A stretch of 64,000 nucleotides of DNA from Bdellovibrio sp. (GTDB taxonomy: Bacteria; Bdellovibrionota; Bacteriovoracia; Bacteriovoracales; Bacteriovoracaceae). The DNA is taken from positions 62,001 through 126,000 of the forward strand of contig JACPIU010000040.1 in the NCBI GenBank assembly GCA_016187935.1, written 5' to 3'. The notes beneath the pieces are model-generated. The model was not told the origin of the DNA. It saw nothing but the letters and a program-made list of their open reading frames with translations, and did not search any database. Below are positions 1 through 64,000 of the stretch, in pieces (the first letter of the stretch is position 1; the number at the start of each line of letters is the position of its first letter). The position numbers were made by a program, and so were the translations under genes.

Positions 1-1125
1 GCCCAAGGTCTGTCCAATAGCGGCCAGCGGCCCTTGAGGATGTCCCAGATGTTTATCCACGTCGAGAAAGGCCTCAACACTGTAGACGCTCAGGATATAG
101 GCCACCTTCTTTTTACACATGGGTTCTAGATAATTATTAAGTGACCATAGGGTTTCATGATTGGAAATGAGTACCTTTTGCCCAAGTGCCGCAAGCAGGT
201 CCACCCGTGCCAGAAAATCAGAATCATCAACGGCACCGCGCTTTAACAGCTCATGCATGCTGATCTCACACAAGCACAAAATATGTTTTTGTTCACTGTC
301 AGGCAGGTCACGCTTAAAAGCGGCCAATCCCTTTTCTATCATATCCAGATTGAGCAAGGTGGGAGGTCGGAAACTCCCGCGTAAAACGATAACATTTTTA
401 TTATAGAGAGCATCACCTGGTCGATGTACTTGCCCATTCTCATCAAAAATAATCCCTGGGGAAAAATTTCTTTTAATCAAACCAAAGTTGAGCAAACGAG
501 AATCAATTCCTTGGAAGGCGGGACCAAGAACTTTTATCGTCTCGATAGAGATGCGTTCAACGGTTAAGTTATCCAGCAGTGATTGTAAAAAAATATCCAG
601 ATTGTCTAAAAGAAAATAGCAGCCATAAAGCAAATTGACTCCGATAAACCCGAGGGACTCTTGCTGTAATGTGGCCTGATTGTCTAACATTCGTACATGT
701 AGAATCACATCGCTATGAGGCCCACCGGGACGGTGCTGAAAGCGCAACCCCATCACACCATACCCTGGACTGGCGTGTCCGCGAGTCGCAACCGTATTGG
801 CAAAAGCAAAAAAGCGGGTATTGGCCGGTCGTGTACCTACCAGACGAGTCAATAAAATGGAGAATTCCCGATCGAGCATTTTTGACAAACGGCCTTCACA
901 GACATATCGCCCGGATTCTTCTTTCCCATAGATAGCATCACTCATGGCCATATCGTAGGCGGAGATAGTTTTTGCGATTGTCCGGGCGGCGCCTCCGGCT
1001 TGAAAAAAATGGCGGGCCACTTCTTGACCTGCCCCAATCTCGGCAAAAGCACCGTAAATGCTATCGTCCTGATTAATTTGCATGGCCTTCTGTTTGGCGC
1101 TTAAAATTTGGATGTAATTCCCCAT
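1..1125 (-). CDS. Conserved protein of unknown function (C-terminus cut by window edge)
   Basis: An open frame of 375 codons runs from an ATG at 1125 off the left edge. I do not recognise the family with confidence. Near the N-terminus the protein has a Gly/Ala-rich stretch (AFAEIGAGQEVARHFF) followed by GGAARTIAKTISAYDM. It has no signal peptide and no convincing membrane segment, so it is probably cytoplasmic. I have a vague memory that proteins with this N-terminus carry transferred names such as nicotinate-nucleotide adenylyltransferase, but I see no nucleotidyltransferase HxGH motif and do not use that name. The gene is divergent from the ferredoxin gene at 1234, with 108 bp between them. 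Codon use matches its neighbours, so the frame is probably real. Confidence 0.75.
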   Translation of the reverse strand, partial: MGNYIQILSAKQKAMQINQDDSIYGAFAEIGAGQEVARHFFQAGGAARTIAKTISAYDMAMSDAIYGKEESGRYVCEGRLSKMLDREFSILLTRLVGTRPANTRFFAFANTVATRGHASPGYGVMGLRFQHRPGGPHSDVILHVRMLDNQATLQQESLGFIGVNLLYGCYFLLDNLDIFLQSLLDNLTVERISIETIKVLGPAFQGIDSRLLNFGLIKRNFSPGIIFDENGQVHRPGDALYNKNVIVLRGSFRPPTLLNLDMIEKGLAAFKRDLPDSEQKHILCLCEISMHELLKRGAVDDSDFLARVDLLAALGQKVLISNHETLWSLNNYLEPMCKKKVAYILSVYSVEAFLDVDKHLGHPQGPLAAIGQTLG

Positions 1126-1233
1126 AGATATTTCTACTCACTTGTAAGCAGTTTAAAGAATGTCTAACCTGGGGCCCGTTCTCCTGAATAAACTAAATGC
1201 TATTCTAGGTACAAATATACAGGGTTGTAGCGA

Positions 1234-1557
1234 ATGGCGACAAGTAATGGCAACAAAAAGAATCTCAATTTACCAAGGGTGCATTGTTTTATCTGCAATC
1301 AGTGCGGTTATCAAATGGAAGATGGGGAAAAAAATCATGTCGAGGGTAAGAATTTCGGCCTCATCTTGAAAAAAATTTGTCAACATCGTTTCCCCAAAGG
1401 CCATGTCCTTGTTTATCAGACTAGTTGTCTCGGTTTTTGCAAAGAAGGCATCAGTTCTGTTATTTATCCACAGCAAATTATCAATACGTCCTTAAGGGGT
1501 GGGCAAGAATCTCAGATGGCCGATCTTATCGCTCAGTTGCTTCAATCTATGGATTAA
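1234..1557 (+). CDS. Thioredoxin-like (2Fe-2S) ferredoxin domain protein
   Basis: A 107-residue cytoplasmic protein. The N-terminal CFICNQC cluster (Cys18, 21, 24) and the later CLGFC motif (Cys65 and Cys69) match the thioredoxin-like [2Fe-2S] ferredoxin family, in which an N-terminal Cys pair and a C-x3-C pair hold the cluster. The GHVLVYQTSCLGFC stretch is the usual strand-loop that presents the last two ligands. The role is probably electron transfer, but the partner is unknown. The start is the only in-frame ATG, and the upstream ribosome-binding site is weak. It is divergent from the unknown gene ending at 1125. An extra cysteine (Cys49) is present. Confidence 0.8.
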   Translation: MATSNGNKKNLNLPRVHCFICNQCGYQMEDGEKNHVEGKNFGLILKKICQHRFPKGHVLVYQTSCLGFCKEGISSVIYPQQIINTSLRGGQESQMADLIAQLLQSMD

Positions 1558-1632
1558 TCACACACGTTGTAATTGGCCTTGCTCAAGACTTTTCACTGTT
1601 TAGTCGAAAAGAAATCAAAGATCACTTTTAAT

Positions 1633-1644
1633 TAGAATATAAGT
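1633..1644 (+). promoter_or_regulatory. Putative -10 element of a leaderless gene
   Basis: TAGAAT at 1633-1638 lies six bases before the ATG at 1645, and no Shine-Dalgarno sequence fits in between. No good -35 hexamer is visible 17 bp upstream. The spacing matches that at arsR and lipA in this window, so a transcript starting at or next to the ATG is likely. Confidence 0.4.
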
Positions 1645-2154
1645 ATGTCAGAAGTTCCTAAGGAAAAGACATCCACAAAGACCCTTGAAATCAAGGATGT
1701 TCCATCTGCCGAAGAACTCAAGGACGCCCGTCCGGTGGAATCCACTGATCCGATCATAAAAACCAATCGCCAGGATGAAGAAAAAAAACAGAAGCATACA
1801 AAAATTTTGCTGCATGCTCGTGACGTCATTGAAAAAAGCAGCAAAGAAGATGAGGGCATTGAATTCACTGCCGCCACTACTGTATTTACCATGACTGATG
1901 CTATGAAGGCCCAACTCTCCACCACCACACCAGGTGATGCAACTCGCGCCATCACAGTTCCCAAGGTCTCCCTGAACCCCGACCAAGCGGAGTTGATAAA
2001 AGAAAAAGTGAAGGCCCATTACCAAAAGAAGGCCATGCTGCTTGAATCAGAGATCAACAAAATTTTAGAGAGTTTTAAAACCAGTAACCCGGCGGTCATG
2101 AGACGCATAGACTTGATCAAGAAACTTCTGGCGAAACACGCCGGACATGATTAG
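1645..2154 (+). CDS. Hypothetical charged protein
   Basis: A 169-residue protein, very rich in Lys, Glu, Asp and Thr, with no signal peptide or membrane segment. The first ~70 residues look disordered. The C-terminal ~50 residues (from DQAELIKEKV onward) are predicted by eye to form amphipathic helices, possibly a coiled coil. I recognise no family. Its stop codon overlaps the stop of the convergent FecR gene by 4 bp (2151-2154). The antisense frames over the same segment have unlikely protein composition, so this strand is preferred. Function is unknown. Confidence 0.65.
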   Translation: MSEVPKEKTSTKTLEIKDVPSAEELKDARPVESTDPIIKTNRQDEEKKQKHTKILLHARDVIEKSSKEDEGIEFTAATTVFTMTDAMKAQLSTTTPGDATRAITVPKVSLNPDQAELIKEKVKAHYQKKAMLLESEINKILESFKTSNPAVMRRIDLIKKLLAKHAGHD

Positions 2155-3407
2155 CGCTCCTTTTTTTTCCACTCACCACTAGATTCTTCATAGAATTCAC
2201 GTCTTCGTCTCGGTCCTGAATGATTTTGTCCATCCGAGGCGCTAAACTCGGCCACCATAAAACTTCTAAATTCACTCCATTCATTTTCGGGACGCTGACG
2301 ATCGATCGCCCGCACACGCCATTTATACTCCTTGGGGTCCAAATTACTGACCACAACATAGGAGGTGTCGGATGACAACATTTCCCCTTTTTCTTTCTCA
2401 ATTCCATATTTAAAAAATTCAACATCGTACTTTTCGGCGCTCTGAGATTCCCAACGCAAAGTTACATTGGTGCTTTCCTCATCGGGACTCAGTTCAATAA
2501 CCGCGTTTGCCCCCGGATAAACCAACACAGGAGCAGATTCTTTTTTGACCAAAAAGGAATAGACCGGCGCCTCGGCCATGACCTTATTTTGCACCAGTCC
2601 CACCACCTGCCAGTAGTAACGTCCCTCTTCGTTGATTTCCAAGGAGGCCTTATTCTCTCGAGTGGTGACCTGACCTACAACCGATTTCATCTGAGGATCA
2701 CGAGCGGTTGTGACGGAAAATTCGTCCACCGCATTTCGCGAATCCCACTCGAAATCAATCGATTTACCTTCCTCTTTAAAAATAATTTTATCCATGCCAG
2801 GACGTTGGGGACCAATACCGAAAGTAGAAACGTCCATTTTTGTGGTATTGTCGTCAATTTTGACTTTTTCGCCTTTTTTCATATTGACCACATTCCCCTT
2901 ATAGATGACTGAGGCGACACCGTCGATGACCGTAAGATTAGTGTCATTAGTTTCACCCAAACTCACATGCATTTTGGCATTATCTGACTTGACTTCAATT
3001 TTCTTTTTCCCAACATTAATCAAAAGCCGATTTTTTAAGTTCACTAAACTCATGCCTAAAACACCACGTTGCAAATCAATATCGATGGCATCGGCATCTT
3101 GCACTAGATAGACCAAGGTATTTGGTGTTAAATTAAAAGAAGTTCCGCCTTTCACATCCAATCTGATAAAGGTTTCATCCAGTGAAATAATGGAGTCTTT
3201 CGGATAGAGGGTTTCTCCCTCCTGAAGATTGCGCCAGCCCACCAGGCCTTCGCGACGGACTCTGGCCTCTCCCATGAGTTCTCCCACATTGGCCAAAGCG
3301 GCGGTCTCTTTGGGTCTATCGGGAGAGGGAGTGCGAAAAATTAGAAAGGCGGTGATGCCAGCACCTATCAGCGCAACGATAATAATTATTCTGTCGAGAT
3401 ACTTCAT
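2151..3407 (-). CDS. FecR-domain protein with a single membrane anchor
   Basis: A 418-residue protein. Residues about 8-25 form one transmembrane helix (IIIIVALIGAGITAFLIF). A FecR-type domain follows (about residues 40-190; the Gly-Trp-Arg-x-Leu segment and the repeated beta strands around DSIISLDETFIRLDVKGG are typical). The C-terminal half holds two fibronectin-III-like repeats ending in YYWQVVGL and YKWRVRAI. This architecture (TM + FecR + Fn3-like) suits an envelope protein facing the periplasm. Canonical FecR is an anti-sigma regulator for iron uptake, but no sigma factor or TonB receptor lies beside this gene, so a structural role is equally possible. A TATAGA-like -10 sits only five bases before the ATG, with a possible GAGTAAG ribosome-binding site overlapping it. 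Confidence 0.8.
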   Translation of the reverse strand: MKYLDRIIIIVALIGAGITAFLIFRTPSPDRPKETAALANVGELMGEARVRREGLVGWRNLQEGETLYPKDSIISLDETFIRLDVKGGTSFNLTPNTLVYLVQDADAIDIDLQRGVLGMSLVNLKNRLLINVGKKKIEVKSDNAKMHVSLGETNDTNLTVIDGVASVIYKGNVVNMKKGEKVKIDDNTTKMDVSTFGIGPQRPGMDKIIFKEEGKSIDFEWDSRNAVDEFSVTTARDPQMKSVVGQVTTRENKASLEINEEGRYYWQVVGLVQNKVMAEAPVYSFLVKKESAPVLVYPGANAVIELSPDEESTNVTLRWESQSAEKYDVEFFKYGIEKEKGEMLSSDTSYVVVSNLDPKEYKWRVRAIDRQRPENEWSEFRSFMVAEFSASDGQNHSGPRRRREFYEESSGEWKKKER

Positions 3408-3542
3408 CTTACTCTATATCAATTTTGTAACAAAAATTGCATTCCACGTCCTTAATTCTGCCCTGCTTTTGTCCTTTTTAAAAGAGCTTCTTTTAAGGCG
3501 ATTTTTTCTTATTTTTAATAATGCTGATTGCTGTTTTTTTTT

Positions 3543-3551
3543 TGCTATACT
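3543..3551 (+). promoter_or_regulatory. Extended -10 promoter element
   Basis: TGCTATACT matches an extended -10 (TGnTATAAT type). It lies 28 bp before the ATG at 3580, in an AT-rich gap between divergent genes. It argues against any of the upstream in-frame starts, which would run antisense into the FecR gene. The same TGC-TAnnnT pattern recurs before the genes at 40955 and 45877. Confidence 0.5.
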
Positions 3552-3579
3552 AAAGACAGGTCATATATTTGAAAAGAAG

Positions 3580-5454
3580 ATGATGGCAATTAATTCGAAG
3601 ATGGCAGGGAAATTTATTTTCCCCATCAAATTGAAGATCGTTCTTATCCTGATAGCTTTCATGCTGTCAGGACAAGCTATTTCCCTTTATTTGTCCGATA
3701 GAATTTTCCGTGATGACAAAAAGGATTTCCTCTACGAATCAGTCTTGGGTCGTGCCAATTCTCTTATGGCACAGTTTAAAAATATCATCGAGCATTACGA
3801 ACTGCTATCCGACCAAATTGCCCTGTTACAGGAAGAAAAACGCAATGATCTGATTGAGAAAATGGTGGAAACAGATAGAGGAATCATTTTTGTCTCCATA
3901 CTGGAGCGCCAAAGTACCACCAAAGACGGTCCCGAGGCCGATGGCCGACAGCTTGGTCTGCAAAAAATGTTCTTTTCCAAAAATTTGATTGAATTTGGCA
4001 TCCAATCCCCTGAAAAAATCAATTCTATCCCTCCTCGAATTCTCTACCCCATCTCCCAAATTCAAGATAAATCAAAAACACTCTATGCCACCGATCATAT
4101 TTTAGAAGTTCCTTCACTGATCTTTGTTAAGCGAATAAAAATGGGCCCCCAATTCATTGCCGTCGCCATTAGTCTCGACCTGATCAGCAATGAATTTGCC
4201 AACGATTACCTTTATACCAACATTTTATGGGAGGAAGGCGGGCACATTTTAATCGGTGGACAAAAGGCCAACCACTTTGGTTTTATTCCTTCCCTGTTTG
4301 AATCGGGTGAGACCTCGGGGGCCGATCTGGTTCATACCACGGATGGGGAAAAACTTATTATTGGTCATTCGAAACTTAAAAAATATCGGCTTATGGTCTT
4401 ATCATATACTCCCGAGACTCGGGCCTTTACGGCCATGCGAGAATTGTATCGCAAAGCTGTTCTCTTCGGAGTGTGTCTCTTAAGTGTGGCGGTCTTGATA
4501 TCATTTATTTTCGGTCAACGCTTTAAAAATGCCTTAGACAAACTGGCCAATGCAGTTGAGGCCATGAAACAAGGCAAAGATCCCGGTGAAATCGAAAGCA
4601 GCTCCAATGATGAAACAGCACTATTTGCCATGGAACTCAACCAACTACGCCTTAATATAGCAGAACACACCAACAGCAAGGTGCAAACCGCTGTGGTCAA
4701 GGCCCGCAGTGACAAAGAGAAGGATCTGGCACGCGCCATTTTAGATTATGCCGCTCCTTTTGAAAGCGCTACCTACGGACCGATTGAAATCGCCGGAACC
4801 TTACGCCCTTCAATCGTGTACGCAGGCAGTTTTTGGTATCACACGCTTCATCAAGATAATTTAATTTTTGCTATCGGAAAAATTTCTGAACACAGTGGAC
4901 ATTTGTCCGCTCTGGCCACCACATCCCTGAAATCTATTCTCTTAACGATCAGCAGTCACAACCCCCAAAGCGCTCTCGATTGCGTCAATTATGTCAACCG
5001 AACTTTCCACCAGATTTATAAAGGCAAAGTGGTAGCAACGTTGTTTTTCGGCGTATACAATTTAAGTCAACAGCAATTGTCTTATGTTTCGGCCGGTTCA
5101 GAATTTGCTCCAATTCATTTCAATCTTGCCACCCCCCAAGAATTGGCGGCCCTGAACTTAAGCCCCGGCCCGTTACTGGGAAAAGACAAGGATTCTGCTT
5201 TCCAAGAAAAAACCACCACCTTTAAAGAACAGGACATTTTGCTCATCCTCTCACCTGCTCTTTATGAACTAAAAAATGATCAGGCCAAACCTATGGGCCA
5301 AAAAGGACTTCTCAGCATGATGGTCATGGCCTTCAAAAAATTCCCGCAATTTCTGGATGCCTACATCGCCTTTAAAAACGCTATTACCGGCCAACAGGCC
5401 AAGGTGCAACAGGCAATGGATTATGCCTTTTTACTTATCAAATTCAAAAAATAG
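3580..5454 (+). CDS. Membrane SpoIIE-type (PP2C-like) protein lacking metal-binding aspartates
   Basis: A 624-residue protein. An N-terminal transmembrane helix (about residues 18-36), an extracytoplasmic sensor region and a second helix (AVLFGVCLLSVAVLISFIF, about 287-306) are followed by a HAMP-like linker and a C-terminal SpoIIE/RsbU phosphatase fold (about 380-620). Members of this family dephosphorylate anti-anti-sigma factors using two Mn/Mg ions. Here the key acidic motifs are altered: GGDFYD reads AGSFWY (Ser417), GDVSGHG reads GKISEHSGH (Lys434), and the TDG motif reads SPA (Pro559). The fold seems intact but catalysis is doubtful, so it may act as a signal-binding pseudophosphatase. 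The ATG at 3580 was chosen for the promoter just upstream and because longer versions overlap the divergent gene. Confidence 0.8.
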   Translation: MMAINSKMAGKFIFPIKLKIVLILIAFMLSGQAISLYLSDRIFRDDKKDFLYESVLGRANSLMAQFKNIIEHYELLSDQIALLQEEKRNDLIEKMVETDRGIIFVSILERQSTTKDGPEADGRQLGLQKMFFSKNLIEFGIQSPEKINSIPPRILYPISQIQDKSKTLYATDHILEVPSLIFVKRIKMGPQFIAVAISLDLISNEFANDYLYTNILWEEGGHILIGGQKANHFGFIPSLFESGETSGADLVHTTDGEKLIIGHSKLKKYRLMVLSYTPETRAFTAMRELYRKAVLFGVCLLSVAVLISFIFGQRFKNALDKLANAVEAMKQGKDPGEIESSSNDETALFAMELNQLRLNIAEHTNSKVQTAVVKARSDKEKDLARAILDYAAPFESATYGPIEIAGTLRPSIVYAGSFWYHTLHQDNLIFAIGKISEHSGHLSALATTSLKSILLTISSHNPQSALDCVNYVNRTFHQIYKGKVVATLFFGVYNLSQQQLSYVSAGSEFAPIHFNLATPQELAALNLSPGPLLGKDKDSAFQEKTTTFKEQDILLILSPALYELKNDQAKPMGQKGLLSMMVMAFKKFPQFLDAYIAFKNAITGQQAKVQQAMDYAFLLIKFKK

Positions 5455-5530
5455 CATAACTAACCTGAGTTCGGGTTAACTAGCTGAAATATTGTCGATA
5501 TCACTGTGGAAAAATTTCCCAGTGCCTCGT

Positions 5531-5570
5531 AAAAACACTTAAATCGCTCTATCTTGTAGTGTTTTTTTTA
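5531..5570 (+). terminator. Rho-independent terminator
   Basis: AAAAACACT (5531-5539) pairs with AGTGTTTTT (5558-5566) around an 18-nt loop and is followed by more T residues. It lies about 75 bp after the SpoIIE-type gene and just before the protease gene. The loop is long, so confidence is moderate. Confidence 0.55.
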
Positions 5571-5593
5571 AATAAACCAAGGTGGATTTTCCC

Positions 5594-6532
5594 ATGAATA
5601 AGATTAATTTGGTTATCGGTTTATTGTCCCTATTATGCCTCGGACCGACCGCCAATGCTTTTGCACCCAAGGTCATCTATGGCGCGGATAACCGCCAAGA
5701 AGTCGGGGAATATCCCGATGCTCGTTTCCGTGAAATGGCCTTATCGGTAGCGGGAAAAGTACGCAAATTCAAATTACAATCATCGCGCTTTGGCGAAAAC
5801 TTCGTTGATTTTCCGCATGTCAATCTCAGCTTCTCACAAAATGTTTGCACCAGAGAACGCTTTGCCGAACAGTTTACACTCCCCCATTGCACCGGCTTCC
5901 TCATTGCTCCTGACCTCATTATGACCGCCGGCCATTGTGTCACCAACCAACTCGATTGCGAGTCATCATCTTGGATCTTTGATTACCTGCCGCAGACTGA
6001 ATATTTGGAAAAGAAGAACGTCTATAATTGTGCCCGAATCGTACAGCAAGAACTCAGTTCATCGCTGTTTAAAATGCGTGACTATGCCATTATCCAGTTG
6101 GATCGCAAAGTCAGTGCTGAAAGAAAACCTCTAAGACTGCGACTTGAAGATAAGGCCAAATTAGGAACTCCTCTGGTTGTCATCGGGCATCCCACAGGAT
6201 TACCGCTCAAAATTGCCGACAATTCCAAAATCCGTTCCTTGAATTGGCTGGAGATGCTTTCCCCTATCCGTTCTCTCGTCCGCAGAAGCAGTTATTTTAT
6301 CTCTGATCTCGATACCTTCGCAGGAAATAGCGGCAGTCCGGTGTTTAACCAAGAGACCGGAGTGGTGGAAGGAATCCTGGTTCAAGGCGCCAAAGACTAT
6401 GTCCCGGCCCCCGGCGAGCAATGCCTGATCCCCGCCCGCCGTGCCCAAAACAACTGGTTCGCCTCGGAAAAAAGTTTCCGCGTCACAAAGATCAACAACC
6501 TGAAAGAAATCCTAGAGGCCCATGGCCAATAG
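5594..6532 (+). CDS. Secreted trypsin-like serine protease (S1 family)
   Basis: A 312-residue protein with an N-terminal signal peptide (MNKINLVIGLLSLLCLGPTANA, cut near residues 20-22). The chymotrypsin-fold triad is visible: His114 in TAGHC, Asp163 in RDYAII and Ser246 in GNSGSP. The protein is likely exported to the periplasm or outside the cell. The serine motif GNSGSP and the lack of a strict IVGG start resemble the V8/glutamyl-endopeptidase-like branch more than classical trypsin. A GTG twelve bases upstream is in frame, but AAGGTGG (5579-5585) is well spaced for the ATG at 5594, which decides the start. It is convergent with hemB, and the two coding regions overlap by 21 bp. Such proteases are common in predatory bacteria, but the substrate is unknown. 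Confidence 0.88.
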   Translation: MNKINLVIGLLSLLCLGPTANAFAPKVIYGADNRQEVGEYPDARFREMALSVAGKVRKFKLQSSRFGENFVDFPHVNLSFSQNVCTRERFAEQFTLPHCTGFLIAPDLIMTAGHCVTNQLDCESSSWIFDYLPQTEYLEKKNVYNCARIVQQELSSSLFKMRDYAIIQLDRKVSAERKPLRLRLEDKAKLGTPLVVIGHPTGLPLKIADNSKIRSLNWLEMLSPIRSLVRRSSYFISDLDTFAGNSGSPVFNQETGVVEGILVQGAKDYVPAPGEQCLIPARRAQNNWFASEKSFRVTKINNLKEILEAHGQ

Positions 6533-7501
6533 TTGCGCCATCTCTTTTGCGAAGTAAGTCAGAATAATATCGGCCCCAGCGCGTTTAAAAGATATCAACA
6601 TTTCTGCCATGGCCTTGGTTCCATCCAGCCATCCGAGCTGCGCGGCCGCCTTGATCATGGCGTATTCGCCACTCACATTATAAACCGCCACAGGCAAGTG
6701 AGTATTCTCTCTTAGGGATTTGACAATATCCAGGTAAGGAAGGCCTGGTTTCACCATCACAATATCCACTCCTTCTTCTTGATCCAGCTGTAGCTCGCGC
6801 AATGCCTCGCGACTATTACAAGGATTCATCTGATAGGTTTTTTTATCACCTTTTTTTGGAGATGAGTCTAAGGCCTCGCGAAAAGGGCCATAGAAGCTTG
6901 AAGCATACTTGGCGGTATAAGACATGATCATGGTGTTGGAAAAGCCACCCTTTTCTAAGGCCTGTCGAATGGCCCCCACTCGGCCATCCATCATATCCGA
7001 GGGCCCGATAATATCGGCACCCTGAGCGGCCTGCAAAACACTCATTTGGGCCAACATTTCCACCGTGCTATCATTGATAATCTCACCGCTTTTCGGATCG
7101 ACAAAGCCATCATGGCCATCGCTGGAATAAGGATCAAGTGCCACATCAGTCATCAAAATAATTTCCGGAAAACGTTTTTTAATCTCGCGCAAGGCCGTGA
7201 GATATAGCCCTTTTTCATTGATCGCTTCTGTACATTGAGTATTTTTTTTCTCTTCTGGAAGGGCGGGAAACAGGCAGATGGAAGGCACGCCCAAGTTCAG
7301 GAGTTCTTCAATCTCCTTGAAAATAAGATCAAGAGTGAAACGAGATTGGCCTGGCATTGAAAGAATGGGCACTTTTTTGTTGTTTCCTTCAATAATAAAA
7401 AGCGGGGCCAGAAGGTCTTTTGCCGTCACAGAATTTTCGGCCACCATGGCGCGAATACCGACACTGCTTCTTAATCGTCGCGTCCGCTCGCTTAAGATCA
7501 T
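6512..7501 (-). CDS. hemB: Delta-aminolevulinic acid dehydratase (porphobilinogen synthase)
   Basis: A 329-residue protein of normal family length. It condenses two 5-aminolevulinate molecules to porphobilinogen in haem and tetrapyrrole synthesis in the cytoplasm. The N-terminal RRLRSSVGIRAMVAE segment, the first Schiff-base lysine region (SYTAKYASSFYGPFREA) and the second (DIVMVKPGLPYLDIV) are all clear. The metal-site segment DVALDPYSSDGHDG lacks the Cys-rich zinc cluster, so this looks like a Mg-type enzyme. AAGGAG lies 8 bp before the ATG, and the start overlaps the sufE stop by 4 bp, so the two are co-transcribed. Haem demand fits the cytochromes found elsewhere in the window. Confidence 0.96.
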   Translation of the reverse strand: MILSERTRRLRSSVGIRAMVAENSVTAKDLLAPLFIIEGNNKKVPILSMPGQSRFTLDLIFKEIEELLNLGVPSICLFPALPEEKKNTQCTEAINEKGLYLTALREIKKRFPEIILMTDVALDPYSSDGHDGFVDPKSGEIINDSTVEMLAQMSVLQAAQGADIIGPSDMMDGRVGAIRQALEKGGFSNTMIMSYTAKYASSFYGPFREALDSSPKKGDKKTYQMNPCNSREALRELQLDQEEGVDIVMVKPGLPYLDIVKSLRENTHLPVAVYNVSGEYAMIKAAAQLGWLDGTKAMAEMLISFKRAGADIILTYFAKEMAQLLAMGL

Positions 7502-7941
7502 GGCCGACTCTCCTTCTGCATTTGCGCTTGGGCCTTAAAGGCCAGAGCATATAAATTAATTTGTTTTACCATGGCATTCAGCCCGTTGGCACGACTCATG
7601 GACAGATGTTGTTTTAAACCGATTTCTTCCAAAAAGGTTGGTCGAACGGTCAAAATAGTGTCAGGAGTCTCGCCAGAATACACTTTCAGGAGAAGGGCAA
7701 TAATCCCTTTTACAATCGAAGCATCACTATCGGCGGACAAGAACACCTTCCCATCCTCGTGTTTAGCGGCAAGCCAAACTTGGCTTTGACATCCCTTTAT
7801 TTTATTCGCCTCGATTTGCTCTTCAGCTGCCATGGCAGGCAGCCCTTTGCCAAGCTCAATTAATTTTTTGTAGCGCTCTTCCCAAGAATTGAGCGCCTTA
7901 AAAGTCTCCACCAATTCTTGAATTTTTTGGGTAATATCCAC
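7498..7941 (-). CDS. sufE: SufE-family sulfur acceptor for Fe-S cluster assembly
   Basis: A protein of about 147 residues. The SufE core is clear: the WEERYKKLIELGKGLP region, and the active-site cysteine in KGCQSQVWL that takes persulfide sulfur from the SufS desulfurase. GTG at 7941 is preferred as the start because GAGGGA lies just upstream. A TTG at 7953 is also in frame but has no ribosome-binding site. It overlaps hemB by 4 bp and follows the membrane protein gene by 16 bp, so the three form one operon. Pairing Fe-S assembly with haem synthesis makes metabolic sense, but no sufS is present here. Confidence 0.92.
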   Translation of the reverse strand: MDITQKIQELVETFKALNSWEERYKKLIELGKGLPAMAAEEQIEANKIKGCQSQVWLAAKHEDGKVFLSADSDASIVKGIIALLLKVYSGETPDTILTVRPTFLEEIGLKQHLSMSRANGLNAMVKQINLYALAFKAQAQMQKESRP

Positions 7942-7957
7942 CGATTCCCTCAACTAA

Positions 7958-9616
7958 TTATTTTTTTCGGTATAAGCACCAGCCCCTTTCACAATCAATT
8001 GGGGCCATGCGTTCCAAAATGGCCTGTTTAATACCTGTTTCAACAGGATTATTAGCATAATACATGGTGGAAAATAAGAGATAATCGACATCATTTAGGT
8101 CTTCAGGTTTAAATTTCCAAGGGTGCCAATCGGGAGTGTTGCTGATCCCTTTTCCCGGTTTATAACATACCGGTAAATGGGGGGCATAACAGGCCCAAAA
8201 TTGTCCATTAATACCACCATTTCGAAGTGTGTAAAACATGGGAAGAAAATGGGTCAGACGAAGGATTCTGGTAAAGTACTCGCTCCTATTACCAAACATC
8301 ACAGAACCAACAATACGATTGCTGGGAATGCGCGCCACCATTTTAAGCGGTACCTCGATCTCTCGCTGGTACATATAGGTTTTATAGCAATAAAGGACTA
8401 TGGAGATAAGGGCAAAAGCTGTGACAATTAATTTCTGCCGGGAATTCTGAATCCACTTCCAGGGCCAAAACGAAATAACTAAAAATAGCGCTAAAGTTAA
8501 AAGACGAAAATTAATGAAAGTAATCTCTGAAGGGATATAAATTCCCCAGGGCACAAGAATAGCTACCGCCAAGAAGATTTTCACCGCCATTCTGTAAGCA
8601 TATTGATATTTTTCTTCCGGCCTGTCGTGACTGTTTGAAAGCTCAATGTTTTTTTTCTTGAGATTGGTTGCCACTGCTTTCACAGGCGTGCGAAGACGAT
8701 AGATGCCGTACACCAAGAGAGTATAAAGAATAAAAAGAGGGATCAAAGTGGGAAGCTGATACGGACCGATAAAGTTCCAGAACACATAATTCATAGTGAC
8801 CGGCAGGGGACTCCAAGTCACATTAAACAATGAAGTTACAAATTCAAAATCATAACTATGCACAAAGGCTTCGGCCCATTGAATACTGTGGTGTTCGGTT
8901 AGTCCTCCACTCCCCAATCCGCCATACCATCGAGAGGTAATCATAAAAAATAAAAAGTTGCCAAGTAAGAGGATAAAGGAACGCTCGCCACGATCAAACA
9001 AAGTATAGAGAGCGAGAAAGAACACGACCGCGAAAGCCGTGACAACATGAGAAAGGGAGAGAAGAATGAGGGCGAGTGCAAACACGGCCCAATTCATTCG
9101 CATGTCACCGCGCTGGGTGCGCAAACGCAAGAAAGCACCGATGGCAATGGTAAAGAAGGGCATGGACTGAACGAACGGCATAAATCCCATGCCGATAGTG
9201 GCATTCCAGAGGCAAAGTTGGATGAGTAATTTATTCCAGGGTGATGCCTTCAAATCCGGAGCGTAACTATCCATGAGGTAGGACATTCCCCAACTCAAGG
9301 TTATAAAGTAGATCAAAACGAGAACCTTAAACCCCGCTTCAATCCCAAACCAGGTTCCTAGAAATGACAGCACCCAGTGATAAGTGTGATAGGTGGTAAA
9401 ATGGGCCTTAAGCTCATAATAACGATCAAAGAGATTGCCGCTTTTGCCATAATCCCCGATGATTTTGGCATAGGTCAAATGCTGGGGCATATCCTGAAAG
9501 GGAAAAACATTCACCAAAAGAATGTAGAGAATGTTTATCGCGGCCAGAATTGCCAACAAAATATAGGGCGAACGCTTTTGCTCGGCCCATGCATCCCATT
9601 TCTGCAATATTTTCAT
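7958..9616 (-). CDS. Polytopic membrane protein, possible GT-C-type glycosyltransferase
   Basis: A 552-residue protein with about 10-12 hydrophobic helices. The first loop after TM1 holds FPFQDMPQHLTYAKII; an acidic/His motif at this place is typical of GT-C glycosyltransferases that use polyprenyl-linked sugars, but I cannot assign a named family. The C-terminal ~90 residues are soluble, with a CYAPHLPVCYKPGKG segment and several Cys that may form periplasmic disulfides. The start ATG has GAGAAG upstream. It is the first gene of an operon with sufE and hemB, which gives no obvious functional link. Function is inferred only from topology. Confidence 0.75.
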   Translation of the reverse strand: MKILQKWDAWAEQKRSPYILLAILAAINILYILLVNVFPFQDMPQHLTYAKIIGDYGKSGNLFDRYYELKAHFTTYHTYHWVLSFLGTWFGIEAGFKVLVLIYFITLSWGMSYLMDSYAPDLKASPWNKLLIQLCLWNATIGMGFMPFVQSMPFFTIAIGAFLRLRTQRGDMRMNWAVFALALILLSLSHVVTAFAVVFFLALYTLFDRGERSFILLLGNFLFFMITSRWYGGLGSGGLTEHHSIQWAEAFVHSYDFEFVTSLFNVTWSPLPVTMNYVFWNFIGPYQLPTLIPLFILYTLLVYGIYRLRTPVKAVATNLKKKNIELSNSHDRPEEKYQYAYRMAVKIFLAVAILVPWGIYIPSEITFINFRLLTLALFLVISFWPWKWIQNSRQKLIVTAFALISIVLYCYKTYMYQREIEVPLKMVARIPSNRIVGSVMFGNRSEYFTRILRLTHFLPMFYTLRNGGINGQFWACYAPHLPVCYKPGKGISNTPDWHPWKFKPEDLNDVDYLLFSTMYYANNPVETGIKQAILERMAPIDCERGWCLYRKK

Positions 9617-9702
9617 GCCATCTTCTCACTGAAATAAAATACGATGGCATTATGGTACCGCAACTGACGGTTTTTTCTAGTAAAATAATCGTTGTGCCAG
9701 AG

Positions 9703-10518
9703 CTATTTTTTGTAATCAACAGCTCCGCGCATCGCCAGATCGTTGAGGGCCAGCATCCATTTGGCGGGTAAAAAACGCGGAAAATGCACCATCAGACTGT
9801 TGAGAAATCCGGGAACAATATACCTGCGACGCTTAAACATGCCATCCATACCGATCCGGGCCACCAGCTCAGATGACATCATGCTGGCATGGGCACTCTT
9901 TTTTAGGATTTGACCTGAGTGTTCGGTAAATTCCGAATACGTTCCGCCGGGAGCGATGAGGGTGACAGAAATATTGCTTTTCCGCAGTTCGAAATTCAGT
10001 GTTTGGGTAAATTCTTTTACAAAATGTTTAGTGGCACAATAAACCGAAAAATATGGCACGCTCAAAAAAGAAGCAATGGAACCAACATTACTGATATAAG
10101 ATGTCTTTCCATGGCCCTGCATATGCCCCACAAAGTAATAGGTTAATTCCGTCAGGGCCGTGACATTGAGTTGGATGGTTTTTGAATACTGTTCCACATC
10201 GTAGTGCATAAAAGGGCCATAGACACCAACGCCTGCATTGTTAATCAGCACCTGAATCATTCGACCATTGGCAGTGGCACGCTCAAAAACTCTCTTGGTT
10301 TCTTGAGGCACGGACAAATCTGCATCAATGGCCTGGTATTCAATCTGATATTTGTCTTTCAGCTCGGCCCCCAAGATTTGCAGCCGATCCAGGCGTCGCG
10401 CCACCAAAATAAGGTTGACACCTTCACGCCCCAATTCTCGCGCCATACTTTCACCAATGCCACTGCTGGCACCGGTAATAACCGCCCACATTCCCTTCTT
10501 GACCAGTTCTGTTTGCAT
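9703..10518 (-). CDS. Short-chain dehydrogenase/reductase (SDR)
   Basis: A 271-residue classical SDR. The cofactor motif TGASSGIG (residues 16-23), VARR (which favours NADPH), NNAGVGVYG, the catalytic Ser in SNVGSIASF and Y-x3-K in YCATKHF are all present. The C-terminal end has a hydrophobic patch (FLNSLMVHFPRFLPAKWMLAL), as in SDRs acting on lipids or other hydrophobic substrates. GGAGG lies 6 bp before the ATG. It is the last gene of an arsR-oxidoreductase-SDR operon, 2 bp after the previous stop. A 3-ketosphinganine- or 3-ketoacyl-type reductase role is possible, but nothing in the sequence proves it. Confidence 0.9.
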   Translation of the reverse strand: MQTELVKKGMWAVITGASSGIGESMARELGREGVNLILVARRLDRLQILGAELKDKYQIEYQAIDADLSVPQETKRVFERATANGRMIQVLINNAGVGVYGPFMHYDVEQYSKTIQLNVTALTELTYYFVGHMQGHGKTSYISNVGSIASFLSVPYFSVYCATKHFVKEFTQTLNFELRKSNISVTLIAPGGTYSEFTEHSGQILKKSAHASMMSSELVARIGMDGMFKRRRYIVPGFLNSLMVHFPRFLPAKWMLALNDLAMRGAVDYKK

Positions 10519-10520
10519 AC

Positions 10521-11528
10521 TTACCTCCAGGCCAAAAGAATTTTTCCCTGCCCACGTTTTTCTTCAATAAATTGATGGGCCAGGGCCACATCTTTGGCGG
10601 GAAAAATCTTGCCAATAATTGGTTTTAAATTCCATTGTGTAATTTTGTCGAATTGCTCTAAATTTTTTCTAATATAGAGACTATCCTCCATAAGCTTGAG
10701 TGCGTTCAAAGCAAAAACGCCTCTGTTCTTATCAAACATTTTGATGACACTGAAACGCGGCATCTGTATGGCGGCCTTGGCGATAGTGAGGAAATGGCGT
10801 CCTCCGCCCTTAATTCCTTCAGACAGGCCAAGACAGACAATGCGTCCGGTGGGACCAAGGCGATCATAGTGCCGCATAATGCTTGAGCCGCCTTGCGAAT
10901 TCAAAATAAAATCGTATCGGGTATCTTCGGCATCTTGCCAGAATTCACCATGGGTACGGGCCCGGGCCCCAAGCGATTCAATCAAATTCTTTTTACTGTT
11001 GGAGCTGGTCAATCCGGTCACTTCTGCCCCAACCGCCTTCAACATTTTGAGGGCGAGTGTGCCTAAACCACCACTGGCGCAATCAATTAAAACTTTATCA
11101 CCACTACGCACACGTGCCATTTCAAATAGGGCGGCATAAGCGGTGATAAAGGCGACAGGAAGAGAAGCCCCTTCCTCCAGGGAAAAATTATCGGGCAGCT
11201 TTATCGCCATCCAGCTTTTCACCCGGATGTCAGAAGTATAGGCACCAAAGACCGAACCGCCGTAAACTCGATCACCGACTTTGTGCTGCTTCACATCCGA
11301 TCCAATTTGAGTGATCACGCCGCTGAACTCATAACCGGGAATAAAGGGTTTAGGAGGGGCATCCTTGTAGAACCCCAAGCGCATGACAATATCAGCGAAA
11401 TTGATACCGCTATAATGCACTTCCACACTCACTTCGTCAGAGGCCAAAGGCGTGCTCTCCTCTTTTCCTTCTTCCAAAGAAAGCACCGAAGGGGCACCGA
11501 ATTTTCTAATATATATTTGCTGAAACAC
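10521..11528 (-). CDS. Zinc-independent medium-chain dehydrogenase / quinone oxidoreductase
   Basis: A protein of about 335 residues in the MDR (quinone oxidoreductase/VAT-1-like) family. It has the N-terminal GroES-like fold (SGINFADIVMRLG, PGYEFSGVI, GDRV) and a Rossmann domain with the NADPH-binding loop CASGGLGTLALKM. The zinc-ligand cysteines of alcohol dehydrogenases are missing, as expected for quinone or enone reductases. AAGGAG lies directly before an in-frame TTG (11534) and 6 bp before GTG (11528), so GTG is taken as the start. It is the middle gene of an operon with arsR and the SDR, and may reduce reactive enones or quinones under ArsR control. Confidence 0.9.
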   Translation of the reverse strand: MFQQIYIRKFGAPSVLSLEEGKEESTPLASDEVSVEVHYSGINFADIVMRLGFYKDAPPKPFIPGYEFSGVITQIGSDVKQHKVGDRVYGGSVFGAYTSDIRVKSWMAIKLPDNFSLEEGASLPVAFITAYAALFEMARVRSGDKVLIDCASGGLGTLALKMLKAVGAEVTGLTSSNSKKNLIESLGARARTHGEFWQDAEDTRYDFILNSQGGSSIMRHYDRLGPTGRIVCLGLSEGIKGGGRHFLTIAKAAIQMPRFSVIKMFDKNRGVFALNALKLMEDSLYIRKNLEQFDKITQWNLKPIIGKIFPAKDVALAHQFIEEKRGQGKILLAWR

Positions 11529-11542
11529 GCTCAACTCCTTAA

Positions 11543-11902
11543 TCAGTTTTTACGCTTTTTGGTAGGACGCTCGGATTGGGATAAAAAAATTAATTTGGCC
11601 TGTTCCAGAGTTTCCAGATTGGGCCGGCAAATTAAAAATTTACCGCGCTTTTCAGTTTCAATCAGATTGGCATTCACCAATTCCTTCAAATGATGACTCA
11701 AAGTGGATGGGCCAATGCCTAAATTTCCCATGATCTTATTTAAAAAACATTCTTTGCTCATGCATCCCTCTGACTTTTCTTCATCACCACTATCGCCCAG
11801 ATTGAACTCATGGGCCTCTTTGATCTTGAGAAAGAGGTCGAGACGATGGGGGTTGGCGAGGGCCTTAAATACTTTAACAGATTGTATCATGTTTAGTTTC
11901 AT
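11543..11902 (-). CDS. ArsR-family winged-helix repressor
   Basis: A 119-residue regulator. The ArsR/SmtB core is clear: FKALANPHRLDLFLKI, then the recognition region GIGPSTLSHHLKELVNANLIETEKRGKFLICR. Several cysteines (CMSKECF near residues 48-54, Cys89) could sense metals or oxidants, but the classical ELCVCDL metal motif is absent. The gene has no ribosome-binding site; its -10 lies six bases before the ATG, so the transcript is probably leaderless. It heads the operon with the two oxidoreductases and is divergent from the thiolase gene, and its operator overlaps its own promoter. Confidence 0.9.
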   Translation of the reverse strand: MKLNMIQSVKVFKALANPHRLDLFLKIKEAHEFNLGDSGDEEKSEGCMSKECFLNKIMGNLGIGPSTLSHHLKELVNANLIETEKRGKFLICRPNLETLEQAKLIFLSQSERPTKKRKN

Positions 11903-11904
11903 AG

Positions 11905-11937
11905 TTCGACAATATTCGAATTATCGAATGGTGTCAA
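11905..11937 (-). promoter_or_regulatory. arsR promoter with overlapping inverted-repeat operator
   Basis: On the minus strand TTGACA (11932-11937), a 17-bp spacer and TATTGT (11909-11914) form a near-consensus promoter. Overlapping inverted repeats TTCGA-N6-TCGAA and TTCGA-N4-TCGAA fill 11905-11928, covering the spacer and -10. This is a good autoregulatory ArsR operator and may also affect the divergent thiolase. Confidence 0.75.
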
Positions 11938-12013
11938 GGGCCTTGCGCCTTTACGAAAACGATAAATTGAAGGAACATACTGAACAAATTCATTTTTTGG
12001 GGGGACTTAAGAT

Positions 12014-13282
12014 ATGAACAAGATAGCAATAATTGGTGGTACTCGGATTCCTTTCGCGCGATCAGTTTCGGCCTACAAAGAGGTGGGAAATTTCGAACTC
12101 CTGACCGCGACACTAAAATCCTTAAAGGAAAAATATAAACTTGATTCCTATTCTATCGGCGAAGTTTGCGCCGGGGCGGTATTAAAACGGAGCAAAGATT
12201 TTTCTCTCGCGCGCGAAGCTTTGCTGGAGGCCGGACTCTCACCCCAAACACCGGGAATTGATATTCAAAAGGCCTGCGGGACTTCTCTCGAAGCCGCCTT
12301 CATCATCGGGGCCAAGATTGCCACCGGGCAAATCGAGTGTGGGATTGCCGCCGGCACGGATACCAGTTCTGACGTTCCCATCGAACTGTCGGTAGGACTC
12401 TCTCGCAAACTAGTGATGGCCTCAAAAGAAAGGGATTTCCTGGGCAAGGCGCGCACCTTGGCGCAACTCTCGCCCAAAGATATTTTGCCCAAAATTCCTG
12501 CGGTCAAAGAACCTCGCACCGGCCTTACGATGGGAGAGCATTGTGAACTGATGGCACAAGAGTGGAAAATCAGCAGAAAAGATCAGGATGAATTGGCCTA
12601 TCAAAGTCATCGCCGGGCGGCCGCTGCTTACGAATCAGGTTTTTTTCGTGACCTTGTCGTCCCTTTCTTAGGTCTGGAAAAAGATAATAATTTGCGACCC
12701 GATACAACGGTTGCGGCCTTGGCCAAGCTGCGCCCTTGTTTTGACAAAAGTGACAAAGGAACACTGACCGCAGGAAACAGCACTCCCCTCACCGATGGTG
12801 CTTCCGCGATCTTTATGTGCTCGGAAGATTTCGCGCACAAACACGGTCTGGAAATTGAATGCTTCCTGACCTATTGTGAATCGAAGGCGGTAGATTACCG
12901 CAAAGATGAAGGCCTGCTGATGGCACCGGCCTATACCGTTCCCGCCATGCTGGAACGGGCAAAACTGAAACTGCAGGATTTTGATTTCTACGAAATTCAC
13001 GAGGCCTTCGCCGCTCAAGTGCTTTGCACTCTCAAGGCCTGGCAAGATCCCAAATTTTGTAAGGAAAAACTCAAGTTACCGAATGTCTTGGGCGAAATCG
13101 ATCGCGATAAGCTCAATGTCAAAGGCGGTTCCATCGCCCTGGGACACCCCTTTGGCGCCACAGGCACTCGCCTGATTGCCACCGCAAGCAAGCTGTTGCG
13201 AGAAAAAGGGCAAGGACGCGCGCTCTTAAGCATTTGCACCGCAGGCGGCATGGGGGTGACGGCAATTCTAGAACGTTCTTAA
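12014..13282 (+). CDS. Acetyl-CoA C-acyltransferase (thiolase), FadI-like
   Basis: A 422-residue thiolase. The nucleophilic Cys is in IQKACGTSLEAA (about residue 89-93), the His in GHPFGATGTR and the second Cys in CTAGGMGV. The length and the long loop domain resemble FadI/trifunctional-type thiolases of beta-oxidation more than short PhaA-type acetoacetyl-CoA thiolases. It acts in the cytoplasm, either splitting 3-ketoacyl-CoA or condensing acetyl-CoA. A G-rich ribosome-binding site lies upstream. No FadJ partner is present. It is divergent from the arsR operon and convergent with lipB, overlapping by 4 bp. Confidence 0.92.
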   Translation: MNKIAIIGGTRIPFARSVSAYKEVGNFELLTATLKSLKEKYKLDSYSIGEVCAGAVLKRSKDFSLAREALLEAGLSPQTPGIDIQKACGTSLEAAFIIGAKIATGQIECGIAAGTDTSSDVPIELSVGLSRKLVMASKERDFLGKARTLAQLSPKDILPKIPAVKEPRTGLTMGEHCELMAQEWKISRKDQDELAYQSHRRAAAAYESGFFRDLVVPFLGLEKDNNLRPDTTVAALAKLRPCFDKSDKGTLTAGNSTPLTDGASAIFMCSEDFAHKHGLEIECFLTYCESKAVDYRKDEGLLMAPAYTVPAMLERAKLKLQDFDFYEIHEAFAAQVLCTLKAWQDPKFCKEKLKLPNVLGEIDRDKLNVKGGSIALGHPFGATGTRLIATASKLLREKGQGRALLSICTAGGMGVTAILERS

Positions 13283-14019
13283 GATCGCTCATCACACTGC
13301 AAGAGCAATTTCGCTTTAAAGGTGTGATGAAAGCGGGCAAACAGATTGGAATGGCCCGGCACTAATTTTTCCAGTTGGGTAAAAGTGGCGCCGGGCAATC
13401 CGCAAGGATTGATCATCTGCAAGGCCCGAGTCATGGACTCGTCTTCATAAATATTCAGCGCCATCCCGTGATAAGTAATAAGTCTGGAGATCGCCAGACC
13501 GACAGAAGCTAATTTTTTATTGTTATGCCAAAGCCCCAAAAGTTCATGGTCATAATTCAAGTTTAGCTGTGAATCCATTTCATGGATGGCCGATGAAGCT
13601 GCTTTTAACAATGCTTCGATCAGCCCAAAAACGGTAAAACCGGGTCTGGCCAAATTGATAATGGGATAGCAAACCCATTGTCCGGGGTAATGAAAAGTAA
13701 TCCCACCTCCGCGAGAAATATTATGCAAAGGATAGGGCAAACGCTCTCTCAAGGCCGGATCAAAATCAATCAAGGGGGCGGACGTCTCTTTGGCCTTTAA
13801 TTTCTGCAAACCCTTACCCAAGGTAAAGCAATGAGGATGACAGCAAAAAATAAAAATTGAAATATATTTATGCTGGCGCAGCTGTTCCACGCAGAATTGT
13901 TGAAACGAAAGCGCTTTGGCATAGTCCCAATTCCATTTCTCCACTAACCAGATTCTCTCACTATGAAAAATGATATTTTCAGGCGCCAGATCAAAAGTCT
14001 GCCATGCACAGGAACTCAA
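13279..14019 (-). CDS. lipB: Octanoyltransferase (lipoate-protein ligase B)
   Basis: A protein of about 246 residues. It moves octanoyl from acyl-carrier protein to lipoyl domains. The LipB signature is present: HNISRGGGITFHYPGQ, the catalytic Lys in NNKKLASVGLAI and the Cys in NPCGLPGATF. The longest frame would begin at 14133, inside lipA, but a TTG at 14019 has GGAGAG at good spacing and begins just after the lipA stop (14045). I therefore take TTG as the start, which also gives normal family length. It lies downstream of lipA in the same operon and is convergent with the thiolase. Confidence 0.93.
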   Translation of the reverse strand: MSSCAWQTFDLAPENIIFHSERIWLVEKWNWDYAKALSFQQFCVEQLRQHKYISIFIFCCHPHCFTLGKGLQKLKAKETSAPLIDFDPALRERLPYPLHNISRGGGITFHYPGQWVCYPIINLARPGFTVFGLIEALLKAASSAIHEMDSQLNLNYDHELLGLWHNNKKLASVGLAISRLITYHGMALNIYEDESMTRALQMINPCGLPGATFTQLEKLVPGHSNLFARFHHTFKAKLLLQCDERS

Positions 14020-14044
14020 AAAATTTCTCTCTCCTTGGATGACA

Positions 14045-14956
14045 TCAAACACTGAGAGTACTCCTTGCTTCGATAAATTTAAGATACTCGGCCGCTTTGT
14101 ATGAACTTCGCACCAGAGGTCCCGAAGCAACAAAGCTAAACCCCAAAGAGTAGGCCTTTTCTTTCATCTCCTCAAATTCCTGAGGGGTATAATATTTGAC
14201 CACTGGCAAATGGCGCATGCTAGGACGCAAATATTGTCCGAGAGTGACAATATCGACGTTCACCCGCCGCAGATCTTTAAGAGTGGCGAAAATTTCTTCT
14301 TGCCCTTCCCCTAGCCCTACCATGAGAGAACTCTTAGTGGCGATCTGGGGATAATGCGTTTTATAAAAGGCCAGACAATCCAAGGTTTTTTTATACCCCG
14401 CCCGACGATCACGAACCTCATGGGTCAAATGCTCCACCGTTTCTATATTTTGTCCGATCACAAAAGGCCGACTTTGCGCCAATCTGTGCATATGCGCAGG
14501 TTCAGCACTAAAATCGGGAATTAAAACTTCAATCTTCGTGGTTGTATGGGTCGCACGAATTTTCTCTATCACGGCGGCAAAATGTCCACTGCCCTGGTCA
14601 GGAAGATCATCCCGGTCAACACTGGTAATCACCACGTAAGCAAGATTCATGATGCCCACCATTTCGACAGCATTTTCTATCTCCTGCCGGTCGATCAGAC
14701 CTTTGGGATTGCCGCTTTTCACATGGCAAAATTTGCAAGCGCGAGTACAGGTGTCCCCGAGAATCATAATTGTCGCGGTCTTCGCTGCCCAACACTCATG
14801 GATATTGGGGCAAGAAGCTTCCGTGCATACCGTGAAAAGCTTTTTCTCTTTGATGTTTTGCTTTATTTGCCTAAACTCATCAGTATGCTGCATCCTGATT
14901 TTGAGCCAATCAGGTTTTTTAATGGGAGACAGGGAGGGATTGATCTCTTTTTGCAT
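14045..14956 (-). CDS. lipA: Lipoyl synthase
   Basis: A 303-residue radical-SAM enzyme that inserts two sulfurs into octanoyl groups on lipoyl domains. The auxiliary cluster motif CTEASCPNIHEC and the radical-SAM motif CTRACKFC are both intact, and the C-terminal RSSYKA segment holds the conserved Arg-Ser-Ser. It forms an operon with lipB, completing the endogenous lipoylation pathway. No ribosome-binding site precedes the ATG. An extended -10 ends six bases upstream, so a leaderless transcript is likely. Confidence 0.97.
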   Translation of the reverse strand: MQKEINPSLSPIKKPDWLKIRMQHTDEFRQIKQNIKEKKLFTVCTEASCPNIHECWAAKTATIMILGDTCTRACKFCHVKSGNPKGLIDRQEIENAVEMVGIMNLAYVVITSVDRDDLPDQGSGHFAAVIEKIRATHTTTKIEVLIPDFSAEPAHMHRLAQSRPFVIGQNIETVEHLTHEVRDRRAGYKKTLDCLAFYKTHYPQIATKSSLMVGLGEGQEEIFATLKDLRRVNVDIVTLGQYLRPSMRHLPVVKYYTPQEFEEMKEKAYSLGFSFVASGPLVRSSYKAAEYLKFIEARSTLSV

Positions 14957-14962
14957 AGACGC

Positions 14963-14971
14963 AGAATAGCA
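14963..14971 (-). promoter_or_regulatory. lipA extended -10 promoter, six bases before the ATG
   Basis: On the minus strand this reads TGCTATTCT, an extended -10. The transcription start would fall at or next to the A of the lipA ATG (14956), leaving no room for a Shine-Dalgarno sequence. Confidence 0.6.
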
Positions 14972-15021
14972 ATATCAAAACTTTTTGTTAATACTTGTAG
15001 CGAAAGTCAAATGACATAGAT

Positions 15022-15046
15022 AAAAAAAGGCCACCCGAAGGTGGCC
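15022..15046 (-). terminator. Rho-independent terminator of the triheme cytochrome gene
   Basis: On the minus strand GGCCACC (15040-15046) pairs with GGTGGCC (15029-15035) around a 4-base TTCG loop, followed by a run of seven T. It lies 30 bp after the cytochrome stop and upstream of lipA. This is a textbook terminator. Confidence 0.92.
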
Positions 15047-15077
15047 TAATTCACTTTTGCGAAATTTTTTTCCTAAA

Positions 15078-15356
15078 TTACTTAACGTGGCATCCTTTAC
15101 ATTGAGTAGGGCCTACGGTTCGCTCGGTATGGCACGCCTTACAGGTTGTATGGGCCAGTTCTTTTACTAATACTGCGTCATCATATTTCTGCTCAAAAGG
15201 TGGGTGGCAAGCAGCGCAGTTTTGAGATTCGCGGGTCTGGTGAGCGGTGTGGTTAAAAGTCACAGTTCCCATCTTGTTTGTGAATCTAAAAACTTGGTCA
15301 TCGGCCATGGCATAAGTAGCGGTTAAAAGCATGGCAATCATTAAAAAGAGTTTCAT
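15078..15356 (-). CDS. Small triheme c-type cytochrome
   Basis: A 92-residue protein with a signal peptide (MKLFLMIAMLLTATYAMA) and three CxxCH haem-binding motifs (CAACH, CKACH, CKGCH). Extra histidines (FNHTAHQ, ELAHTT) could be distal ligands, as in cytochrome c3/c7-type domains. It is a periplasmic electron carrier whose partner is not visible here; the larger multiheme cytochrome at 37873 is a candidate. GGGAGG lies 5 bp before the ATG at 15356, which rules out the ATG 12 bp upstream. It is a single-gene unit with its own terminator. Confidence 0.92.
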   Translation of the reverse strand: MKLFLMIAMLLTATYAMADDQVFRFTNKMGTVTFNHTAHQTRESQNCAACHPPFEQKYDDAVLVKELAHTTCKACHTERTVGPTQCKGCHVK

Positions 15357-15804
15357 AGGGCCTCCCATAAATTGTTATCAATCATCAATTCAAATCTTAC
15401 AGATCAAATTGCATATAGCTGTTCTTTCCCTACTTTGACAATGTCATATCTCGGTCTTGAAAATTTTTTCATCACTAGAAAAATAGTATGATATTTCACA
15501 GAAAAATTCCTAAATAAAGTCACCGGGCACGAAAATGCTACCTCCGATTTCAAATAAAAATCGGAAGCAGGCCAGTCCAAAGAAAATATAAACAAGGCCC
15601 AATCCTTGTTTATTCATTAGGATTGGTCATAAAAAACCGCACGACGAGTTGTTGGTAAAATCTACGATGAAAAAAAAGCTGAAAGTTTTTTCCTTATGAT
15701 GGGACCTCGGTAATCATGCTCAATTTTGGCAAAATCTTTATGACCAATAATTTAGGAATTTATATGACGATAAAATTGTACGCTACACACAGTCATCAAA
15801 TTCC
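15357..15804. other. 448-bp intergenic stretch with two hairpins, no confident gene
   Basis: No reading frame here has convincing protein character; a 63-codon frame at 15404-15595 is probably chance. Two inverted repeats stand out: CCGATTT...AAATCGG around 15544-15566, and CCAATCCT...AGGATTGG (15599-15606 with 15619-15626, 12-nt loop). They may be terminators or structured RNA, but neither has a clear T-tract. Nothing else is seen. Confidence 0.4.
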
Positions 15805-16254
15805 CTAGGCACCATACTTATATTCTATCTCTATTGGAGCATTTATTGCACTGGAATCCTGAATATCCGCAAAGAAGGTTTTCGATAGTTCCTTTTGCTC
15901 AAGCACCTGAATGTGTATCAGAACCAAATATTTCAATTGTTTCTCCTGGGCAGCCTCCAGTCCCGTTTTATCTTTAGCGTTGTCTTCCCAGAGTTTTATA
16001 TTAGTGTGAGGGACACCAAGCTCTTGCCCCAGCTCTCTCAGGGACAGCTTCAAAAGTTTTCGCAAAAACTTGAGTTTGGCCCCGTTTAAAGGAACTTGGC
16101 CTTTTATAAGTGCCTTTGCAACGGCCTGCTCAAGTTCTTTCATATTGATGTCTGGGTATTCCTCGCCATCCTCTGTTTCCTTGACGGCCACGTCGTGCAG
16201 AAGCACGGGAAAACCTAGGCCAGCAAAAGTGTATTTTTTTAGCATCTTTCCCAT
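15805..16254 (-). CDS. Helix-turn-helix antitoxin-like protein (YgiT/MqsA-like, no zinc finger)
   Basis: A 149-residue protein. The N-terminal part (KYTFAGLGFPVLLHDV) and the middle (LEQAVAKALIKG) match the pattern of antitoxins paired with DUF4258/MqsR-like toxins. The helix-turn-helix is FLRKLLKLSLRELGQELGVPHTNIKLWE (about residues 63-91). The usual CxxC zinc motif is absent. It starts 4 bp after the stop of a broken toxin-like frame at 16256-16393, so the pair forms a decayed toxin-antitoxin module in which only the antitoxin is intact. A pair of palindromes upstream of the toxin remnant is a likely autoregulatory operator. Confidence 0.75.
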   Translation of the reverse strand: MGKMLKKYTFAGLGFPVLLHDVAVKETEDGEEYPDINMKELEQAVAKALIKGQVPLNGAKLKFLRKLLKLSLRELGQELGVPHTNIKLWEDNAKDKTGLEAAQEKQLKYLVLIHIQVLEQKELSKTFFADIQDSSAINAPIEIEYKYGA

Positions 16255-16255
16255 T

Positions 16256-16393
16256 TCATTCCTTCTTGTTTAAATCAATCACTGTTACCACAACTGTTTT
16301 TGGGGTCTCTAGGACCACAACTATCCTTAAGTCCTTATCACCTTCATCGTTCAGACCCTAATGGCGTACCGCTTCTTCCTTCTTCGCTTCCAT
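16256..16393 (-). pseudogene. Toxin remnant (DUF4258-like) with an in-frame stop
   Basis: A frame of 45 sense codons broken by TAG at codon 12. Read through, it gives MEAKKEEAVRH-stop-GLNDEGDKDLRIVVVLE and ends in VVVTVIDLNKKE. The tandem hydrophobic strands near the C-terminus resemble the end of DUF4258/MqsR-type RNase toxins. A TGG-to-TAG change would explain the break. It is also much shorter than an intact toxin (usually 80-100 residues), so an internal deletion is likely too. Its stop overlaps the start region of the antitoxin gene. The family assignment is tentative. Confidence 0.5.
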
Positions 16394-16400
16394 ACAATAC

Positions 16401-16430
16401 CAGCATAGCATGCTGTACAAAAATGTACAA
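16401..16430 (-). promoter_or_regulatory. Promoter with two palindromic operators before the toxin remnant
   Basis: CAGCATAGCATGCTG (16401-16415) is a perfect palindrome, and TGTACA occurs twice four bases apart (16414-16419 and 16424-16429). On the minus strand TTGTAC (16425-16430), a 17-bp spacer and TATGCT (16402-16407, extended by TGC) form a promoter overlapped by both palindromes. The -10 lies 8 bases from the ATG. This is the usual layout of an autoregulated toxin-antitoxin promoter. Confidence 0.65.
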
Positions 16431-16501
16431 TACAACATCATAACAGCTTGTATTTCTGTTTGTTTTAGAGCAAGAACAAGTGAAAAAGTACAATAGCAAA
16501 G

Positions 16502-16516
16502 ATGCCAATTTGGCAT
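16502..16516. repeat. Perfect 15-bp inverted repeat
   Basis: ATGCCAATTTGGCAT is a perfect palindrome around one central base. It lies in an otherwise empty stretch (16431-16660) between the two toxin-antitoxin remnants. It may be a regulator binding site; no partner is known. Confidence 0.4.
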
Positions 16517-16674
16517 GTTTAAAATGCTGTGGTCCTTATCGAAGACGGTCGTTTAAGTTATTCTCCCGACAAAAGGGCCGCCCAATGCTGTTTATCTCGT
16601 GAAATCCATATGTTACTCGCACCAATTCCAATGCTCATATGGCCGAAGATATATCCTGAGAGGAGGGTAATTGT

Positions 16675-16912
16675 ATGAGCAAAAAAGAGATTAAAAAAAC
16701 CATCCATCAATGGCTTAGCGAAGGCGAAGAAGGATTTTGAGGACCTCTACAAAAAGAAACCTTCCAATAAGATCATGGAAATTCTTACAGAAGAAGAAAT
16801 AAGTGAAACAGAAAAGACCCCGGCAGATGACGACATTGCGGCCGCATCCTATATAAATGGAACTGCCAGCACTGAAAACAAGAAGGAAACCAATCATCAA
16901 ACAGGTGCCTAA
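16675..16912 (+). pseudogene. Small lysine-rich gene broken by a frameshift in a run of six A
   Basis: AGGAGGG (16661-16667) is a strong ribosome-binding site for the ATG at 16675. The frame stops after 21 codons (16738-16740). If one A of the A6 run at 16681-16686 is removed, a clean 78-residue frame appears (MSKKRLKKPSINGLAKAKKD...NHQTGA) that ends at 16912. The restored protein is charged and helical at first, then hydrophilic, and I do not recognise it. The cause could be mutation, a sequencing error or slippage on the A tract. The next small gene begins 3 bp later, so the two look like a former two-gene unit. Confidence 0.55.
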
Positions 16913-16915
16913 GGA

Positions 16916-17065
16916 ATGGGAAAAGTATTACCGTTTTCGCAGCTTGAAAAAACATTGGAAGAAGGAATGCAAGGAAACATTTTTTCCAGTGAGACAATCT
17001 GGAAAAAGTGGATGGGCCGAAATTTGCAAACACTTGGGCAAGCGCCAATGCTGAATATTTTGTGA
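16916..17065 (+). CDS. Small hypothetical protein (49 residues)
   Basis: ATG at 16916 follows the frameshifted gene's stop by 3 bp and gives a 49-residue protein with an ETIWKKWMGRNLQTLGQ segment. No family is recognised. Position and size suggest the second gene of a small two-gene module, perhaps toxin-antitoxin-like, but it may be a truncated remnant. Confidence 0.35.
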   Translation: MGKVLPFSQLEKTLEEGMQGNIFSSETIWKKWMGRNLQTLGQAPMLNIL

Positions 17066-17097
17066 GTCACTCTTAAAACAGTGACAAACGACAAGGA

Positions 17098-17138
17098 TTG
17101 ACATTAAAGCTCATTGATAGTATATATACAATCAATGA
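17098..17138 (+). promoter_or_regulatory. Consensus promoter embedded in a 28-bp palindrome
   Basis: TTGACA (17098-17103), 17 bp, then TATATA (17121-17126) is almost a perfect sigma-70 promoter. A near-perfect palindrome (17111-17138, arms TCATTGAT...ATCAATGA, centre GTATATATAC) covers the -10 and reaches into the ATG at 17135. The -10 ends 8 bases before the ATG, so the transcript would be nearly leaderless. A repressor bound here would block both transcription and start-site access, as expected for an autoregulated toxin-antitoxin operon. Confidence 0.8.
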
Positions 17139-17290
17139 AGATTGTCCAAACAGACGCCTTTAGAAAAGAAATTGCTGAATTCCCCCAAGAATCCATGGAG
17201 GATATCTTTTCTTTGATCTTTAGGTTTCTAAAGGGAGAGAGGCTCAGGATCTGCAAGAGAAGGACAAAGATATTATTCGCCGACGGATAG
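17135..17290 (+). pseudogene. Truncated RelE/HigB-type toxin remnant
   Basis: A 51-residue frame starting MKIVQTDAFRKEIAEFPQE and reaching FRFLKGER resembles the N-terminal helix pair of HigB/RelE toxins. The frame then changes character (KRRTKILFADG). In another frame the following bases encode LQEKDKDIIRRRIGRIDL, which looks like the C-terminal end of such toxins. The central catalytic beta-sheet is missing. An internal deletion plus frame change is the simplest explanation. The antitoxin gene follows 13 bp later and is intact. Confidence 0.6.
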
Positions 17291-17303
17291 GGAGGATTGA
17301 TCT

Positions 17304-17588
17304 ATGAAAAAGAAACTAAAACCACAAAGCATCGAAGAATTGGCGAAGGATTGGGGCATCGATTATCAGGTGTTTCGTATCAAGTCGGGACTTATCGACA
17401 CAATTAAGAGGCACTGCGAGACCTGCAAGATTAGCCAACGCAAACTTGCCTCCATGGTCGAAGGTCTAACCCAAGACCGGGTCTCAAAGATTTTTTCCGG
17501 TCAAGTTGGCCACATGACTATCGACAAACTCATCGAAATTCTTTCGGCGCTGGAAATCAAAGTGGCACTTAAGGCCAAGGCAGCCTAA
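17304..17588 (+). CDS. HigA-type (XRE family) antitoxin
   Basis: A 94-residue protein with an XRE helix-turn-helix (ISQRKLASMVEGLTQDRVSKIFSG, about residues 45-70, then MTIDKLIEILSALEI). The order toxin then antitoxin fits HigBA-type modules. GGGAGG lies upstream of the ATG. It presumably binds the 28-bp palindrome at 17111-17138. With the toxin broken, it may persist only as a regulator or as protection against related toxins. Confidence 0.85.
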   Translation: MKKKLKPQSIEELAKDWGIDYQVFRIKSGLIDTIKRHCETCKISQRKLASMVEGLTQDRVSKIFSGQVGHMTIDKLIEILSALEIKVALKAKAA

Positions 17589-17590
17589 CT

Positions 17591-17637
17591 GATTTGTGAT
17601 TTTTAATCATTTTGTTTGGAGCCGACGGCCGGACTCG
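17591..17637. repeat. Direct repeat copy 1 of the tRNA-Thr 3' end and flank (att-like)
   Basis: A 47-bp sequence matching 17808-17854 at 46 of 47 positions. It includes the CCA end, the acceptor strand and part of the T arm of the neighbouring tRNA-Thr, plus 26 bp of flank. A partial tRNA 3' end beside a set of toxin-antitoxin remnants is the usual mark of a site-specific integration or of a tRNA-derived repeat. Confidence 0.85.
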
Positions 17638-17807
17638 GCCACTATGCTCGGTCGCTTCACGCTCCCTCCCTGCGTCGCCTCACCTCGGGCGCTCAGGCAG
17701 GCTTCGTGCCTGCCTGTCCACATTGGACTTGCCTTAGGGCAACTCCAATGCGGTCGCTTCCTCGCTTCGAGTCCTTTGTGCCATTAAGTTTTTTTGATTT
17801 GTTCTAT
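17638..17807. other. 170-bp GC-rich structured element between the tRNA-end repeats
   Basis: This segment is clearly richer in G+C than its surroundings and holds two strong hairpins: CAGGCAGGC/GCCTGCCTG (17694-17702 with 17708-17716, loop TTCGT) and a 13-bp stem with one mismatch (17721-17733 with 17738-17750, loop TTAG). The words GGTCGCTTC and CTCGCTTC recur. Open frames across it have odd composition and are not believed. It looks like a mobile or REP-like intergenic repeat, or structured RNA. Confidence 0.6.
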
Positions 17808-17854
17808 GATTTGTGATTTTTAATCATTTTTTTTGGAGCCGACGGCCGGACTCG
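17808..17854. repeat. Direct repeat copy 2, overlapping the intact tRNA-Thr
   Basis: This is the partner of 17591-17637. Positions 17834-17854 are the true 3' end of tRNA-Thr, and 17808-17833 is flank. The one mismatch lies in the T-rich stretch just outside the tRNA. Confidence 0.85.
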
Positions 17855-17909
17855 AACCGGCGACCTACGCTTTACGAAAGCGTTGCTCTACCACCTGAGC
17901 TACGTCGGC
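17834..17909 (-). tRNA. tRNA-Thr (anticodon CGU)
   Basis: A 76-nt cloverleaf on the minus strand with a seven-base acceptor stem beginning GCCGACG, D arm (GCTCAGGTGGTAGAGC), anticodon stem ACGCT/AGCGT around loop TTCGTAA (anticodon CGT), T loop GGTTCGAGTCC and encoded CCA. It reads ACG codons. Its 3' end is duplicated at 17617-17637. Confidence 0.97.
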
Positions 17910-17949
17910 ATGTTATGTGAGTATAATCGCTTTGTTTGACTTCGTGAGG

Positions 17950-17971
17950 CCTCATTTTTTACAAAATGAGG
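17950..17971 (-). terminator. Hairpin over the end of the pel cluster
   Basis: CCTCATTTT (17950-17958) pairs with AAAATGAGG (17963-17971) around a 4-base loop and overlaps the stop codon of the last gene. No T-tract follows on the minus strand, so it may be a weak terminator or a 3'-end stabilising structure. Confidence 0.4.
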
Positions 17972-18863
17972 TTTCAGGATTGTAGAGTGAAGTCTTGCCG
18001 GTCAATTCCCTATCTGCCACCAAGGGGATCACGCCAAGCTTCTGGGCCTGGCAAAAATAGGCATCAATCTTGGAGTTGCCTTGGATATACTCTATGGAAA
18101 AGACATGCTTGCCATGATTTTGGTAGGTTTTAAATTCCCCCACAACCTCCATATTGGGAGCATAATCGTTATCAAACCACTTTTTACCCACATAAAAGGC
18201 ACTTTCTATTCCAATCCCATCAATCGCAGCAAAAAAAGCTTCGGGGGCCTCTAAAAATTGATAAATAGTGGTGGCATTTTGCGTGAATAAAAGAAACGAT
18301 GGCAGGAGACTTACAGCATGTTGTTTAATTTTGGCCACAAAATCCGCCATAATTTGGGCGTTTTTCTTGACCTCTTTGGGATCATCCCAGAAAGCATCAA
18401 CTATATCGAGATAGGCCCCTTGGCATCCTAAGTTAATCATTCGCTCCACATAGGAAGAACCAAACTCAGGTGTGTGAGAAACAAAAATACTCTGCCAAAC
18501 GGGATCGGCATAGTTCACCCTAAAACTCCCCTTCCATACAGCATTTTCATGTTTAATAATTTTTTTACCTAAGGCCTGGTAATAGTATCGATAAGTCCCG
18601 GTCTCCCCTATACTCATGTAACACAAGAGAGTATGTCCTGCGCTTTTAAGTTCTCCCGCCAGGGCCTGAAATTTTTCGGCAGGAAGTTCGAACGGTTCAA
18701 GTACAAAAAGGGTCGGAGGGCCAGAGATAAGCGCCCTGAGGTTCTCTTCCTTTAAAAGTTGCAACTGATAATACCACCGAACAGGAGTGGGATGAGTCTT
18801 CTTACAACCCACCCAGCCGATGACGAACAGGAAAAATAACAATTTAAATTTATGTGTAAACAT
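17952..18863 (-). CDS. PelA hydrolase-like (GH114/GH166-type) lipoprotein
   Basis: A protein of about 303 residues. A signal peptide ends in a lipobox (IGWVGC), so it is probably a membrane-anchored lipoprotein. The body is a TIM-barrel of the GH114/TM1410 type: LLCYMSIGETGTYRYYY, GCQGAYLDIVDAFWDD (likely catalytic acid region), GIGIESAFYVG and VFSIEYIQGN. In Pseudomonas PelA this alpha-1,4-N-acetylgalactosaminidase domain is fused in front of the deacetylase; here it is a separate gene at the far end of the cluster. The ATG at 18863 gives the best signal peptide; it overlaps pelG by 14 bp. It may trim or release Pel polymer. Confidence 0.85.
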   Translation of the reverse strand: MFTHKFKLLFFLFVIGWVGCKKTHPTPVRWYYQLQLLKEENLRALISGPPTLFVLEPFELPAEKFQALAGELKSAGHTLLCYMSIGETGTYRYYYQALGKKIIKHENAVWKGSFRVNYADPVWQSIFVSHTPEFGSSYVERMINLGCQGAYLDIVDAFWDDPKEVKKNAQIMADFVAKIKQHAVSLLPSFLLFTQNATTIYQFLEAPEAFFAAIDGIGIESAFYVGKKWFDNDYAPNMEVVGEFKTYQNHGKHVFSIEYIQGNSKIDAYFCQAQKLGVIPLVADRELTGKTSLYNPETSFCKK

Positions 18864-20238
18864 GTTTCTGGCGCAATGGTTGCCCCATAAATACATATTC
18901 ATGAGTATGTTGAAGATGATAGTTCAATTTGTAATATGAAACACACAGCGTGATAAAAGAACTTAGTGCGTACCCAAAAGCATAATATTTCTTACCGGCA
19001 TACAGAGACATGATACTCAAACTGCTATTCGCGAGAAAAAAGATGGCATAATTGAGCAAAACAGGTTTTTGGGCATTGAAGTAAAGCAAGATAATATTAA
19101 AAATCATAAAGAGTGATTGAAAATATGTTCCCAAAACGCCAAACCGAAAAATAGAAACCATGATGGTAGGGAGTCGCAAGAAGGCCAAGATATCGGCGGC
19201 AAAGAACCAAATGGTGAAAGAGGCCAAGCTTTGCACTTTGATCATGGCATTCAACCCTTGTTTCAAGGCGATCATCATGTCCTTATGGGCCGAGTCCAAC
19301 ATGGACAAAGGACTTTTCTCATCAAGGAGTTTGAAATAGTAAAGATATTTCACATAAAAATTGGTTTCAATCTGGACAACAAAAATGGTGAGGGCCGGTA
19401 GAATAGTTAAATAGGCCAAAAACAACGCCGTATCATATTCGGTATTGGTATACAGAGGGCCGATGATTTGCTGTCCGCAGGAACTGAACCAAAAAATAAA
19501 TTTATCAACCCAAACACCTAAATAATAAAAAAGTCCGGCAAAAGAGAGTTTTTTAAAACGCCGAAAATAATTAAAAATTTCAAAACTACTAAAATCAAAA
19601 GACTCGTATTCATAATAAATGCAAACTGTGAGAATCAAAAAAACCAACAACTGTCCGCAGCTCATGCCACCGATCAGACCTCCTACCCCCCAATAATGCA
19701 GCCCGAACTGACCTGCAATCCCCATGGTCAAGGCCCCGACAATAAAGGCCATGACGATCACGTGAAAATGCTTGGCGGCGCTTAGAAAAATCATCGCCGG
19801 CCAAATTAGCATGGTGAGAGTAACAAAGAAAAAGCTGGTTATTTTAAGTAAAAATGGCACGGGGACAAAGGAAAAAAACAAAACACTTGTGAGAAGGCCC
19901 AAAGTCATCAGGACCACGCAAATTCCATAATAGAGCGGCCGAATGTCATGAAGATCTTTCAAAAAAAGCTTATCTGCCAAATATCGAGTGATGGGCATTT
20001 CAATGGCACCAAAAATAATTAAGGAAAATGCATAAGCATAACTGACGATGGCCTTATAAAGATACTTGTCAGAGTCTGCCAAATATTGAGCCGAAAATGA
20101 ATTAATGTAGGCAAGAGAAAAAATGGTAATGAGCCAGGGCCCACTGGAAATAAAAACCGAATAAATGGCCCCACGCAAATTCCTGAGCAAATCGTGCGAA
20201 CCGAAATAAGACTGTAAGCGGAAACCTATCCCGGCCAT
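18850..20238 (-). CDS. pelG: Pel polysaccharide exporter, PelG family
   Basis: A 462-residue protein with about 12 membrane helices. The N-terminus (MAGIGFRLQSYFGSHDLLRNLRG, then YSVFISSGPWLITIFSLAYIN) is typical of PelG, a MATE/MOP-fold inner-membrane transporter that works with PelD, PelE and PelF to polymerise and move Pel across the membrane. It starts 2 bp after pelF and overlaps the hydrolase gene by 14 bp. Confidence 0.93.
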   Translation of the reverse strand: MAGIGFRLQSYFGSHDLLRNLRGAIYSVFISSGPWLITIFSLAYINSFSAQYLADSDKYLYKAIVSYAYAFSLIIFGAIEMPITRYLADKLFLKDLHDIRPLYYGICVVLMTLGLLTSVLFFSFVPVPFLLKITSFFFVTLTMLIWPAMIFLSAAKHFHVIVMAFIVGALTMGIAGQFGLHYWGVGGLIGGMSCGQLLVFLILTVCIYYEYESFDFSSFEIFNYFRRFKKLSFAGLFYYLGVWVDKFIFWFSSCGQQIIGPLYTNTEYDTALFLAYLTILPALTIFVVQIETNFYVKYLYYFKLLDEKSPLSMLDSAHKDMMIALKQGLNAMIKVQSLASFTIWFFAADILAFLRLPTIMVSIFRFGVLGTYFQSLFMIFNIILLYFNAQKPVLLNYAIFFLANSSLSIMSLYAGKKYYAFGYALSSFITLCVSYYKLNYHLQHTHEYVFMGQPLRQKHVYT

Positions 20239-20240
20239 AC

Positions 20241-21722
20241 TTATATCGCCATGTAGTGATTATACAAATTCATATAGCTCCTAATGTTGTTTTCCTCAGT
20301 ATAGTACTTAAGCACGCGTTGCCGACCATTTTTTCCCCATTGTCGTGCCAAATTCCGATCCGAGAGAATTTTTAAAATTGCCGCACCGATTTGAACGCCA
20401 TCCCCCATTGGGAGAATCATACCAGCGACACCAATGGCCTGATCTTCGAGGTCATGGCCCATCACTAATTCACGGCAAGCACCGACATCCGTAGCGACAA
20501 TAGGGATTTCCATCGCCATAGCTTCAAGCAGAACCAAGGGCTGGCCTTCACTAATGCTGGTTAAAACCAAAACATCAAATTTGGGATAATAGTCATGAAC
20601 ATTGGCCTTGCCAGTGAAGATAACGTTATGGTCCAAGTCCAATAAGTTCACCAGCTTTTTGCATTCTTCAAAATATTCCGGCTCTTCCTCATGGGGCCCA
20701 ACCAGATAGGCCTGGAAATTGGCAAATTTTTCTTTGACCACCAGCAAACCCTTGATAAAAGTTTTAACATCTTTTATTGAAACTATTCGTCCCACCATAC
20801 CGATCGATGGCGGGGTTTCGGAAGATCTTGCTGTGGGGAGCGCGGGTGTGAAGTTTTCAATCGCAATCCCGTTGGGAATGATTTGCATTTTCTTGATTTG
20901 AGCCCCGTACTCGATTTGCCGAATTTGATTACCGCGAAAAAGCCCTGTGATAACATCGGCATGATGGTAGGAAAGTTTGCCAAGGAACAAAAACAACCGC
21001 GTCCACCATGTTTTGAAATAACGTGAGATTTCAGGATGAATTTCTACTGAGATATCGCGGTAAATCCAATCAGAAAGCGAAATCTCAATTTCCCTTTCAT
21101 TGGAATAAATCCCATGCTCCGACAAAAGATAAGGACGCCCGGTTTTAATTTTCGCCACACTGGCAAGTAGTCCTGCATAACCGGTACAGAATGCATGGTA
21201 CACTCGGGCGTGGGGGATCTCAATTGTCAGTATTTTAAAAATCGGAAAATGGGAAAAACGCCAGGTGTAAAAATAATCAATAAAGGATGGACCTGACTGG
21301 CCAGGAAAAAGGCGACGATAGGCCATTTCGAGATATTGCCAGACTTGCCTCGAACGCAATAAATCTTCGGGAGATGGGAAATGTTCATTTTGAAAAATCT
21401 TGATAAAAAGCTCTTCAAATTTATGCATATTGTGAGTGGAAAGGGCCTGATGGAAATCAGTTATCAGAGCGTGGTCAATGTTAAAATTCAAATCCGTGGG
21501 ACCTTCGGGGATAAAATACTCATATAAGTAGATTTCGCGGAAATATTTGATATTGGCAGGCAGAGGATACTTAAATTCCATGCCATTCTTTTTTGTGGCA
21601 CCGATATAAATTACGTCATAACTAATCTGCGGCGTATTTTTTATCAATTGATAAACACAAGCAGATACCCCTCCCGTCACGTAGGGATATGTTCCTTCCA
21701 AGATTAAGCAGACATCACTCAT
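20241..21722 (-). CDS. pelF: Pel glycosyltransferase, PelF family (GT4)
   Basis: A 493-residue cytoplasmic glycosyltransferase. The N-terminal CLILEGTYPYVTGGVSACVYQLI is the PelF signature. The nucleotide-sugar site includes GMVGRIVSIKDVKTFIKG and the E-x7-E motif in SEGQPLVLLEAMAMEIPIVATD. PelF polymerises GalNAc/GlcNAc from UDP-sugars at the PelDEFG membrane complex. It overlaps the HEAT-repeat gene by 4 bp and is followed by pelG after 2 bp. Confidence 0.94.
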   Translation of the reverse strand: MSDVCLILEGTYPYVTGGVSACVYQLIKNTPQISYDVIYIGATKKNGMEFKYPLPANIKYFREIYLYEYFIPEGPTDLNFNIDHALITDFHQALSTHNMHKFEELFIKIFQNEHFPSPEDLLRSRQVWQYLEMAYRRLFPGQSGPSFIDYFYTWRFSHFPIFKILTIEIPHARVYHAFCTGYAGLLASVAKIKTGRPYLLSEHGIYSNEREIEISLSDWIYRDISVEIHPEISRYFKTWWTRLFLFLGKLSYHHADVITGLFRGNQIRQIEYGAQIKKMQIIPNGIAIENFTPALPTARSSETPPSIGMVGRIVSIKDVKTFIKGLLVVKEKFANFQAYLVGPHEEEPEYFEECKKLVNLLDLDHNVIFTGKANVHDYYPKFDVLVLTSISEGQPLVLLEAMAMEIPIVATDVGACRELVMGHDLEDQAIGVAGMILPMGDGVQIGAAILKILSDRNLARQWGKNGRQRVLKYYTEENNIRSYMNLYNHYMAI

Positions 21723-23674
21723 GAGGCCACCAGCGCTTTTTCCAATAAGTTTTTAAAATTAATTCTAACACTCAATGGATCATGGGCCATCGTCCAATAT
21801 TCGCGCAAAGCACGCTGCTTCAAGTCCTGATTCTTGCTAAGGGCCATCTCTTCTAGAATCACAAGGGCGGTGTCGAAAGGTAAATCGCTGAAATCGACTT
21901 GGATAATGTAATCCAACAGCGCGGTATTCATGGGAATCATCTTTTTCTGGACACAGGAAAGAATTCCTTGCAAGAGTGCGGGGCCAAACTGCTGTTTCAA
22001 AAGTACTTGAACAATGCTGGCGACTTCATGTTCATGAAAGGAAAAGAAAGGCCGCAAATTCGGATGGGAAGGGCCAACAACAGGGACCATGATAATATGC
22101 TTCACCAGTTCTTCGGAAAGACCGCGAGAAAATGATTTTATAAATGCCTCCTGTTCCCAACAATATAAAATCGAACGGGCAAGTTGCGGATCTTTTTGAA
22201 TCACATAGGACAAACTCTTCACGATCTCCTTGATCAAGGCCGGTTCTCGCTCTGCCACCAACATCCCATCAATTTTTTGCACGATTTTCTCATTGGCGAT
22301 GTAGCGTAAGGCTTCAATGCAAAGGAGCTTAAACTCAAGGTCTGGTCCTGTCAGGTGCTTTTCTATGTGGCCTAACAGTGTGGGTGAAATGCAAAAATTC
22401 GCAGGAAAAGACTTTAAGGCGTGCAGAATGATATGGTGGCGTTCAGGATCGGTGGGGGTGCCCAGATCAAGAAATTCATCGATAGTTTTTGGTCGATCAA
22501 CATGGGGATGGGCCAAAAGTGCCTTAAAGGCCATGATTGAAAGTGGATGTTTGCAATCAAAGGCCACCCGTTTGAATTGCAAAGCAATGGCAGGATCATC
22601 ATGCTCTGCTAAAATCTGCATAGCGGAAATGGCCAAAAATGGAAAGTTAAGGTCGAAGGCCCACTTAAAAAGGATCGACTTTAAAATCGGGTGAGGTGTG
22701 ACCTGGAGAAGATTTATAAACTTCAAGGACTGTTTTTCTGAGATATTCCGAGAATATTTTCTCAACACCAAGGCGCGATACTCTCTTGGGAAACTCACCA
22801 ATGTGTTAAAAATTAAAGTGAGTATGTCCTGCCGCTCTTCCAGTAAATATTGTTCAACTAAAAATTCGATAACCTGGGAAGAGGGTTGAAATGAAAAGGT
22901 CTGAACAAAAGCATCCAAAATGGCCTTTTTGACTTGGATGTTTTGGGATAGAATGAAATATTTCTTTGGATAGTATAAAGAAAAATGCTTCCATAGCCGA
23001 ACCAGGCCGACCAAAGCGCAGATTTGAATTTCCACGCTCTCATGATTGACAAATTTTACCAGGGTAAGACCATTAAAGATATTGCCAACAGTGCCAATAC
23101 CTTTAATCGCCAGGGCGACTCTCTTGCAATCGGAAGAATTGATTTCTCTATAAAAGGCCCGAAGGGCACGAGGATCTTCCAAATGGATCAAGAGTTCCAA
23201 GCATAACTCGACGTTATTGTTTTTATCCACTTGATCAATAATAACAGATACCAGAGGCAGCATCCGATAGCGTGTTACCGCCTTAAGAAAGTAAGAGATT
23301 TTCTTGGAGTGAATTTTTGGATAGGCCATGCGCATACATTCATATTTAAGGGAGGTGGGGACATCCGGAGCATCTAAAAAACTTTGGATATAATTTGCCG
23401 CTTTGGATTTTACTTTTCGATTCTCATGATCTTGTAATTCAAAGGCGCGGGCCAGGCATAAACTCAAAATCTCTAAATTAAACTTGGAGGACCAAAAGGC
23501 GAAGAGATTAATCAAAAGGGTAAGAAGTTCAACATTATTTTTGGTCAAGATGAGGCGAATAATTTCCTTACACTCCATGGGAACATCAACAGTTTGCAAA
23601 TATTTCAGGGCCTCAGATCTTTCATGCCAATTGGCAGATTGAACTTTTCTTAAGGCCTGTTCAAATTGTGTCAT
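21719..23674 (-). CDS. HEAT-repeat protein within the Pel cluster
   Basis: A 651-residue soluble protein, all alpha-helical by eye, made of about 14 HEAT-like repeats (for example LHALKSFPANFCISPTLLGHIEKHL and ALRYIANEKIVQKIDGMLV). It has no signal peptide or membrane helix, so it is probably cytoplasmic. Classical pelABCDEFG operons have no such gene. Its overlaps with pelE (14 bp) and pelF (4 bp) show it belongs to the operon, and it may be a scaffold for the PelD-E-F complex. It has no catalytic motif. Confidence 0.8.
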   Translation of the reverse strand: MTQFEQALRKVQSANWHERSEALKYLQTVDVPMECKEIIRLILTKNNVELLTLLINLFAFWSSKFNLEILSLCLARAFELQDHENRKVKSKAANYIQSFLDAPDVPTSLKYECMRMAYPKIHSKKISYFLKAVTRYRMLPLVSVIIDQVDKNNNVELCLELLIHLEDPRALRAFYREINSSDCKRVALAIKGIGTVGNIFNGLTLVKFVNHESVEIQICALVGLVRLWKHFSLYYPKKYFILSQNIQVKKAILDAFVQTFSFQPSSQVIEFLVEQYLLEERQDILTLIFNTLVSFPREYRALVLRKYSRNISEKQSLKFINLLQVTPHPILKSILFKWAFDLNFPFLAISAMQILAEHDDPAIALQFKRVAFDCKHPLSIMAFKALLAHPHVDRPKTIDEFLDLGTPTDPERHHIILHALKSFPANFCISPTLLGHIEKHLTGPDLEFKLLCIEALRYIANEKIVQKIDGMLVAEREPALIKEIVKSLSYVIQKDPQLARSILYCWEQEAFIKSFSRGLSEELVKHIIMVPVVGPSHPNLRPFFSFHEHEVASIVQVLLKQQFGPALLQGILSCVQKKMIPMNTALLDYIIQVDFSDLPFDTALVILEEMALSKNQDLKQRALREYWTMAHDPLSVRINFKNLLEKALVAS

Positions 23675-24710
23675 AGCTCAAGCTGCTCCAAAAATATGCC
23701 GTTTGCCTGATTTTTTCAAACTTGGGATTTTTGTCCAAAATTTGCTTGCATATTCTTTTTAACAAATCATACTCCCTAATATGGAATAGGGCCTCAGCGT
23801 AGTAAAAGGCGAGTTTACACCATTCCTCTCCCGACATGGGAAGCGTTAATATTTGAGGGCCTAGCTCGGCACATTTCTTGTATTCCTTAAGATGGATAAA
23901 AATTTCCAGGATGCGCACATACAAGGCCTTCTGATCGGGAAAGATCTGAAGTGAAAAAGTGAGACTGTCAAAGGCCTTAGTTAAAAAGCTTTTGGATAAT
24001 ATCTCGTCAAAAATCCCCGAACGTGCAGCGGAGATATAGGCACGGGCCATTGAATTGTGCACATGATAATCAGTCGGATGCATTTGAAGCTGGGCGTGCA
24101 TGGCCTCCAATTCATCCATGATCTTTTTCTCCATTCCTTCTAAAATATTTTTTGCCATATAACGGACTTCATAAATCTCATCATGTAAAGCATTCTGAAG
24201 CGGGATAATAAAATCCTTGGGATTTGTTCTGCCTATCTCCTGAATGCTTTTAATTTTCCGCGCTTTATCCTCTCCCGCTATGACATCAATGACAGAATCA
24301 ACATGCACAAATTTTAAATAGCATTCTTCCTCATGGCCTTTGCTTCCACAACTTTCGCTCTCATTAATGATCTTTTTCTCCACCATATATCTTCTATAAT
24401 CTTGTTCCCCATGAGGGAGGGCGTACAAGTCTTTACCCTTCTTGGTATAAAGAGGACGGGCAATATTCAAAATTAAAAAGAACAAAAGTCCACCGATTTG
24501 CCCAATGATCGGAAAAAATAAATCAAAAGAAAAAATCGCCACTCGCAGCGAATGGGAATAGGGCAAGCGTTGCAGGATCATGAAAAGAAAAGGCGCGAAG
24601 GCCAGATGAAAGAAGAGCAATTTCATGTCACTAAACATCATGACAAGAACAATCTCAAGTATAAGCTTGCCCAGGAAATACAATATCAAAACAGGCCAAA
24701 GGTGCTTCAT
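23661..24710 (-). CDS. pelE: Pel inner-membrane protein, PelE-like
   Basis: A 349-residue protein with membrane helices in the first ~90 residues (LWPVLILYFLGKLILEIVLV; LLFFHLAFAPFLFMIL; FDLFFPIIGQIGGLLFFLIL) and a C-terminal helical TPR-like domain (about 200-340). This matches PelE, which links PelD to PelF. Identification rests on architecture and position between pelD and pelF. It overlaps pelD by 4 bp and the HEAT gene by 14 bp. Confidence 0.82.
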   Translation of the reverse strand: MKHLWPVLILYFLGKLILEIVLVMMFSDMKLLFFHLAFAPFLFMILQRLPYSHSLRVAIFSFDLFFPIIGQIGGLLFFLILNIARPLYTKKGKDLYALPHGEQDYRRYMVEKKIINESESCGSKGHEEECYLKFVHVDSVIDVIAGEDKARKIKSIQEIGRTNPKDFIIPLQNALHDEIYEVRYMAKNILEGMEKKIMDELEAMHAQLQMHPTDYHVHNSMARAYISAARSGIFDEILSKSFLTKAFDSLTFSLQIFPDQKALYVRILEIFIHLKEYKKCAELGPQILTLPMSGEEWCKLAFYYAEALFHIREYDLLKRICKQILDKNPKFEKIRQTAYFWSSLSYDTI

Positions 24711-26074
24711 TTCAAGGCCCTCGCCTCAACCGCCATGCCTCTTATGAGATCAAAAGAGCTTTGCATCTCGGATGTAAAACTTGTAACGCCCACTTTTATT
24801 TTTGTCCAAGTATCAGCTGGAAAATGCTCCTGTATTTCTTGTAATTTTCCATAGGCCACGTCTTCATCAGCGATCGGCATGAGAATATAAAGATGATCTA
24901 AAGTGGGCCCCTCCGCTAAACAGTCCATTTTTCTCACACGATTCTTAGCGACTTCTATCAAACCAACCAGAACGATTTCCCGTTGATCCGATGGCAAAGC
25001 GCTGATATCTATTCTGGCAATGGAAAGAGGCAATCGGTAATTTCTGGATCGATCGAATTCTTCCTCCAAACGATCGCAAAAATACTGCCACTTGTAGATG
25101 TCGTAATCCTTATTGACGATATTGAGTTTCTCTATATGTTGAAAATGCAGTGCTTTTTCCAAAGATTCAGAGGCCCATTTGACGTAGATTTCAAATAGCT
25201 TAAAATTAAATGGCACATATTTTAAAAAAGGCAATTCATAAACAAGCACCATCCCTCGCACGACACCTCTGATCATGATTGGTGCCCCCATAAGAATTTG
25301 CCCGTTCAGAGAATTGAAATCTGTTTTAGACCAGATGTCATTCGGTGCGAGACACTGCTTCTCCGACATTATTTTGGCAATCTGTGGATTCTGCTCATGC
25401 GAAAAATTAATTTCGTTTGGCAAATAATCCCCTATTCCTTGAATCAAGTGAAAGACCTCATCATTAATTTCACGCGAAAAATAGATTCCATACTTGCTGG
25501 CCGAAAGATGTTTACTCAAAATCGACAGCAAACCATCAAAGATTGTTTCCATATCAAAAGCATTTAATTTCTTGGAGTCATTATATAAGATTGAGAATGT
25601 GTCAATTTTCGAAAGTAGCTTGGCCTTCAATTCCTCGCTGTTTTTCAAATTGTTTTCAAATTCATTAGTCATGAGATGAAGGACTTTCTCTTTTTGATTG
25701 AGCGTCTCACGCAAGTTGGCCAGCTTGACCTTCCCCATAGTTCTGAGTTCACCGATAAAAATTGCCAGAACACTAAATAACGATGCCGTCATGACGGTAC
25801 TCAGATCAAAAATGGTTTCAATTGCTTCAAAATCCGCCTGCAAGTATAGCAAGGAAAAAAAGAGGATATTAGCGGCCACGATGGCGATTGCCGCCTCAGC
25901 TATTCCATAAAAAGAAGCAAAGATCAGCGCTAAAATATAGTAAGGATTAGGATTAGGGCCTTTAAAGGCCAAATTCTCCGGAAGCAAAACAAAGGCCGCG
26001 AGCAAAATACCGGCATAAAAGGAAATGAGAATAACCATGAAACGAACTTGAGGATTTACAAAAAGCTTTTTCAT
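24707..26074 (-). CDS. pelD: Cyclic-di-GMP receptor PelD
   Basis: A 455-residue protein: four N-terminal membrane helices (to about residue 110), a coiled-coil linker, a GAF domain (about 155-300) and a C-terminal degenerate GGDEF domain. The c-di-GMP inhibitory-site motif RxxD is kept as RKMD (381-384), while the GGDEF active-site position reads PTLDH (390-394), so it should bind but not make c-di-GMP. In Pseudomonas this binding switches on Pel polymerisation. It overlaps the receiver gene and pelE by 4 bp each. Confidence 0.92.
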   Translation of the reverse strand: MKKLFVNPQVRFMVILISFYAGILLAAFVLLPENLAFKGPNPNPYYILALIFASFYGIAEAAIAIVAANILFFSLLYLQADFEAIETIFDLSTVMTASLFSVLAIFIGELRTMGKVKLANLRETLNQKEKVLHLMTNEFENNLKNSEELKAKLLSKIDTFSILYNDSKKLNAFDMETIFDGLLSILSKHLSASKYGIYFSREINDEVFHLIQGIGDYLPNEINFSHEQNPQIAKIMSEKQCLAPNDIWSKTDFNSLNGQILMGAPIMIRGVVRGMVLVYELPFLKYVPFNFKLFEIYVKWASESLEKALHFQHIEKLNIVNKDYDIYKWQYFCDRLEEEFDRSRNYRLPLSIARIDISALPSDQREIVLVGLIEVAKNRVRKMDCLAEGPTLDHLYILMPIADEDVAYGKLQEIQEHFPADTWTKIKVGVTSFTSEMQSSFDLIRGMAVEARALK

Positions 26075-26439
26075 ATCGCAGTTAATTCCTTGATTTTTGA
26101 CAGCAGTTCATTGGGCAGGATAGGTTTCCTAAGATAGGTCAAATTGAGTTCTTGTACTTGTTTCAGTTCATCTTCATCTAAAGTTTTGTAAGAAATGAGA
26201 AGTATCTTGATCTCTCGGTTCATATCCGTCTGCCGGATTTTTCGAGAAAGATCCAGGCCATTGGTGTTTCCCATGAGATAATCGCTGATCACCATAAGAT
26301 ATTTCGTCGCTTGGATTTTTTCCAGGGCCAAATCAGGGTTACTCTCGGCTTCCACTTCAATATCATGAAATCTAAAAAGAGAACTTAAAAGCAAGAGAAA
26401 ATCTTGGCTATCATCGATCAGCAGAATTTTTTTCTTCAT
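26071..26439 (-). CDS. Stand-alone CheY-like receiver domain in the Pel cluster
   Basis: A 122-residue receiver domain only. Acidic residues (IDDS), the phospho-acceptor Asp (ISDYLMGN), Ser/Thr (LLISYK) and Lys (YLRKPI) are all kept, so it should be phosphorylated. There is no output domain and no kinase gene nearby. GGAGAG lies upstream. It overlaps both pelB and pelD by 4 bp, which suggests it signals to the Pel membrane complex, perhaps through PelD. Standard pel operons lack this gene. Confidence 0.9.
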   Translation of the reverse strand: MKKKILLIDDSQDFLLLLSSLFRFHDIEVEAESNPDLALEKIQATKYLMVISDYLMGNTNGLDLSRKIRQTDMNREIKILLISYKTLDEDELKQVQELNLTYLRKPILPNELLSKIKELTAI

Positions 26440-29219
26440 AAATCAGCTCTCCTATTTGGCATAATATCCAACAAAATCATGGCGGAAAATTGTTCACCTT
26501 TATAATTTTGAGGCCCTTCTAAAGAATATTCCATGTGGGCCCTGAAACCGAGTCCATTTCCTTCTGGCCAAGCATACTCGGCCCAGGAACTCCAAGAATC
26601 CGCGAATCCCAAATCACGCCTGGGATCAGCGCCCACCCGTGAACCGAGCTTGATCTCTTGTTCCTGGTTATGCCCAAATGGGAGTTTAAGCTCCACTGCC
26701 AAAAAATAATATAAAGAATCATTTAGATAGATACTGCGTAACAATTCGCTCGCTGATGGCATTTTGGCAAAAGACAAACCTGGTCCTATGGATATCTGCG
26801 CCAGCGAGGACCAGTTAAGCAAATGAAAAAGGATGGTCAAATCGGCCTTACTCTGCGTTCCGGTATCACCAGCATAGTCCAGACTCTGCCATTCGGCACC
26901 TATTCTCTGATCGTACACAACCTGATTCCATTTTCTTTCCATCTCGGAGTAGAGTGAAAGGCCACTTGAGTAAGCACGCGGTGCTTGCCACTGGGCCACG
27001 GAAAAAAATTCCGGCCGGGTCACCCATGCCGAAAGGTTGATATAATGTTTATTGTCCAAGATCGGTCGCAGGGATAAAAAGAGCGGAGTTCCTTCTTTCT
27101 TCAAACGCAAATCTTCGCCAATTTTGAATTCACTCTCAAATTCATATTCCCTCACGAGAAAATTTCGTTTATACATGAGATAAGCATGGGTGAGGTCGCC
27201 GGAATTAATCCCGCTGTGCCCACGATCTATGATACCTGCAATTTTTTTCCCGTCTCCTAACCCCTTACTGAGAGTGATCTTTTCCCGATACAAATCACCA
27301 TCCACCACCTGCTGTCCCTGGGCCTCTACTCTTAATCGAACACTTCTTTTGTCCCTGTTTTCTTGAAAGCGAATGATGTAATCGCGGCGCAGCTCATCCA
27401 CTGGCGCAATTTTCTCAAGCAGAAGTATTTGCTCTTTGGCCTCTGCAAATGCGTTATTATCCAACAGGAAATAAATATACTCTTGTCTGAGTTCTCTTTG
27501 ATGATTTTGTGTCTGCTCAAAATGTTTTCGGTAATACTCTCGGCCTCGACTAAAATCATCTTGCCTTGCATAGCAATGGGCCAAGATTAGATAGAACTCG
27601 GGAACTTCCCTTCGCTCAAGTTCAAGGCGCTTGCAGAAATTTTGATATCGCTCTTCCTGCTGGGAATAAAAAAGCGCCTCTTCCTCCATAACAAAGATAT
27701 AAGATTCACGTTGATTAAAGGGAATGAGATCAATACTCTCCACCACCTTGATATATTCTTTGCGAGAAAAATATATTTCGGCCGATAATGCATGTACTTC
27801 CTGATCGGGAATGGTATTTTGAATCAGATTGTAGGCCTTGTCATAATTTCTTTTTTGAAGGTATAATCTCATGGCCCTTTTACGCGCCTCTTGATTGTTG
27901 GGATTAATATTTAACAGCTCCAAAGCACGGGCCAAGGCCTGATCCCTTTCACCCAGTTCTTCATGCAATCGGCTGATATTGGCATTGGCCTCTTCAGCAT
28001 CGATTGTTTTTGATGAAGTTTTCTTTTTAAAATTCACTTGCGTGAGGGGTGAATTTTGGGCGTAAAGTTCGCTCCACTGTAAATCCAGGGAAGCCTTGGG
28101 CGCGCGTTTTAAAACCTTGTACCAAATTTCCAAGGCCTTGCGCTTTTCTCCCAGTTCCTCATAAAGGCGTGCTAGTTCTGTGGCAAGAATGAGATCATTG
28201 GGATATTGCTGTATGAGTTCTTGGTAGACTCTAAGAGCATCGCTCTTATACCCCATATTATAATAAAACCTGGCGACACTATGGCGATGGACCTGGGCCT
28301 TTTCTAGGACAGGTAAAATGGCATGGGCCCTCTCAAACTCCTTCAAGTTATAGAGAACTTCCACGTGAGTAAAAGTATATTCCAGCTGATCGGGGTATCT
28401 GATTCTGATGACCTGATAGAGCTGATCCATACGGCCATACTCATGATGAATAAAAAGGAGAGACAGAACATGTTCGAGATAAACCCGGTGCTTGGAAGAG
28501 AGGCCCTGCCATTTTAACCGCTCAAAAAAATCCTCCCATCTTATTTCTTCACCCGCAATAATTCGAGTGTATTGGAGAATGGCCTCTTCCCACTCTCCCT
28601 CCAGTTCCAAAGACTCGGCATAATAGGCCCGCTTTTCGGCATCGAAATTAGTTTGCGAGAGCAGACGTTCGAGGGCGAGGCGAACCTTTTTCACCTGACC
28701 ATGGCCTAAAAAAAAGTTAAGAGCGGCGTTCATGATTCTACCATCTTTCGAGTCAAGCAATCGTTGATAGACAACTTCCGCTTCCTCGATTTTGCTCATC
28801 CAACGCAATCCTTCGGCAACTTCCAGCAACAGCTCTTCTTGTTTTTCCAAAGAAAGCAGTTCTGCCCGATCTCGCATACTGAGCAAACGCAGATAGTTCT
28901 GATTTGACCAAGCATAGAGGGTTTCCAAATCCTGACGAAAGCGCAGATTCTTTGGCCTGAGCTTCACCAGTTTCTTTTGAATTTCGATGGGTGCGGCAAG
29001 ATCGCCATTCAAAAGGTAATACTGTTTAAGTTTTTTTAAGGCCTCTAAATTGGAATGATCGCTCCCATTCGCCTCGGTCAGATATTTTAAGGATTCGTCA
29101 TATTGAAAACTTTCAAACAGCGCTTTGCCCATGGTTAAATTACTGGGCAGGCCCGCAATCAAGAGGGATAATGAGCACACAATAAAAAGAAAAATATAGA
29201 TTGGTCGATAGAGCACCAT
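26436..29219 (-). CDS. pelB: PelB-like TPR and outer-membrane beta-barrel protein
   Basis: A 927-residue protein. It has an N-terminal signal/anchor (YIFLFIVCSLSLLIAGLPS), a long TPR superhelix (about residues 35-600) and a C-terminal barrel (about 640-927) with alternating strands such as ITLSKGLGDGKKIAGI and AYLMYKRNFLVREYEFE. This is the PelB design: TPRs in the periplasm guide the polymer and the deacetylase, and the barrel exports Pel. It is shorter than Pseudomonas PelB (about 1190). It follows the deacetylase gene by 34 bp and overlaps the receiver gene by 4 bp. PelC, the usual lipoprotein partner, was not found. Confidence 0.85.
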   Translation of the reverse strand: MVLYRPIYIFLFIVCSLSLLIAGLPSNLTMGKALFESFQYDESLKYLTEANGSDHSNLEALKKLKQYYLLNGDLAAPIEIQKKLVKLRPKNLRFRQDLETLYAWSNQNYLRLLSMRDRAELLSLEKQEELLLEVAEGLRWMSKIEEAEVVYQRLLDSKDGRIMNAALNFFLGHGQVKKVRLALERLLSQTNFDAEKRAYYAESLELEGEWEEAILQYTRIIAGEEIRWEDFFERLKWQGLSSKHRVYLEHVLSLLFIHHEYGRMDQLYQVIRIRYPDQLEYTFTHVEVLYNLKEFERAHAILPVLEKAQVHRHSVARFYYNMGYKSDALRVYQELIQQYPNDLILATELARLYEELGEKRKALEIWYKVLKRAPKASLDLQWSELYAQNSPLTQVNFKKKTSSKTIDAEEANANISRLHEELGERDQALARALELLNINPNNQEARKRAMRLYLQKRNYDKAYNLIQNTIPDQEVHALSAEIYFSRKEYIKVVESIDLIPFNQRESYIFVMEEEALFYSQQEERYQNFCKRLELERREVPEFYLILAHCYARQDDFSRGREYYRKHFEQTQNHQRELRQEYIYFLLDNNAFAEAKEQILLLEKIAPVDELRRDYIIRFQENRDKRSVRLRVEAQGQQVVDGDLYREKITLSKGLGDGKKIAGIIDRGHSGINSGDLTHAYLMYKRNFLVREYEFESEFKIGEDLRLKKEGTPLFLSLRPILDNKHYINLSAWVTRPEFFSVAQWQAPRAYSSGLSLYSEMERKWNQVVYDQRIGAEWQSLDYAGDTGTQSKADLTILFHLLNWSSLAQISIGPGLSFAKMPSASELLRSIYLNDSLYYFLAVELKLPFGHNQEQEIKLGSRVGADPRRDLGFADSWSSWAEYAWPEGNGLGFRAHMEYSLEGPQNYKGEQFSAMILLDIMPNRRADL

Positions 29220-29253
29220 GCTAAATAATTATACACGAAGAAAGGTTGTAAAC

Positions 29254-31236
29254 TCATTGTGCCGGAACTATTTTTGCTTCGAGAATTTGCCCAGATTCCC
29301 CTTCTAAACGGGGAATCATATTATTCTCCACTTGAGTGGTGAATAAGGCCTTAGGTTTTCCGACACACCATTCCACGTAGGGCCCAACGCTGGCATGCTT
29401 GGTCAGCACCAGTTTACTGATCGGGCCCGGGCCGGTGATCACATAGAGTGAACCATTAATGATGCGATGGCCGATAATATTCTTCGACTTTTGGTAGTCG
29501 GGATAAACCCCAGCATGGTCGAACCGAAAATTTTGAAAACTACCTTGCTTTGAAATCTCGAAGGTATCGGGCCCTGTTTCACGGATAGTCACGGAATCAA
29601 AGTCTCTTACCAATCGAATATAGCTTTCAATCAACACCGGGTTTAAGTCGCTGCTCAAAGCATACTGGTAAACTTCGTCCAGGGCCTTGAGTGACAAATC
29701 GAATTCACCTGAATAAAAGTGATAATAGATATTCACAGGTTTAAGACGCCTGGGAATTTCTGTTCGTTTAAAAGTTTCGATGACTCGCTTATAACCGTCG
29801 TAAGGCCCCTGCCAGGAATTGGTATAGATATTTTCATTACTACTGGCCGCATAGACTTGCGTATAGGGTCCAACTCGGCGGTACAGGGGGGCCACGTGAG
29901 AGACGGAGTCAAATACCTGATCAAAACGGGAATCTCCTCCATTAACATTTAAGATGCCTTTTTTCTCCAACAGCGCCAGTGCTTCCATGGGCGGACGGCA
30001 AGATCCACTCCAAAAAAATACACCAGGGGTCTGGCCATGCAGAAACTTTTCCCCGATCAAGGTTAGAGATTGAAGCGTCTCTCTTTCGTAGATCAGTTGT
30101 TTATCTTTGGGTTGGTAGGCCAAAATAGGACCTTTGTGTTTTTTCTCTTTTAATTCGTTCGCTAAATAATTTTCCTTTTCAAACTCGGGAGGGTTCTGGG
30201 CCCAACTTAAAGGATGAAAAAAAGTATGTGAAGCAGCAAAGACATAGGGAAGGTCAAACATTGCCTGAGCAACACGATCTGAATTTGAATTGCCATAATA
30301 ATCTTTATCAATTTCCGCTCCAATCAGAGAAGCGGTTGTGGGAATTTTATATTTTTTAATGATCTTCTCAACAATCACCTGACCGCTTAAGGACTTCCGA
30401 TCTGTATTGGAAATGTTGATAAAACCATCCCCATCAATATGCACAAACAAGAGGCGTTTACCACACAAAGTAGTGGGATCAGGAACGGGGAAAATTTTCG
30501 GCAAAACAATTTCCACTAGTTTAAAAGGATCAATCTTCCATTTGGTTTGCCCGGTGTACCTATTTTCTTCTATCTCTTGACCGTTCAAAACCAGTGCTCC
30601 GCGGGAACTTACCGCCACTGCCGGATATTCATTTTTATTGCGACGATCTTTAAAGGATAACCATATTTCAAACGGCGCAATCACTTTGAGCAAGGGCATG
30701 TTATAGGGCCTCACCTCTCCTTTCCATTCATAGCTGCTATGAGGTGAGAAGGCGGCCTTCTGCAAAAGAATGGGGTTGTCGATAAAGCTGCCATCATAAG
30801 AAAATCCCAACGGATTTAAGGCCAGATTGACAACCGAAGGCGCAACCAAAAGGCCAGTCTTATCAAAAGTGAAACCTAAATGCCCAAAGACCATCCATTT
30901 CACGCCCCTTTTTTGCGCCTTTTGTAAAAAACGGGCGAAGTCCTGCGGTGCAATCATGCTCTCATCTTCAAACCAGGTTACGATAAAGGCGGCCCGTTCG
31001 AGAATCTCCGAGCGAAGCAATTCAGAGGGCAGACCCTGGGCCACATCGTAAAAGCGTAAATAATAACCAGCATGATTGAAAACAATTTCCAATTTGCGGT
31101 GGATATTCGAGAGGGTGTATTCAGGAATGGGATACTCGCTACTGTCATACAAGGCCAGCCCAAGACGTTTCACCGGGACTTCTCCCCAAACCTGCCATGA
31201 AAGAAGCGAGAACAAGAGCACGAGAACTCTACTCAC
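29254..31236 (-). CDS. pelA: PelA-type deacetylase module (hydrolase domain absent)
   Basis: A protein of about 660 residues, exported (VSRVLVLLFSLLSWQVWG signal). The middle has a polysaccharide-deacetylase site: HIDGDGF (Asp near 268-270) and SHTFFH (His near 337 and 341), the metal ligands of CE-type Pel deacetylases. The N-terminal ~250 residues form a Rossmann-like or reductase-like domain, as in PelA, and the C-terminal part is beta-rich. It partly de-N-acetylates Pel in the periplasm. The glycosidase domain that begins Pseudomonas PelA is a separate gene at 17952. GTG at 31236 is preferred over farther starts inside rluA because GGGAG lies 7 bp upstream; it overlaps the pseudouridine synthase gene by 8 bp. 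Confidence 0.88.
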   Translation of the reverse strand: MSRVLVLLFSLLSWQVWGEVPVKRLGLALYDSSEYPIPEYTLSNIHRKLEIVFNHAGYYLRFYDVAQGLPSELLRSEILERAAFIVTWFEDESMIAPQDFARFLQKAQKRGVKWMVFGHLGFTFDKTGLLVAPSVVNLALNPLGFSYDGSFIDNPILLQKAAFSPHSSYEWKGEVRPYNMPLLKVIAPFEIWLSFKDRRNKNEYPAVAVSSRGALVLNGQEIEENRYTGQTKWKIDPFKLVEIVLPKIFPVPDPTTLCGKRLLFVHIDGDGFINISNTDRKSLSGQVIVEKIIKKYKIPTTASLIGAEIDKDYYGNSNSDRVAQAMFDLPYVFAASHTFFHPLSWAQNPPEFEKENYLANELKEKKHKGPILAYQPKDKQLIYERETLQSLTLIGEKFLHGQTPGVFFWSGSCRPPMEALALLEKKGILNVNGGDSRFDQVFDSVSHVAPLYRRVGPYTQVYAASSNENIYTNSWQGPYDGYKRVIETFKRTEIPRRLKPVNIYYHFYSGEFDLSLKALDEVYQYALSSDLNPVLIESYIRLVRDFDSVTIRETGPDTFEISKQGSFQNFRFDHAGVYPDYQKSKNIIGHRIINGSLYVITGPGPISKLVLTKHASVGPYVEWCVGKPKALFTTQVENNMIPRLEGESGQILEAKIVPAQ

Positions 31237-31909
31237 GCACCTTCTCCCATTGCGGACCTGGACCAGTGAACACGGAAGGAACATGCCATTTGCTTGAGAG
31301 TTGAGAGGACAATTCGAGTTTGGTGGCAAGCAGAGCAATGCTTTCTTCATCATACTTTAAACTTGAGCCATATAAGTTATCACCGACAATGGGAATGTTA
31401 TGTTTCATCATTTCAAATCGCAATTGATGTGGACGACCAGTACGTGGGCCTAATTCTAGCAACATCAAAGTGCCCCACTTAGTTTCTCTCTCTTCGAGCA
31501 ATTTGGCGAGAGTGAAAGATTCTTTTCCGTGGGGCGCCTCAAAAGTACGCCTTTTCCCTCGAACCAACTTGGAAAACCACTCATCTTCTTTCCCAAGCAC
31601 CAGTCCTGGTGGAGTTTTGTCGGACTCCCGAAGGCCAAGCGCATGATAGGTTTTTTGAATGGCATGGGACTCGAAGGCCGAGCAAAATTCGCTATGGGCC
31701 TGAGGGTCCAGGGCAAAAAGCATAGGGCCTGCCACTTCAAAATCCAGGCGATGAATGGGATAAACTTTGCTCCCCAAATGGATTTCTAATTCACGGCCTA
31801 GAACGCGACGGGGATCATTTTGATCGCGTGCCGGAACACTCAAGGTGCATGGAGGTTTTTGTACTACAATGACATATGAATTTTGAAAGAGAATTTGCGG
31901 CGTCATCAT
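31229..31909 (-). CDS. RluA-family pseudouridine synthase
   Basis: A protein of about 226 residues. The RluA core is present: an early QKPPCTLSVP segment, the catalytic Asp in HRLDFEVAG and the RTGRPHQLRFE motif. The residues after HRLD (FEVAG instead of the usual xxTSG) are unusual, but the Asp is kept. It isomerises uridine in rRNA or tRNA; the target is unknown. The ATG at 31909 shares TGATG with the tonB-like stop (a GTG one codon earlier is possible). It sits oddly between B12 uptake and Pel genes and overlaps both neighbours. Confidence 0.88.
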   Translation of the reverse strand: MMTPQILFQNSYVIVVQKPPCTLSVPARDQNDPRRVLGRELEIHLGSKVYPIHRLDFEVAGPMLFALDPQAHSEFCSAFESHAIQKTYHALGLRESDKTPPGLVLGKEDEWFSKLVRGKRRTFEAPHGKESFTLAKLLEERETKWGTLMLLELGPRTGRPHQLRFEMMKHNIPIVGDNLYGSSLKYDEESIALLATKLELSSQLSSKWHVPSVFTGPGPQWEKVRE

Positions 31910-32409
31910 CACAAATCGTCCAGTTTAAAGCGCACACTAAAATCCCGCACCCCGGGGTTTGCCCCTTCCAAATTTTTGGCGGCCCGCACGGCTTCACCAT
32001 CAAGACGCATATAACCACTACTCTTCAATACAATCACCTCTTCCACCACACCGATGCGATTGACGGCAACTCGCAAATCCACCACGCCTTCTTCTCCCCT
32101 CTGACGAGAAATTTCTGGATAGAGAATCGGCAAATGGAGATCGCCCTTCTCTTGCTTCATGGAAAAGGCCGCTTCGCTCTGGGCCGGCACAGAGACTGGT
32201 GAGGATTTTTTGAATGTGCCCTGGGACTGCGGTTTTATTTTATTGACCGTCACCGGGGAGGATATTTTAACATTCAAAAATCGCGTGGTGTCTCCCATGT
32301 TCGAGGCGATCTCATCTTGCCCCCCAAATAAATGAATAGAAGTAACTATGACACTGCCATGGAGCAGGCCGGAGAGGATTAAAAAGAAAATATATTTACT
32401 AAAAATCAT
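31909..32409 (-). CDS. TonB-like energy transducer
   Basis: A 166-residue protein with one N-terminal membrane helix (YIFFLILSGLLHGSVIVTSI), a linker with Lys, Ser and Pro, and a C-terminal TonB domain (about 95-166: YPEISRQRGEEGVVDLRVAVN, then GEAVRAAKNLEGA). It couples proton-motive force to outer-membrane receptors, here most likely the BtuB-type receptor whose stop codon it overlaps by 11 bp. The linker is short. No exbB/exbD is present in the window. ATG at 32409 was chosen because upstream in-frame starts lie deep in the receptor gene. Confidence 0.88.
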   Translation of the reverse strand: MIFSKYIFFLILSGLLHGSVIVTSIHLFGGQDEIASNMGDTTRFLNVKISSPVTVNKIKPQSQGTFKKSSPVSVPAQSEAAFSMKQEKGDLHLPILYPEISRQRGEEGVVDLRVAVNRIGVVEEVIVLKSSGYMRLDGEAVRAAKNLEGANPGVRDFSVRFKLDDL

Positions 32410-34231
32410 ACGCCAAACCAACAAAGTAGGACCGTCCTGCCGTCCCAAGTCCGTGGACTTGTTCATACTGTTTGTCCAAAACATTGTCGACACGCAAGTC
32501 GGCCTTCAGGTTCTTTTTTACACTATAGGCGGTATAAAAATGCATTAAGAAATAGGATGGCATAGATATCCTGGTGAAATCAGTTGCATGAATATCCTCT
32601 CGCCTCCCCACAAAATTGCCACTTAAACGACTGGACCATTGATCCCGCTGGTAGGTGACCTGGCCATGGACCTCATGGGTCGGTCGGCGCAAGGCCCGTT
32701 GCCTTGCCTGGTCATAACTCTGAGTGTAGCTATAGCTCATTTCTCCACTTACATCGCCATCGACCGGACTGCGAAACGACAGTTCACCACCTTTGGCACG
32801 CAGATCACCTTGATTGGAATAACGAAAAGTCACAAAATCAAAATCGATCAAATCCTCTACCGTGGTGTTAAAAAGTTGCGCCTCCACTTCCCAAGCATTC
32901 CAGACCAAGACACTTTTCAGCTGGATGGTTCTGGCCCTCTCGGGTCCCAAAGCAGTGCTGCCGAAGGCGCTATAGAGTTGGTACAAAGTAGGGGCCTTGA
33001 AAGCGGAAGACCAGCTCGCACTCACGCTGACAGGCCAATGCTCGAAAGTATAACTGGGAACGACGGAATAACTTTGAAAATCACCAAAAACTTCATGCTG
33101 ATCATTGCGTCCACCCAGTAAAAATTGAAACTGCTCCCATTTGTGATCCAGGCTGAGTAAAAAGGCCTGAGTGCTCACTGATCGCTCAGGCAAAATGCCC
33201 TCGATTTCCATGGACTCTCGCGCCACCTCAACTCCGCTGGTGAATTTGCTATCCTCTCCTACCAAACTGACATTTTGCAGCGCCACTTTTCCAGTCTTTC
33301 CCTCATAATGCTCAAACAGAACGGTGTCATTGTCCGAATCCTTGGCATCATTGGCAATCTTGACATGGGAAGCGGCCTTCATTTGCAGTTGCGGGGACAA
33401 CCATCGGCTTATGTTTTTGTCCATCTCAAAAAAATAAGATCGGTTCTCCTGGCGAAGTGAATAGTTGAGGTCATCTTGGCCCGCGCCTCCACCTTGGTCG
33501 AGTTCGGTTTTGCTCTTTTCCCATTTCCCACCCGCAGTCAGATGAGCAAGGCCTTCGGGGCGACCTTCGATTTTGACCTGAGCGGCTTGGCGCCAAAAAG
33601 CATCATCCTCTTGATTGCCCGGATATTCAGAGCTGGCAGCAGAAAATCCCCCGCTATAATAATGTTCCCCGGCGAGGTTTAAGGAAAAAGTTTGCCACAA
33701 TGGCCCTCGCGTTTCACCCTGGAGTCCGTAGGTCTTGAAACTTCCTCCGTCTCCCCTAACGCTCGATTGCCACTCTTTTATTTTGGATTTGGTCCAAACT
33801 TTGATGACGCCACCTAAAGCGTCGCTCCCGTAATGGATACTATCTGGGCCTTTGACAATTTCAATGCGATCCACATTGAGCAGGGAGAGATGGGAAAAAT
33901 CATAAGAGCGTCCAGGTGACGAAGGATCGTTCATGGGCACACCATCAATTAAGACCAAAATATGTTCGGATTTAAGGCCGTGCAAAAAAAGTGATGTTTG
34001 ACCTCCAAGTGGTCCACTACGCACCACATGAATTCCGGCCTCTTCACTCAACAGTTGGTGTAAAAAATTGTATCCCTTACTCTTGATTTCCTCTGAAGTG
34101 ATAGTGCGGTCTGCTCGCACCTTGTTCATCATCTGCTCAATTGAGGGCCGCTCGCCATGAACGACAATAGTTTCAGACTGGGATTGGGTGGTAAAAATAA
34201 GAAAAAAAAATAGGACAAGATATCGCAACAT
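32399..34231 (-). CDS. btuB: TonB-dependent receptor, BtuB-type (cobalamin uptake)
   Basis: A 610-residue outer-membrane protein with a signal peptide (LRYLVLFFFLIFTTQSQS), a TonB box (SETIVVHGE), a plug domain (about 30-150, with LIDGVPMNDPSS and RIEIVKGPDSIHYGSDALGGVIKV) and a 22-strand-type barrel ending in Phe (YFVGLAYDF). The length and plug resemble BtuB, the vitamin B12 receptor. The cobalamin riboswitch just upstream strongly supports cobalamin or a related corrinoid as substrate. The tonB-like gene follows directly. Confidence 0.93.
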   Translation of the reverse strand: MLRYLVLFFFLIFTTQSQSETIVVHGERPSIEQMMNKVRADRTITSEEIKSKGYNFLHQLLSEEAGIHVVRSGPLGGQTSLFLHGLKSEHILVLIDGVPMNDPSSPGRSYDFSHLSLLNVDRIEIVKGPDSIHYGSDALGGVIKVWTKSKIKEWQSSVRGDGGSFKTYGLQGETRGPLWQTFSLNLAGEHYYSGGFSAASSEYPGNQEDDAFWRQAAQVKIEGRPEGLAHLTAGGKWEKSKTELDQGGGAGQDDLNYSLRQENRSYFFEMDKNISRWLSPQLQMKAASHVKIANDAKDSDNDTVLFEHYEGKTGKVALQNVSLVGEDSKFTSGVEVARESMEIEGILPERSVSTQAFLLSLDHKWEQFQFLLGGRNDQHEVFGDFQSYSVVPSYTFEHWPVSVSASWSSAFKAPTLYQLYSAFGSTALGPERARTIQLKSVLVWNAWEVEAQLFNTTVEDLIDFDFVTFRYSNQGDLRAKGGELSFRSPVDGDVSGEMSYSYTQSYDQARQRALRRPTHEVHGQVTYQRDQWSSRLSGNFVGRREDIHATDFTRISMPSYFLMHFYTAYSVKKNLKADLRVDNVLDKQYEQVHGLGTAGRSYFVGLAYDF

Positions 34232-34251
34232 AATGATTCTCCTGCTCGGGA

Positions 34252-34346
34252 AATTGAGTACCTCAGTAGCTCGGGCTTACCCCTATGGGATTACCGTTGC
34301 GGCACAGCTCTGGATTCGCACCAGATTCCTTCTGAAATACCTGTAA
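34252..34346 (-). promoter_or_regulatory. Cobalamin riboswitch
   Basis: The minus strand shows conserved core segments in the right order: ACAGGT, GGAATCTGGTGCGAATCC, AGAGCTGTGCCGCAACGG, then GTAAGCCCGAGCTACTGAGG. It ends about 20 bp before the btuB-type start, where folding could hide the ribosome-binding site. It should shut off the receptor gene, and perhaps everything co-transcribed with it, when cobalamin is plentiful. Confidence 0.93.
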
Positions 34347-34430
34347 AATGTCCTCGGACTATAAACTTTGAAGCGATGAGAAGTCAAACGAGTGAATCAC
34401 TCGGACTTTATTGTGAATCGTTGTCGATTA

Positions 34431-34446
34431 GTGAACAATTGTTCAC
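34431..34446. promoter_or_regulatory. Perfect 16-bp palindrome, likely operator
   Basis: GTGAACAATTGTTCAC is a perfect palindrome of the kind bound by TetR-family repressors. It lies 43 bp before the ATG of the flavoprotein gene, just upstream of a TAAAAT-type -10 (about 34455-34460). No TetR gene is in the window, so the regulator is unknown. Confidence 0.65.
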
Positions 34447-34489
34447 TTTTCCAGGTAAAATATTAAAAAAGATTATTGGAGATTGATTT

Positions 34490-36106
34490 ATGGGCACGAA
34501 AAATTATCACGCCGATTGTGTGGTGGTCGGCGCCGGCCTGGCGGGAATTTATGCCTGCCTCAAACTGCTCGAGGCGGGAAAAAAAGTTATCTTGCTTGAT
34601 CGCGATACGCGAGAACATATCGGCGGTCAGGCGGTGGAATCTTTTGGTGGTGTCTTCATGGCGGATTCTCCCGTGCAGCGGCGTTTTAGAATCAAAGACA
34701 ATTTGGAAATGGCCTATCAAGACTGGTGCAGCTTTGCCGAATTCACGGCCGCCGATGAACTGGGCCGGGCCTGGGCGCGCGGATTCATCGAAAACTCCAC
34801 TCGCCTTCTCTATCATGGTTTAAAAAAATATGCTGTGTCTTATTTTCCGGTAGTTCATTGGGTTGAGCGCGGACTGTTTGTTCCCGGCAACTCGGTGCCG
34901 CGCTTTCATATGGTCTGGGGCACCGGATATGGTTTGATCAAACGTCTCGCGGCCGCCTTGTTGGCCTATGAAGGCAAAGGAAATTTCCAACTCCATTTTC
35001 AGCACAATGTAAAAAATTTTATTGATCAGAATGGAAAAATCGCTGGAGTTCAAGGACTGTCTGAAGTGGATCAGCAAGATTTTATTGCCACTGGCGATAA
35101 CGTCATCATGGCAGCAGGCGGATATGGGGCCAACCTCGATGTAGTTCGCAAAAACTGGCATCGAGATTGGAATACACCCCCCAAGGACTTACTGGTGGGA
35201 TGCCATCAATTTAATAATGCCCAATTACACGATCAAGTTCAGGCGTTGGGTGGCGATGTGATTAATCAAGATCGCATGTGGAATTATGCCGCTGGAATTC
35301 CCCATCCCCACCCCAAGCGTCCGCGCCATGGACTGTCGCTAGTTCCACCCAAATCCGCCCTGTGGATGGATGCTCTGGGTAAAAGAATCGGCCCAGTGCC
35401 TTTGATCACGGCCTTCGATACTCGCTCCATGGTTTCCGCCATCTGCAAGGCCCCGGCGGGATACAGTTGGCAAATTATGAATCGCAAAATTGCCGTGAAA
35501 GAGTTGGCGGTTTCCGGCTCCGAGCATAATCCTGCCATTCGCGATGAAAAACTCATTTCCTTTTTACTCAGTGTGATCTTGGGCAATAGCACACTGGTCG
35601 ATCACTTTTGCCAAGACTCCGCCCATTTTGTGAGCGCGCCGACTTTGGAAGAACTGGTGCCAAAGATGAATGCCATCAATCAACCCTACATCATTGAATC
35701 GCAGCTTTTAAGAAGCGAGATCGAGTCATATGACAATATGATTTCCCGCGGACCGACTTACTTCAATGATGATCAGCTCAGGCGTCTGTCACAATTGCGC
35801 AACTATAAAGGGGATCGCCTGCGCACCTGCAAATTTCAAAAGATTTTGGACCCCAAGGCAGGGCCACTGATTGCGGTCAAACTGAATATCCTGGTGAGAA
35901 AAAGTCTAGGTGGTGTCAAAACCAATCTCCGCTCCCAGGCCTTGCGCCCCGATAACACCCCTATCCAGGGACTTTATGCTGTGGGAGAATCGGCCGGTTT
36001 CGGCGGCGGCAGTATTCACGGACTGCGCGCTTTAGAGGGAACTTTTTTGGGCAATTGTGTTTATAATTCTGAAATGGCGGTCAATTCCATACTGGCCGGG
36101 AACTAG
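34490..36106 (+). CDS. FAD-dependent oxidoreductase (fumarate reductase / 3-ketosteroid dehydrogenase-like)
   Basis: A 538-residue flavoprotein. The N-terminal FAD site is VVGAGLAGIYACLKLLEAG with the acidic end LLDRD. The C-terminal FAD segment LYAVGESAGFGGGSIHGLRALEGTFLGNCVYNSEMA is typical of the fumarate reductase/succinate dehydrogenase flavoprotein superfamily, close in look to 3-ketosteroid-delta-1-dehydrogenases. There is no signal peptide, so it is cytoplasmic. GGAG lies upstream. It forms an operon with the ThDP enzyme (10-bp gap). The substrate is unknown; joint control by the palindrome suggests an inducible catabolic step. Confidence 0.85.
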   Translation: MGTKNYHADCVVVGAGLAGIYACLKLLEAGKKVILLDRDTREHIGGQAVESFGGVFMADSPVQRRFRIKDNLEMAYQDWCSFAEFTAADELGRAWARGFIENSTRLLYHGLKKYAVSYFPVVHWVERGLFVPGNSVPRFHMVWGTGYGLIKRLAAALLAYEGKGNFQLHFQHNVKNFIDQNGKIAGVQGLSEVDQQDFIATGDNVIMAAGGYGANLDVVRKNWHRDWNTPPKDLLVGCHQFNNAQLHDQVQALGGDVINQDRMWNYAAGIPHPHPKRPRHGLSLVPPKSALWMDALGKRIGPVPLITAFDTRSMVSAICKAPAGYSWQIMNRKIAVKELAVSGSEHNPAIRDEKLISFLLSVILGNSTLVDHFCQDSAHFVSAPTLEELVPKMNAINQPYIIESQLLRSEIESYDNMISRGPTYFNDDQLRRLSQLRNYKGDRLRTCKFQKILDPKAGPLIAVKLNILVRKSLGGVKTNLRSQALRPDNTPIQGLYAVGESAGFGGGSIHGLRALEGTFLGNCVYNSEMAVNSILAGN

Positions 36107-36116
36107 GAGCGACGAA

Positions 36117-37868
36117 ATGAAACATACTGGTGCCTATCTGGCGCGTTTTGCTTTAGAGCAGTTGGGAGTGCAGTATACCTTTGGTATACCTGGAGTGCAT
36201 AACACCGAACTCTATGATGAGTTGAACAATAGCGAAACTATCACACCGGTCTTAGTCACACATGAAATGGGTGCGGCGTTTATGGCCGAAGGAGTGAGTC
36301 GAACTTCTGATTCGGTGGGGGCCTTGGTTATCGTGCCTGCCGCTGGCACTACTCATGCTATGAGTGGCATCGGCGAGGCCTTTCTCGATGGTATTCCCAT
36401 GCTGGTGATCTCGGGAGGAATCCGCCGCGATAGTGGGAAATCTTTTCAACTGCACCAGTTAGAACAAGGACCGCTGGTGGAAGGTATCACGAAAGGATAT
36501 TTCCTGGTGCAATCCCACGCCGATATTATCCCAACCTTGTATCGCGCCTATGATGCCGCCATCCAAGATACTCCGGGGCCGGTGTTTGTGGAAATCCCTT
36601 CCAATATTCTACTCTTCGGTGGACAAGTCGAAACTTTGCCTGAATATAAAAAATCTTTTAACAATCCCTCTCTCGACAATACAAAAATTGAACAAGCGGC
36701 GCAAATGCTCTTAAACGCCAAACGCCCAGGACTCTATGTGGGTTGGGGAGCACACCAGGCCACCCATCTCTTGATTGAATTGGCCGAGACGCTACAGATG
36801 CCGGTCTCAACCACCATGCAAGGTATCTCCGTTTTTCCTCATGACCACCCTCTGCATGCCGGTATGGGCTTCGGCAAGAGCGGAGTCCCTGCTGCCAAAG
36901 AGGCCTTCGCCGATGTCGATTGTCTCTTGGCCGTTGGTGCGCGCTTTGGTGAGCTGGCCACAGGTTCATATGGTCTGCCGGTTCCCGCCAATCTCATACA
37001 CCTGGATATTAATCCCAACGTTTTTGATAAAAACTATCCCAGCACAATCTCCATCTGTGCCGATGCTACTGAAGGATTGCAAGCTCTTGTGGAAAAATTG
37101 AAAACCATCAGTCCTCCCGGACAGCTACCAAGACCTTCTTCCAATCTGCCAAAATTAATTCATGAAAAAAAGACGGATTATTTTCATGAATGGGAATTGC
37201 ACGATTCCCAAGGCCGCGTCAACCCTTATCTCTTTTTTCGATCACTCAGGCAAAAACTGGCGCGGGATGCTTTTGTCTTGCTCGATGACGGAAATCATAC
37301 TTTTCTGGCGGCGGAACTTTTCCCCAGCTTTGAATCTCGTCACCTTATTTCCCCCACCGATTTCAATGCCATGGGATATTGTGTCCCGGCCGCCATTGGG
37401 GCCAAGCTCAGCAATCGGAATAAACAGGTTGTCGGAATCGTCGGCGACGGCGGACTGTTAATGACGGGGCTGGAACTTCTGACCGCCTCGACACTCGAAC
37501 TTGGTGTTATCATTTTTGTTTTTCACGATGGCGAGTTGGGACAGATTAGCCAATTCCAAAAAATCCCCCTCAATCGAAAAACCTGCACAATCTTAGGTGA
37601 CATAAAAATTGAGGGTCTGGCCCTGGCCACTGGGGCGCATTTCATCGGCATGCAACAGAACAGTCAGATCGATGCCAAGATAGACGAGGCCTTACGGGTC
37701 TCCGCCACCGGCCGCCCGGTCTTGGTGGATGTCAATATTGATTATTCTCGCAAAACTTGTTTCACCAAAGGTGTCGTTTCTACCAATTTGAGCCGTTTTC
37801 CTCTGGGAGAAAAAGTGCGTTTTATCGGTCGCGCTTTGAAACGACATTTATTGGAACAAGGTGAATAG
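36117..37868 (+). CDS. Thiamine-diphosphate enzyme, acetolactate-synthase-like
   Basis: A 583-residue protein with the three-domain ThDP fold. The conserved Glu is in VTHEMGAAFMAEG, and the cofactor motif begins GDGGLLMTG and ends near HDGELG. The middle domain (GLYVGWGAH to EGLQALVEKL) is the FAD/ADP-type domain of this superfamily. It is not clearly IlvB: no IlvN partner, and it pairs with the flavoprotein gene instead. Possible roles include a carboligase or a cyclic diketone hydrolase. ATG at 36117 has TAGGAG upstream; the longer frame overlaps the previous gene and is rejected. Confidence 0.85.
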   Translation: MKHTGAYLARFALEQLGVQYTFGIPGVHNTELYDELNNSETITPVLVTHEMGAAFMAEGVSRTSDSVGALVIVPAAGTTHAMSGIGEAFLDGIPMLVISGGIRRDSGKSFQLHQLEQGPLVEGITKGYFLVQSHADIIPTLYRAYDAAIQDTPGPVFVEIPSNILLFGGQVETLPEYKKSFNNPSLDNTKIEQAAQMLLNAKRPGLYVGWGAHQATHLLIELAETLQMPVSTTMQGISVFPHDHPLHAGMGFGKSGVPAAKEAFADVDCLLAVGARFGELATGSYGLPVPANLIHLDINPNVFDKNYPSTISICADATEGLQALVEKLKTISPPGQLPRPSSNLPKLIHEKKTDYFHEWELHDSQGRVNPYLFFRSLRQKLARDAFVLLDDGNHTFLAAELFPSFESRHLISPTDFNAMGYCVPAAIGAKLSNRNKQVVGIVGDGGLLMTGLELLTASTLELGVIIFVFHDGELGQISQFQKIPLNRKTCTILGDIKIEGLALATGAHFIGMQQNSQIDAKIDEALRVSATGRPVLVDVNIDYSRKTCFTKGVVSTNLSRFPLGEKVRFIGRALKRHLLEQGE

Positions 37869-37872
37869 TGAC

Positions 37873-38925
37873 TCAGTCGATTCGCTTGTAGACCACTCCG
37901 GTTTCATAGCGATCCAGATCACCATGGCAACCACCGCCACAAGTTCCGCCTTTGGGCATAGGCTTCCATTGCAATCTAATTAAATGCTGGCGCTCGCTCC
38001 CGTGCAAGTTGTGGCACATCGAGCACCACATGCTGTGTGAACGGTGCAGATTTTTGGTGACGATTTTGGTCTTACCACCCAAATACCAAGGCCTTTTTAC
38101 CAGTTCATCATTTCTAAAAAAGGTCTCCTTGGTGATCTTTTCATTGAGCATGTTGATGTCGTGACATTTAAAGCAGGTCTTAAAGCGATCATCCAACAAC
38201 TTCCAATTTTTGGATTGAACGTTTCTGTTATCAGTTGGGATCTCGGTCTTAAGCAACCACCACTTATCACTTTGATGCGGAGTATGGCATAGCGTACATT
38301 TTTTTTCTTTTGCCGGAGCATGAGTGTAAGGGGCCGTTTCAATGATTTTTTTGATATCCGAGATGACCCTATTATTGGTTGGATAGTGGCCGACGTAATC
38401 CAGATTTTTGTTGTGACAATTTAAACAGAGATCTTCTTTTGGTAATTTTAGCAGCCTTTGGTTAACACTCCCATGGGGTTGATGGCATTTGACACAGCCG
38501 CCTTCAGAATAGGCCACATCATGGGTGGATTTGGCCGCTTTATCTTTGGCATCGGTATGGCAGCCGGTACATAGTTCAATTATCGGTTTTCTTAAAAAAG
38601 ATTTTTGCTCAGAACCATGAGGATTATGACATGTCACGCACTGCTTCGTGAGATCAAGGGCCTTGTGCTTAAATGGTAAGTTACTTTGAACTTCATGGCA
38701 GTTGGCACAAACTTCTGAGGAATAGTTGATACTAAAATGCTGATCGTTTTTTTCGTGGCAGGTATCGCACATATTATCTGCCGCAGGGGTGTGAGTCAGT
38801 TTGGCAGTTTGTCCCTCAAAGTGGCAGGTAAGACAATTCTCTTCACCTGGTGTCTGTGCCCAACTGGAGAAAATCATCAAGGTTAAGACGATACTAGGCC
38901 AAAGTGAACATAATACAGTTTTCAT
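37873..38925 (-). CDS. Multiheme c-type cytochrome (about 11 haems)
   Basis: A protein of about 350 residues with a signal peptide (MKTVLCSLWPSIVLTLMIFSSWAQ). I count ten CxxCH motifs (CLTCH, CDTCH, CANCH, CVTCH, CTGCH, CVKCH, CLNCH, CTLCH, CFKCH, CSMCH) and one CGGGCH (CX3CH) near the C-terminus. Many lie in the CxxCHxPHGS context of doubled-CXXCH domains found in periplasmic or outer-membrane electron conduits. It could pass electrons to outside acceptors or to nitrogen or sulfur oxyanion reductases. No quinol dehydrogenase lies beside it. ATG at 38925 gives the best signal peptide and has AAAGGG upstream. Confidence 0.92.
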   Translation of the reverse strand: MKTVLCSLWPSIVLTLMIFSSWAQTPGEENCLTCHFEGQTAKLTHTPAADNMCDTCHEKNDQHFSINYSSEVCANCHEVQSNLPFKHKALDLTKQCVTCHNPHGSEQKSFLRKPIIELCTGCHTDAKDKAAKSTHDVAYSEGGCVKCHQPHGSVNQRLLKLPKEDLCLNCHNKNLDYVGHYPTNNRVISDIKKIIETAPYTHAPAKEKKCTLCHTPHQSDKWWLLKTEIPTDNRNVQSKNWKLLDDRFKTCFKCHDINMLNEKITKETFFRNDELVKRPWYLGGKTKIVTKNLHRSHSMWCSMCHNLHGSERQHLIRLQWKPMPKGGTCGGGCHGDLDRYETGVVYKRID

Positions 38926-39129
38926 GAGCATCCCTTTTACCAATTCATGTGAACTCATATACACCTAGCCAAGACTTCTTCATAATGAGAAGGGCCAAAC
39001 CATGCATAAAATACATAGCTCGAATTTATCATTAGTAGCTTAAGAAACTGATACATGTCATAATCGCAAAAGAATTCTTCAGAAAATTTTGCAATTTTGC
39101 CATGATTAAGAACTTCAAGGAGTGAGTCT

Positions 39130-39471
39130 ATGGAAAGCAAAATCAGATTGGCGACGTTATTGATGCTATTACTCAGTTTTGCCTCTTGCGCGACAGTAGG
39201 ACGGCATTTTCAATTTATGGGCACCGAGAGTATCCAAATCGGTAAAACGACCCGTGCTGATATTTTCAAAACTTACGGAGAACCTTTTCGTGTGGGGTAT
39301 GACAACGGCAACGTGAAATGGACCTATGGTTACTATCTCTATCGCGTGATCGGAACAACCGAAACCAAAGACTTGATCATCACTTTTGATGCAAATGGCG
39401 TGGTAAAAGATTATACCTATTCCACATCGATGAAAGACGAAAAGAGCGCCATTTTGCACGAAAAACCATAG
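39130..39471 (+). CDS. SmpA/OmlA (BamE-like) domain lipoprotein
   Basis: A 113-residue lipoprotein: signal peptide ending in a lipobox (SFASC, Cys near residue 20), then a BamE-like alpha/beta domain with IQIGKTTRADIFKTYGEPF and the DLIITFDANGVVKDYTYS strand pair. The domain often binds or inhibits envelope enzymes; the partner here is unknown. AAGGAG lies upstream. The next small secreted protein gene starts 22 bp later, probably co-transcribed. Confidence 0.85.
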   Translation: MESKIRLATLLMLLLSFASCATVGRHFQFMGTESIQIGKTTRADIFKTYGEPFRVGYDNGNVKWTYGYYLYRVIGTTETKDLIITFDANGVVKDYTYSTSMKDEKSAILHEKP

Positions 39472-39493
39472 GGCCGAATTGAGAGTGAACTGT

Positions 39494-39985
39494 ATGAAAA
39501 CTCTTTTATTCCTCATCTCAAGTGTGCTGCTATGCCTACCTCCCGTCCTTGACTGCCAGGAAAGAGAACCCGATTCCACTCCCAGTTCTCTTGCCAATAT
39601 CAAACTCAAGGAGAAGTTGAGACAACAAGTCACCAGCAATTTTAAAACGTATTTTTTTGGGGAAAAATCTCATATCTTCGCCGTAGATAATAGAAAGAAT
39701 ATCCTCATTACTCGGCGCTGTAACACAAAATTGGAAACCTCCAAATGTTTGGCCGCCCTCAATTTGAAGCAAGTGAATATGAATGACATCAACGATGAAG
39801 ATTTGGCCGGAGGAAAAAATCCGGGTAGTGTTTTATGCCAGAAGTCGCTCAAAGCGGATATCATTATTGGCAAAGATCAGGATGGCAATATCACGACTTT
39901 CTGCTCCTTCAAAGACGGCACTATGGTTTCCGCCGACACTCTGGCGGCCTGGGGGAATAAAAATGCCCAGAGGAACAAGCAGTAG
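39494..39985 (+). CDS. Small secreted protein of unknown function
   Basis: A protein of about 163 residues with a signal peptide (MKTLLFLISSVLLCLPPVLDC); the Cys near residue 21 may be a lipobox. The mature part is charged and has five further Cys, which suggests disulfides in the periplasm. No family is recognised. ATG at 39494 has TTGAGAG upstream and gives the better signal peptide. It is convergent with the protease gene, one base apart. Confidence 0.75.
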   Translation: MKTLLFLISSVLLCLPPVLDCQEREPDSTPSSLANIKLKEKLRQQVTSNFKTYFFGEKSHIFAVDNRKNILITRRCNTKLETSKCLAALNLKQVNMNDINDEDLAGGKNPGSVLCQKSLKADIIIGKDQDGNITTFCSFKDGTMVSADTLAAWGNKNAQRNKQ

Positions 39986-39986
39986 A

Positions 39987-40796
39987 CTACTTAGCAAACC
40001 ATTGGGAGTATTTTTTGACAAAATAGGGCAAGAAGATGGCGACATTGAATCGATGGAGCTTTTGTCTTTCTCCTTCCACCGTACCAATCACACCTGGGCC
40101 ATAATTGGGAATACCTCGAAAATGTATCCCAAGCAATTCTCCCTTGGAGGTCAAAACGGGAGAACCGGAATGCCCGCCTTCGGTATCAACGAGATGTAAA
40201 AAATGCGGTAAATCGGGATCACCCGAGCCATCGAAAAAGATTTTTCCTTCTGAGACAACTTTAAATGATTGGGCGTAATCCATGGCATGGGGATGTCCGG
40301 CAATAATAACAAAGCGTTCCTCAGAACTCTGTTCCCCACTGGCGATGGGCATATAGGGCAATTGCGGTAAATCGCTGGGGGGACGAACTCGCAACAGAGC
40401 AAAATCAGCATTATAGTTGTAAATCAAAACTTCTTCACACGGTAAAAGAATCGGCCTTTCCAATTGACCACCTTGCGCTAACTGGTGATTTAAATGAAAA
40501 ACAATTTTTCCACAATCCTTTGTTTCACCTATCACTTTATGGGCAATGACATGGGCCGCTGTCACCACCAGTCCCTGATCAGAAATGAGAGATGCCGTGC
40601 CTCGCTTTGGTAAAAAGATAGTGGCATTAAAAGCACGCCTTAAGGCCTCATCATGGCGATTTGCCGGATGGTCCGGCCGGCTTATTATTTCGCTTAAGTA
40701 TTGCTCGGGGAGAAAATAATCTGTCGCACCGATTTCGATGGCCTGGCCGAGACTGGTTACACAGAAAAGGAGTAAAAAAATAGTTGGAAAAGTCAT
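39987..40796 (-). CDS. Secreted trypsin-like serine protease (S1/V8-like)
   Basis: A 269-residue protein with a signal peptide (FPTIFLLLFCVTSLGQA). The triad is visible: His in VVTAAHVI, Asp in YNADFALLRV and Ser in GGHSGSPVL. The layout is that of the S1 family with V8-like features and no pro-domain cleavage motif. It is probably periplasmic or extracellular. It is the second such protease in the window, but the two are not close in sequence, so they are not a recent duplication. It is convergent with the small secreted protein gene. Confidence 0.88.
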   Translation of the reverse strand: MTFPTIFLLLFCVTSLGQAIEIGATDYFLPEQYLSEIISRPDHPANRHDEALRRAFNATIFLPKRGTASLISDQGLVVTAAHVIAHKVIGETKDCGKIVFHLNHQLAQGGQLERPILLPCEEVLIYNYNADFALLRVRPPSDLPQLPYMPIASGEQSSEERFVIIAGHPHAMDYAQSFKVVSEGKIFFDGSGDPDLPHFLHLVDTEGGHSGSPVLTSKGELLGIHFRGIPNYGPGVIGTVEGERQKLHRFNVAIFLPYFVKKYSQWFAK

Positions 40797-40861
40797 GTTT
40801 TGCTCTTCCCATGCTTGACCTTCCCTGTCAAGGTGTCCACTTCACCAAAATCCCAGGTTTG

Positions 40862-40870
40862 TGCTAAAAT
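40862..40870 (+). promoter_or_regulatory. Extended -10 promoter element
   Basis: TGCTAAAAT is an extended -10 in the gap between divergent genes, about 85 bp before the ATG at 40955. A hairpin CTTGAC...GTCAAG lies 30 bp upstream (40814-40832). Confidence 0.4.
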
Positions 40871-40954
40871 AATCCAACAAATTTCCCAATTTTTTTAGAA
40901 ATCGGGCATGAATGCTGATCTTGAGCAATTAAGAGTTCTTCAATGGAAAAATAG

Positions 40955-42565
40955 ATGGCACAGGTAATTCATGCAGGCTACATCGGATTAGATCAACGTT
41001 ACTGGCGTCGATTTAAAACCGACTTTACTGAAGAATATGCCAAAGTTTTAGAACCCGTATTCCATCAGTATGATCAAATCGATTCGAAAGATTTTCCCGC
41101 TGTGATCAAGGCCATACTGAATCGCCCTTGCCATATTCTCTATCTTGATTTCAGTGACCAATTCGAACTAATTTTAAAATTGTCCATGACACTTCAACGC
41201 CTAAACTGTTTTGGCCACATGGTGATTATTGGGTTCTTCTCCATGAACGAATTTGCCAAGATGGAAGTCAATGCCCTACCTATCGGCATGACTTCACTTC
41301 ACCTCAAATCCAGTGAAGAAACCCGTGATGCCATCTATGCTGGTGTGTTGTCGGCCTTTCCGCTCCTGGCAAAAAAACCTGCCACCTACAACTTGAATTT
41401 GGCAAAAGGAAAAGATTACACTGTCTTTGAAATTTGTCGCATTAACTTTGCTCACGCCACGGGCATTCATCTGGAAACTTGCATTCCATTTGAAGCTTCC
41501 GAAGCTATATCCCTTCCTCATAAGATATGCCCTAACACCATCAAGTCAGACGAGTTGAAGGTCATAAGCATGGACCAGGGCCCCCTCTATTATGATTCTT
41601 CCATAGGAGCTTCCCTGGATTTTGAATTCGTTGACACCATTGACGAATCCAAAAAGGACTCCAAGGACAAGATGGAAAAGGCCAGAGTTTTGGATGCCCT
41701 GGAAGTAAGAAAAGGTGAAGTGGCGAAAGTCAAAGAGCAATATCTTCAATGGTTAAAGGAAAAAGTAAAAGATTCCGCCCCAAAACGGACCAAACTTTTG
41801 ATCATCGACCCGACTTTTAATACTATTGCTCAACAAGATTCGCTCTTATGGGACTCGGCCTTTTCCTTCCGTATCCAAACCCATCTCATCAGGGCCGAAG
41901 CTGAACTGCAATGCTACCTCCCGGATTTTATTGCCATAGAGTATTGCGAAACACCCTATGCTCCACCACCGCCTCCCTCAGACCAGGCCAAACCTAATGT
42001 TGAATCTAAAGAAATTCCCTTTGAGAATGGCTTTGTGATTCCACCTTTGGATAATAATGCGATTAAGAACATCGTGGCGGCGATAAAAAAAATTCCCAAT
42101 TACTCTCCCATTCTCGTGCTGTTCGGAAACAAAAGCCTCTCCTCTGAACAGGCCCGGGCGATCTATAGCTACAGCAAAATTGTGGTGGACCAAAATCCCA
42201 TTTCCACTCAGACCTTGGTGGAAATGGCAAAAACTTTTGATAAAAAGAATGTCTTGTTTAAAGATAGCAAGAACTTGAAATTATTTTTTTCAAAGCGTGA
42301 TCCTCTTTCTTTTTGTAACCGCCCGGTAGAAATCAAACTCCTGAATATTTCGGAATTTGAACTTTATTTCGAATGTGATCTTGTTCTCGACAGACGGTGC
42401 CGTTTTAAGGTGATAAACCCTGCTGCCTTTTTCTTTACCATAGCCCCGATCCCCAGCACCTCCCCGTTTGCCAACCGACGCAATACTTACCGCGGTATCA
42501 TCCAGCTCCTCTCGCGCCAGCAAATTGATGATTTGAGAAAGTTTATTATTAAAAAAGATACATAA
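40955..42565 (+). CDS. Unknown protein with receiver-like and PilZ-like regions
   Basis: A 536-residue soluble protein. Residues about 50-130 (HILYLDFSDQFELILKL to AGVLSAFP) and about 270-420 have the alternating beta-alpha pattern of receiver domains but lack a full set of phosphorylation residues. A charged coiled-coil (KKDSKDKMEKARVLDAL...) lies between them. The C-terminal ~110 residues (IKLLNISEFELYFECDLVL, then NTYRGIIQLLSRQQIDDLRKFI) resemble a PilZ domain without the RxxxR motif. A Pro-rich stretch (YAPPPPPSD) lies near 340. It may be a c-di-GMP-related or scaffold protein. It is followed by arfB after 1 bp. The assignment is by pattern only. Confidence 0.6.
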   Translation: MAQVIHAGYIGLDQRYWRRFKTDFTEEYAKVLEPVFHQYDQIDSKDFPAVIKAILNRPCHILYLDFSDQFELILKLSMTLQRLNCFGHMVIIGFFSMNEFAKMEVNALPIGMTSLHLKSSEETRDAIYAGVLSAFPLLAKKPATYNLNLAKGKDYTVFEICRINFAHATGIHLETCIPFEASEAISLPHKICPNTIKSDELKVISMDQGPLYYDSSIGASLDFEFVDTIDESKKDSKDKMEKARVLDALEVRKGEVAKVKEQYLQWLKEKVKDSAPKRTKLLIIDPTFNTIAQQDSLLWDSAFSFRIQTHLIRAEAELQCYLPDFIAIEYCETPYAPPPPPSDQAKPNVESKEIPFENGFVIPPLDNNAIKNIVAAIKKIPNYSPILVLFGNKSLSSEQARAIYSYSKIVVDQNPISTQTLVEMAKTFDKKNVLFKDSKNLKLFFSKRDPLSFCNRPVEIKLLNISEFELYFECDLVLDRRCRFKVINPAAFFFTIAPIPSTSPFANRRNTYRGIIQLLSRQQIDDLRKFIIKKDT

Positions 42566-42566
42566 G

Positions 42567-42968
42567 ATGGACCACGAAGCTATAGCTAAAGAGGTTACAT
42601 TCACCGCCATTCGAGGGCGCGGGCCTGGCGGACAAAATGTCAACAAGGTTTCTTCCGCTGCCCATATGCTCTGGGCATTTTTAGATTCAAATACTCTCAC
42701 GCAAGAGCAAAAGGATTTAATCCGCAGTAAACTTGCCAATTCTATTAATAAAGACAATCTGCTTTATATCCGCAGCGATGAGTTTCGCGATCTGGAAAGA
42801 AACAAAGAACGCTGTCTAAAAAAATTAGAAATCATGCTTAAGTCGGCCTTCCATCGCCCCAAGCCGCGCACAAAAACCAAACCTACCTACGCTTCCGTAG
42901 TGAAAAAAAAGGAAAGCAAAACGCGTCGAAGCCAGGTCAAAAAATTGCGGACAAAAGTTTCTTATTAA
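42567..42968 (+). CDS. arfB: Peptidyl-tRNA hydrolase ArfB (ribosome rescue)
   Basis: A 133-residue protein. The GGQ motif is in RGRGPGGQNVNKVSSAAHM, followed by the class-I release-factor fold and a basic C-terminal tail (KPRTKTKPT... KKLRTKVSY) that enters the empty mRNA channel. ArfB frees peptides from stalled ribosomes. Length and tail are normal for the family. It lies 1 bp after the preceding unknown gene, so the two are co-transcribed. Confidence 0.93.
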   Translation: MDHEAIAKEVTFTAIRGRGPGGQNVNKVSSAAHMLWAFLDSNTLTQEQKDLIRSKLANSINKDNLLYIRSDEFRDLERNKERCLKKLEIMLKSAFHRPKPRTKTKPTYASVVKKKESKTRRSQVKKLRTKVSY

Positions 42969-43016
42969 TCCAACACCTATCCAAAAGTCACCTGGCACGT
43001 ACTCCCCACATTCCAT

Positions 43017-43640
43017 TTATCGTCCGACACAAAGAATGGAACCAATGCTGCGAGCACTATAGGTATGGGTTGTGCCATCATGGCCAAAGAAAATACAGGG
43101 CCCATCAGAATGTTCTGGATGAGCTGATGCGGACCAATACCATCGTTCCGGGATTTGCATGGAGGGCAATACCTCGCGAAATCCGTATGCCTCATTGCGC
43201 TCAAAATCAGTGCATGAGGGAAGTGTGGCGCGTCTTTGTGCACATCTCTGTCGCGCAAGACTTTGAGTCCCGGTATCAACCTGGTCACTCCAAACAACAC
43301 TATCCGGCCCTTTCCATACTTCGCCGAGGGTCGGGCTTACAACTCTCTCGAAAATCGCCCCCTTGGAAGTGCGGCACTTGAAACCGATCGGCACAGTGTA
43401 GATGCTAAAGCTCTCGTGCCATAAATCTGCATCCTTGCACGAGATAATTGTTGAAGTGATCCTATCGACATTCCTCTGAATTGCTTCGACCGCATTTTTT
43501 GTATTGTCGAGTGCATCAGGCTTTTTCTTATTTTCAGCTTCGACACAGCCTTCGCGATGTTCAGCTCTGGCAATAGGCGCGAAAGTAACCAAGAAGAGAA
43601 TAGAAGCCAATGCGGCCATACTTTTCTTTGAATAATTCAT
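43017..43640 (-). CDS. Secreted DUF1566 (Lcl-like) domain protein
   Basis: A protein of about 207 residues with a signal peptide (MNYSKKSMAALASILFLVTFAPIARA). The C-terminal ~110 residues fit DUF1566: LPSCTDFERNEAYGF, RWYWSASAHP and the ending SIGSILCVGR (usually VRCVR). This domain occurs in adhesins and extracellular proteins, with unclear binding. Six or more Cys suggest disulfides. ATG at 43640 was chosen for the signal peptide; a start at 43661 is possible. Confidence 0.8.
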   Translation of the reverse strand: MNYSKKSMAALASILFLVTFAPIARAEHREGCVEAENKKKPDALDNTKNAVEAIQRNVDRITSTIISCKDADLWHESFSIYTVPIGFKCRTSKGAIFERVVSPTLGEVWKGPDSVVWSDQVDTGTQSLARQRCAQRRATLPSCTDFERNEAYGFREVLPSMQIPERWYWSASAHPEHSDGPCIFFGHDGTTHTYSARSIGSILCVGR

Positions 43641-43750
43641 ACCGGCAAAAACCTCTTTCATAAAAGAAATTATGATTTGTATTTATCGGAAAAAAAATAG
43701 AAACACTTTAGTCTAGAATTGGCCTAAATATTGGCCCCCAAAAAACTGGA

Positions 43751-45550
43751 CTAATCCGGCAGATTGCGAATGATCGCCGTGGCACCTTCGGCGTGATCTT
43801 CCAAGTGACGCACATCCGGGGCGCTGATCGGGTCCGGGGAAGGGCAATGAGGAGCACCAGGACTTGCGGCGGCAGGCGCGACAGCGGCCGGATTTCGACT
43901 GGCAGGACAGTGGACCAAAGTTGTATCAATGGATTTTTTGAAAGTGGGTTTTGTGCGCGAGGCATCCGCAAGTCCGGAATGATCCCAGTTGCCACTATTC
44001 CAAAAGGCGGCACTAATTTCAGGATCACCGGTTTCTCGGCCGTATTCCTTCATTTCGCGGTGAAATTTTTCATATTCTCCCGAATTGTCCAAGGAAAATT
44101 CGGTGATGCCAAAACGCTTGCGCGACACCTCTTTCTTAATCGCCCCCATCTGTTTGGGACAATGTTTCTGCAATCTTTCAAACAGTCTTTTGAAAAATAA
44201 CTTGCGCGTCTTATGAAAAGAACCATCCACTACATGGCCATAATTTTCATAGATAGAAGGTGAGATGCGATCGATGGAGGAAAGGAGCGGCACCAGCTTG
44301 CTGCAATCCATGCGCGAGGTGGGATATTTAAACCAGCCATTATTCTCAAAAAAATCACCATTAGGACTCCAAATCACCTCACTTTTGGTTCCCATGCCGC
44401 TGAGGGCGGTCTTCAACTTTCTCACAGTGCCTAAACTGGTGGTGGGATCGCCTAAAAAAGTTGGGTCTAATTCCGCTGCCGCCGAAACATTGATAGTTTT
44501 TCCCCGAAGACCGGCCTTGTTCTTATTCATATATTCAAGAAGCGGCCCATAGGCCTTGTCGTAATATTTATCATCAAGCGGTAAATCGGAACGAATTCTC
44601 CATTCCGCCTCACCATTGGCACTCATGGTAACGATACTCTCAGCATGGGGAATAAAGTTGAGCTTAAGTCCTGCCTTCATCACGTAATCCAAGCAACGAT
44701 GAAGTTCTTCCTTGCCAATACCACCGGCCTCTTCATATTGATAATCCCAGCCGTATCTCATGGGGCGATTGCCCTCAATAGTGACACGGCCACCGGAATG
44801 TCCTCCCGAATAATGAATGGGAAAATGCAACGTCACTTTGTCATGGCCTGAAGCCACCCCACGATCAACAATTTCTTTGCATTTGGCATCAAGATCGCCG
44901 GTTTTAAAAGGAATAAGCGAAAAAGCATAGCCAGATTGATTGGCAGGTGCACATGATGACACTTTTTTTGGTGGCTCCCCATAGCTGGTCGGGGTGTGCC
45001 CAACCAGCTTCGCTCTACGTTCCATGGCCTGAATAAAATAATGAAAACGTTCCTTTTTATATACCTCGGCCATGGGGGGCGTGATAATGCTGTCAACCTT
45101 TTCGCGCCGTAGATCTCGATTAAAATGAATATCGTTCACCATTCTCTTCATCTCTGCAATGAAGTTTTCATATTTGGGATAAAACTTGGGATATGTAGCT
45201 CGATCAATTTTTAAAATGGCCTCTTTTAAATTGTAACGATCATTATTAAAAACATTTCCGGGCACACGAACCCGAAGCGGACCAATTCGGTAATAACGGG
45301 TCGTGACTCCTTTCTCCACCACCCTATCCACATAGGCGGCCTCAGAACGATCCGGCATTCCCCCGGGCACTGATCCCTCTCCTGAAAGCGTCGGAATGCT
45401 CTCGTCACTCCCAAAGAGCGCCTGCGTTTCCACATCGGCATATTCATCAACCAGTAACATTTGATGATGATTAGAAGAGCGGTTCTCAAACCCGTCCACT
45501 TGCGAGAGAGTTTGAGGAGACAAAAATAGGACAAGCAGAAAAAATACCAT
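43751..45550 (-). CDS. Large secreted protein, possible TIM-barrel glycosidase
   Basis: A 599-residue protein with a short signal peptide (MVFFLLVLFLSPQTLS). Pieces such as KVTLHFPIHYSGGHSGG, LKLNFIPHAES, RISPSIYENYGH, FGITEFSLDNSG and AAFWNSGNWDHSG follow the beta-strand order and acidic strand ends of a glycoside-hydrolase TIM barrel, with the Glu in GITEFS as a possible nucleophile. I cannot name the family. The C-terminus is Ala/Pro-rich. It lies downstream of nothing obvious; the DUF1566 gene follows on the same strand after 110 bp. Secretion suggests a role on prey or extracellular polymers. Confidence 0.7.
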   Translation of the reverse strand: MVFFLLVLFLSPQTLSQVDGFENRSSNHHQMLLVDEYADVETQALFGSDESIPTLSGEGSVPGGMPDRSEAAYVDRVVEKGVTTRYYRIGPLRVRVPGNVFNNDRYNLKEAILKIDRATYPKFYPKYENFIAEMKRMVNDIHFNRDLRREKVDSIITPPMAEVYKKERFHYFIQAMERRAKLVGHTPTSYGEPPKKVSSCAPANQSGYAFSLIPFKTGDLDAKCKEIVDRGVASGHDKVTLHFPIHYSGGHSGGRVTIEGNRPMRYGWDYQYEEAGGIGKEELHRCLDYVMKAGLKLNFIPHAESIVTMSANGEAEWRIRSDLPLDDKYYDKAYGPLLEYMNKNKAGLRGKTINVSAAAELDPTFLGDPTTSLGTVRKLKTALSGMGTKSEVIWSPNGDFFENNGWFKYPTSRMDCSKLVPLLSSIDRISPSIYENYGHVVDGSFHKTRKLFFKRLFERLQKHCPKQMGAIKKEVSRKRFGITEFSLDNSGEYEKFHREMKEYGRETGDPEISAAFWNSGNWDHSGLADASRTKPTFKKSIDTTLVHCPASRNPAAVAPAAASPGAPHCPSPDPISAPDVRHLEDHAEGATAIIRNLPD

Positions 45551-45616
45551 ACACTCTTATCGGACTTTTTCATGATCTGCTATAAATCCCTAACTACCTA
45601 ATTTTACACTCCCGCC

Positions 45617-45739
45617 ATGAGAGAAATTGAAGAGACCAATTTTTCTGTGAATAAAGACATCCTGGAAAATACTCGCGGCGAGCACTTTGACAGTGACACC
45701 TTCTCCGCCGGATCGACCTTAATTAAAGAGCAATTTTAA
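45617..45739 (+). CDS. Possible small protein (40 residues)
   Basis: This 326-bp gap (45551-45876) holds one short frame starting MREIEETNFSVNKDILE and ending STLIKEQF. The SAGSTLIKEQ end faintly recalls the start of cyclic-nucleotide-binding domains, so it could be a truncated regulator. There is no clear ribosome-binding site. Confidence is low. Confidence 0.25.
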   Translation: MREIEETNFSVNKDILENTRGEHFDSDTFSAGSTLIKEQF

Positions 45740-45826
45740 GCATGCACTCACTCACCTAGAGCGTGGTGATGACACCAAATAACTTCTCTGTGCCGCGAAG
45801 CATGATGGCAGCTTCAAATTAGACCA

Positions 45827-45835
45827 TGCTAGAAT
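45827..45835 (+). promoter_or_regulatory. Extended -10 promoter of the aldolase gene
   Basis: TGCTAGAAT lies 41 bp before the aldolase ATG, and CAAGGAG provides a ribosome-binding site between them. No clear -35 is seen, as is common for extended -10 promoters. Confidence 0.5.
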
Positions 45836-45876
45836 CCGCCCGCTAAGAATCATTCAACTATTCCAAGGAGTTTTCT

Positions 45877-46905
45877 ATGCCCGTGGCAACCTATGACCAA
45901 TATTGCAAAATGCTCGACCGCGCTTTTAAAGGTGGTTTTGCTTATCCCGCCATCAATGTCACCTCTCCTTCAACCGCCAATGCCGCCATTAAGGCCTTTG
46001 CCGATAAAAAATGTGATGGCATTATTCAAGTTTCCACTGGCGGCGGAGAATTTATGTCCGGTCAGGCCGTGAAAGATATGGCGTTAGGTTCCATCAGTTT
46101 GGCCCAACATGTTCACTTGGTGGCGGAAAAATATAATGTTCTCATCGCACTCCACACCGATCACTGCCACCCCAAATACATGGCAAAATTCTTGGTTCCA
46201 CTGATCACCGAAACTGAAAATCGTCGGAAAAAAGGGTTACCTAATCTTTTCAATAGCCATATGTTTGATGGTTCTGAAGTTCCTTTGGAAGAAAATCTCA
46301 AAACCTCTTCCGAACTTTTAGAGCGTTGTGCCCGTGCCCAGATTATTTTAGAAGTTGAAACGGGTGTGGTCGGGGGCGAAGAAGACGGTCACAACAATGA
46401 AGGAGCCCCCAGTTCAAAACTCTATACCACTCCGGAAGAAATGGTGGCCGTGGCGAAAAGACTACGCCCTCTCGGTCGCTTTCTCTACGCCGCCACATTT
46501 GGCAACGTCCACGGTGTCTATAAACCCGGCAATGTAAAATTGCGACCTGAAATCTTGAAGAAGGGCCAAGAGGCGGTGATTGCGGCACTCGGAAAAGAGG
46601 CCCGCCACCAGTTAGTGTTCCACGGCGGTAGCGGTTCTGAACTATCCGAAATTCATGAAACTCTCCAGTACGGTGTGGTCAAAATGAACATCGACACTGA
46701 CACTCAGTACGCCTACACTCGCGCTGTGGCCGATCATATGTTCAAAAATTACGACCAAGTCCTCAAGGTGGATAGCGAAGTCGGTGGCAAGAAATTCTAT
46801 GACCCCCGCGCTTGGCTCAAGGCCGCCGAAAACAAAATGACCGAGCGGATTTACCAGGCGGTATCAGACCTAAAGGCCGAAGGGACTTCTCTTCTTCACT
46901 CTTAA
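45877..46905 (+). CDS. fbaA: Class II fructose-bisphosphate aldolase
   Basis: A 342-residue zinc enzyme that splits fructose-1,6-bisphosphate into DHAP and glyceraldehyde-3-phosphate (or the reverse in gluconeogenesis). Class II signatures are clear: ALHTDHCHPKYM (catalytic Asp and zinc His), EVETGVVGGEEDG, GNVHGVYKPGNVKL and FHGGSGSELSEI, then the KMNIDTDTQYAYTR phosphate site. The type is IIA, like E. coli FbaA. A strong ribosome-binding site (AAGGAG) is present. The metallophosphoesterase gene follows after 11 bp. Confidence 0.97.
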   Translation: MPVATYDQYCKMLDRAFKGGFAYPAINVTSPSTANAAIKAFADKKCDGIIQVSTGGGEFMSGQAVKDMALGSISLAQHVHLVAEKYNVLIALHTDHCHPKYMAKFLVPLITETENRRKKGLPNLFNSHMFDGSEVPLEENLKTSSELLERCARAQIILEVETGVVGGEEDGHNNEGAPSSKLYTTPEEMVAVAKRLRPLGRFLYAATFGNVHGVYKPGNVKLRPEILKKGQEAVIAALGKEARHQLVFHGGSGSELSEIHETLQYGVVKMNIDTDTQYAYTRAVADHMFKNYDQVLKVDSEVGGKKFYDPRAWLKAAENKMTERIYQAVSDLKAEGTSLLHS

Positions 46906-46916
46906 GACGAGGCGTT

Positions 46917-48488
46917 ATGAAATTTGCAGTTCATTTTTTTGTATGCTGCTTCTTGTTGTCCTTATGGGGCGTCACTCAGGCCTTTGAATTCAAGGCCGGC
47001 CCTTACGTGCAAAGTGTGGCAGCGAACTCGGCTTCAATCAGAATGGAGGCCGAGTTCGCCGGAACGCCTAAAGTGGTTTTTTTCCGTGAAGGCGAAACCG
47101 AAACTTTCTCGGTTAATGCCACACTGATCGAACGGAATTACCATGCTGATAAGAAAGTAGGGCTCTTTGAAGCAAAACTGATGGGATTGGTGAGCGGGGC
47201 CCGCTATCTCTATCAAATCCAGCAGGGATCTCAAAAAAGTGGACTTTTCCTTTTTAAAACTTTGTTTAAAGAACCACATACCTTTGCCTTTCTTGCCTTA
47301 AGTGATGCCCAAAGCGGATACAAAGTGACACGCCAGGCAGTCAATCAGAGTCTCATGAAATACGCCTTTGCAAGCTACGTTGATGAACGAACCTTTCCCG
47401 TCAGCTTTGCCCTCTTTACTGGAGACTTAGTGCAAAAGGGCAATGAGTATAAACGTTGGAATGAGGAATTTTTCGCTCCTATGGCCCCTCTGATGTCTCG
47501 CTTATGTGTCTATCCGGCGATAGGCAATCACGAGGAAAATACCCCCTATTATTTTTCCTATTTTGCTCTTCCCAGAAATGGTTCGCCGGAAAGTTTGGGC
47601 CATTGGTATTACTTTGATTATCAAAATGTGCGCTTCATCACCCTCAACTCGAACCCGCCCTATACCAATGAAATCCAACTGGCCTGGTTGGATACCTTAT
47701 TACTTGAAACCGAGGGCCGAGGCGATGTGGATTTCGTCGTGCTTCAACTCCACCATCCGGCAGAATCCGAGTTATGGCCTGAAGGCGAATCGCCCTTTTC
47801 AAAAACCGTCAATACAAAGTTGGCCGAATTTATCGGCAAAAGCGGAAAAGCGACCATCGTGCTCTCGGGCCATACCCATGGTTATTCCCGCGGACAAGAC
47901 CCAAATCAGCCGCTGTTTAAATTAATCAATGGGTCTATCGGCGGGGCCACGGATAACTGGGGCGAATTCAAACAGAAAGATTATTTGAATTACGTTATGA
48001 GCAAAGATGAATACGGCTGGCTTTTCGTTCAAGTCACACGTGGTGAGAACGCCGCCATGTCTTTCAAACGTTATAGCTTTGGCAAAGACGGAAATGTGAA
48101 AGATCAAGGAGTGGTTGATCAGTTTATCTTACGCAAAAATAATGCAACTCCCGATACTCCTCATTTAACCATTACAAAAGTGAGCAAACAAATCGCCAAT
48201 ATTGAAAGTAGTCCTTTTAAGGAAGCGCAAGGAGATACCCACCTCACCAGCGAGTGGCAGGCAGGAACAACTCCGGCGATGGACAACATCTTCTGGGGCC
48301 GCACCACTCATGCCTATAATGAATACGGCGGGAGTTTCTATGACTACAAACCGCTTCTAACTAAACTTTCCATAGCTGAAGTTACCGGATCAGGTGAACT
48401 TAAAACCTTTTACGTGAGACTGAGGTACCGCGATTCGGCCTTAGCTTACTCTGACTGGAGTACGCCAATTAAAGTGGAAAGACCGTAA
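46917..48488 (+). CDS. Exported metallophosphoesterase (purple acid phosphatase-like)
   Basis: A 523-residue protein with a signal peptide (MKFAVHFFVCCFLLSLWGVTQA). An N-terminal Fn3-like domain (about 25-110) precedes a calcineurin-type phosphoesterase domain: LSDAQSG, FTGDLVQKG, AIGNHEEN, VLQLHHPAES and LSGHTHGYSRG supply the dimetal ligands. This two-domain layout is that of purple acid phosphatases. It is periplasmic or secreted, probably scavenging phosphate. ATG at 46917 has GACGAGG upstream; longer frames overlap fbaA and are rejected. It is convergent with pepN. Confidence 0.9.
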   Translation: MKFAVHFFVCCFLLSLWGVTQAFEFKAGPYVQSVAANSASIRMEAEFAGTPKVVFFREGETETFSVNATLIERNYHADKKVGLFEAKLMGLVSGARYLYQIQQGSQKSGLFLFKTLFKEPHTFAFLALSDAQSGYKVTRQAVNQSLMKYAFASYVDERTFPVSFALFTGDLVQKGNEYKRWNEEFFAPMAPLMSRLCVYPAIGNHEENTPYYFSYFALPRNGSPESLGHWYYFDYQNVRFITLNSNPPYTNEIQLAWLDTLLLETEGRGDVDFVVLQLHHPAESELWPEGESPFSKTVNTKLAEFIGKSGKATIVLSGHTHGYSRGQDPNQPLFKLINGSIGGATDNWGEFKQKDYLNYVMSKDEYGWLFVQVTRGENAAMSFKRYSFGKDGNVKDQGVVDQFILRKNNATPDTPHLTITKVSKQIANIESSPFKEAQGDTHLTSEWQAGTTPAMDNIFWGRTTHAYNEYGGSFYDYKPLLTKLSIAEVTGSGELKTFYVRLRYRDSALAYSDWSTPIKVERP

Positions 48489-48498
48489 TAGAGCGCCA

Positions 48499-51129
48499 TT
48501 AACCGTTCTTTTTTCCCAATGTCTTTGAGACAATTTCAAATGTATTTTTACTTGGGTTGGCAGCAAGAATCTTGTCCAGGGCCCCTTTCATATGCTTTTT
48601 CAATTCCAAAGGAAGCCTATGATAGAGAGAAAAACCTTTCGACAATCCGCTTGCCATCTGGGGATTTATTTTATCAATTTGAATAATACGATCTGATATG
48701 AACTGATACCCTTCACCGTCCAGACGATGGAACTGGGCATGGTTTTGCCTGAAAACTCCATATAACGCGCGAACAAAATTGGGAATTTTTTTGTCAAAGA
48801 CCGGGTCTTGCTCCAATTTTTCCACCCTATTTAAGGCCTTCACATGGGGAACCAAGGCATGGGTGGAAATCCATTTTTGAATGGTGAGATTATCGTGTTT
48901 CCATTGATCATAAAAACGCCTGCTGATCTTATCGCTCTCCTCTTCACTACCCCACCAAATCAAGGCCTGGAAGGCCGCTAACTGGTCCGTGAAATTTTGT
49001 GCGGTTTCATATTGCTTTAAGGCCAAGGCAATCCCATCTGGACCACTTTGGGCCATGTAGTGCAGGAGCTTATTTTTAAGCGCACGAATTCCCACAGCGC
49101 GAGGATCAAGGCAATAAGGGCCTTGATTTTTACGATCCAAATCCCCATAAAGATCCTGCATATCACGGCCCAGGGCATGGGCAAGTTCCCTATGTAAATC
49201 GAGCGAAGCCTGATGAACAGGATGGATGAGGGCAATTTTACCCTCAAGATGCAGCACCCCTTCAGGGGGCAGAGACAAGGCCTTGGCCTTCAAACTTTCG
49301 TTAATCTTGGAATCACGTAAAAGTTTGGCATAAGCATTGAAGTAGTCCTGAGGAATCTGTTTTGGTGAGATTTTTTTTTGCGCCAAATCCAAAAGCACTT
49401 TGGTGCCCATAACCTGTGAGGCCTCATAACGATTAAAAGCATCCGTATCATGCGCCATCAAAAAGGCCAGCTCTTCAAATGAATAGGGCGTTTCAAGAAT
49501 GACAGGAGCAGAAAAAAAGCGGTTGAGCGAAGGGAGGGGTTTTTCTTTCACATTCTTAAAAACAAAAGTCTCTTTTTTCTTTCGAACGTGCAAAATATCC
49601 TGTTTGATAGGGATCTCGGCACCTGCCCTATTCAACAAACCCACTCGCACCGGTAAATGCAGCGGCAATTTTTTGGGTTGTCCCTTGGTGGGAGCGCACG
49701 ATTGTTCCAAAGTTAATTCAAACACTGAACGTTCTTTTTTCCATTGCCATTTTGCCTTGAGCTTAGGCGTTCCCGCCTGCTTATACCAACGCTTAAACTG
49801 AGTAAAATCGAAACCTCGATTAGCGACGCTCAAGGCGTGCAGAAAATCATCCGTGGTTACGGCCTGGCCGTCGTAGAGTTTAAAATAGCGGTCGATTCCT
49901 TTTCTAAAACCGACCGGTCCAAGCATGGTATGGGCCATGCGAATAACTTCCGCTCCTTTTTCATAAACCGTAGGGGTATAGAAATTATTAATTTCAATAT
50001 AACTTGCGGGACGAATGGGATGGGCGGTAGGGCCTTGATCCTCGGGGAATTGAGCTGCACGCAAACGGGCCACTTGATGAATTCGATCGACTGCGCGGGA
50101 GCCTAAATCGGAGGTAAATTCCTGATCGCGAAAAACCGTCAGACCTTCTTTTAAGGTGAGTTGAAACCAATCTCGGCAAGTCACACGGTTACCTGTCCAA
50201 TTATGAAAATACTCATGCCCTATGACGCCCTGAATGGCGTTAAAATCATCATCGCTAGCGCTTTTGGTGTCGGCCAGAACAAATGCCGAGTTAAAAATGT
50301 TCAGCCCCTTATTTTCCATCGCCCCCATATTAAAGGCACCCACCGCCACAATCATGAAAATATCCAAATCGTATTCGAGCCCAAAAGTATCCTCATCCCA
50401 TTTCATGGATTCTCTTAAGGATTGCATGGCATGCTGGCAGCGCGACTCGGCACCTTGATCACAATAAATTCGTAAATCAATTTTTCGCCCGGATTTGGTG
50501 ATGAAATGATCTTGAATCATGCCCAGGTCCCCGGCCACCAGGGCATAAAGATAGCAGGGCTTGGGAAAAGGATCGTGCCATTCCACAAAATGTCGCCCAC
50601 CGGTAAGGTCGCCTGAAGCAATCGGGTTTCCATTGGAAAGCATGACCGGACAAGTAACTTTGTCAGCAATAATTTTTGTAGTGTATCGGGCCATGACATC
50701 AGGGCGATCCAAAAAATAAGTAATGCGACGAAAGCCCTCCGGTTCATTTTGGGTACAAAAGAGATTCCCGGTTAAATACAATCCATCGAGAGCGGTATTG
50801 GCCTGGGGATTGATCACATTTTTAATACTTAACTCGAAGCTCTTGTTGGATTTCTTGGGTAATCGGTTCAGTGTAAAATGGTCCGGTCCGACGGAATAAT
50901 CACCTTCACTCAAGGTTTGACCGTCAAGGGCCGCCTCAAGAAATTTCAATTCCTCGCCATTTAAGACTAAAGTTCCTTTCTTCTTCCCTGAACGCGCGCG
51001 GATCTTTAATTTTGTCTCGACCACCGTCTCTGTGGGATGCAGATTAAAGGTCAAATGCACGTCAGTAATATCGAATGCTGGCGGTTGGTAATCTTTAAGA
51101 AAAATTGCCTTCGGTTGTGCTTTCTTCAT
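48499..51129 (-). CDS. pepN: Aminopeptidase N
   Basis: An 876-residue M1-family zinc aminopeptidase of full E. coli PepN length. GAMEN (in FNMGAMENKGLN) and HEYFHNWTGNRVT with the distant Glu are intact. It has the N-terminal beta domain, catalytic domain and long C-terminal helical domain (from about residue 540). It removes N-terminal residues from peptides in the cytoplasm. AGGTAAAG lies upstream of the ATG. Confidence 0.97.
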   Translation of the reverse strand: MKKAQPKAIFLKDYQPPAFDITDVHLTFNLHPTETVVETKLKIRARSGKKKGTLVLNGEELKFLEAALDGQTLSEGDYSVGPDHFTLNRLPKKSNKSFELSIKNVINPQANTALDGLYLTGNLFCTQNEPEGFRRITYFLDRPDVMARYTTKIIADKVTCPVMLSNGNPIASGDLTGGRHFVEWHDPFPKPCYLYALVAGDLGMIQDHFITKSGRKIDLRIYCDQGAESRCQHAMQSLRESMKWDEDTFGLEYDLDIFMIVAVGAFNMGAMENKGLNIFNSAFVLADTKSASDDDFNAIQGVIGHEYFHNWTGNRVTCRDWFQLTLKEGLTVFRDQEFTSDLGSRAVDRIHQVARLRAAQFPEDQGPTAHPIRPASYIEINNFYTPTVYEKGAEVIRMAHTMLGPVGFRKGIDRYFKLYDGQAVTTDDFLHALSVANRGFDFTQFKRWYKQAGTPKLKAKWQWKKERSVFELTLEQSCAPTKGQPKKLPLHLPVRVGLLNRAGAEIPIKQDILHVRKKKETFVFKNVKEKPLPSLNRFFSAPVILETPYSFEELAFLMAHDTDAFNRYEASQVMGTKVLLDLAQKKISPKQIPQDYFNAYAKLLRDSKINESLKAKALSLPPEGVLHLEGKIALIHPVHQASLDLHRELAHALGRDMQDLYGDLDRKNQGPYCLDPRAVGIRALKNKLLHYMAQSGPDGIALALKQYETAQNFTDQLAAFQALIWWGSEEESDKISRRFYDQWKHDNLTIQKWISTHALVPHVKALNRVEKLEQDPVFDKKIPNFVRALYGVFRQNHAQFHRLDGEGYQFISDRIIQIDKINPQMASGLSKGFSLYHRLPLELKKHMKGALDKILAANPSKNTFEIVSKTLGKKNG

Positions 51130-51227
51130 ATCTTTACCTCAAAAGATGGCGTTGACCGCAATTCGGGCCTGGCTTAAAATAATATACGACTGAACACGAA
51201 AATCATAACTCCACTTGGCAGAACAGA

Positions 51228-51977
51228 ATGTCAAATAAAAGTCATAAGGACCCCAATAAAAAACACTATTTCACAACCGTTTCCATCGAGGAAACACAGC
51301 AAGTTTTTGCCAAAATAGCTCAACAAAATTGTGAAATTCACCTGTGGAAAAAAGGTCACGAAGAGGAAGATATCGAAGTTTTTGAGGTCTTCAACTATCT
51401 TCCCTTGCGCAAGCGATTACTGCTGCGAAAAAAGGGTAGCCTTTTAATCAAACTTATTCCCACCACTTTGTTGAATGAAAACATTTTCTTCAAAATACCC
51501 TATGAGAAATTCAACTACCTCTCAACGGGCATCTTGCTTAAGGATGATGAAACAAAAGAGTATGTCATTAATCTTTGCAATGAAGTCTTTAAGGGACAAC
51601 AACGAACCAATTATCGCTTGGCCACCGGACCTCATATTACAGTCCAATTTAAAATGGATGAGACTGTCTTTGAGGCCCTGGACATAAGCGCTGGTGGGAT
51701 TTCCACCATTATCCCCATTACAGAGAAGGAACGATTCAAAAAGGGAAGAATTATTGAAGGCTGCATTCTACGTTTTAATAAAAAGAACTATGATATTCCA
51801 AAGGCCCTTATCGCTGGGGTTTGGGAGCAAAAAGACAGGGATGGCGACATTCTGCCGGAACTTAAAATAGGCGTTCAGTTTTTAGACCTCACCAAAGAAG
51901 TCGAGGAGTCCCTGGTCCAGCACGTTAACAGCGAGGCCAGAGGCGAAGAAATTAGAAAAAAATTTTTTATGAAGTAA
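51228..51977 (+). CDS. PilZ-domain protein
   Basis: A 249-residue cytoplasmic protein. The C-terminal half (about 124-240) is a PilZ domain with the c-di-GMP motifs RxxxR (RTNYR) and DxSxxG (DISAGGIS). The N-terminal ~110 residues (KIAQQNCEIHLWKKG and later strands) form a YcgR-N-like beta domain. It is probably a c-di-GMP effector for motility or envelope functions, and in this window could respond to the same signal as PelD. It lies divergent from pepN. Confidence 0.9.
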   Translation: MSNKSHKDPNKKHYFTTVSIEETQQVFAKIAQQNCEIHLWKKGHEEEDIEVFEVFNYLPLRKRLLLRKKGSLLIKLIPTTLLNENIFFKIPYEKFNYLSTGILLKDDETKEYVINLCNEVFKGQQRTNYRLATGPHITVQFKMDETVFEALDISAGGISTIIPITEKERFKKGRIIEGCILRFNKKNYDIPKALIAGVWEQKDRDGDILPELKIGVQFLDLTKEVEESLVQHVNSEARGEEIRKKFFMK

Positions 51978-52022
51978 TCCGCTAACTAGCGAAAAAGACT
52001 CTCTCCCCTATTACTTTTCAAA

Positions 52023-52051
52023 TTGACGAACCAGGCCCAGATAGGTATGCA
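52023..52051 (+). promoter_or_regulatory. Putative sigma-70 promoter of the sphingolipid genes
   Basis: TTGACG (52023-52028), 17 bp, then TATGCA (52046-52051) lies 66 bp before the serine-palmitoyltransferase ATG. The spacing is ideal and both hexamers are near consensus. Confidence 0.5.
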
Positions 52052-52117
52052 TGGTGCATAAAAAACGCTGGCTTCCTAGAAAAAAATCCCTTTAGCTTTG
52101 AAAATTAAAGAGGGCCC

Positions 52118-53320
52118 ATGAGCAATACTTACTCTTACTCAGATAACAAAATTATTCAAAAGGCCAACCTGCTTCGACAGATGAAGCTCTATCCCTTCCT
52201 TCGCCCCATAGAGGCCACTGAGGGCGCTACCGTGACGGTGGGAGGAAAACGCCAAGTCATGATTGGCTCTAATAACTATTTGGGACTTACCCACCATCCA
52301 GAGGTCATCGAGGCCACAATTAAAGCGGTCATGCAGTATGGTACAGGATGCACAGGGTCACGTTTTTTAAACGGCAATCTCTCCATCCATGAAGAATTGG
52401 AAGAAAAGTTGGCCCGTTATATCGGACACGAAGCTGCGATCTTATTCTCCACCGGGATGCAATCCAACTTAGGTGCTCTTCCGGCCCTCTCTGGCCCGAA
52501 AGACTGCCTCATTTTTGATAATGAAAACCACGCCTCGTTGGTGGATGCCACAAGACTCGCCATGGGAGCAACCTTTAAGTACAAGCACAATGACATGGAA
52601 GGACTGGAGGAGCAACTCCAGCAGGCCTCCGGTCGCTTTAAAAACATAACGATCGTGGCCGATGGCGTATTCTCCATGACCGGAACCATCGTCAACCTAC
52701 CTGAAGTGACCAAACTGGCGCGTAAATATAGCGCCGCCATTTATATTGACGATGCCCACGGCCTTGGCGTGCTAGGCCACCAAGGTCGCGGAACCTTAAA
52801 CCATTTTGAGCTGACCGATCAAGTTGATTTCAATATGGGAACTTTCTCAAAATCCTTTGCCAGTATTGGCGGCTTTGTCTCAGGGCCTAAAGAGGTCATG
52901 GATTACATTCGCCATGCGGCCCGTTCCTTTATGTTTTCCGCTTCCATGCCTCCATCCGCTGTAGCGACTGTTTTAAAATGTCTGGATGTCGTTCAAAGGG
53001 ACGAGGAAATTCATACCAAGCTCTGGAGCAATGTGAAGTTCATGCAACAAGGCTATAAAGATTTAGGTTTTTACACCTATAATTCCCAAACCCCCATCAT
53101 TCCAATTTTCATCGGGGATGATATTAAAGCGATGCAAGTGACGGCCTTCCTGCAAGAAAATGGTATTTTCTGCACTCCGGTGATTCCTCCTGCAGTTCCC
53201 AAAGGTGAGGCGCTTATCAGGACCAGCTATATGCCCATCCATACCAAAGATGATCTCACTTATGTTTTGGAAATTTTTGCCAAGGCCAAAAAGACTTTTC
53301 AAATACCCACTCGACAATAG
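52118..53320 (+). CDS. spt: Serine palmitoyltransferase-like AOS-family PLP enzyme
   Basis: A 400-residue alpha-oxoamine synthase. PLP residues are clear: the Lys in FSKSFASIGGFV, the Asp in YIDDAHGLGVLG, the His in NENHASLVDATR, and GTFSKS. The N-terminal GSNNYLGLTHHP and GTGCTGSRFLNG are typical. BioF, Kbl and SPT all share this fold. SPT is favoured because the other genes here (GNAT acyltransferase, fatty-acid 2-hydroxylase-like, PAP2) fit sphingolipid synthesis and no biotin genes are present. It would condense serine with an acyl-CoA or acyl-ACP to 3-ketosphinganine. It forms an operon with the next gene (6-bp gap). Confidence 0.85.
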   Translation: MSNTYSYSDNKIIQKANLLRQMKLYPFLRPIEATEGATVTVGGKRQVMIGSNNYLGLTHHPEVIEATIKAVMQYGTGCTGSRFLNGNLSIHEELEEKLARYIGHEAAILFSTGMQSNLGALPALSGPKDCLIFDNENHASLVDATRLAMGATFKYKHNDMEGLEEQLQQASGRFKNITIVADGVFSMTGTIVNLPEVTKLARKYSAAIYIDDAHGLGVLGHQGRGTLNHFELTDQVDFNMGTFSKSFASIGGFVSGPKEVMDYIRHAARSFMFSASMPPSAVATVLKCLDVVQRDEEIHTKLWSNVKFMQQGYKDLGFYTYNSQTPIIPIFIGDDIKAMQVTAFLQENGIFCTPVIPPAVPKGEALIRTSYMPIHTKDDLTYVLEIFAKAKKTFQIPTRQ

Positions 53321-53326
53321 GAATTT

Positions 53327-54508
53327 ATGGAAACACAAACAACCTCCTCTTGCTGTACCAATGGACAATGCCAATCGACTCAATCCTCTGAACTACAAAT
53401 CATTGAGGTAGAAGGAAAAAAGGCGATTGCTGACTTTATCAATCTGCCATGGGCCATCTACAAAAACGACGCCCATTGGGTTCCACCGCTTAAAATGGCG
53501 GTCAAAGACCTGCTTGCTCCCAAGCACCCGGTCTATGAGACATGTTCCGCCAAGATGTTTCTCGCCTATAAAAAGGGAGAATGCTGCGGGAGAATTATGG
53601 GCGTGGTCAACCATCACCATAATCAGTTTCATGGTGAAAAATCCGCTCAGTTTGGTTTTTTTGAGGCCATCGATGATAGTGAAGTCGCCCAATGCCTTCT
53701 AAAAAAGGTGGAAGATTGGTCTCTCGCCCAAGGAATGGAAATCGTTCGAGGGCCTTTTAATCCTTCCAGTAATTACGAATGTGGCCTTTTGGTGGAAGGC
53801 TTTCACGATGACCCTCAAATCATGATGACCTACAATCCACCCTACTTTCAAAGCTTAATCGAAGGCGCCGCTTACCAGAAATCGATGGACCTGCTGGCGT
53901 ACCAATTCGATATGTCTTTTGTAATGCCCGAAAAAATCTCGAAAATTTCCAAAAAAGTTGAAGAATCGGCCAACATCACTTATCGAATCATCAATATGAA
54001 AAATTGGCCCGAGGAAGTGGCCCTGATGCGCGAAATCTATAATGCTGCCTGGGAGAAAAACTGGGGTTTTATCCCCATGACCGAAGAGGAATTTGCCCAT
54101 ACCGCAAAGGACCTCAAAACTGTTCTTGATCCCAATTTGATTCTCTTTGTTTATGTTAAAAACGAACCGGCGGGATTTATCGTGGGGCTACCCGATTATA
54201 ACCAGATTTTCAAAACCATCCCGAACGGTAAGCTCTTCCCTACCGGACTTTTCAAACTCTTAACTGGCAAAAAGAAAATTAATCGCTTCCGCGTTCTCAC
54301 CATGGGCGTAAAAGAAAAATTCAGAAATCTCGGTCTGGCATCACTGATGTATGTCAAGGCCTATGAGAACGCCCGAAAAAGCTATCGTGAATGCGAAATG
54401 AGCTGGATTCTGGAAAGCAATTTCAATATGAATCGTCCGCTTCAACTGATGGGAGCAACTCCCTATAAACGCTATCGCATTTTTGAAAAAGTCTTACGCG
54501 TTCATTAG
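53327..54508 (+). CDS. GNAT-type acyltransferase, candidate bacterial ceramide synthase
   Basis: A 393-residue protein. A Cys-rich N-terminal tag (SSCCTNGQC) precedes a first GNAT-like half with RGPFNPSSNYECGLLVEGF and MMTYNPPYFQSL, and a second half with VYVKNEPAGFIVGLPDYNQ and LTMGVKEKFRNLGLASLMY, a normal acyl-CoA/ACP-binding strand-loop. Bacterial ceramide synthase (bCerS of Caulobacter) is a GNAT-fold protein of similar size encoded near spt, and the tight link to spt here suggests the same N-acylation of the long-chain base. The exact substrate is inferred. Confidence 0.7.
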   Translation: METQTTSSCCTNGQCQSTQSSELQIIEVEGKKAIADFINLPWAIYKNDAHWVPPLKMAVKDLLAPKHPVYETCSAKMFLAYKKGECCGRIMGVVNHHHNQFHGEKSAQFGFFEAIDDSEVAQCLLKKVEDWSLAQGMEIVRGPFNPSSNYECGLLVEGFHDDPQIMMTYNPPYFQSLIEGAAYQKSMDLLAYQFDMSFVMPEKISKISKKVEESANITYRIINMKNWPEEVALMREIYNAAWEKNWGFIPMTEEEFAHTAKDLKTVLDPNLILFVYVKNEPAGFIVGLPDYNQIFKTIPNGKLFPTGLFKLLTGKKKINRFRVLTMGVKEKFRNLGLASLMYVKAYENARKSYRECEMSWILESNFNMNRPLQLMGATPYKRYRIFEKVLRVH

Positions 54509-54542
54509 CAGGTTGTTGAAAAAGTCCCAGATGCTAATACGT

Positions 54543-55367
54543 TTAATACGTTAAAGATACCCATGGTCCCATGGCCTCATGGCCTTTTTTCTCATAATGC
54601 ATAAGCGATACTTTGAGATCATGCTGGGCCCACCACTTGTAAAAGGGATGATGATCTTGAAACTTAGATGCTGCCCGCACCCCTTCAGATGCAAATCCTG
54701 CTAGAAAAAAACCTCCCACCACATCAGAGAGGTAATGCTTTCCGTCCTGCACGCGATGAACCGCGGACATGACCGTAAACACCAACGGCACCGTACTCCA
54801 CAAAGGGCCGTAAAACTGCAAAGTTTTAAAAAAAAGCGAGGCATAAGGGACCACATGCCCAGAAGGGAAACTGGAATTGCCCCGAAAATCGGTTTCCCAA
54901 TTGGATAAGTTCTCCTCATTGGGCCGATGATGAATCTGGACATAGCTCAAGACCCCACTTTCCAATAAGGCAATATAGACAGTAGCAGCGTATTCCTTAC
55001 TGAACTGAATAAATTTTTCATCCTCAAGGTATTTTCCCGTATACCACACTCCCATATGAAAGAAGGGCATATTCATGACGATGCCGAAATTACCGATGGT
55101 CGACAAGTGCCATGCAACATCCCCTCGCATATAGTGATTACTAACCCTTTTGTCCTCTTGAAAAGAATACCAAAGAGAAGGCGTTGCCACCCCCGCCCAG
55201 TACAAGTTAGCTTGCTGAGTAAATTGTAGGCCTGCTCCGACATACATGTAGCGGCCGGTTTCTTTCATGGCACCCCAAAGGGATGATTCTATGGAAGGAC
55301 TGCTTTCATTGGCCCAACACTTCATGCCGACCATAACCATAAGCGACAAGATGATGAATTTTTTCAT
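54543..55367 (-). CDS. PAP2-family lipid phosphatase
   Basis: A protein of about 274 residues. A signal or anchor segment (FIILSLMVMVGMKCWA) is followed by several hydrophobic helices. PAP2 motifs: HHRPNEE (part of motif 1), SSFPSGH (motif 2) and HRVQDGKHYLSDVVGG (motif 3 His and Asp). It removes phosphate from lipid phosphates, perhaps a sphingoid or ceramide phosphate given the context. It follows the fatty-acid hydroxylase gene with overlap (TTG 55373) or 2 bp (ATG 55367, preferred). It is convergent with the acyltransferase gene. Confidence 0.85.
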   Translation of the reverse strand: MKKFIILSLMVMVGMKCWANESSPSIESSLWGAMKETGRYMYVGAGLQFTQQANLYWAGVATPSLWYSFQEDKRVSNHYMRGDVAWHLSTIGNFGIVMNMPFFHMGVWYTGKYLEDEKFIQFSKEYAATVYIALLESGVLSYVQIHHRPNEENLSNWETDFRGNSSFPSGHVVPYASLFFKTLQFYGPLWSTVPLVFTVMSAVHRVQDGKHYLSDVVGGFFLAGFASEGVRAASKFQDHHPFYKWWAQHDLKVSLMHYEKKGHEAMGPWVSLTY

Positions 55368-55369
55368 GC

Positions 55370-55966
55370 TCAATCAATCGTTTTAAGAAGATAGTCCCAT
55401 AAAGGCGAACTAACACCATACTTGCATGGTTTATGATTATAGTGATGCTTGAGGTGATAGGCACGCAAAAAACGACCAACAGGTCCCGTCATGGGAAAGT
55501 GGTGAGTAGCATAATGAATATAATCATAGCTCAGATAGCCCATCAAAAAAAAGGCCATAAAGAGAGATAGATACTCAGGAGCAATGACCAGTTTGAAGCA
55601 TAAATAAAGGACACTTACAATCAAGACCGCTGGCACAGGAGGCATAACCAACCGTCGACCATCTTGCGGGTCATCGTGATGAAGACCATGAAAAAGATAA
55701 ACCAATCTCTTAACGACAGAGCTTGAGGCCTGGTAATGGAAGATAAAACGATGAAGCGCATATTCCGTGAAGGTCCAAACCAATAAAGCGATCCCCCCCC
55801 ACACGACATGAATGAGCGTACTGTGATGATAAGTCCGATAACTCTGATAAAACAGTCCCAAGATAATAGGTGTCCAGAATACCGCCGGGATGGCCGGGTG
55901 AATGTAGGTCAGTGATTCCAAAAATGGATTTTTAAAGAGGCGTATTGAAGTGTGTTCTTTGCCCAT
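55370..55966 (-). CDS. Fatty-acid hydroxylase (FA2H/Scs7-like)
   Basis: A 198-residue membrane protein of the fatty-acid hydroxylase/sterol desaturase superfamily. Four His clusters bind the two irons: EYALHRFIFH, FHGLHHDDP, DYIHYATHHFP and YHLKHHYNH. These clusters, with the small size and the C-terminal KYGVSSPLWDYL, match FA2H (yeast Scs7), which 2-hydroxylates the acyl chain of ceramides, but without the cytochrome b5 domain. It is co-transcribed with the PAP2 gene and sits beside spt. It likely makes 2-hydroxy-ceramide, as seen in sphingolipids of Bacteriovorax stolpii. Confidence 0.9.
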   Translation of the reverse strand: MGKEHTSIRLFKNPFLESLTYIHPAIPAVFWTPIILGLFYQSYRTYHHSTLIHVVWGGIALLVWTFTEYALHRFIFHYQASSSVVKRLVYLFHGLHHDDPQDGRRLVMPPVPAVLIVSVLYLCFKLVIAPEYLSLFMAFFLMGYLSYDYIHYATHHFPMTGPVGRFLRAYHLKHHYNHKPCKYGVSSPLWDYLLKTID

Positions 55967-56087
55967 GAACTTGATCCTAGTTGGAGAGGCAAAAAACCAT
56001 AATTGATGGGATTATTTTTGTAAACCTCCACCGAGGCCCGACAGACTTCAATGGCCGTTATGACGAATTGGTGGCATTATCTCGATC

Positions 56088-56780
56088 ATGCGATTGCTAA
56101 GCTTATTTCTTTTCTTTTTTCTGGGTCTCTTGTCCTCATCCTCGGCCTGGTCAATGGGCCGCCCTTTTACAGTTCAAGTTGTCGAGGTAAAAGGCGAAGT
56201 ATGGCCTAAAATAATTATTACCGGAGCTATCGCAACCGATCCTCTCACCGCCGTGGCGCTTTACTATGATCTCGATAATCAACACAGCTATATCCCCGAT
56301 CTTCCTGTCTCACTGCCGATGAAACATATCTCGCCCACAGAGGTGCATACTTACTACGAAAGAAAACTGCCTTGGCCTTTCGATAAAGGAATTTACGTCA
56401 ATGGAACAACTTTAGAGAAGCTGCCCGATGGACATCGCGTAAGATGGTATCAAGTTTACAATCCTGATTCTCACGATGCCACCGGCAGTGCCACCTTTGT
56501 CACACACCCCGAAGGAACATGGATGACCTATGAAACTTTTGTTCGCCCTAAAAGTTTTTTTGCCGGCATTATAAAAAAGATTTTTCAAAAGGAAACTCTC
56601 GCCGCCCTCTATGCGCTGAGAGAGCATATCGAATCGACGGCCAAAAACTCTCCTGGCCTTGCCGAACAATATCGCCAATATATTTTACAGGCCTATCAGG
56701 GTCTTTCCCCCTACGAACCTAGCATTAAAAAAAATGCTACAAAAATCGAACAAATCCAAAAAGAAATTTCCAAGCACTAA
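56088..56780 (+). CDS. Exported START/SRPBCC-like protein
   Basis: A 230-residue protein with a signal peptide (LLSLFLFFFLGLLSSSSAWS). The central part (VKGEVWPKIIITGAIATDPLTAVALYYDLDNQHSYIPDLP, then STRAND segments through HRVRWYQVYNPD and GTWMTYETFV) resembles the START/polyketide-cyclase lipid-binding fold, whose members carry single lipids. The C-terminal ~50 residues are helical. It is divergent from the fatty-acid hydroxylase gene with 121 bp between. It could shuttle a sphingolipid or sterol-like lipid in the periplasm, but this is inferred from fold and location only. Confidence 0.7.
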   Translation: MRLLSLFLFFFLGLLSSSSAWSMGRPFTVQVVEVKGEVWPKIIITGAIATDPLTAVALYYDLDNQHSYIPDLPVSLPMKHISPTEVHTYYERKLPWPFDKGIYVNGTTLEKLPDGHRVRWYQVYNPDSHDATGSATFVTHPEGTWMTYETFVRPKSFFAGIIKKIFQKETLAALYALREHIESTAKNSPGLAEQYRQYILQAYQGLSPYEPSIKKNATKIEQIQKEISKH

Positions 56781-56951
56781 ACAAGAACCCTTCTTCCCTC
56801 TGAGCTGCTCACTTTGGTATTTATTAGGTTTCGGATACTTGCACAAATCTGTAGAATTGATTTTCGCACTGTGAACAAATGTTAGAAAAAAGACTTTTAA
56901 TTTTTCAAATACATTCTTAGAATGAAAGTAAGTGAGATACCACACAATGTG

Positions 56952-56985
56952 ATCGACGTTAAAAAATGGATTTTGCAACGTCGAT
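56952..56985. terminator. Hairpin in the gap after the nuo operon
   Basis: ATCGACGTT (56952-56960) and AACGTCGAT (56977-56985) form a perfect 9-bp stem with a 16-nt A/T-rich loop in the 218-bp gap between the START-like gene and nuoN. Four T follow on the plus strand. It may end transcription from either side. Confidence 0.45.
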
Positions 56986-56998
56986 TTTAACCATCCCC

Positions 56999-58492
56999 TT
57001 ACTGTAAGATTCTGTAGATATAATCAATCACGATTCTCGGAAATAGACCAAACTGAATAGTCACAAGCAACATAATGCCGGCCACGGCAATAGGACCGGC
57101 AAGCAGGCCTGGTTTGGCCTTCTCCAATCCCCCCGTCTCAGGCTCCATGTACATCAGCACAATCACGCGCAGATAGTAATAAACCGAAATGAGAGAGCTT
57201 AGAACCGCAATAACCACCAACAGCGTGCCTCCTTGAGTCACCACATTACTAAGCAGGATGTATTTCCCGATAAAGCCTGCGGTCATGGGAATGCCGGCCA
57301 TGGCCAGCATAAAGATTGAAAGCGCAAAGGCCAAATAAGGCCGTTTCTCGGCGACTCCGGCAAGATCCGTAAAGCTGACATCACGTTGATGCTTGTCGGC
57401 CAGTAAAATCACGATTCCCATGGCCCCCAAGGCACTGAAAACATAGAAAGTTAAATAAACGATGATGGGTGCGGCCCCAGTCTTTCCTTCAGCACAGACT
57501 AAAACACCCGCCAATAAGTAACCTGTATGGGCAATCGCAGAGTAGGCCAAGAGACGTTTGAGTTCATGTTGCGTCAAAGCTGTAAAATTGGCATAAATCA
57601 TTGTAAGCGCGGCAAGTAACCAGATAATCACATAAAAGAGATGCCCGTATGATCCAGGTAATGCAAAGTATAGCTGTTGAGAAATCTTGATTAAAGGAAT
57701 AAAGGCAGCGAATTTCACCGCCGCACTCATAAAACCGGTCACCGAATGGGCAGCTCCCTGATAAACATCCGGAATCCAAAAATGAAAGGGAAAGGCGCCA
57801 ACTTTAAAAAGCAGGCCGCATAAAACAAGCAAACCTCCAGCAGACAGAAGTGAAAGGGCCGGTACTGAATTCATGCTCAGCAGATTCGAGATTGTTCTTA
57901 AACCGAAAGTCCCGGTGGCCCCGTACACTAAGGCCGATCCGTACACCAACATGGCAGAAGCAGCGCCGCCTAAAATAAAGTATTTGATGGAAGCTTCCAC
58001 AGAATAAGAAGCCGTACGTTGCATTCCGACTAATACATAAACCGCCAGAGACATGATCTCAATAGCGATAAACATAAACATGAGATGATTAGTCTGCGCC
58101 AGCAGCACCATCCCTGCCATGGAAAACAACACCAGAGGATAAATTTCAGGTGATAATCCCTCACGTTTCGACTGGCCGGTGACGAGCAAGAGCGATAAGA
58201 AACCAATACCCATTACAATCAGGGATAAGACGCGCGTAAAAGGGTTAAAGATTAAAATGTCGCCGAGGATTGTGACTTCAGGGGCATGAATATCTTGCGC
58301 CTGAAAGATCATAATCACCAAAGTTCCAATCAAGGATGTCCAACTGGATAAACTGTGTCCTCTATCATTCGCCGTTGCTGCGATAATAAGCACAATCACT
58401 GCCAAGAAAGAAAGGACAATGATAGGGCCCAAGGCACACAGCTCCGAGGAACTAAGAGTCGTGTATTTAAATAATTCAGTTAATCGCTCCAT
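56999..58492 (-). CDS. nuoN: NADH-quinone oxidoreductase subunit N
   Basis: A 497-residue inner-membrane protein with about 14 helices, an antiporter-like proton channel of complex I. The Glu/Lys of the channel lie in MFIAIEIMSLAVYVLVG and PFHFWIPDVYQGA; KRLLAYSAIAHTGY is the conserved channel helix. GGAG lies upstream. It is the last gene of the nuoA-N-type operon, 17 bp after nuoM. Confidence 0.96.
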   Translation of the reverse strand: MERLTELFKYTTLSSSELCALGPIIVLSFLAVIVLIIAATANDRGHSLSSWTSLIGTLVIMIFQAQDIHAPEVTILGDILIFNPFTRVLSLIVMGIGFLSLLLVTGQSKREGLSPEIYPLVLFSMAGMVLLAQTNHLMFMFIAIEIMSLAVYVLVGMQRTASYSVEASIKYFILGGAASAMLVYGSALVYGATGTFGLRTISNLLSMNSVPALSLLSAGGLLVLCGLLFKVGAFPFHFWIPDVYQGAAHSVTGFMSAAVKFAAFIPLIKISQQLYFALPGSYGHLFYVIIWLLAALTMIYANFTALTQHELKRLLAYSAIAHTGYLLAGVLVCAEGKTGAAPIIVYLTFYVFSALGAMGIVILLADKHQRDVSFTDLAGVAEKRPYLAFALSIFMLAMAGIPMTAGFIGKYILLSNVVTQGGTLLVVIAVLSSLISVYYYLRVIVLMYMEPETGGLEKAKPGLLAGPIAVAGIMLLVTIQFGLFPRIVIDYIYRILQ

Positions 58493-58509
58493 ATCTCATC
58501 TCCACTACT

Positions 58510-60042
58510 TTACTTTAAGAATGGTACTAATCCATTGGCATAGATTTCCAAGGTGGCCTTCGATTTGGCAAAGAAAAATTCCGGAAAAAATCCGATACCG
58601 AACACCAAAATGGCAAGCCCAACCATAGCGGCAATTTCTTTGGCGTTGATATCATACAGATGTTGGACCCCCTCATGGCCGCTGACAGGACCGAGCATGA
58701 CCATCTGATAGGCCTTCAGGGCATACACCGCCCCCAAAATCACCCCCAACCCACAAACCGCAGCAACCACCGGGGCGACTTGAAAGGAACCAATCAAAAT
58801 AGCGAATTCACCCACAAAACCATTGGTGCCCGGAAGAGCGACGGAAGACAGGGTGATGATCATGAAGGCCACGGCCATCATGGGTACAACCTTCGCCAAT
58901 CCACCAAAATCGGCCAAATTACGGGTATGCATCCGTTCATAGAGAAAACCAACAATCATGAAGAGACCGCCAGCGGAAATTCCATGGTTAATCATTTGAT
59001 AGAGTGAGCCGGACAGGGCGACTTTCTCAAAACTGAATAACCCGACAATAATGTATCCCATATGGGAAACGGAAGAGTAGGCCACCAATCTTTTAAAATC
59101 AGTCTGCCCTAAGGCACAAAGAGCACCATGAATGATGCCGATGATCCCCAGAGCATAGAAGAAGGGAGAAAGCATGGCGGCCGATTGAGGAAAAAATGGA
59201 ATCGCAACGCGCATCAGCCCATAAGTTCCCATTTTGAGTAGAACCGCGGCCAGAAAAACTGAGCCAAGAGTCGGGGCCTGCACGTGAGCATCAGGCAACC
59301 AGGTATGAAAAGGCACCATGGGAACTTTGATAACAAAGGCCAGAGCGAAGGCCAGAAAAAGTAACATCTGGGGACTCGCCAAAGCCGCTCCCCATGACGA
59401 CTGATCTAAGGGAATCTTAACAGAATTAAAATTGGTCATGATTGCAGATGGAACACCCGTTACTTCTTGCTGTGTTCGCACAAGATAAAAGATGGCCACC
59501 AACATAAGAAGTGAACCCACCATGGTATAGAGAAAGAACTTCACCGTAGCATAGACACGCTCTTTTCCACCCCAAATCCCGATCATGAAAAACATCGGAA
59601 TCAGCACAATTTCCCAGAAAAAATAAAATAAAAATAGATCTGTGGCCAAAAATGTTCCGTACATTCCAGTCTGTAACAAAAGAACCATGGCCACAAAGAA
59701 TCGTTCTTTTTTAAGAGGATTACCGGCCTTTGGCCATGTTCCAAGAATCGCGATGGGGGAAATCACGGCCGTTAACATGACAAGAGGAAGAGAAATACCG
59801 TCAATGCCCAAGGCATAGGAGATTCCGAATGATGGGATCCAGGGAAGAATTTCGATAAACTGAAACCCGCCAATCTGCCCGTCAAAGCCATACCATAACT
59901 TCAAGCTCAAGAGTAGATTCGCAAGAGAAGCAATCAAGGCCCAAGAACGGAAGTGTTGTTCCCAAGCTTTCGGAAGCAGAAATAAAATCACGGCCATTAA
60001 TAGTGGCGTAAAAATAATCCAACTCAGTAAACATGACGTCAT
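58510..60042 (-). CDS. nuoM: NADH-quinone oxidoreductase subunit M
   Basis: A 510-residue antiporter-like complex I subunit with about 14 helices. Key residues are in FYFFWEIVLIPMFFMIGIWGG (channel Glu), PFHTWLPDAHVQAPT and KRLVAYSSVSHMGY. GAGGAAG lies upstream of the ATG. It is placed between nuoL and nuoN, with gaps of 25 and 17 bp. Confidence 0.97.
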   Translation of the reverse strand: MTSCLLSWIIFTPLLMAVILFLLPKAWEQHFRSWALIASLANLLLSLKLWYGFDGQIGGFQFIEILPWIPSFGISYALGIDGISLPLVMLTAVISPIAILGTWPKAGNPLKKERFFVAMVLLLQTGMYGTFLATDLFLFYFFWEIVLIPMFFMIGIWGGKERVYATVKFFLYTMVGSLLMLVAIFYLVRTQQEVTGVPSAIMTNFNSVKIPLDQSSWGAALASPQMLLFLAFALAFVIKVPMVPFHTWLPDAHVQAPTLGSVFLAAVLLKMGTYGLMRVAIPFFPQSAAMLSPFFYALGIIGIIHGALCALGQTDFKRLVAYSSVSHMGYIIVGLFSFEKVALSGSLYQMINHGISAGGLFMIVGFLYERMHTRNLADFGGLAKVVPMMAVAFMIITLSSVALPGTNGFVGEFAILIGSFQVAPVVAAVCGLGVILGAVYALKAYQMVMLGPVSGHEGVQHLYDINAKEIAAMVGLAILVFGIGFFPEFFFAKSKATLEIYANGLVPFLK

Positions 60043-60067
60043 AACTTCCTCACAAAACTCAAAGTAA

Positions 60068-62038
60068 TTACGGCAATAACTTATGGCCCATCCATAAGAG
60101 TGTAATTAAACCGATTGCCAAACCTAAGGCATAGGTTTGAATATCTCCAGTTTGAATCACGCGCATACGTTTTCCCAAATCACGGGTGGCACGCCCAAAG
60201 GAAAGCACTATGTTATCAATCACAAGTTTATCAATGATATTGGCACTAAAATCGGCCAAGGCACGCAAGGGCACGACCACGATGGTATGATAAATTTCAT
60301 CGACGTAATATTTATTTTCCCAAAGCTTTTGCGCACCGGTGAATGAAGGAATAAATTGCGATACATTGAATTTCTCTCGAAATGCTCTAAATCCCAGGGA
60401 AAAGCAGCCCACCGCCAGGATGATCGAGCCCACCATCACCACACCTTCATGAAGACTCAATTGGATTCCGACTAGAGGTAAATGCGGGGTATGAATAACC
60501 GGGTCCAGCCAACCAGAAAGAACATGAGGGAGATGGCCTAAAAAACCTCCCAATAAATGGGGGATTCCTAGCAAACCTCCAAAGGTCGCCAATATTGCCA
60601 GGACATATAAGGGGACCAGCATGGTTGCCGGTGATTCATGCAGATGATGCAATTTTTCATGCTCAAGGCGTTCAGACCCGAAGAAAGTTATTGCGAGCAT
60701 CCTTCCTGTATAAATGGCGGTGAGTGCCGCGGTGATCACACCAATGATGAAAAGGTGAGACTGCCCAGCAGGAAGAGCAATGGTACTATACAAGATTTCA
60801 TCTTTGGAAAAAAATCCGGAAAAAATCGGGATGCCTGAAATGGCCAATGATCCAACGAGCATTGTAAGGTAGGTATGGGGCAAGTGCTTTTTCAAACCTC
60901 CCATCTTGGTCATATCCTGCTCACCACTGCAAGCATGAATCACAGAACCTGACCCCAAGAACAAGAGGGCCTTAAAAAAAGCATGCGTCATGAGGTGAAA
61001 AACGGCGGTTTGGTAGGCCCCCACGCCGCAGGCCAAAAACATAAATCCCAGTTGTGAGACGGTGGAATAGGCCAATACTTTCTTAATATCTTTCTGGGCA
61101 ATCGCAATTGTCCCCGCCATTAAGGCCGTAAAGGCACCGACATTCGCAATCACCGACATGGCCATGGGAGATAAATCAAAAAGCGGATTTAATCGAGCAA
61201 TCATGTAAACACCGGCGGTGACCATGGTGGCGGCGTGGATCAAGGCCGAGACCGGCGTCGGTCCGCTCATGGCATCAGGCAACCAAACGAACAGTGGAAT
61301 TTGCGCCGACTTGCCTGTGGCACCGACAAATAAGGCCAGGCAAATACCGGTCGCCAATCCAGTGGAGAGAATTGTCCCGCTTGCAATGGCCTGCCCAATC
61401 TCGGTAATCGTTAAAGTTCCGAAGGTTTTGTAGATCAAAAACATGCCGATCAAGAAGCCCAAATCACCGATTCGGTTGACAATAAAGGCCTTTTTGCCTG
61501 CATTGGCCTTTTCAGTGTCCGCATACCAAAAACCAATCAGCAGATAAGAACAAAGGCCGACACCTTCCCAACCAAAAAATAGCAAGGGCAGATTGTTGCC
61601 CATGACCAGAAGAAGCATGGCGAAACAGAAGAGATTTAAATAGCTAAAATATCGCCCCACACACTTTTCGTGAGACATATATCCTATACTATAGAGATGA
61701 ATCAACGATCCCACACCTGTGATGATCAACACCAAAACTCCCGACAATCTATCAATCCTGAGTTCAAAAGGGATCTGCAAATTTCCGATTTCCAACCATT
61801 GATAAACGAAACTCCCCACGGCAGGATTCTCACCATGGCCGACAGGTCCAGAGATACCCGAGACACTTACAACGGCCAAGACAAAAGAGGTGGCAATTGC
61901 CAGCGTAGCAACAATACCGGCTTCTTGAGCACTGGCCTTAGAAAACCCCCGATGAACGAGAGGTAATACAACTCCGTTAAGGAGAAATCCAATCAACGGC
62001 AAAAGCAAGATCAGGAGGGGAAGAATTGATTCGGTCAT
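60068..62038 (-). CDS. nuoL: NADH-quinone oxidoreductase subunit L
   Basis: A 656-residue subunit with about 16 helices, the largest antiporter-like subunit of complex I; its C-terminal tail forms the lateral helix. Motifs: FFGWEGVGLCSYLLIGFWY, PLFVWLPDAMSGPTPVSALIHAATMV and KKVLAYSTVSQLGF. AAGGATAATG lies upstream. It follows nuoK by 29 bp. Confidence 0.97.
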   Translation of the reverse strand: MTESILPLLILLLPLIGFLLNGVVLPLVHRGFSKASAQEAGIVATLAIATSFVLAVVSVSGISGPVGHGENPAVGSFVYQWLEIGNLQIPFELRIDRLSGVLVLIITGVGSLIHLYSIGYMSHEKCVGRYFSYLNLFCFAMLLLVMGNNLPLLFFGWEGVGLCSYLLIGFWYADTEKANAGKKAFIVNRIGDLGFLIGMFLIYKTFGTLTITEIGQAIASGTILSTGLATGICLALFVGATGKSAQIPLFVWLPDAMSGPTPVSALIHAATMVTAGVYMIARLNPLFDLSPMAMSVIANVGAFTALMAGTIAIAQKDIKKVLAYSTVSQLGFMFLACGVGAYQTAVFHLMTHAFFKALLFLGSGSVIHACSGEQDMTKMGGLKKHLPHTYLTMLVGSLAISGIPIFSGFFSKDEILYSTIALPAGQSHLFIIGVITAALTAIYTGRMLAITFFGSERLEHEKLHHLHESPATMLVPLYVLAILATFGGLLGIPHLLGGFLGHLPHVLSGWLDPVIHTPHLPLVGIQLSLHEGVVMVGSIILAVGCFSLGFRAFREKFNVSQFIPSFTGAQKLWENKYYVDEIYHTIVVVPLRALADFSANIIDKLVIDNIVLSFGRATRDLGKRMRVIQTGDIQTYALGLAIGLITLLWMGHKLLP

Positions 62039-62067
62039 ATCATTATCCTTTCTTGTTATCCTTCGAG

Positions 62068-62361
62068 TTAACCTTTTAAGGTCACGGCATTGTCGGTTTT
62101 TATAGAAGTAAAATTGCGATAGAGATTGACCAAGATAGAAAGACCAATGGCCGATTCGGCCGCGGCAATCGTGATGATAAAAAAGACTTGCACCTGGCCA
62201 TTAATTTGGGCGAGATAGTGAGAGAAACCCACCAGGGACAAGTTCGCGGCATTGAGCATCATCTCAATTCCCATAAGGATGATAATGGTATTACGCCGAA
62301 CAATCACCGTAAGGAGCCCCAGAGCAAACAAAAAAGCGGCCAGCATTTGAATCGTTGTTTC
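62068..62361 (-). CDS. nuoK: NADH-quinone oxidoreductase subunit K
   Basis: A 97-residue three-helix protein of normal NuoK size. The channel glutamates are in IILMGIEMMLNAANLSLVGF and TIAAAESAIGLSILV. ATG at 62361 has GGAGAG at good spacing; the longer frame to 62406 would add 15 polar residues and is rejected. Confidence 0.96.
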   Translation of the reverse strand, partial: ETTIQMLAAFLFALGLLTVIVRRNTIIILMGIEMMLNAANLSLVGFSHYLAQINGQVQVFFIITIAAAESAIGLSILVNLYRNFTSIKTDNAVTLKG

Positions 62362-62402
62362 CATATTTCTCTCCACTCTTCGCCAATCTTTCCAATCCTT
62401 AA

Positions 62403-62945
62403 TCAATTCAACTTTCGTTTTGCCAGAACCACAGCACCAACTAAAGCAATCAACAGGGCCAAGGAAATGGCCTCGAAAGAAACAAAATGCTGGGTAAATA
62501 ATGAATGCGCCAAAACTTGGGAATTTCCCCCTAAGTCCGTCACCATCTCTCGTGTGAAAATTCCTTTTTGCGACTCAATAACGGGAGTGTCAAAATATTG
62601 CAAAATGGTTCGGCCGAGAAGAACGAAGACGGCCGCGGTAACCACCGAAGTAAAAAGGAAAAGGGGACTTTTCCAATTAAAGGATTCACGATCATGCTTA
62701 ACATTAAAAAGCATAATGGAAAAAATAAACAGAACCATGATGGCACCGGCATAAACAACCAACTGAATCGTAGCGATAAAATGCTCCCCGATAATGGCGT
62801 AAATCCCAGCAGTGAATATCAAAACCCCCAAGAGTCCCAAAGCACAGGAGAGAGGTTCTTTTGCAAACAACAAGACCAGACCACAAATAGCGGCAAAAAT
62901 ACCGAAGACGGTAACTACGGAATTAATAAAATCTAAATTATCCAC
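62403..62945 (-). CDS. nuoJ: NADH-quinone oxidoreductase subunit J
   Basis: A 180-residue membrane subunit with five helices; IQLVVYAGAIMVLFIFSIML is the typical NuoJ helix with a pi-bulge. It overlaps nuoI by 8 bp and is followed by nuoK. Confidence 0.96.
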   Translation of the reverse strand: MDNLDFINSVVTVFGIFAAICGLVLLFAKEPLSCALGLLGVLIFTAGIYAIIGEHFIATIQLVVYAGAIMVLFIFSIMLFNVKHDRESFNWKSPLFLFTSVVTAAVFVLLGRTILQYFDTPVIESQKGIFTREMVTDLGGNSQVLAHSLFTQHFVSFEAISLALLIALVGAVVLAKRKLN

Positions 62946-63438
62946 GGCCTTTTACCTCCCGTTTTAGATGGTTTAAATCATAGATGCCTTCTTGCCGCGA
63001 GAGAATGGACAACTCATAATTGCGAGACAACTTGATGGCATCTTTAGGACAGGCCTCTTCACAAAAGCCACAAAAACAACATCTCAAAACTTCAATATCA
63101 AAACTTAACGGTTTCTTTTCTTTTCTCACTCCGTATGGATTACTGGCGGAGTCCCTTTCCTCCGCCACAATATGAATACACTCGGCAGGGCAAACGGTTT
63201 CACATAAAAAACAGGCAGTGCAATTTTCAACCTTATTCTCGTCAACGGAAATAAAATGCATGCCACGAAAGCGCTGTGAGTAATTGCGCCTTTCTTCGGG
63301 ATACATAATGGTGTACTTTTTATGAAAAATAAAACCTTGAATAAAACGTTTCAGAGTGATGATCATGCCTTGGATAATCGCGGGCAAGAACATCTTTTCC
63401 TTTACACTATATTCTCTCGAAACATTGATTGTTCCCAT
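62938..63438 (-). CDS. nuoI: NADH-quinone oxidoreductase subunit I
   Basis: A 166-residue protein with two [4Fe-4S] clusters: CTACFLCETVCP and CCFCGFCEEACP. It forms the last step of the electron chain toward quinone in complex I. An N-terminal amphipathic segment (IIQGMIITLKRFIQGF) rests on the membrane. AAGGAG lies 5 bp before the ATG. It follows nuoH by about 43 bp. Confidence 0.97.
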   Translation of the reverse strand: MGTINVSREYSVKEKMFLPAIIQGMIITLKRFIQGFIFHKKYTIMYPEERRNYSQRFRGMHFISVDENKVENCTACFLCETVCPAECIHIVAEERDSASNPYGVRKEKKPLSFDIEVLRCCFCGFCEEACPKDAIKLSRNYELSILSRQEGIYDLNHLKREVKGRG

Positions 63439-63481
63439 GTCTTCTCCTTAAAAATGTCTTCGGGCCATCATACCCGCTGTT

Positions 63482-64000
63482 CTAGCTCATGAGGTAAACA
63501 ACGACCGACATGAATACTACATTGGCCAAGGCCAATGGGAATAACATCTTCCATCCCAAGTTAATGACCTGATCAAAACGGAAACGCGGGAAAGTCCAAC
63601 GTACCCAGATCATCACCACCATAAAAAAGGCAACTTTTAAAAACAGGCAGCCAAATTGAAAAACGGCCTTCAAATTTTGTGCCGCTGCGTCTGATAACCC
63701 ATTCATGGAGACGATGGCATCGACCGCAGCCTGCACGCCAGGAAGTAATTGATAACCACCAAAAAAGAGAGTAACCAAAAGGGCCGAGGCCATAATCATG
63801 GCGACATATTCGGCCATGAAGAAAAGAGCAAATTTCATGGCCCCATATTCAAGGTGATAACCGGCGACAATCTCGGAATCACCTTCTGGCAAATCAAAGG
63901 GTAAGCGATTGGTTTCTGCAAAAGTCGAAATCCAGAAAATTAAAGCCCCGATAGGATTGATGAAAACACCCCAAGCAGGCACAAAGCCAAAAAATTTCTG
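63482..64000 (-). CDS. nuoH: NADH-quinone oxidoreductase subunit H (N-terminus beyond window)
   Basis: The C-terminal 172 codons of NuoH, running off the right edge. The quinone-site loop ETNRLPFDLPEGDSEIVAGYHLEYGAMKFALFF is unmistakable, followed by three more helices. An ATG at 63982 is internal; the true start lies outside the window. Confidence 0.96.
   Translation of the reverse strand, partial: QKFFGFVPAWGVFINPIGALIFWISTFAETNRLPFDLPEGDSEIVAGYHLEYGAMKFALFFMAEYVAMIMASALLVTLFFGGYQLLPGVQAAVDAIVSMNGLSDAAAQNLKAVFQFGCLFLKVAFFMVVMIWVRWTFPRFRFDQVINLGWKMLFPLALANVVFMSVVVYLMS

Follow-up and report, generated by a model that had tools for sequence, protein, structure and literature searches.

A nine-gene cluster in the window (the whole 64,000-nucleotide stretch of DNA analysed here) is probably an operon that makes a Pel-type exopolysaccharide in a Bacteriovoracia bacterium, and its modification enzymes are unfused. 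The operon lies on the minus strand, running from position 31236 to 17952, and encodes, in order, the deacetylase PelADA, PelB, a CheY-like receiver, PelD, PelE, a HEAT-repeat protein, PelF, PelG and a hydrolase (GH) lipoprotein. The spacings between successive genes are 34, -4, -4, -4, -14, -4, 2 and -14 bases and, because they overlap or abut, the nine genes look like a single transcript that begins with the deacetylase gene and ends with that of the hydrolase. The machine is neither broken nor brand-new; it is a known one, in a variant that is specific to this lineage and conserved within it. A preliminary description had already placed a Pel cluster here, with a gene of its own for the deacetylase at one end and for the hydrolase at the other, and both are indeed found at those places; the receiver and the HEAT-repeat protein, two conserved extra components, were absent from that description.

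The window belongs to contig C32 of a 4.4 Mb genome that is 99% complete (G000). Among named relatives, Bdellovibrionales bacterium GWA2_49_15 comes closest, with a 74% identical PelADA, and other relatives are Bacteriovoracaceae and Halobacteriovorax. Going by these names, the host would belong to the Bacteriovoracia branch of Bdellovibrionota. Directly upstream of pelADA, on the same strand, lies a block encoding an RluA-type pseudouridine synthase, a TonB-like protein and a TonB-dependent receptor (31229-34231); it overlaps the pelADA start and is kept in the sister genome G002 (L019, L032).

Two synthase genes place the cluster among Pel systems, as both score far above curated cut-offs. 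The GT4 glycosyltransferase PelF (20241-21722) reaches 467 bits against NF038011, 367 bits above the equivalog cut-off of 100, and the inner-membrane transporter PelG (18850-20238) matches PF16933 over its full length with 394 bits. We considered that the cluster might be Pel-like and make a different alpha-linked amino-sugar polymer, for which its hydrolase and deacetylase would be specialised. Such a product would fit a PelF that is only ~38% identical to proteobacterial PelF, the absence of galE from the operon and the divergence of PelD, PelE and PelB; it is nevertheless unlikely in view of the PelF score and of the CE21 deacetylase and galactosaminidase-type GH that accompany PelF, both from families with Pel-active members. 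We retain Pel as the favoured product.

PelD (24707-26074) combines membrane helices, a GAF domain and a degenerate GGDEF domain. PelD and PelE are divergent in sequence. The PelD profile A8 matches GGDEF/GAF and PelD structures (PelD 4euv, E 2e-4). The RxxD motif of PelD, R381-D384, is kept in 9/11 sequences and is predicted to be a c-di-GMP I-site. PelE (23661-24710) is a PelE-like protein with membrane helices and a helical-repeat domain, recognised by its position between pelD and pelF and by a lineage profile that also scores canonical PelE of other phyla.

The two additional components lie within this half of the operon. The stand-alone receiver (26071-26439; PF00072, 4e-16) retains the phospho-acceptor D53, and its place between pelB and pelD is kept across genomes. 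The HEAT-repeat protein (21719-23674; 651 residues) sits between pelE and pelF; 13/16 of its homologues match HEAT_2 (best 8e-45), its AF2 model is an all-helical alpha-solenoid (pLDDT 88), and no signal peptide was seen in it. Homologues also occur in Auribacter (L044), in bacterium AUK210 (L051) and in L060. The conservation of both proteins inside the synthase half suggests that they may belong to the PelDEFG complex as subunits or regulate it.

The pelADA gene (29254-31236) starts with a GTG at 31236, preceded by a good ribosome-binding site, GGGAGAAGG, and stops at 29254; its reading frame stays open to 31353. The product is a predicted secreted CE21-type Pel deacetylase with an alpha/beta and a beta-rich domain, and its residues 208-638 align to residues 383-807 of the solved thermotolerans PelA (9cgy; phmmer, E 7e-56). 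PelADA residues H305, D307, D309, H376, H380, E507 and H545 correspond to H526, D528, D530, H600, H604, E723 and H761, listed as catalytic in Pseudomonas aeruginosa PelA (PMC12022489), and all seven are invariant in alignment A1, which includes two full-length PelA. Judged by these residues, PelADA is of the CE21 type, with the HxDxD layout and not the D262/D263/R458 layout of Bacillus cereus; it matches no Pfam family at E 0.1, including DUF2194, the Gram-positive PelADA type. The entire GH166 domain is absent from PelADA: ahead of the alpha/beta domain there is nothing but a signal peptide.

The terminal gene (17952-18863) overlaps pelG, starts with an ATG at 18863 and stops at 17952, in a frame open to 18902. 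Its product is a predicted GH191-type endo-galactosaminidase lipoprotein. It scores 76 bits on Pfam GH114 and 112 bits on TIGR01370, under the curated cut-off of 181, whereas the hydrolase domain of fused PelA (GH166) scores only 32 bits on TIGR01370. Among solved structures, TM1410 and Env-GH191 match best, with PDB profile scores of 192 and 159 bits, compared to 80 for PelA. In a tree of 66 GH domains, in which the TM1410 and Env-GH191 references are partial sequences taken from alignments, the Bacteriovoracia GHs fall together with these references on one side of a branch with SH-aLRT 100, and the GH166 domains form another group (99). A constraint uniting the Bacteriovoracia GHs with GH166 was rejected (AU p 8.7e-5). 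By family placement, the terminal hydrolase belongs with TM1410 and Env-GH191 (GH191), to which it is closer than to GH166 or GH114, and is not the missing GH166 domain of PelA. The description of this gene as GH114-type holds for Pfam and no longer for CAZy, in which GH191, defined by TM1410 and Env-GH191, now stands apart from GH114 (PMC12054363).

Residues D166 and E233 (316-residue reading-frame numbering) align with the catalytic pair of TM1410, are invariant in 14 homologues and are predicted to be the Asp nucleophile and the Glu acid/base. The lipobox cysteine is likewise invariant in the 14 homologues, in agreement with the earlier view that the hydrolase is a lipoprotein; the lipobox of the window's protein has an unusual W at -3. 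In E. coli, the Lol rule directs lipoproteins with a residue other than D after this cysteine to the outer membrane, a rule that may differ in Bdellovibrionota. The following residue in the GH homologues is K, T, S, A or V and never D, which suggests an outer-membrane location. We infer that the enzyme would hydrolyse an alpha-1,4-GalN/GalNAc polymer. In this family, activity has been demonstrated for Env-GH191 only, which cuts Pel and prefers its deacetylated stretches; TM1410 was inactive on oligomers of fungal galactosaminogalactan (PMC12054363), so that belonging to GH191 is no guarantee that an enzyme cleaves Pel.

The preliminary description had interpreted the two genes as a PelA split in two, a reading under which an ancestral fused PelA would have been cut into two genes and its hydrolase half moved to the operon end. 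Each PelA activity is indeed present once, on separate genes of one operon, and the comparison with PelA domains that had been proposed aligns the deacetylase with the CE21 part of solved PelA; the hydrolase, in contrast, groups with GH191 and not with PelA's GH166. Neither a second PelA-type protein nor a further GH of this type was found in the 99% complete genome, and with PelADA and the GH both single-copy there, no full-length pelA is hidden elsewhere, one of the two findings that would have overturned the description. Fission is nonetheless very improbable, as it conflicts with the TIGR01370 scores, with the GH191 placement and with the position of the unfused deacetylases, which lie outside the fused-PelA clade. 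Because the hydrolase groups with GH191 and the unfused deacetylases fall outside that clade, the window's two genes did not arise as the halves of one ancestral PelA.

This position emerges from a deacetylase tree built on Pel loci drawn from 84,980 species, in which 46 GH166-bearing PelA were analysed. The 46 form one clade (98), interrupted by two unfused members from a Legionellales and a Verrucomicrobiota bacterium. The remaining unfused CE21 deacetylases (Bdellovibrionota, KSB1, Auribacterota, Omnitrophota, Elusimicrobiota, Cyanobacteriota and others) constitute a grade or sister group outside it. The topology points to probably one GH166-CE21 fusion, outside the Bacteriovoracia lineage, and two later losses. 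The root is a DUF2194 protein on an end branch of 9.3, which is unreliable and makes the rooting insecure for calling the unfused state ancestral. Several unfused deacetylases adjoin a separate GH of their own, in the order GH-deacetylase or deacetylase-GH, and some of these GHs are nearer to GH166.

The survey also recovered other arrangements. A Legionellales pel cluster that is otherwise canonical, with PelC present, encodes a PelA without a GH166 domain (L088:981-3050), an independent hydrolase loss. The PelA of Granulosicoccaceae is extended at its N-terminus by a PelC-like domain (L101:8399-11944), which in L101 matches solved PelC 5t11 (E 7e-13); the PelC-PelA fusion occurs also in L087, L097, L100, L104, L107 and L109, with a separate pelC kept in the same cluster. 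Beside a Campylobacterales pel cluster with fused PelA, two tandem small GH-like putative lipoproteins are encoded on the opposite strand (L091:2425-4097).

The survey of related genomes called for at the outset revealed the order PelADA-PelB-receiver-PelD-PelE-HEAT-PelF-PelG-GH in about ten genomes of the family: G000, G007, G018, G032, G046, G110, G114, G115, G116 and G002, with the receiver not separated by the ORF caller in G002 and the cluster cut by contig ends in G032 and a few others. Since this order recurs in independent genera, the arrangement is far beyond chance. At thresholds of E < 1e-40 for GH191 and E < 1e-100 for PelF, GH191 is present in 17/18 PelF-positive and 0/111 PelF-negative genomes of the family (Fisher 2.5e-20, computed ignoring shared ancestry). 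PelF and the GH are on different contigs in G040 and G150.

These counts bear on whether the GH lipoprotein serves predation, digesting the Pel-containing biofilm of prey, and is a mere neighbour of the Pel genes. The lineage includes predatory bacteria, and surface lipoproteins could act outwards. Env-GH191 also acts on isolated Pel (PMC12054363). We regard a predatory role as quite improbable, because the GH is absent from 111/111 PelF-negative relatives while accompanying PelF in nearly all the others, and its gene overlaps pelG in the window.

A role within the Pel machine agrees with the situation in two Halobacteriovorax genomes (G009 and G054; L020/L022 versus L145/L146), in which PelADA and the GH are encoded as a divergent pair at a site well away from that genome's pelB-receiver-pelD-pelE-HEAT-pelF-pelG cluster. 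That these two genes stay together apart from the other pel genes argues that their products work as a pair though unfused. An orphan GH-PelADA pair was ruled out, as PelF is found elsewhere in the same genomes.

PelB (26436-29219) has almost no sequence match to canonical PelB; a phmmer search against the PDB returned only designed TPRs, and Foldseek mostly TPR proteins. Its AF2 model (pLDDT 79, pTM 0.41, nine sequences) comprises an N-terminal membrane helix, a helical-repeat TPR solenoid extending to residue 623 and a 16-strand outer-membrane barrel. VIA-align scored the barrel at Z 24.8 with PgaA, 23.8 with PelB of the PelBC complex (9h80; 321 residues, rmsd 6.8) and 22.6 with BcsC. The model has short helices after strands 7 and 11 (between 7/8 and 11/12), at the places that Plug-I and Plug-O take in P. 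aeruginosa PelB (PMC12141448).

No PelC had been recognised initially, and neither profile A6 nor single PelC queries found one in the operon or anywhere in the 99% complete genome, which covers a pelC placed away from the operon, although a strongly diverged PelC could have escaped the profile. As controls, A6, which itself includes the G095 sequence as a row, scored 173 bits in that genome, a member of the same phylum, and Paraburkholderia PelC alone, a held-out query, found the G095 PelC gene with 35 bits. There was no convincing PelC match in 8/9 other genomes searched; a PelC-profile match in G007 (E 0.05) was too weak to be accepted. PelC is present just before the receiver in G095 and G314, which belong to another family of the phylum (L031:5452-5967 and L156:746-1255), and since it is retained there, the window's family has likely lost it. 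The exporters PgaA and BcsC operate without a PelC-like ring (PMC12141448).

Gene identities, family placement, catalytic residues, lipobox, gene order and co-occurrence were established at the level of sequences and models, and from them we infer the identity of the polymer, the enzyme activities, their localisation and every regulatory step. PelF would polymerise the chain, and PelG, PelD and PelE would pass it across the inner membrane, with c-di-GMP at the PelD RxxD site switching synthesis and transport on. Periplasmic PelADA would partly deacetylate the chain during its passage along the PelB TPR scaffold, and the 16-strand barrel would export it without a PelC ring. The lipid-anchored GH191 hydrolase, probably at the outer membrane, would cut deacetylated stretches and thereby control the length of the chains, or allow cells and free polymer to be released. 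The HEAT-repeat protein and the receiver would probably feed into the synthase complex from the cytoplasm, as scaffold and phospho-signal inputs.

We tentatively raise the possibility of a second class of diderm Pel machine, with an unfused CE21 deacetylase, a free hydrolase from any of several galactosaminidase families, a HEAT and receiver core and, in this family, PelC-less export, which would be the state before the single GH166 fusion in the ancestor of the well-studied systems. In P. aeruginosa one protein carries both PelA activities; with its separate lipoprotein hydrolase, the present system makes it possible to ask directly whether the two have to be tethered. The need for PelC has been described as puzzling in P. 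aeruginosa (PMC12141448), and the lack of a detectable PelC offers a natural test of whether export needs it. The HEAT-repeat protein and the receiver are two conserved, uncharacterised candidate subunits, and the lineage supplies GH191 candidates for cutting Pel biofilms.

Our search of the open-licence literature found nothing specific on Pel in Bdellovibrio or Bacteriovorax and no account of the present arrangement in Bdellovibrionota, and an earlier mention elsewhere is possible. Full-length PelA has been described as typical of Gram-negatives (PMC12022489), separate PelADA and PelAH genes have been published for Gram-positives (PMC7112168), and rearranged pelA and pelB have been described in other bacteria (PMC7112194). 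The window's operon shares with P. aeruginosa pelABCDEFG the PelB transmembrane helix, TPRs and 16-strand barrel, the PelD RxxD motif, PelE, PelF, PelG and a CE21 deacetylase; it differs in its PelA without GH166, its lack of PelC, its separate GH191 lipoprotein and its extra receiver and HEAT genes. B. cereus ATCC 10987 (pelDEADAFG and pelAH) likewise has a stand-alone deacetylase and a separate, cluster-linked hydrolase gene, but its deacetylase has the D262/D263, R458 layout and it lacks PelB (PMC7112168, PMC13254593), whereas the window combines the HxDxD layout with an outer-membrane exporter and a hydrolase at the operon's end. With Env-GH191 and TM1410 (PDB 9ep5, 9eux; PMC12054363) the terminal GH shares a TIM-barrel galactosaminidase family and the conserved Asp/Glu pair; unlike them, it is a lipoprotein of a Pel operon, with low sequence identity to them and a predicted activity. 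The fusobacterial cluster of a Cetobacterium plasmid (NZ_CP092520, L018) is also diderm, with a TM1410-type GH separate from the deacetylase, but there the deacetylase is annotated DUF2194 and the GH precedes pelD. The plasmid cluster of Paraburkholderia graminis (L017) resembles the window in having a separate endo-galactosaminidase gene directly after pelG; in that cluster, however, the extra GH is added to a full-length PelA and groups with GH166 in the tree.

Follow-up and report, generated by a model that had tools for sequence, protein, structure and literature searches.

A conserved candidate sphingolipid locus with an FA2H-type hydroxylase, a PAP2 protein and a START-fold protein in Bacteriovoracaceae

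RESULTS

Organization and conservation of the locus

The sequence analysed here, hereafter the window, is a 64,000-nucleotide stretch of contig JACPIU010000040.1 from a Bdellovibrio sp. assembly. A first-pass annotation made from the letters alone had taken it for part of a Bdellovibrionota-like genome, which our analysis supports, and had placed five genes side by side at 52118–56780, all of which were found there. On the plus strand, spt (52118..53320), encoding a serine palmitoyltransferase (SPT)-type alpha-oxoamine synthase of 400 aa (Pfam Aminotran_1_2, 185 bits), is followed after 6 bases by bcerS (53327..54508), encoding a tandem-GNAT N-acyltransferase of the bacterial ceramide synthase type (393 aa; Acetyltransf_1, 27 bits). 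On the minus strand, the gene for an exported PAP2-superfamily phosphatase/phosphotransferase (54543..55373; 276 aa, with a signal-peptide-like N-terminus; PF01569, 43 bits, and PF14378, 29 bits) overlaps by 4 bases with fah (55370..55966), which encodes an FA2H/Scs7-type membrane hydroxylase of 198 aa without a cytochrome b5 domain (PF04116 FA_hydroxylase, 69 bits). Divergent from fah lies the plus-strand gene for an exported START-fold protein of 230 aa (56088..56780), a predicted periplasmic lipid carrier recognized by its predicted structure and Foldseek. Scans for promoters and terminators at the locus gave nothing clearly exceeding shuffled controls.

The block PilZ-spt-bcerS-cerR / pap2-fah / START is found repeatedly in Bacteriovoracaceae and Halobacteriovoraceae. 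The relatives have pap2 conserved beside fah, and in many genera the START gene is adjacent to fah and divergent from it. In Bacteriovoracaceae, fah was found only where bcerS is present (14 of 14 fah genomes; bcerS alone in 4 and neither gene in 7), and it was retained, though on another contig, in the genomes G001, G010 and G022. When only fah loci flanked by 6.5 kb on each side were counted, SPT and GNAT genes were found near fah in 21 of 25 loci of Bdellovibrionota and in 4 of 4 of Alphaproteobacteria. Since the same genes stand in the same order in many genera, at roughly 30–70% protein identity, their proximity is not due to chance; the locus is a real functional unit, but of a kind already known. 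Two features are notable: genes for an FA2H-type hydroxylase, a PAP2 protein and a periplasmic START protein are conserved in linkage with bacterial ceramide genes, and CerR is missing from the searched genomes of the window's genus.

Spt is related to serine palmitoyltransferases

The identification of the first gene product as an SPT-type PLP enzyme was borne out by its best PDB match, the Sphingobacterium SPT (400 bits, versus 266–273 bits for Kbl types), and by a tree on the question of whether it groups with BioF or Kbl, which places it outside both (separated by a 96/96 branch, the deep SPT branches being weak). The PLP lysine, the stacking His, the Asp/His pair and the GTFSKS motif, the last as in SPTs, were all aligned with 8guh/3a2b. 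No curated NCBIfam model reached its cut-off with Spt, the SPT models included (SPT-CFB, NF047600: 494 bits, cut-off 640; NF047599: 369 bits, cut-off 500); the Kbl and BioF models gave 390 and 387 bits, respectively.

It is hardly credible that the protein serves ordinary biotin or threonine metabolism as a BioF or Kbl and adjoins unrelated genes. It does share their fold family, and a separate BioF was not found in the genome with an Spt-based query; against this stand the tree, the operon-like pairing of spt with the N-acyltransferase gene, conserved across the phylum, and a separate, certified, Tdh-linked Kbl encoded elsewhere in the genome (665 bits, above cut-off). Improbable, if less so, is the formation of another long-chain alpha-oxoamine (a capnine/sulfonolipid-type or deoxy base), by which the product would be ceramide-like and not a true sphingolipid. 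The scores below the NCBI cut-offs, the detectable relationship to cysteate C-fatty acyltransferase (256 bits in the PDB search) and the missing usual reductase CerR would all suit such an enzyme; however, the match to SPT is much stronger, the same spt accompanies cerR in most relatives, and an SPT of the Bdellovibrio group has been described as biochemically established (PMC6148460). As an SPT, the enzyme would form 3-ketosphinganine from serine and a fatty acyl thioester.

bCerS relatives adjoin certified SPTs, and CerR is absent

The GNAT protein had been likened to bacterial ceramide synthase, a likeness supported by its model, which has a tandem GNAT fold (Foldseek E 1.7e-13), and by orthologues adjoining both spt and cerR in 12 relatives, the window itself having spt only. 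Relatives with 33–36% identity occur in Roseovarius and gammaproteobacterial clusters; in Alpha- and Gammaproteobacteria they lie beside certified SPTs and CerR-like genes, and the SPTs near them in Roseovarius and Porticoccus pass the NCBIfam SPT cut-off in both clusters. The bCerS-type assignment is thus supported, its link to the Caulobacter bCerS being indirect, through the Roseovarius clusters. The enzyme would N-acylate 3-ketosphinganine to give 3-oxo-ceramide.

In most relatives cerR adjoins bcerS, and the orthologues in the CerR-bearing genera of the family scored 250–506 bits. The first-pass annotation had proposed a search of the rest of the genome for a CerR-like reductase, and this search was negative. 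CerR was absent from the whole genome, where the best match to the model was an OleD-like protein (74 bits over half of the model), and from each of the three genomes searched within the genus, which leaves the 3-keto reduction step without its usual enzyme. The genomes counted as CerR-less are G000, G001, G002 and G022. Three candidates were rejected, namely the OleD-like reductase as a hidden CerR (it adjoins an AMP-ligase resembling OleC by position), the old-yellow-enzyme oxidoreductase encoded next after bcerS in G022, as a shared replacement (only 29–38% identical matches in the window's genus) and the classical SDR L066 as a KDSR (generic SDRs only in the PDB search). Another reductase would probably reduce the 3-keto group, such as a classical SDR of the type of Bacteroides BT_0972, a 3-ketosphinganine reductase with homologues reported in Bdellovibrio (PMC9278070), which by this description is a candidate kind of CerR substitute for the genus.

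Fah aligns with the catalytic core of Scs7

FA2H-type hydroxylases are best known from eukaryotes, and the family PF04116 includes hydroxylases of sterols and of sphinganine as well. The reading of Fah as an FA2H-like hydroxylase with His clusters is upheld by its PF04116 match and by its alignment with yeast Scs7 (4zr1; E 7e-22, 35% identity across the catalytic core), in which all 11 core histidines of Scs7 are aligned and a RLVMPP stretch is included. A grouping with carotenoid or sterol enzymes, considered at the outset, gained no support: by sequence, the ceramide hydroxylase Scs7 was the only solved relative, in a comparison that covered Scs7 alone. The catalytic core is thus shared with Scs7 and mammalian FA2H, whereas the N-terminal cytochrome b5 domain is missing from Fah.

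Fah would add a hydroxyl group, for which C2 of the N-acyl chain is the most likely position. We regard it as unlikely that the target is instead the sphingoid base (C4, Sur2-like) or another lipid; the breadth of PF04116 and the restriction of the structural comparison to Scs7 leave room for this, but the similarity to the Scs7 core, with its RLVMPP stretch and complete histidines, and the description of the myxobacterial FA2H-like proteins as 2-hydroxylases (PMC10002949) favour the N-acyl chain. Two further PF04116 proteins (L001 and L003) are encoded in the genome, both away from the locus.

PAP2 and START proteins

The claim of a PAP2 lipid phosphatase held as to the superfamily (PF01569), the phosphatase activity being uncertain. 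Compared with the reference motifs KxxxxxxRP, PSGH and SRxxxxxHxxxD, the protein has RP, PSGH and RxxxxxHxxxD, and the SGH and RxxxxxHxxxD residues are invariant in the alignment of PAP2 proteins (set A4); the lysine of motif 1, on the other hand, is serine in 8 of 8 members of the set, which makes the activity uncertain. In the periplasm, the exported enzyme may have the head group or else a phosphorylated precursor as its substrate.

For the exported START-like protein, no Pfam match was obtained and the START sequence profile gave only E 0.059, yet the claim is supported by a confident predicted structure (AlphaFold pLDDT 89), for which the top Foldseek match was 3qsz, a bacterial STAR-related lipid transfer protein (E 5.5e-10), with STARD10 and the CERT START domain within the first ten. 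CERT (STARD11) shares the START fold (TM-score about 0.5–0.58, 10–14% identity); in contrast to CERT, the window protein is exported, and ceramide is for it a candidate cargo. START domains bind many lipids, so that the fold by itself does not point to ceramide. The protein may carry (hydroxy)ceramide between the membranes.

It is possible, though clearly the less favoured view, that spt and bcerS make a sphingolipid and that the PAP2 and START proteins, as mere neighbours, serve some other envelope lipid. Both are generic folds, neither was found in the Alpha- and Gammaproteobacterial fah clusters examined, and G001 carries an EptA-like gene at the expected place of pap2-fah-START; against this, START adjoins fah in 28 of 80 fah loci, and PAP2 likewise in 28 of 80, across many genera.

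DISCUSSION

For the core of the locus, the assignment to sphingolipid synthesis is upheld. That the locus as a whole is a sphingolipid unit, comprising Spt, bCerS, FA2H-type hydroxylation, PAP2, START carriage and a reductase other than CerR, we consider likely, its enzymatic steps and lipid products being what we infer from family membership and gene linkage. A bolder version, in which START is dedicated to shuttling ceramide to the outer membrane, and in which the genus either uses a different 3-keto reductase or ends at an unreduced 2-hydroxy-3-oxo-ceramide, is tentative and rather doubtful.

Two premises of the first-pass annotation did not stand. Bacterial sphingolipid genes were taken to be known mainly from Bacteroidetes and Caulobacter, but MAGs of 38 phyla are reported to encode Spt-like proteins (PMC11334938), and an SPT and a sphingophosphonolipid of Bdellovibrio stolpii are described in PMC6148460. 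An FA2H-type hydroxylase was thought to lie outside the described bacterial sets, but FA2H-like 2-hydroxylases were reported in myxobacteria (Ring 2009, as related in PMC10002949), to which Fah is likened by description: they are FA2H homologues whose His motifs are conserved and which have been linked to the formation of sphingolipids. Both the sphingolipids and SPT of the Bdellovibrio group and the myxobacterial enzymes are thus previously known.

The spt-bcerS-cerR genes of Caulobacter crescentus, as described in PMC11087976 and PMC11324152, have counterparts in the window for Spt and for a bCerS of GNAT type. An NAD-epimerase-type CerR is encoded beside bcerS in relatives of the window, as in Caulobacter, whereas the window's genus is without it, and the linkage of PAP2 and START distinguishes the window locus. 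Caulobacter ceramides are described as having hydroxylated N-acyl chains (PMC11087976, PMC11324152); the hydroxylase, CC_0202, is presented as a DesA-family protein encoded outside the cluster, whereas the window has an FA2H/PF04116 type next to the ceramide genes. In Bdellovibrionota, Gammaproteobacteria and Roseovarius, genes for FA2H-type hydroxylases regularly occur alongside those for ceramide synthesis. Bdellovibrio (Bacteriovorax) stolpii, of the same phylum as the window, has a biochemically characterised SPT and, according to the same descriptions, a 1-hydroxy-2-aminoethylphosphonate head group (PMC6148460, PMC8154272); a head group of this type is unlikely here, since PEP mutase had no match in the window genome. 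A sphingolipid delta-4 desaturase was not found in the window genome either, a weak result, as the search control matched nowhere.

The route of bacterial sphingolipids to the outer membrane is open, and 3-keto reduction is debated between a periplasmic CerR, whose electron donor is unknown (PMC11087976), and a classical SDR (PMC9278070). START is a concrete candidate carrier and the clade keeps spt, bcerS and fah while CerR is absent, so that both questions become testable within one group.

Upstream of spt, on the plus strand, lies a conserved neighbour encoding a PilZ-domain protein (51228..51977; PF07238, 33 bits). A PilZ gene was found near fah or spt in 27 of 80 loci, and it may point to a link with c-di-GMP.

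Organization of the locus and its conservation

The five genes of the candidate 2-hydroxy-sphingolipid locus that the first-pass annotation had placed at 52118–56780 were all recovered as gene calls: spt for a serine palmitoyltransferase (SPT)-type PLP enzyme (52118–53320, +), bcerS for a GNAT protein (53327–54508, +), pap2 (54543–55373, −), fah for an FA2H/Scs7-type hydroxylase (55370–55966, −) and the gene of an exported START-like protein (56088–56780, +). The spt-bcerS pair (6 bases apart) and the fah-pap2 pair (overlapping by 4 bases) are convergent, the START-like gene is divergent from fah, and from about 57000 onward the locus is followed by a nuo (complex I) operon. A PilZ-domain gene upstream of spt (51228–51977, +) is kept in many relatives, a possible link to c-di-GMP. 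The region 46875–48488 encodes a calcineurin-like phosphoesterase (Metallophos, 48 bits) whose hydrophobic N-terminus resembles a signal peptide; among the compared loci, only that of the congener G002 has it at the same position.

In relatives (Bacteriovoracaceae, Halobacteriovorax and other Bdellovibrionota), the order was PilZ, spt, bcerS and the 3-keto reductase gene cerR, then pap2-fah on the opposite strand and START. Where loci offered 6.5 kb of sequence on either side of fah, 21/25 from Bdellovibrionota and 4/4 from Alphaproteobacteria had SPT and GNAT genes nearby, and the 20 gammaproteobacterial loci had a GNAT gene nearby in 14 cases and a CerR-like gene in 16. PAP2 and START turned up only in Bdellovibrionota-type clusters, some of them in MAGs labelled as other phyla. 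Within the family, all 14 genomes with fah also had bcerS, 4 had bcerS alone and 7 had neither (Fisher p = 0.0007, kinship among genomes ignored); in G001, G010 and G022 fah was retained on a different contig. In a Bdellovibrionales MAG, a fatty acid desaturase gene lies beside fah, bcerS and spt (L129:4894–5856, −); its product, a candidate bacterial dihydroceramide desaturase, has at its N-terminus the Lipid_DES domain known from sphingolipid delta-4 desaturases (95 and 35 bits).

SPT and a sphingophosphonolipid are already known from Bdellovibrio stolpii (PMC6148460), MAGs from 38 phyla encode Spt-like proteins (PMC11334938), CC_0202 hydroxylates ceramide in Caulobacter (PMC11324152), and FA2H-homologous 2-hydroxylases are tied to sphingolipids in myxobacteria (Ring 2009, as cited in PMC10002949); the locus is therefore a variant of known bacterial sphingolipid systems.

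Assignment of the encoded proteins

The closest PDB relative of the PLP enzyme was Sphingobacterium SPT (400 bits, versus 266–273 for Kbl-type structures and 256 for cysteate acyltransferase), and NCBIfam put SPT-CFB at the top with 494 bits, ahead of Kbl (390) and BioF (387), all below curated cut-offs. A tree, a comparison proposed in the first-pass annotation, was built with SPTs of Sphingobacterium and Sphingomonas, BioF and Kbl of E. coli, and the Kbl of this genome; in it, a 96/96 branch (100/99 after removal of the long BioF branch) divided the protein and the SPTs from Kbl and BioF. Since deep branches among SPTs were weakly supported and the Kbl group attached near Bdellovibrionota SPTs in the BioF-less tree, the tree argues more firmly that the enzyme is neither Kbl nor BioF than that it forms one clade with proven SPTs. 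The one other family member that the same query found in the genome was Kbl (665 bits, over its cut-off), encoded directly 3' of a threonine-dehydrogenase-like gene.

The GNAT model (pLDDT 88, confident) matched tandem GNAT proteins. Relatives 33–36% identical lie in clusters of Roseovarius and of Porticoccus and other Gammaproteobacteria, where the SPTs of Roseovarius (578) and Porticoccus (598) exceed the NCBIfam cut-off of 500; judged by this genomic context, the GNAT protein is thus bCerS-type. Its disordered, Cys-bearing N-terminal tail (METQTTSSCCTNGQC, 53327–53390) occurs in this genus and is absent from other aligned genera.

The hydroxylase belongs to PF04116, whereas CC_0202 is of the DesA family. 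Its sole PDB match was yeast ceramide hydroxylase Scs7 (E = 7e-22, 35% identity across 181 residues), all 11 core histidines of which aligned to histidines. The START-like protein gave no Pfam match, and a profile search reached the bacterial STAR-related protein 3qsz at only E = 0.059; its predicted structure (pLDDT 89) matched this same protein (E = 5.5e-10, TM 0.76 of target) as well as STARD10 and the ceramide-bound START domain of CERT (TM about 0.5–0.58). Because its N-terminus is hydrophobic, a periplasmic location is predicted.

Reductase and head group

cerR (profile A1) adjoins bcerS in 12 relatives, and CerR orthologues of the CerR-bearing genera of the family score 250–506 bits. 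The first-pass annotation had proposed to look for a CerR-like reductase in the rest of the genome; profile searches found no orthologue in this genome (99% complete), the congeners G002 (100%) and G001 (83%), or G022 and G013. The genomes of L103 and L129 agreed with this, and that of L094 gave the same matches as G001. The top match here (74 bits, half of the model covered) was an OleD-like reductase and was rejected; it lies beside an AMP-ligase-like protein (L052:1180–3595, contig C48), which suggests long-chain olefin synthesis. Bacterial 3-keto reduction is known in two kinds, by CerR (PMC11087976) and by BT_0972, a classical SDR that has Bdellovibrio homologues (PMC9278070); the simplest reading is that an SDR of the BT_0972 kind would replace CerR here. 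In the CerR-less G022, an old-yellow-enzyme FMN oxidoreductase gene lies directly 3' of bcerS (L036:9345–10565, +).

The genome gave no match to PEP mutase, so a phosphonate head group as in B. stolpii is unlikely. In G001, pap2-fah-START is replaced beside bcerS by a gene for an EptA/MCR-like phosphoethanolamine transferase (L033:3300–4991, +; 658 bits), a possible hint that the head group of this species is phosphoethanolamine.
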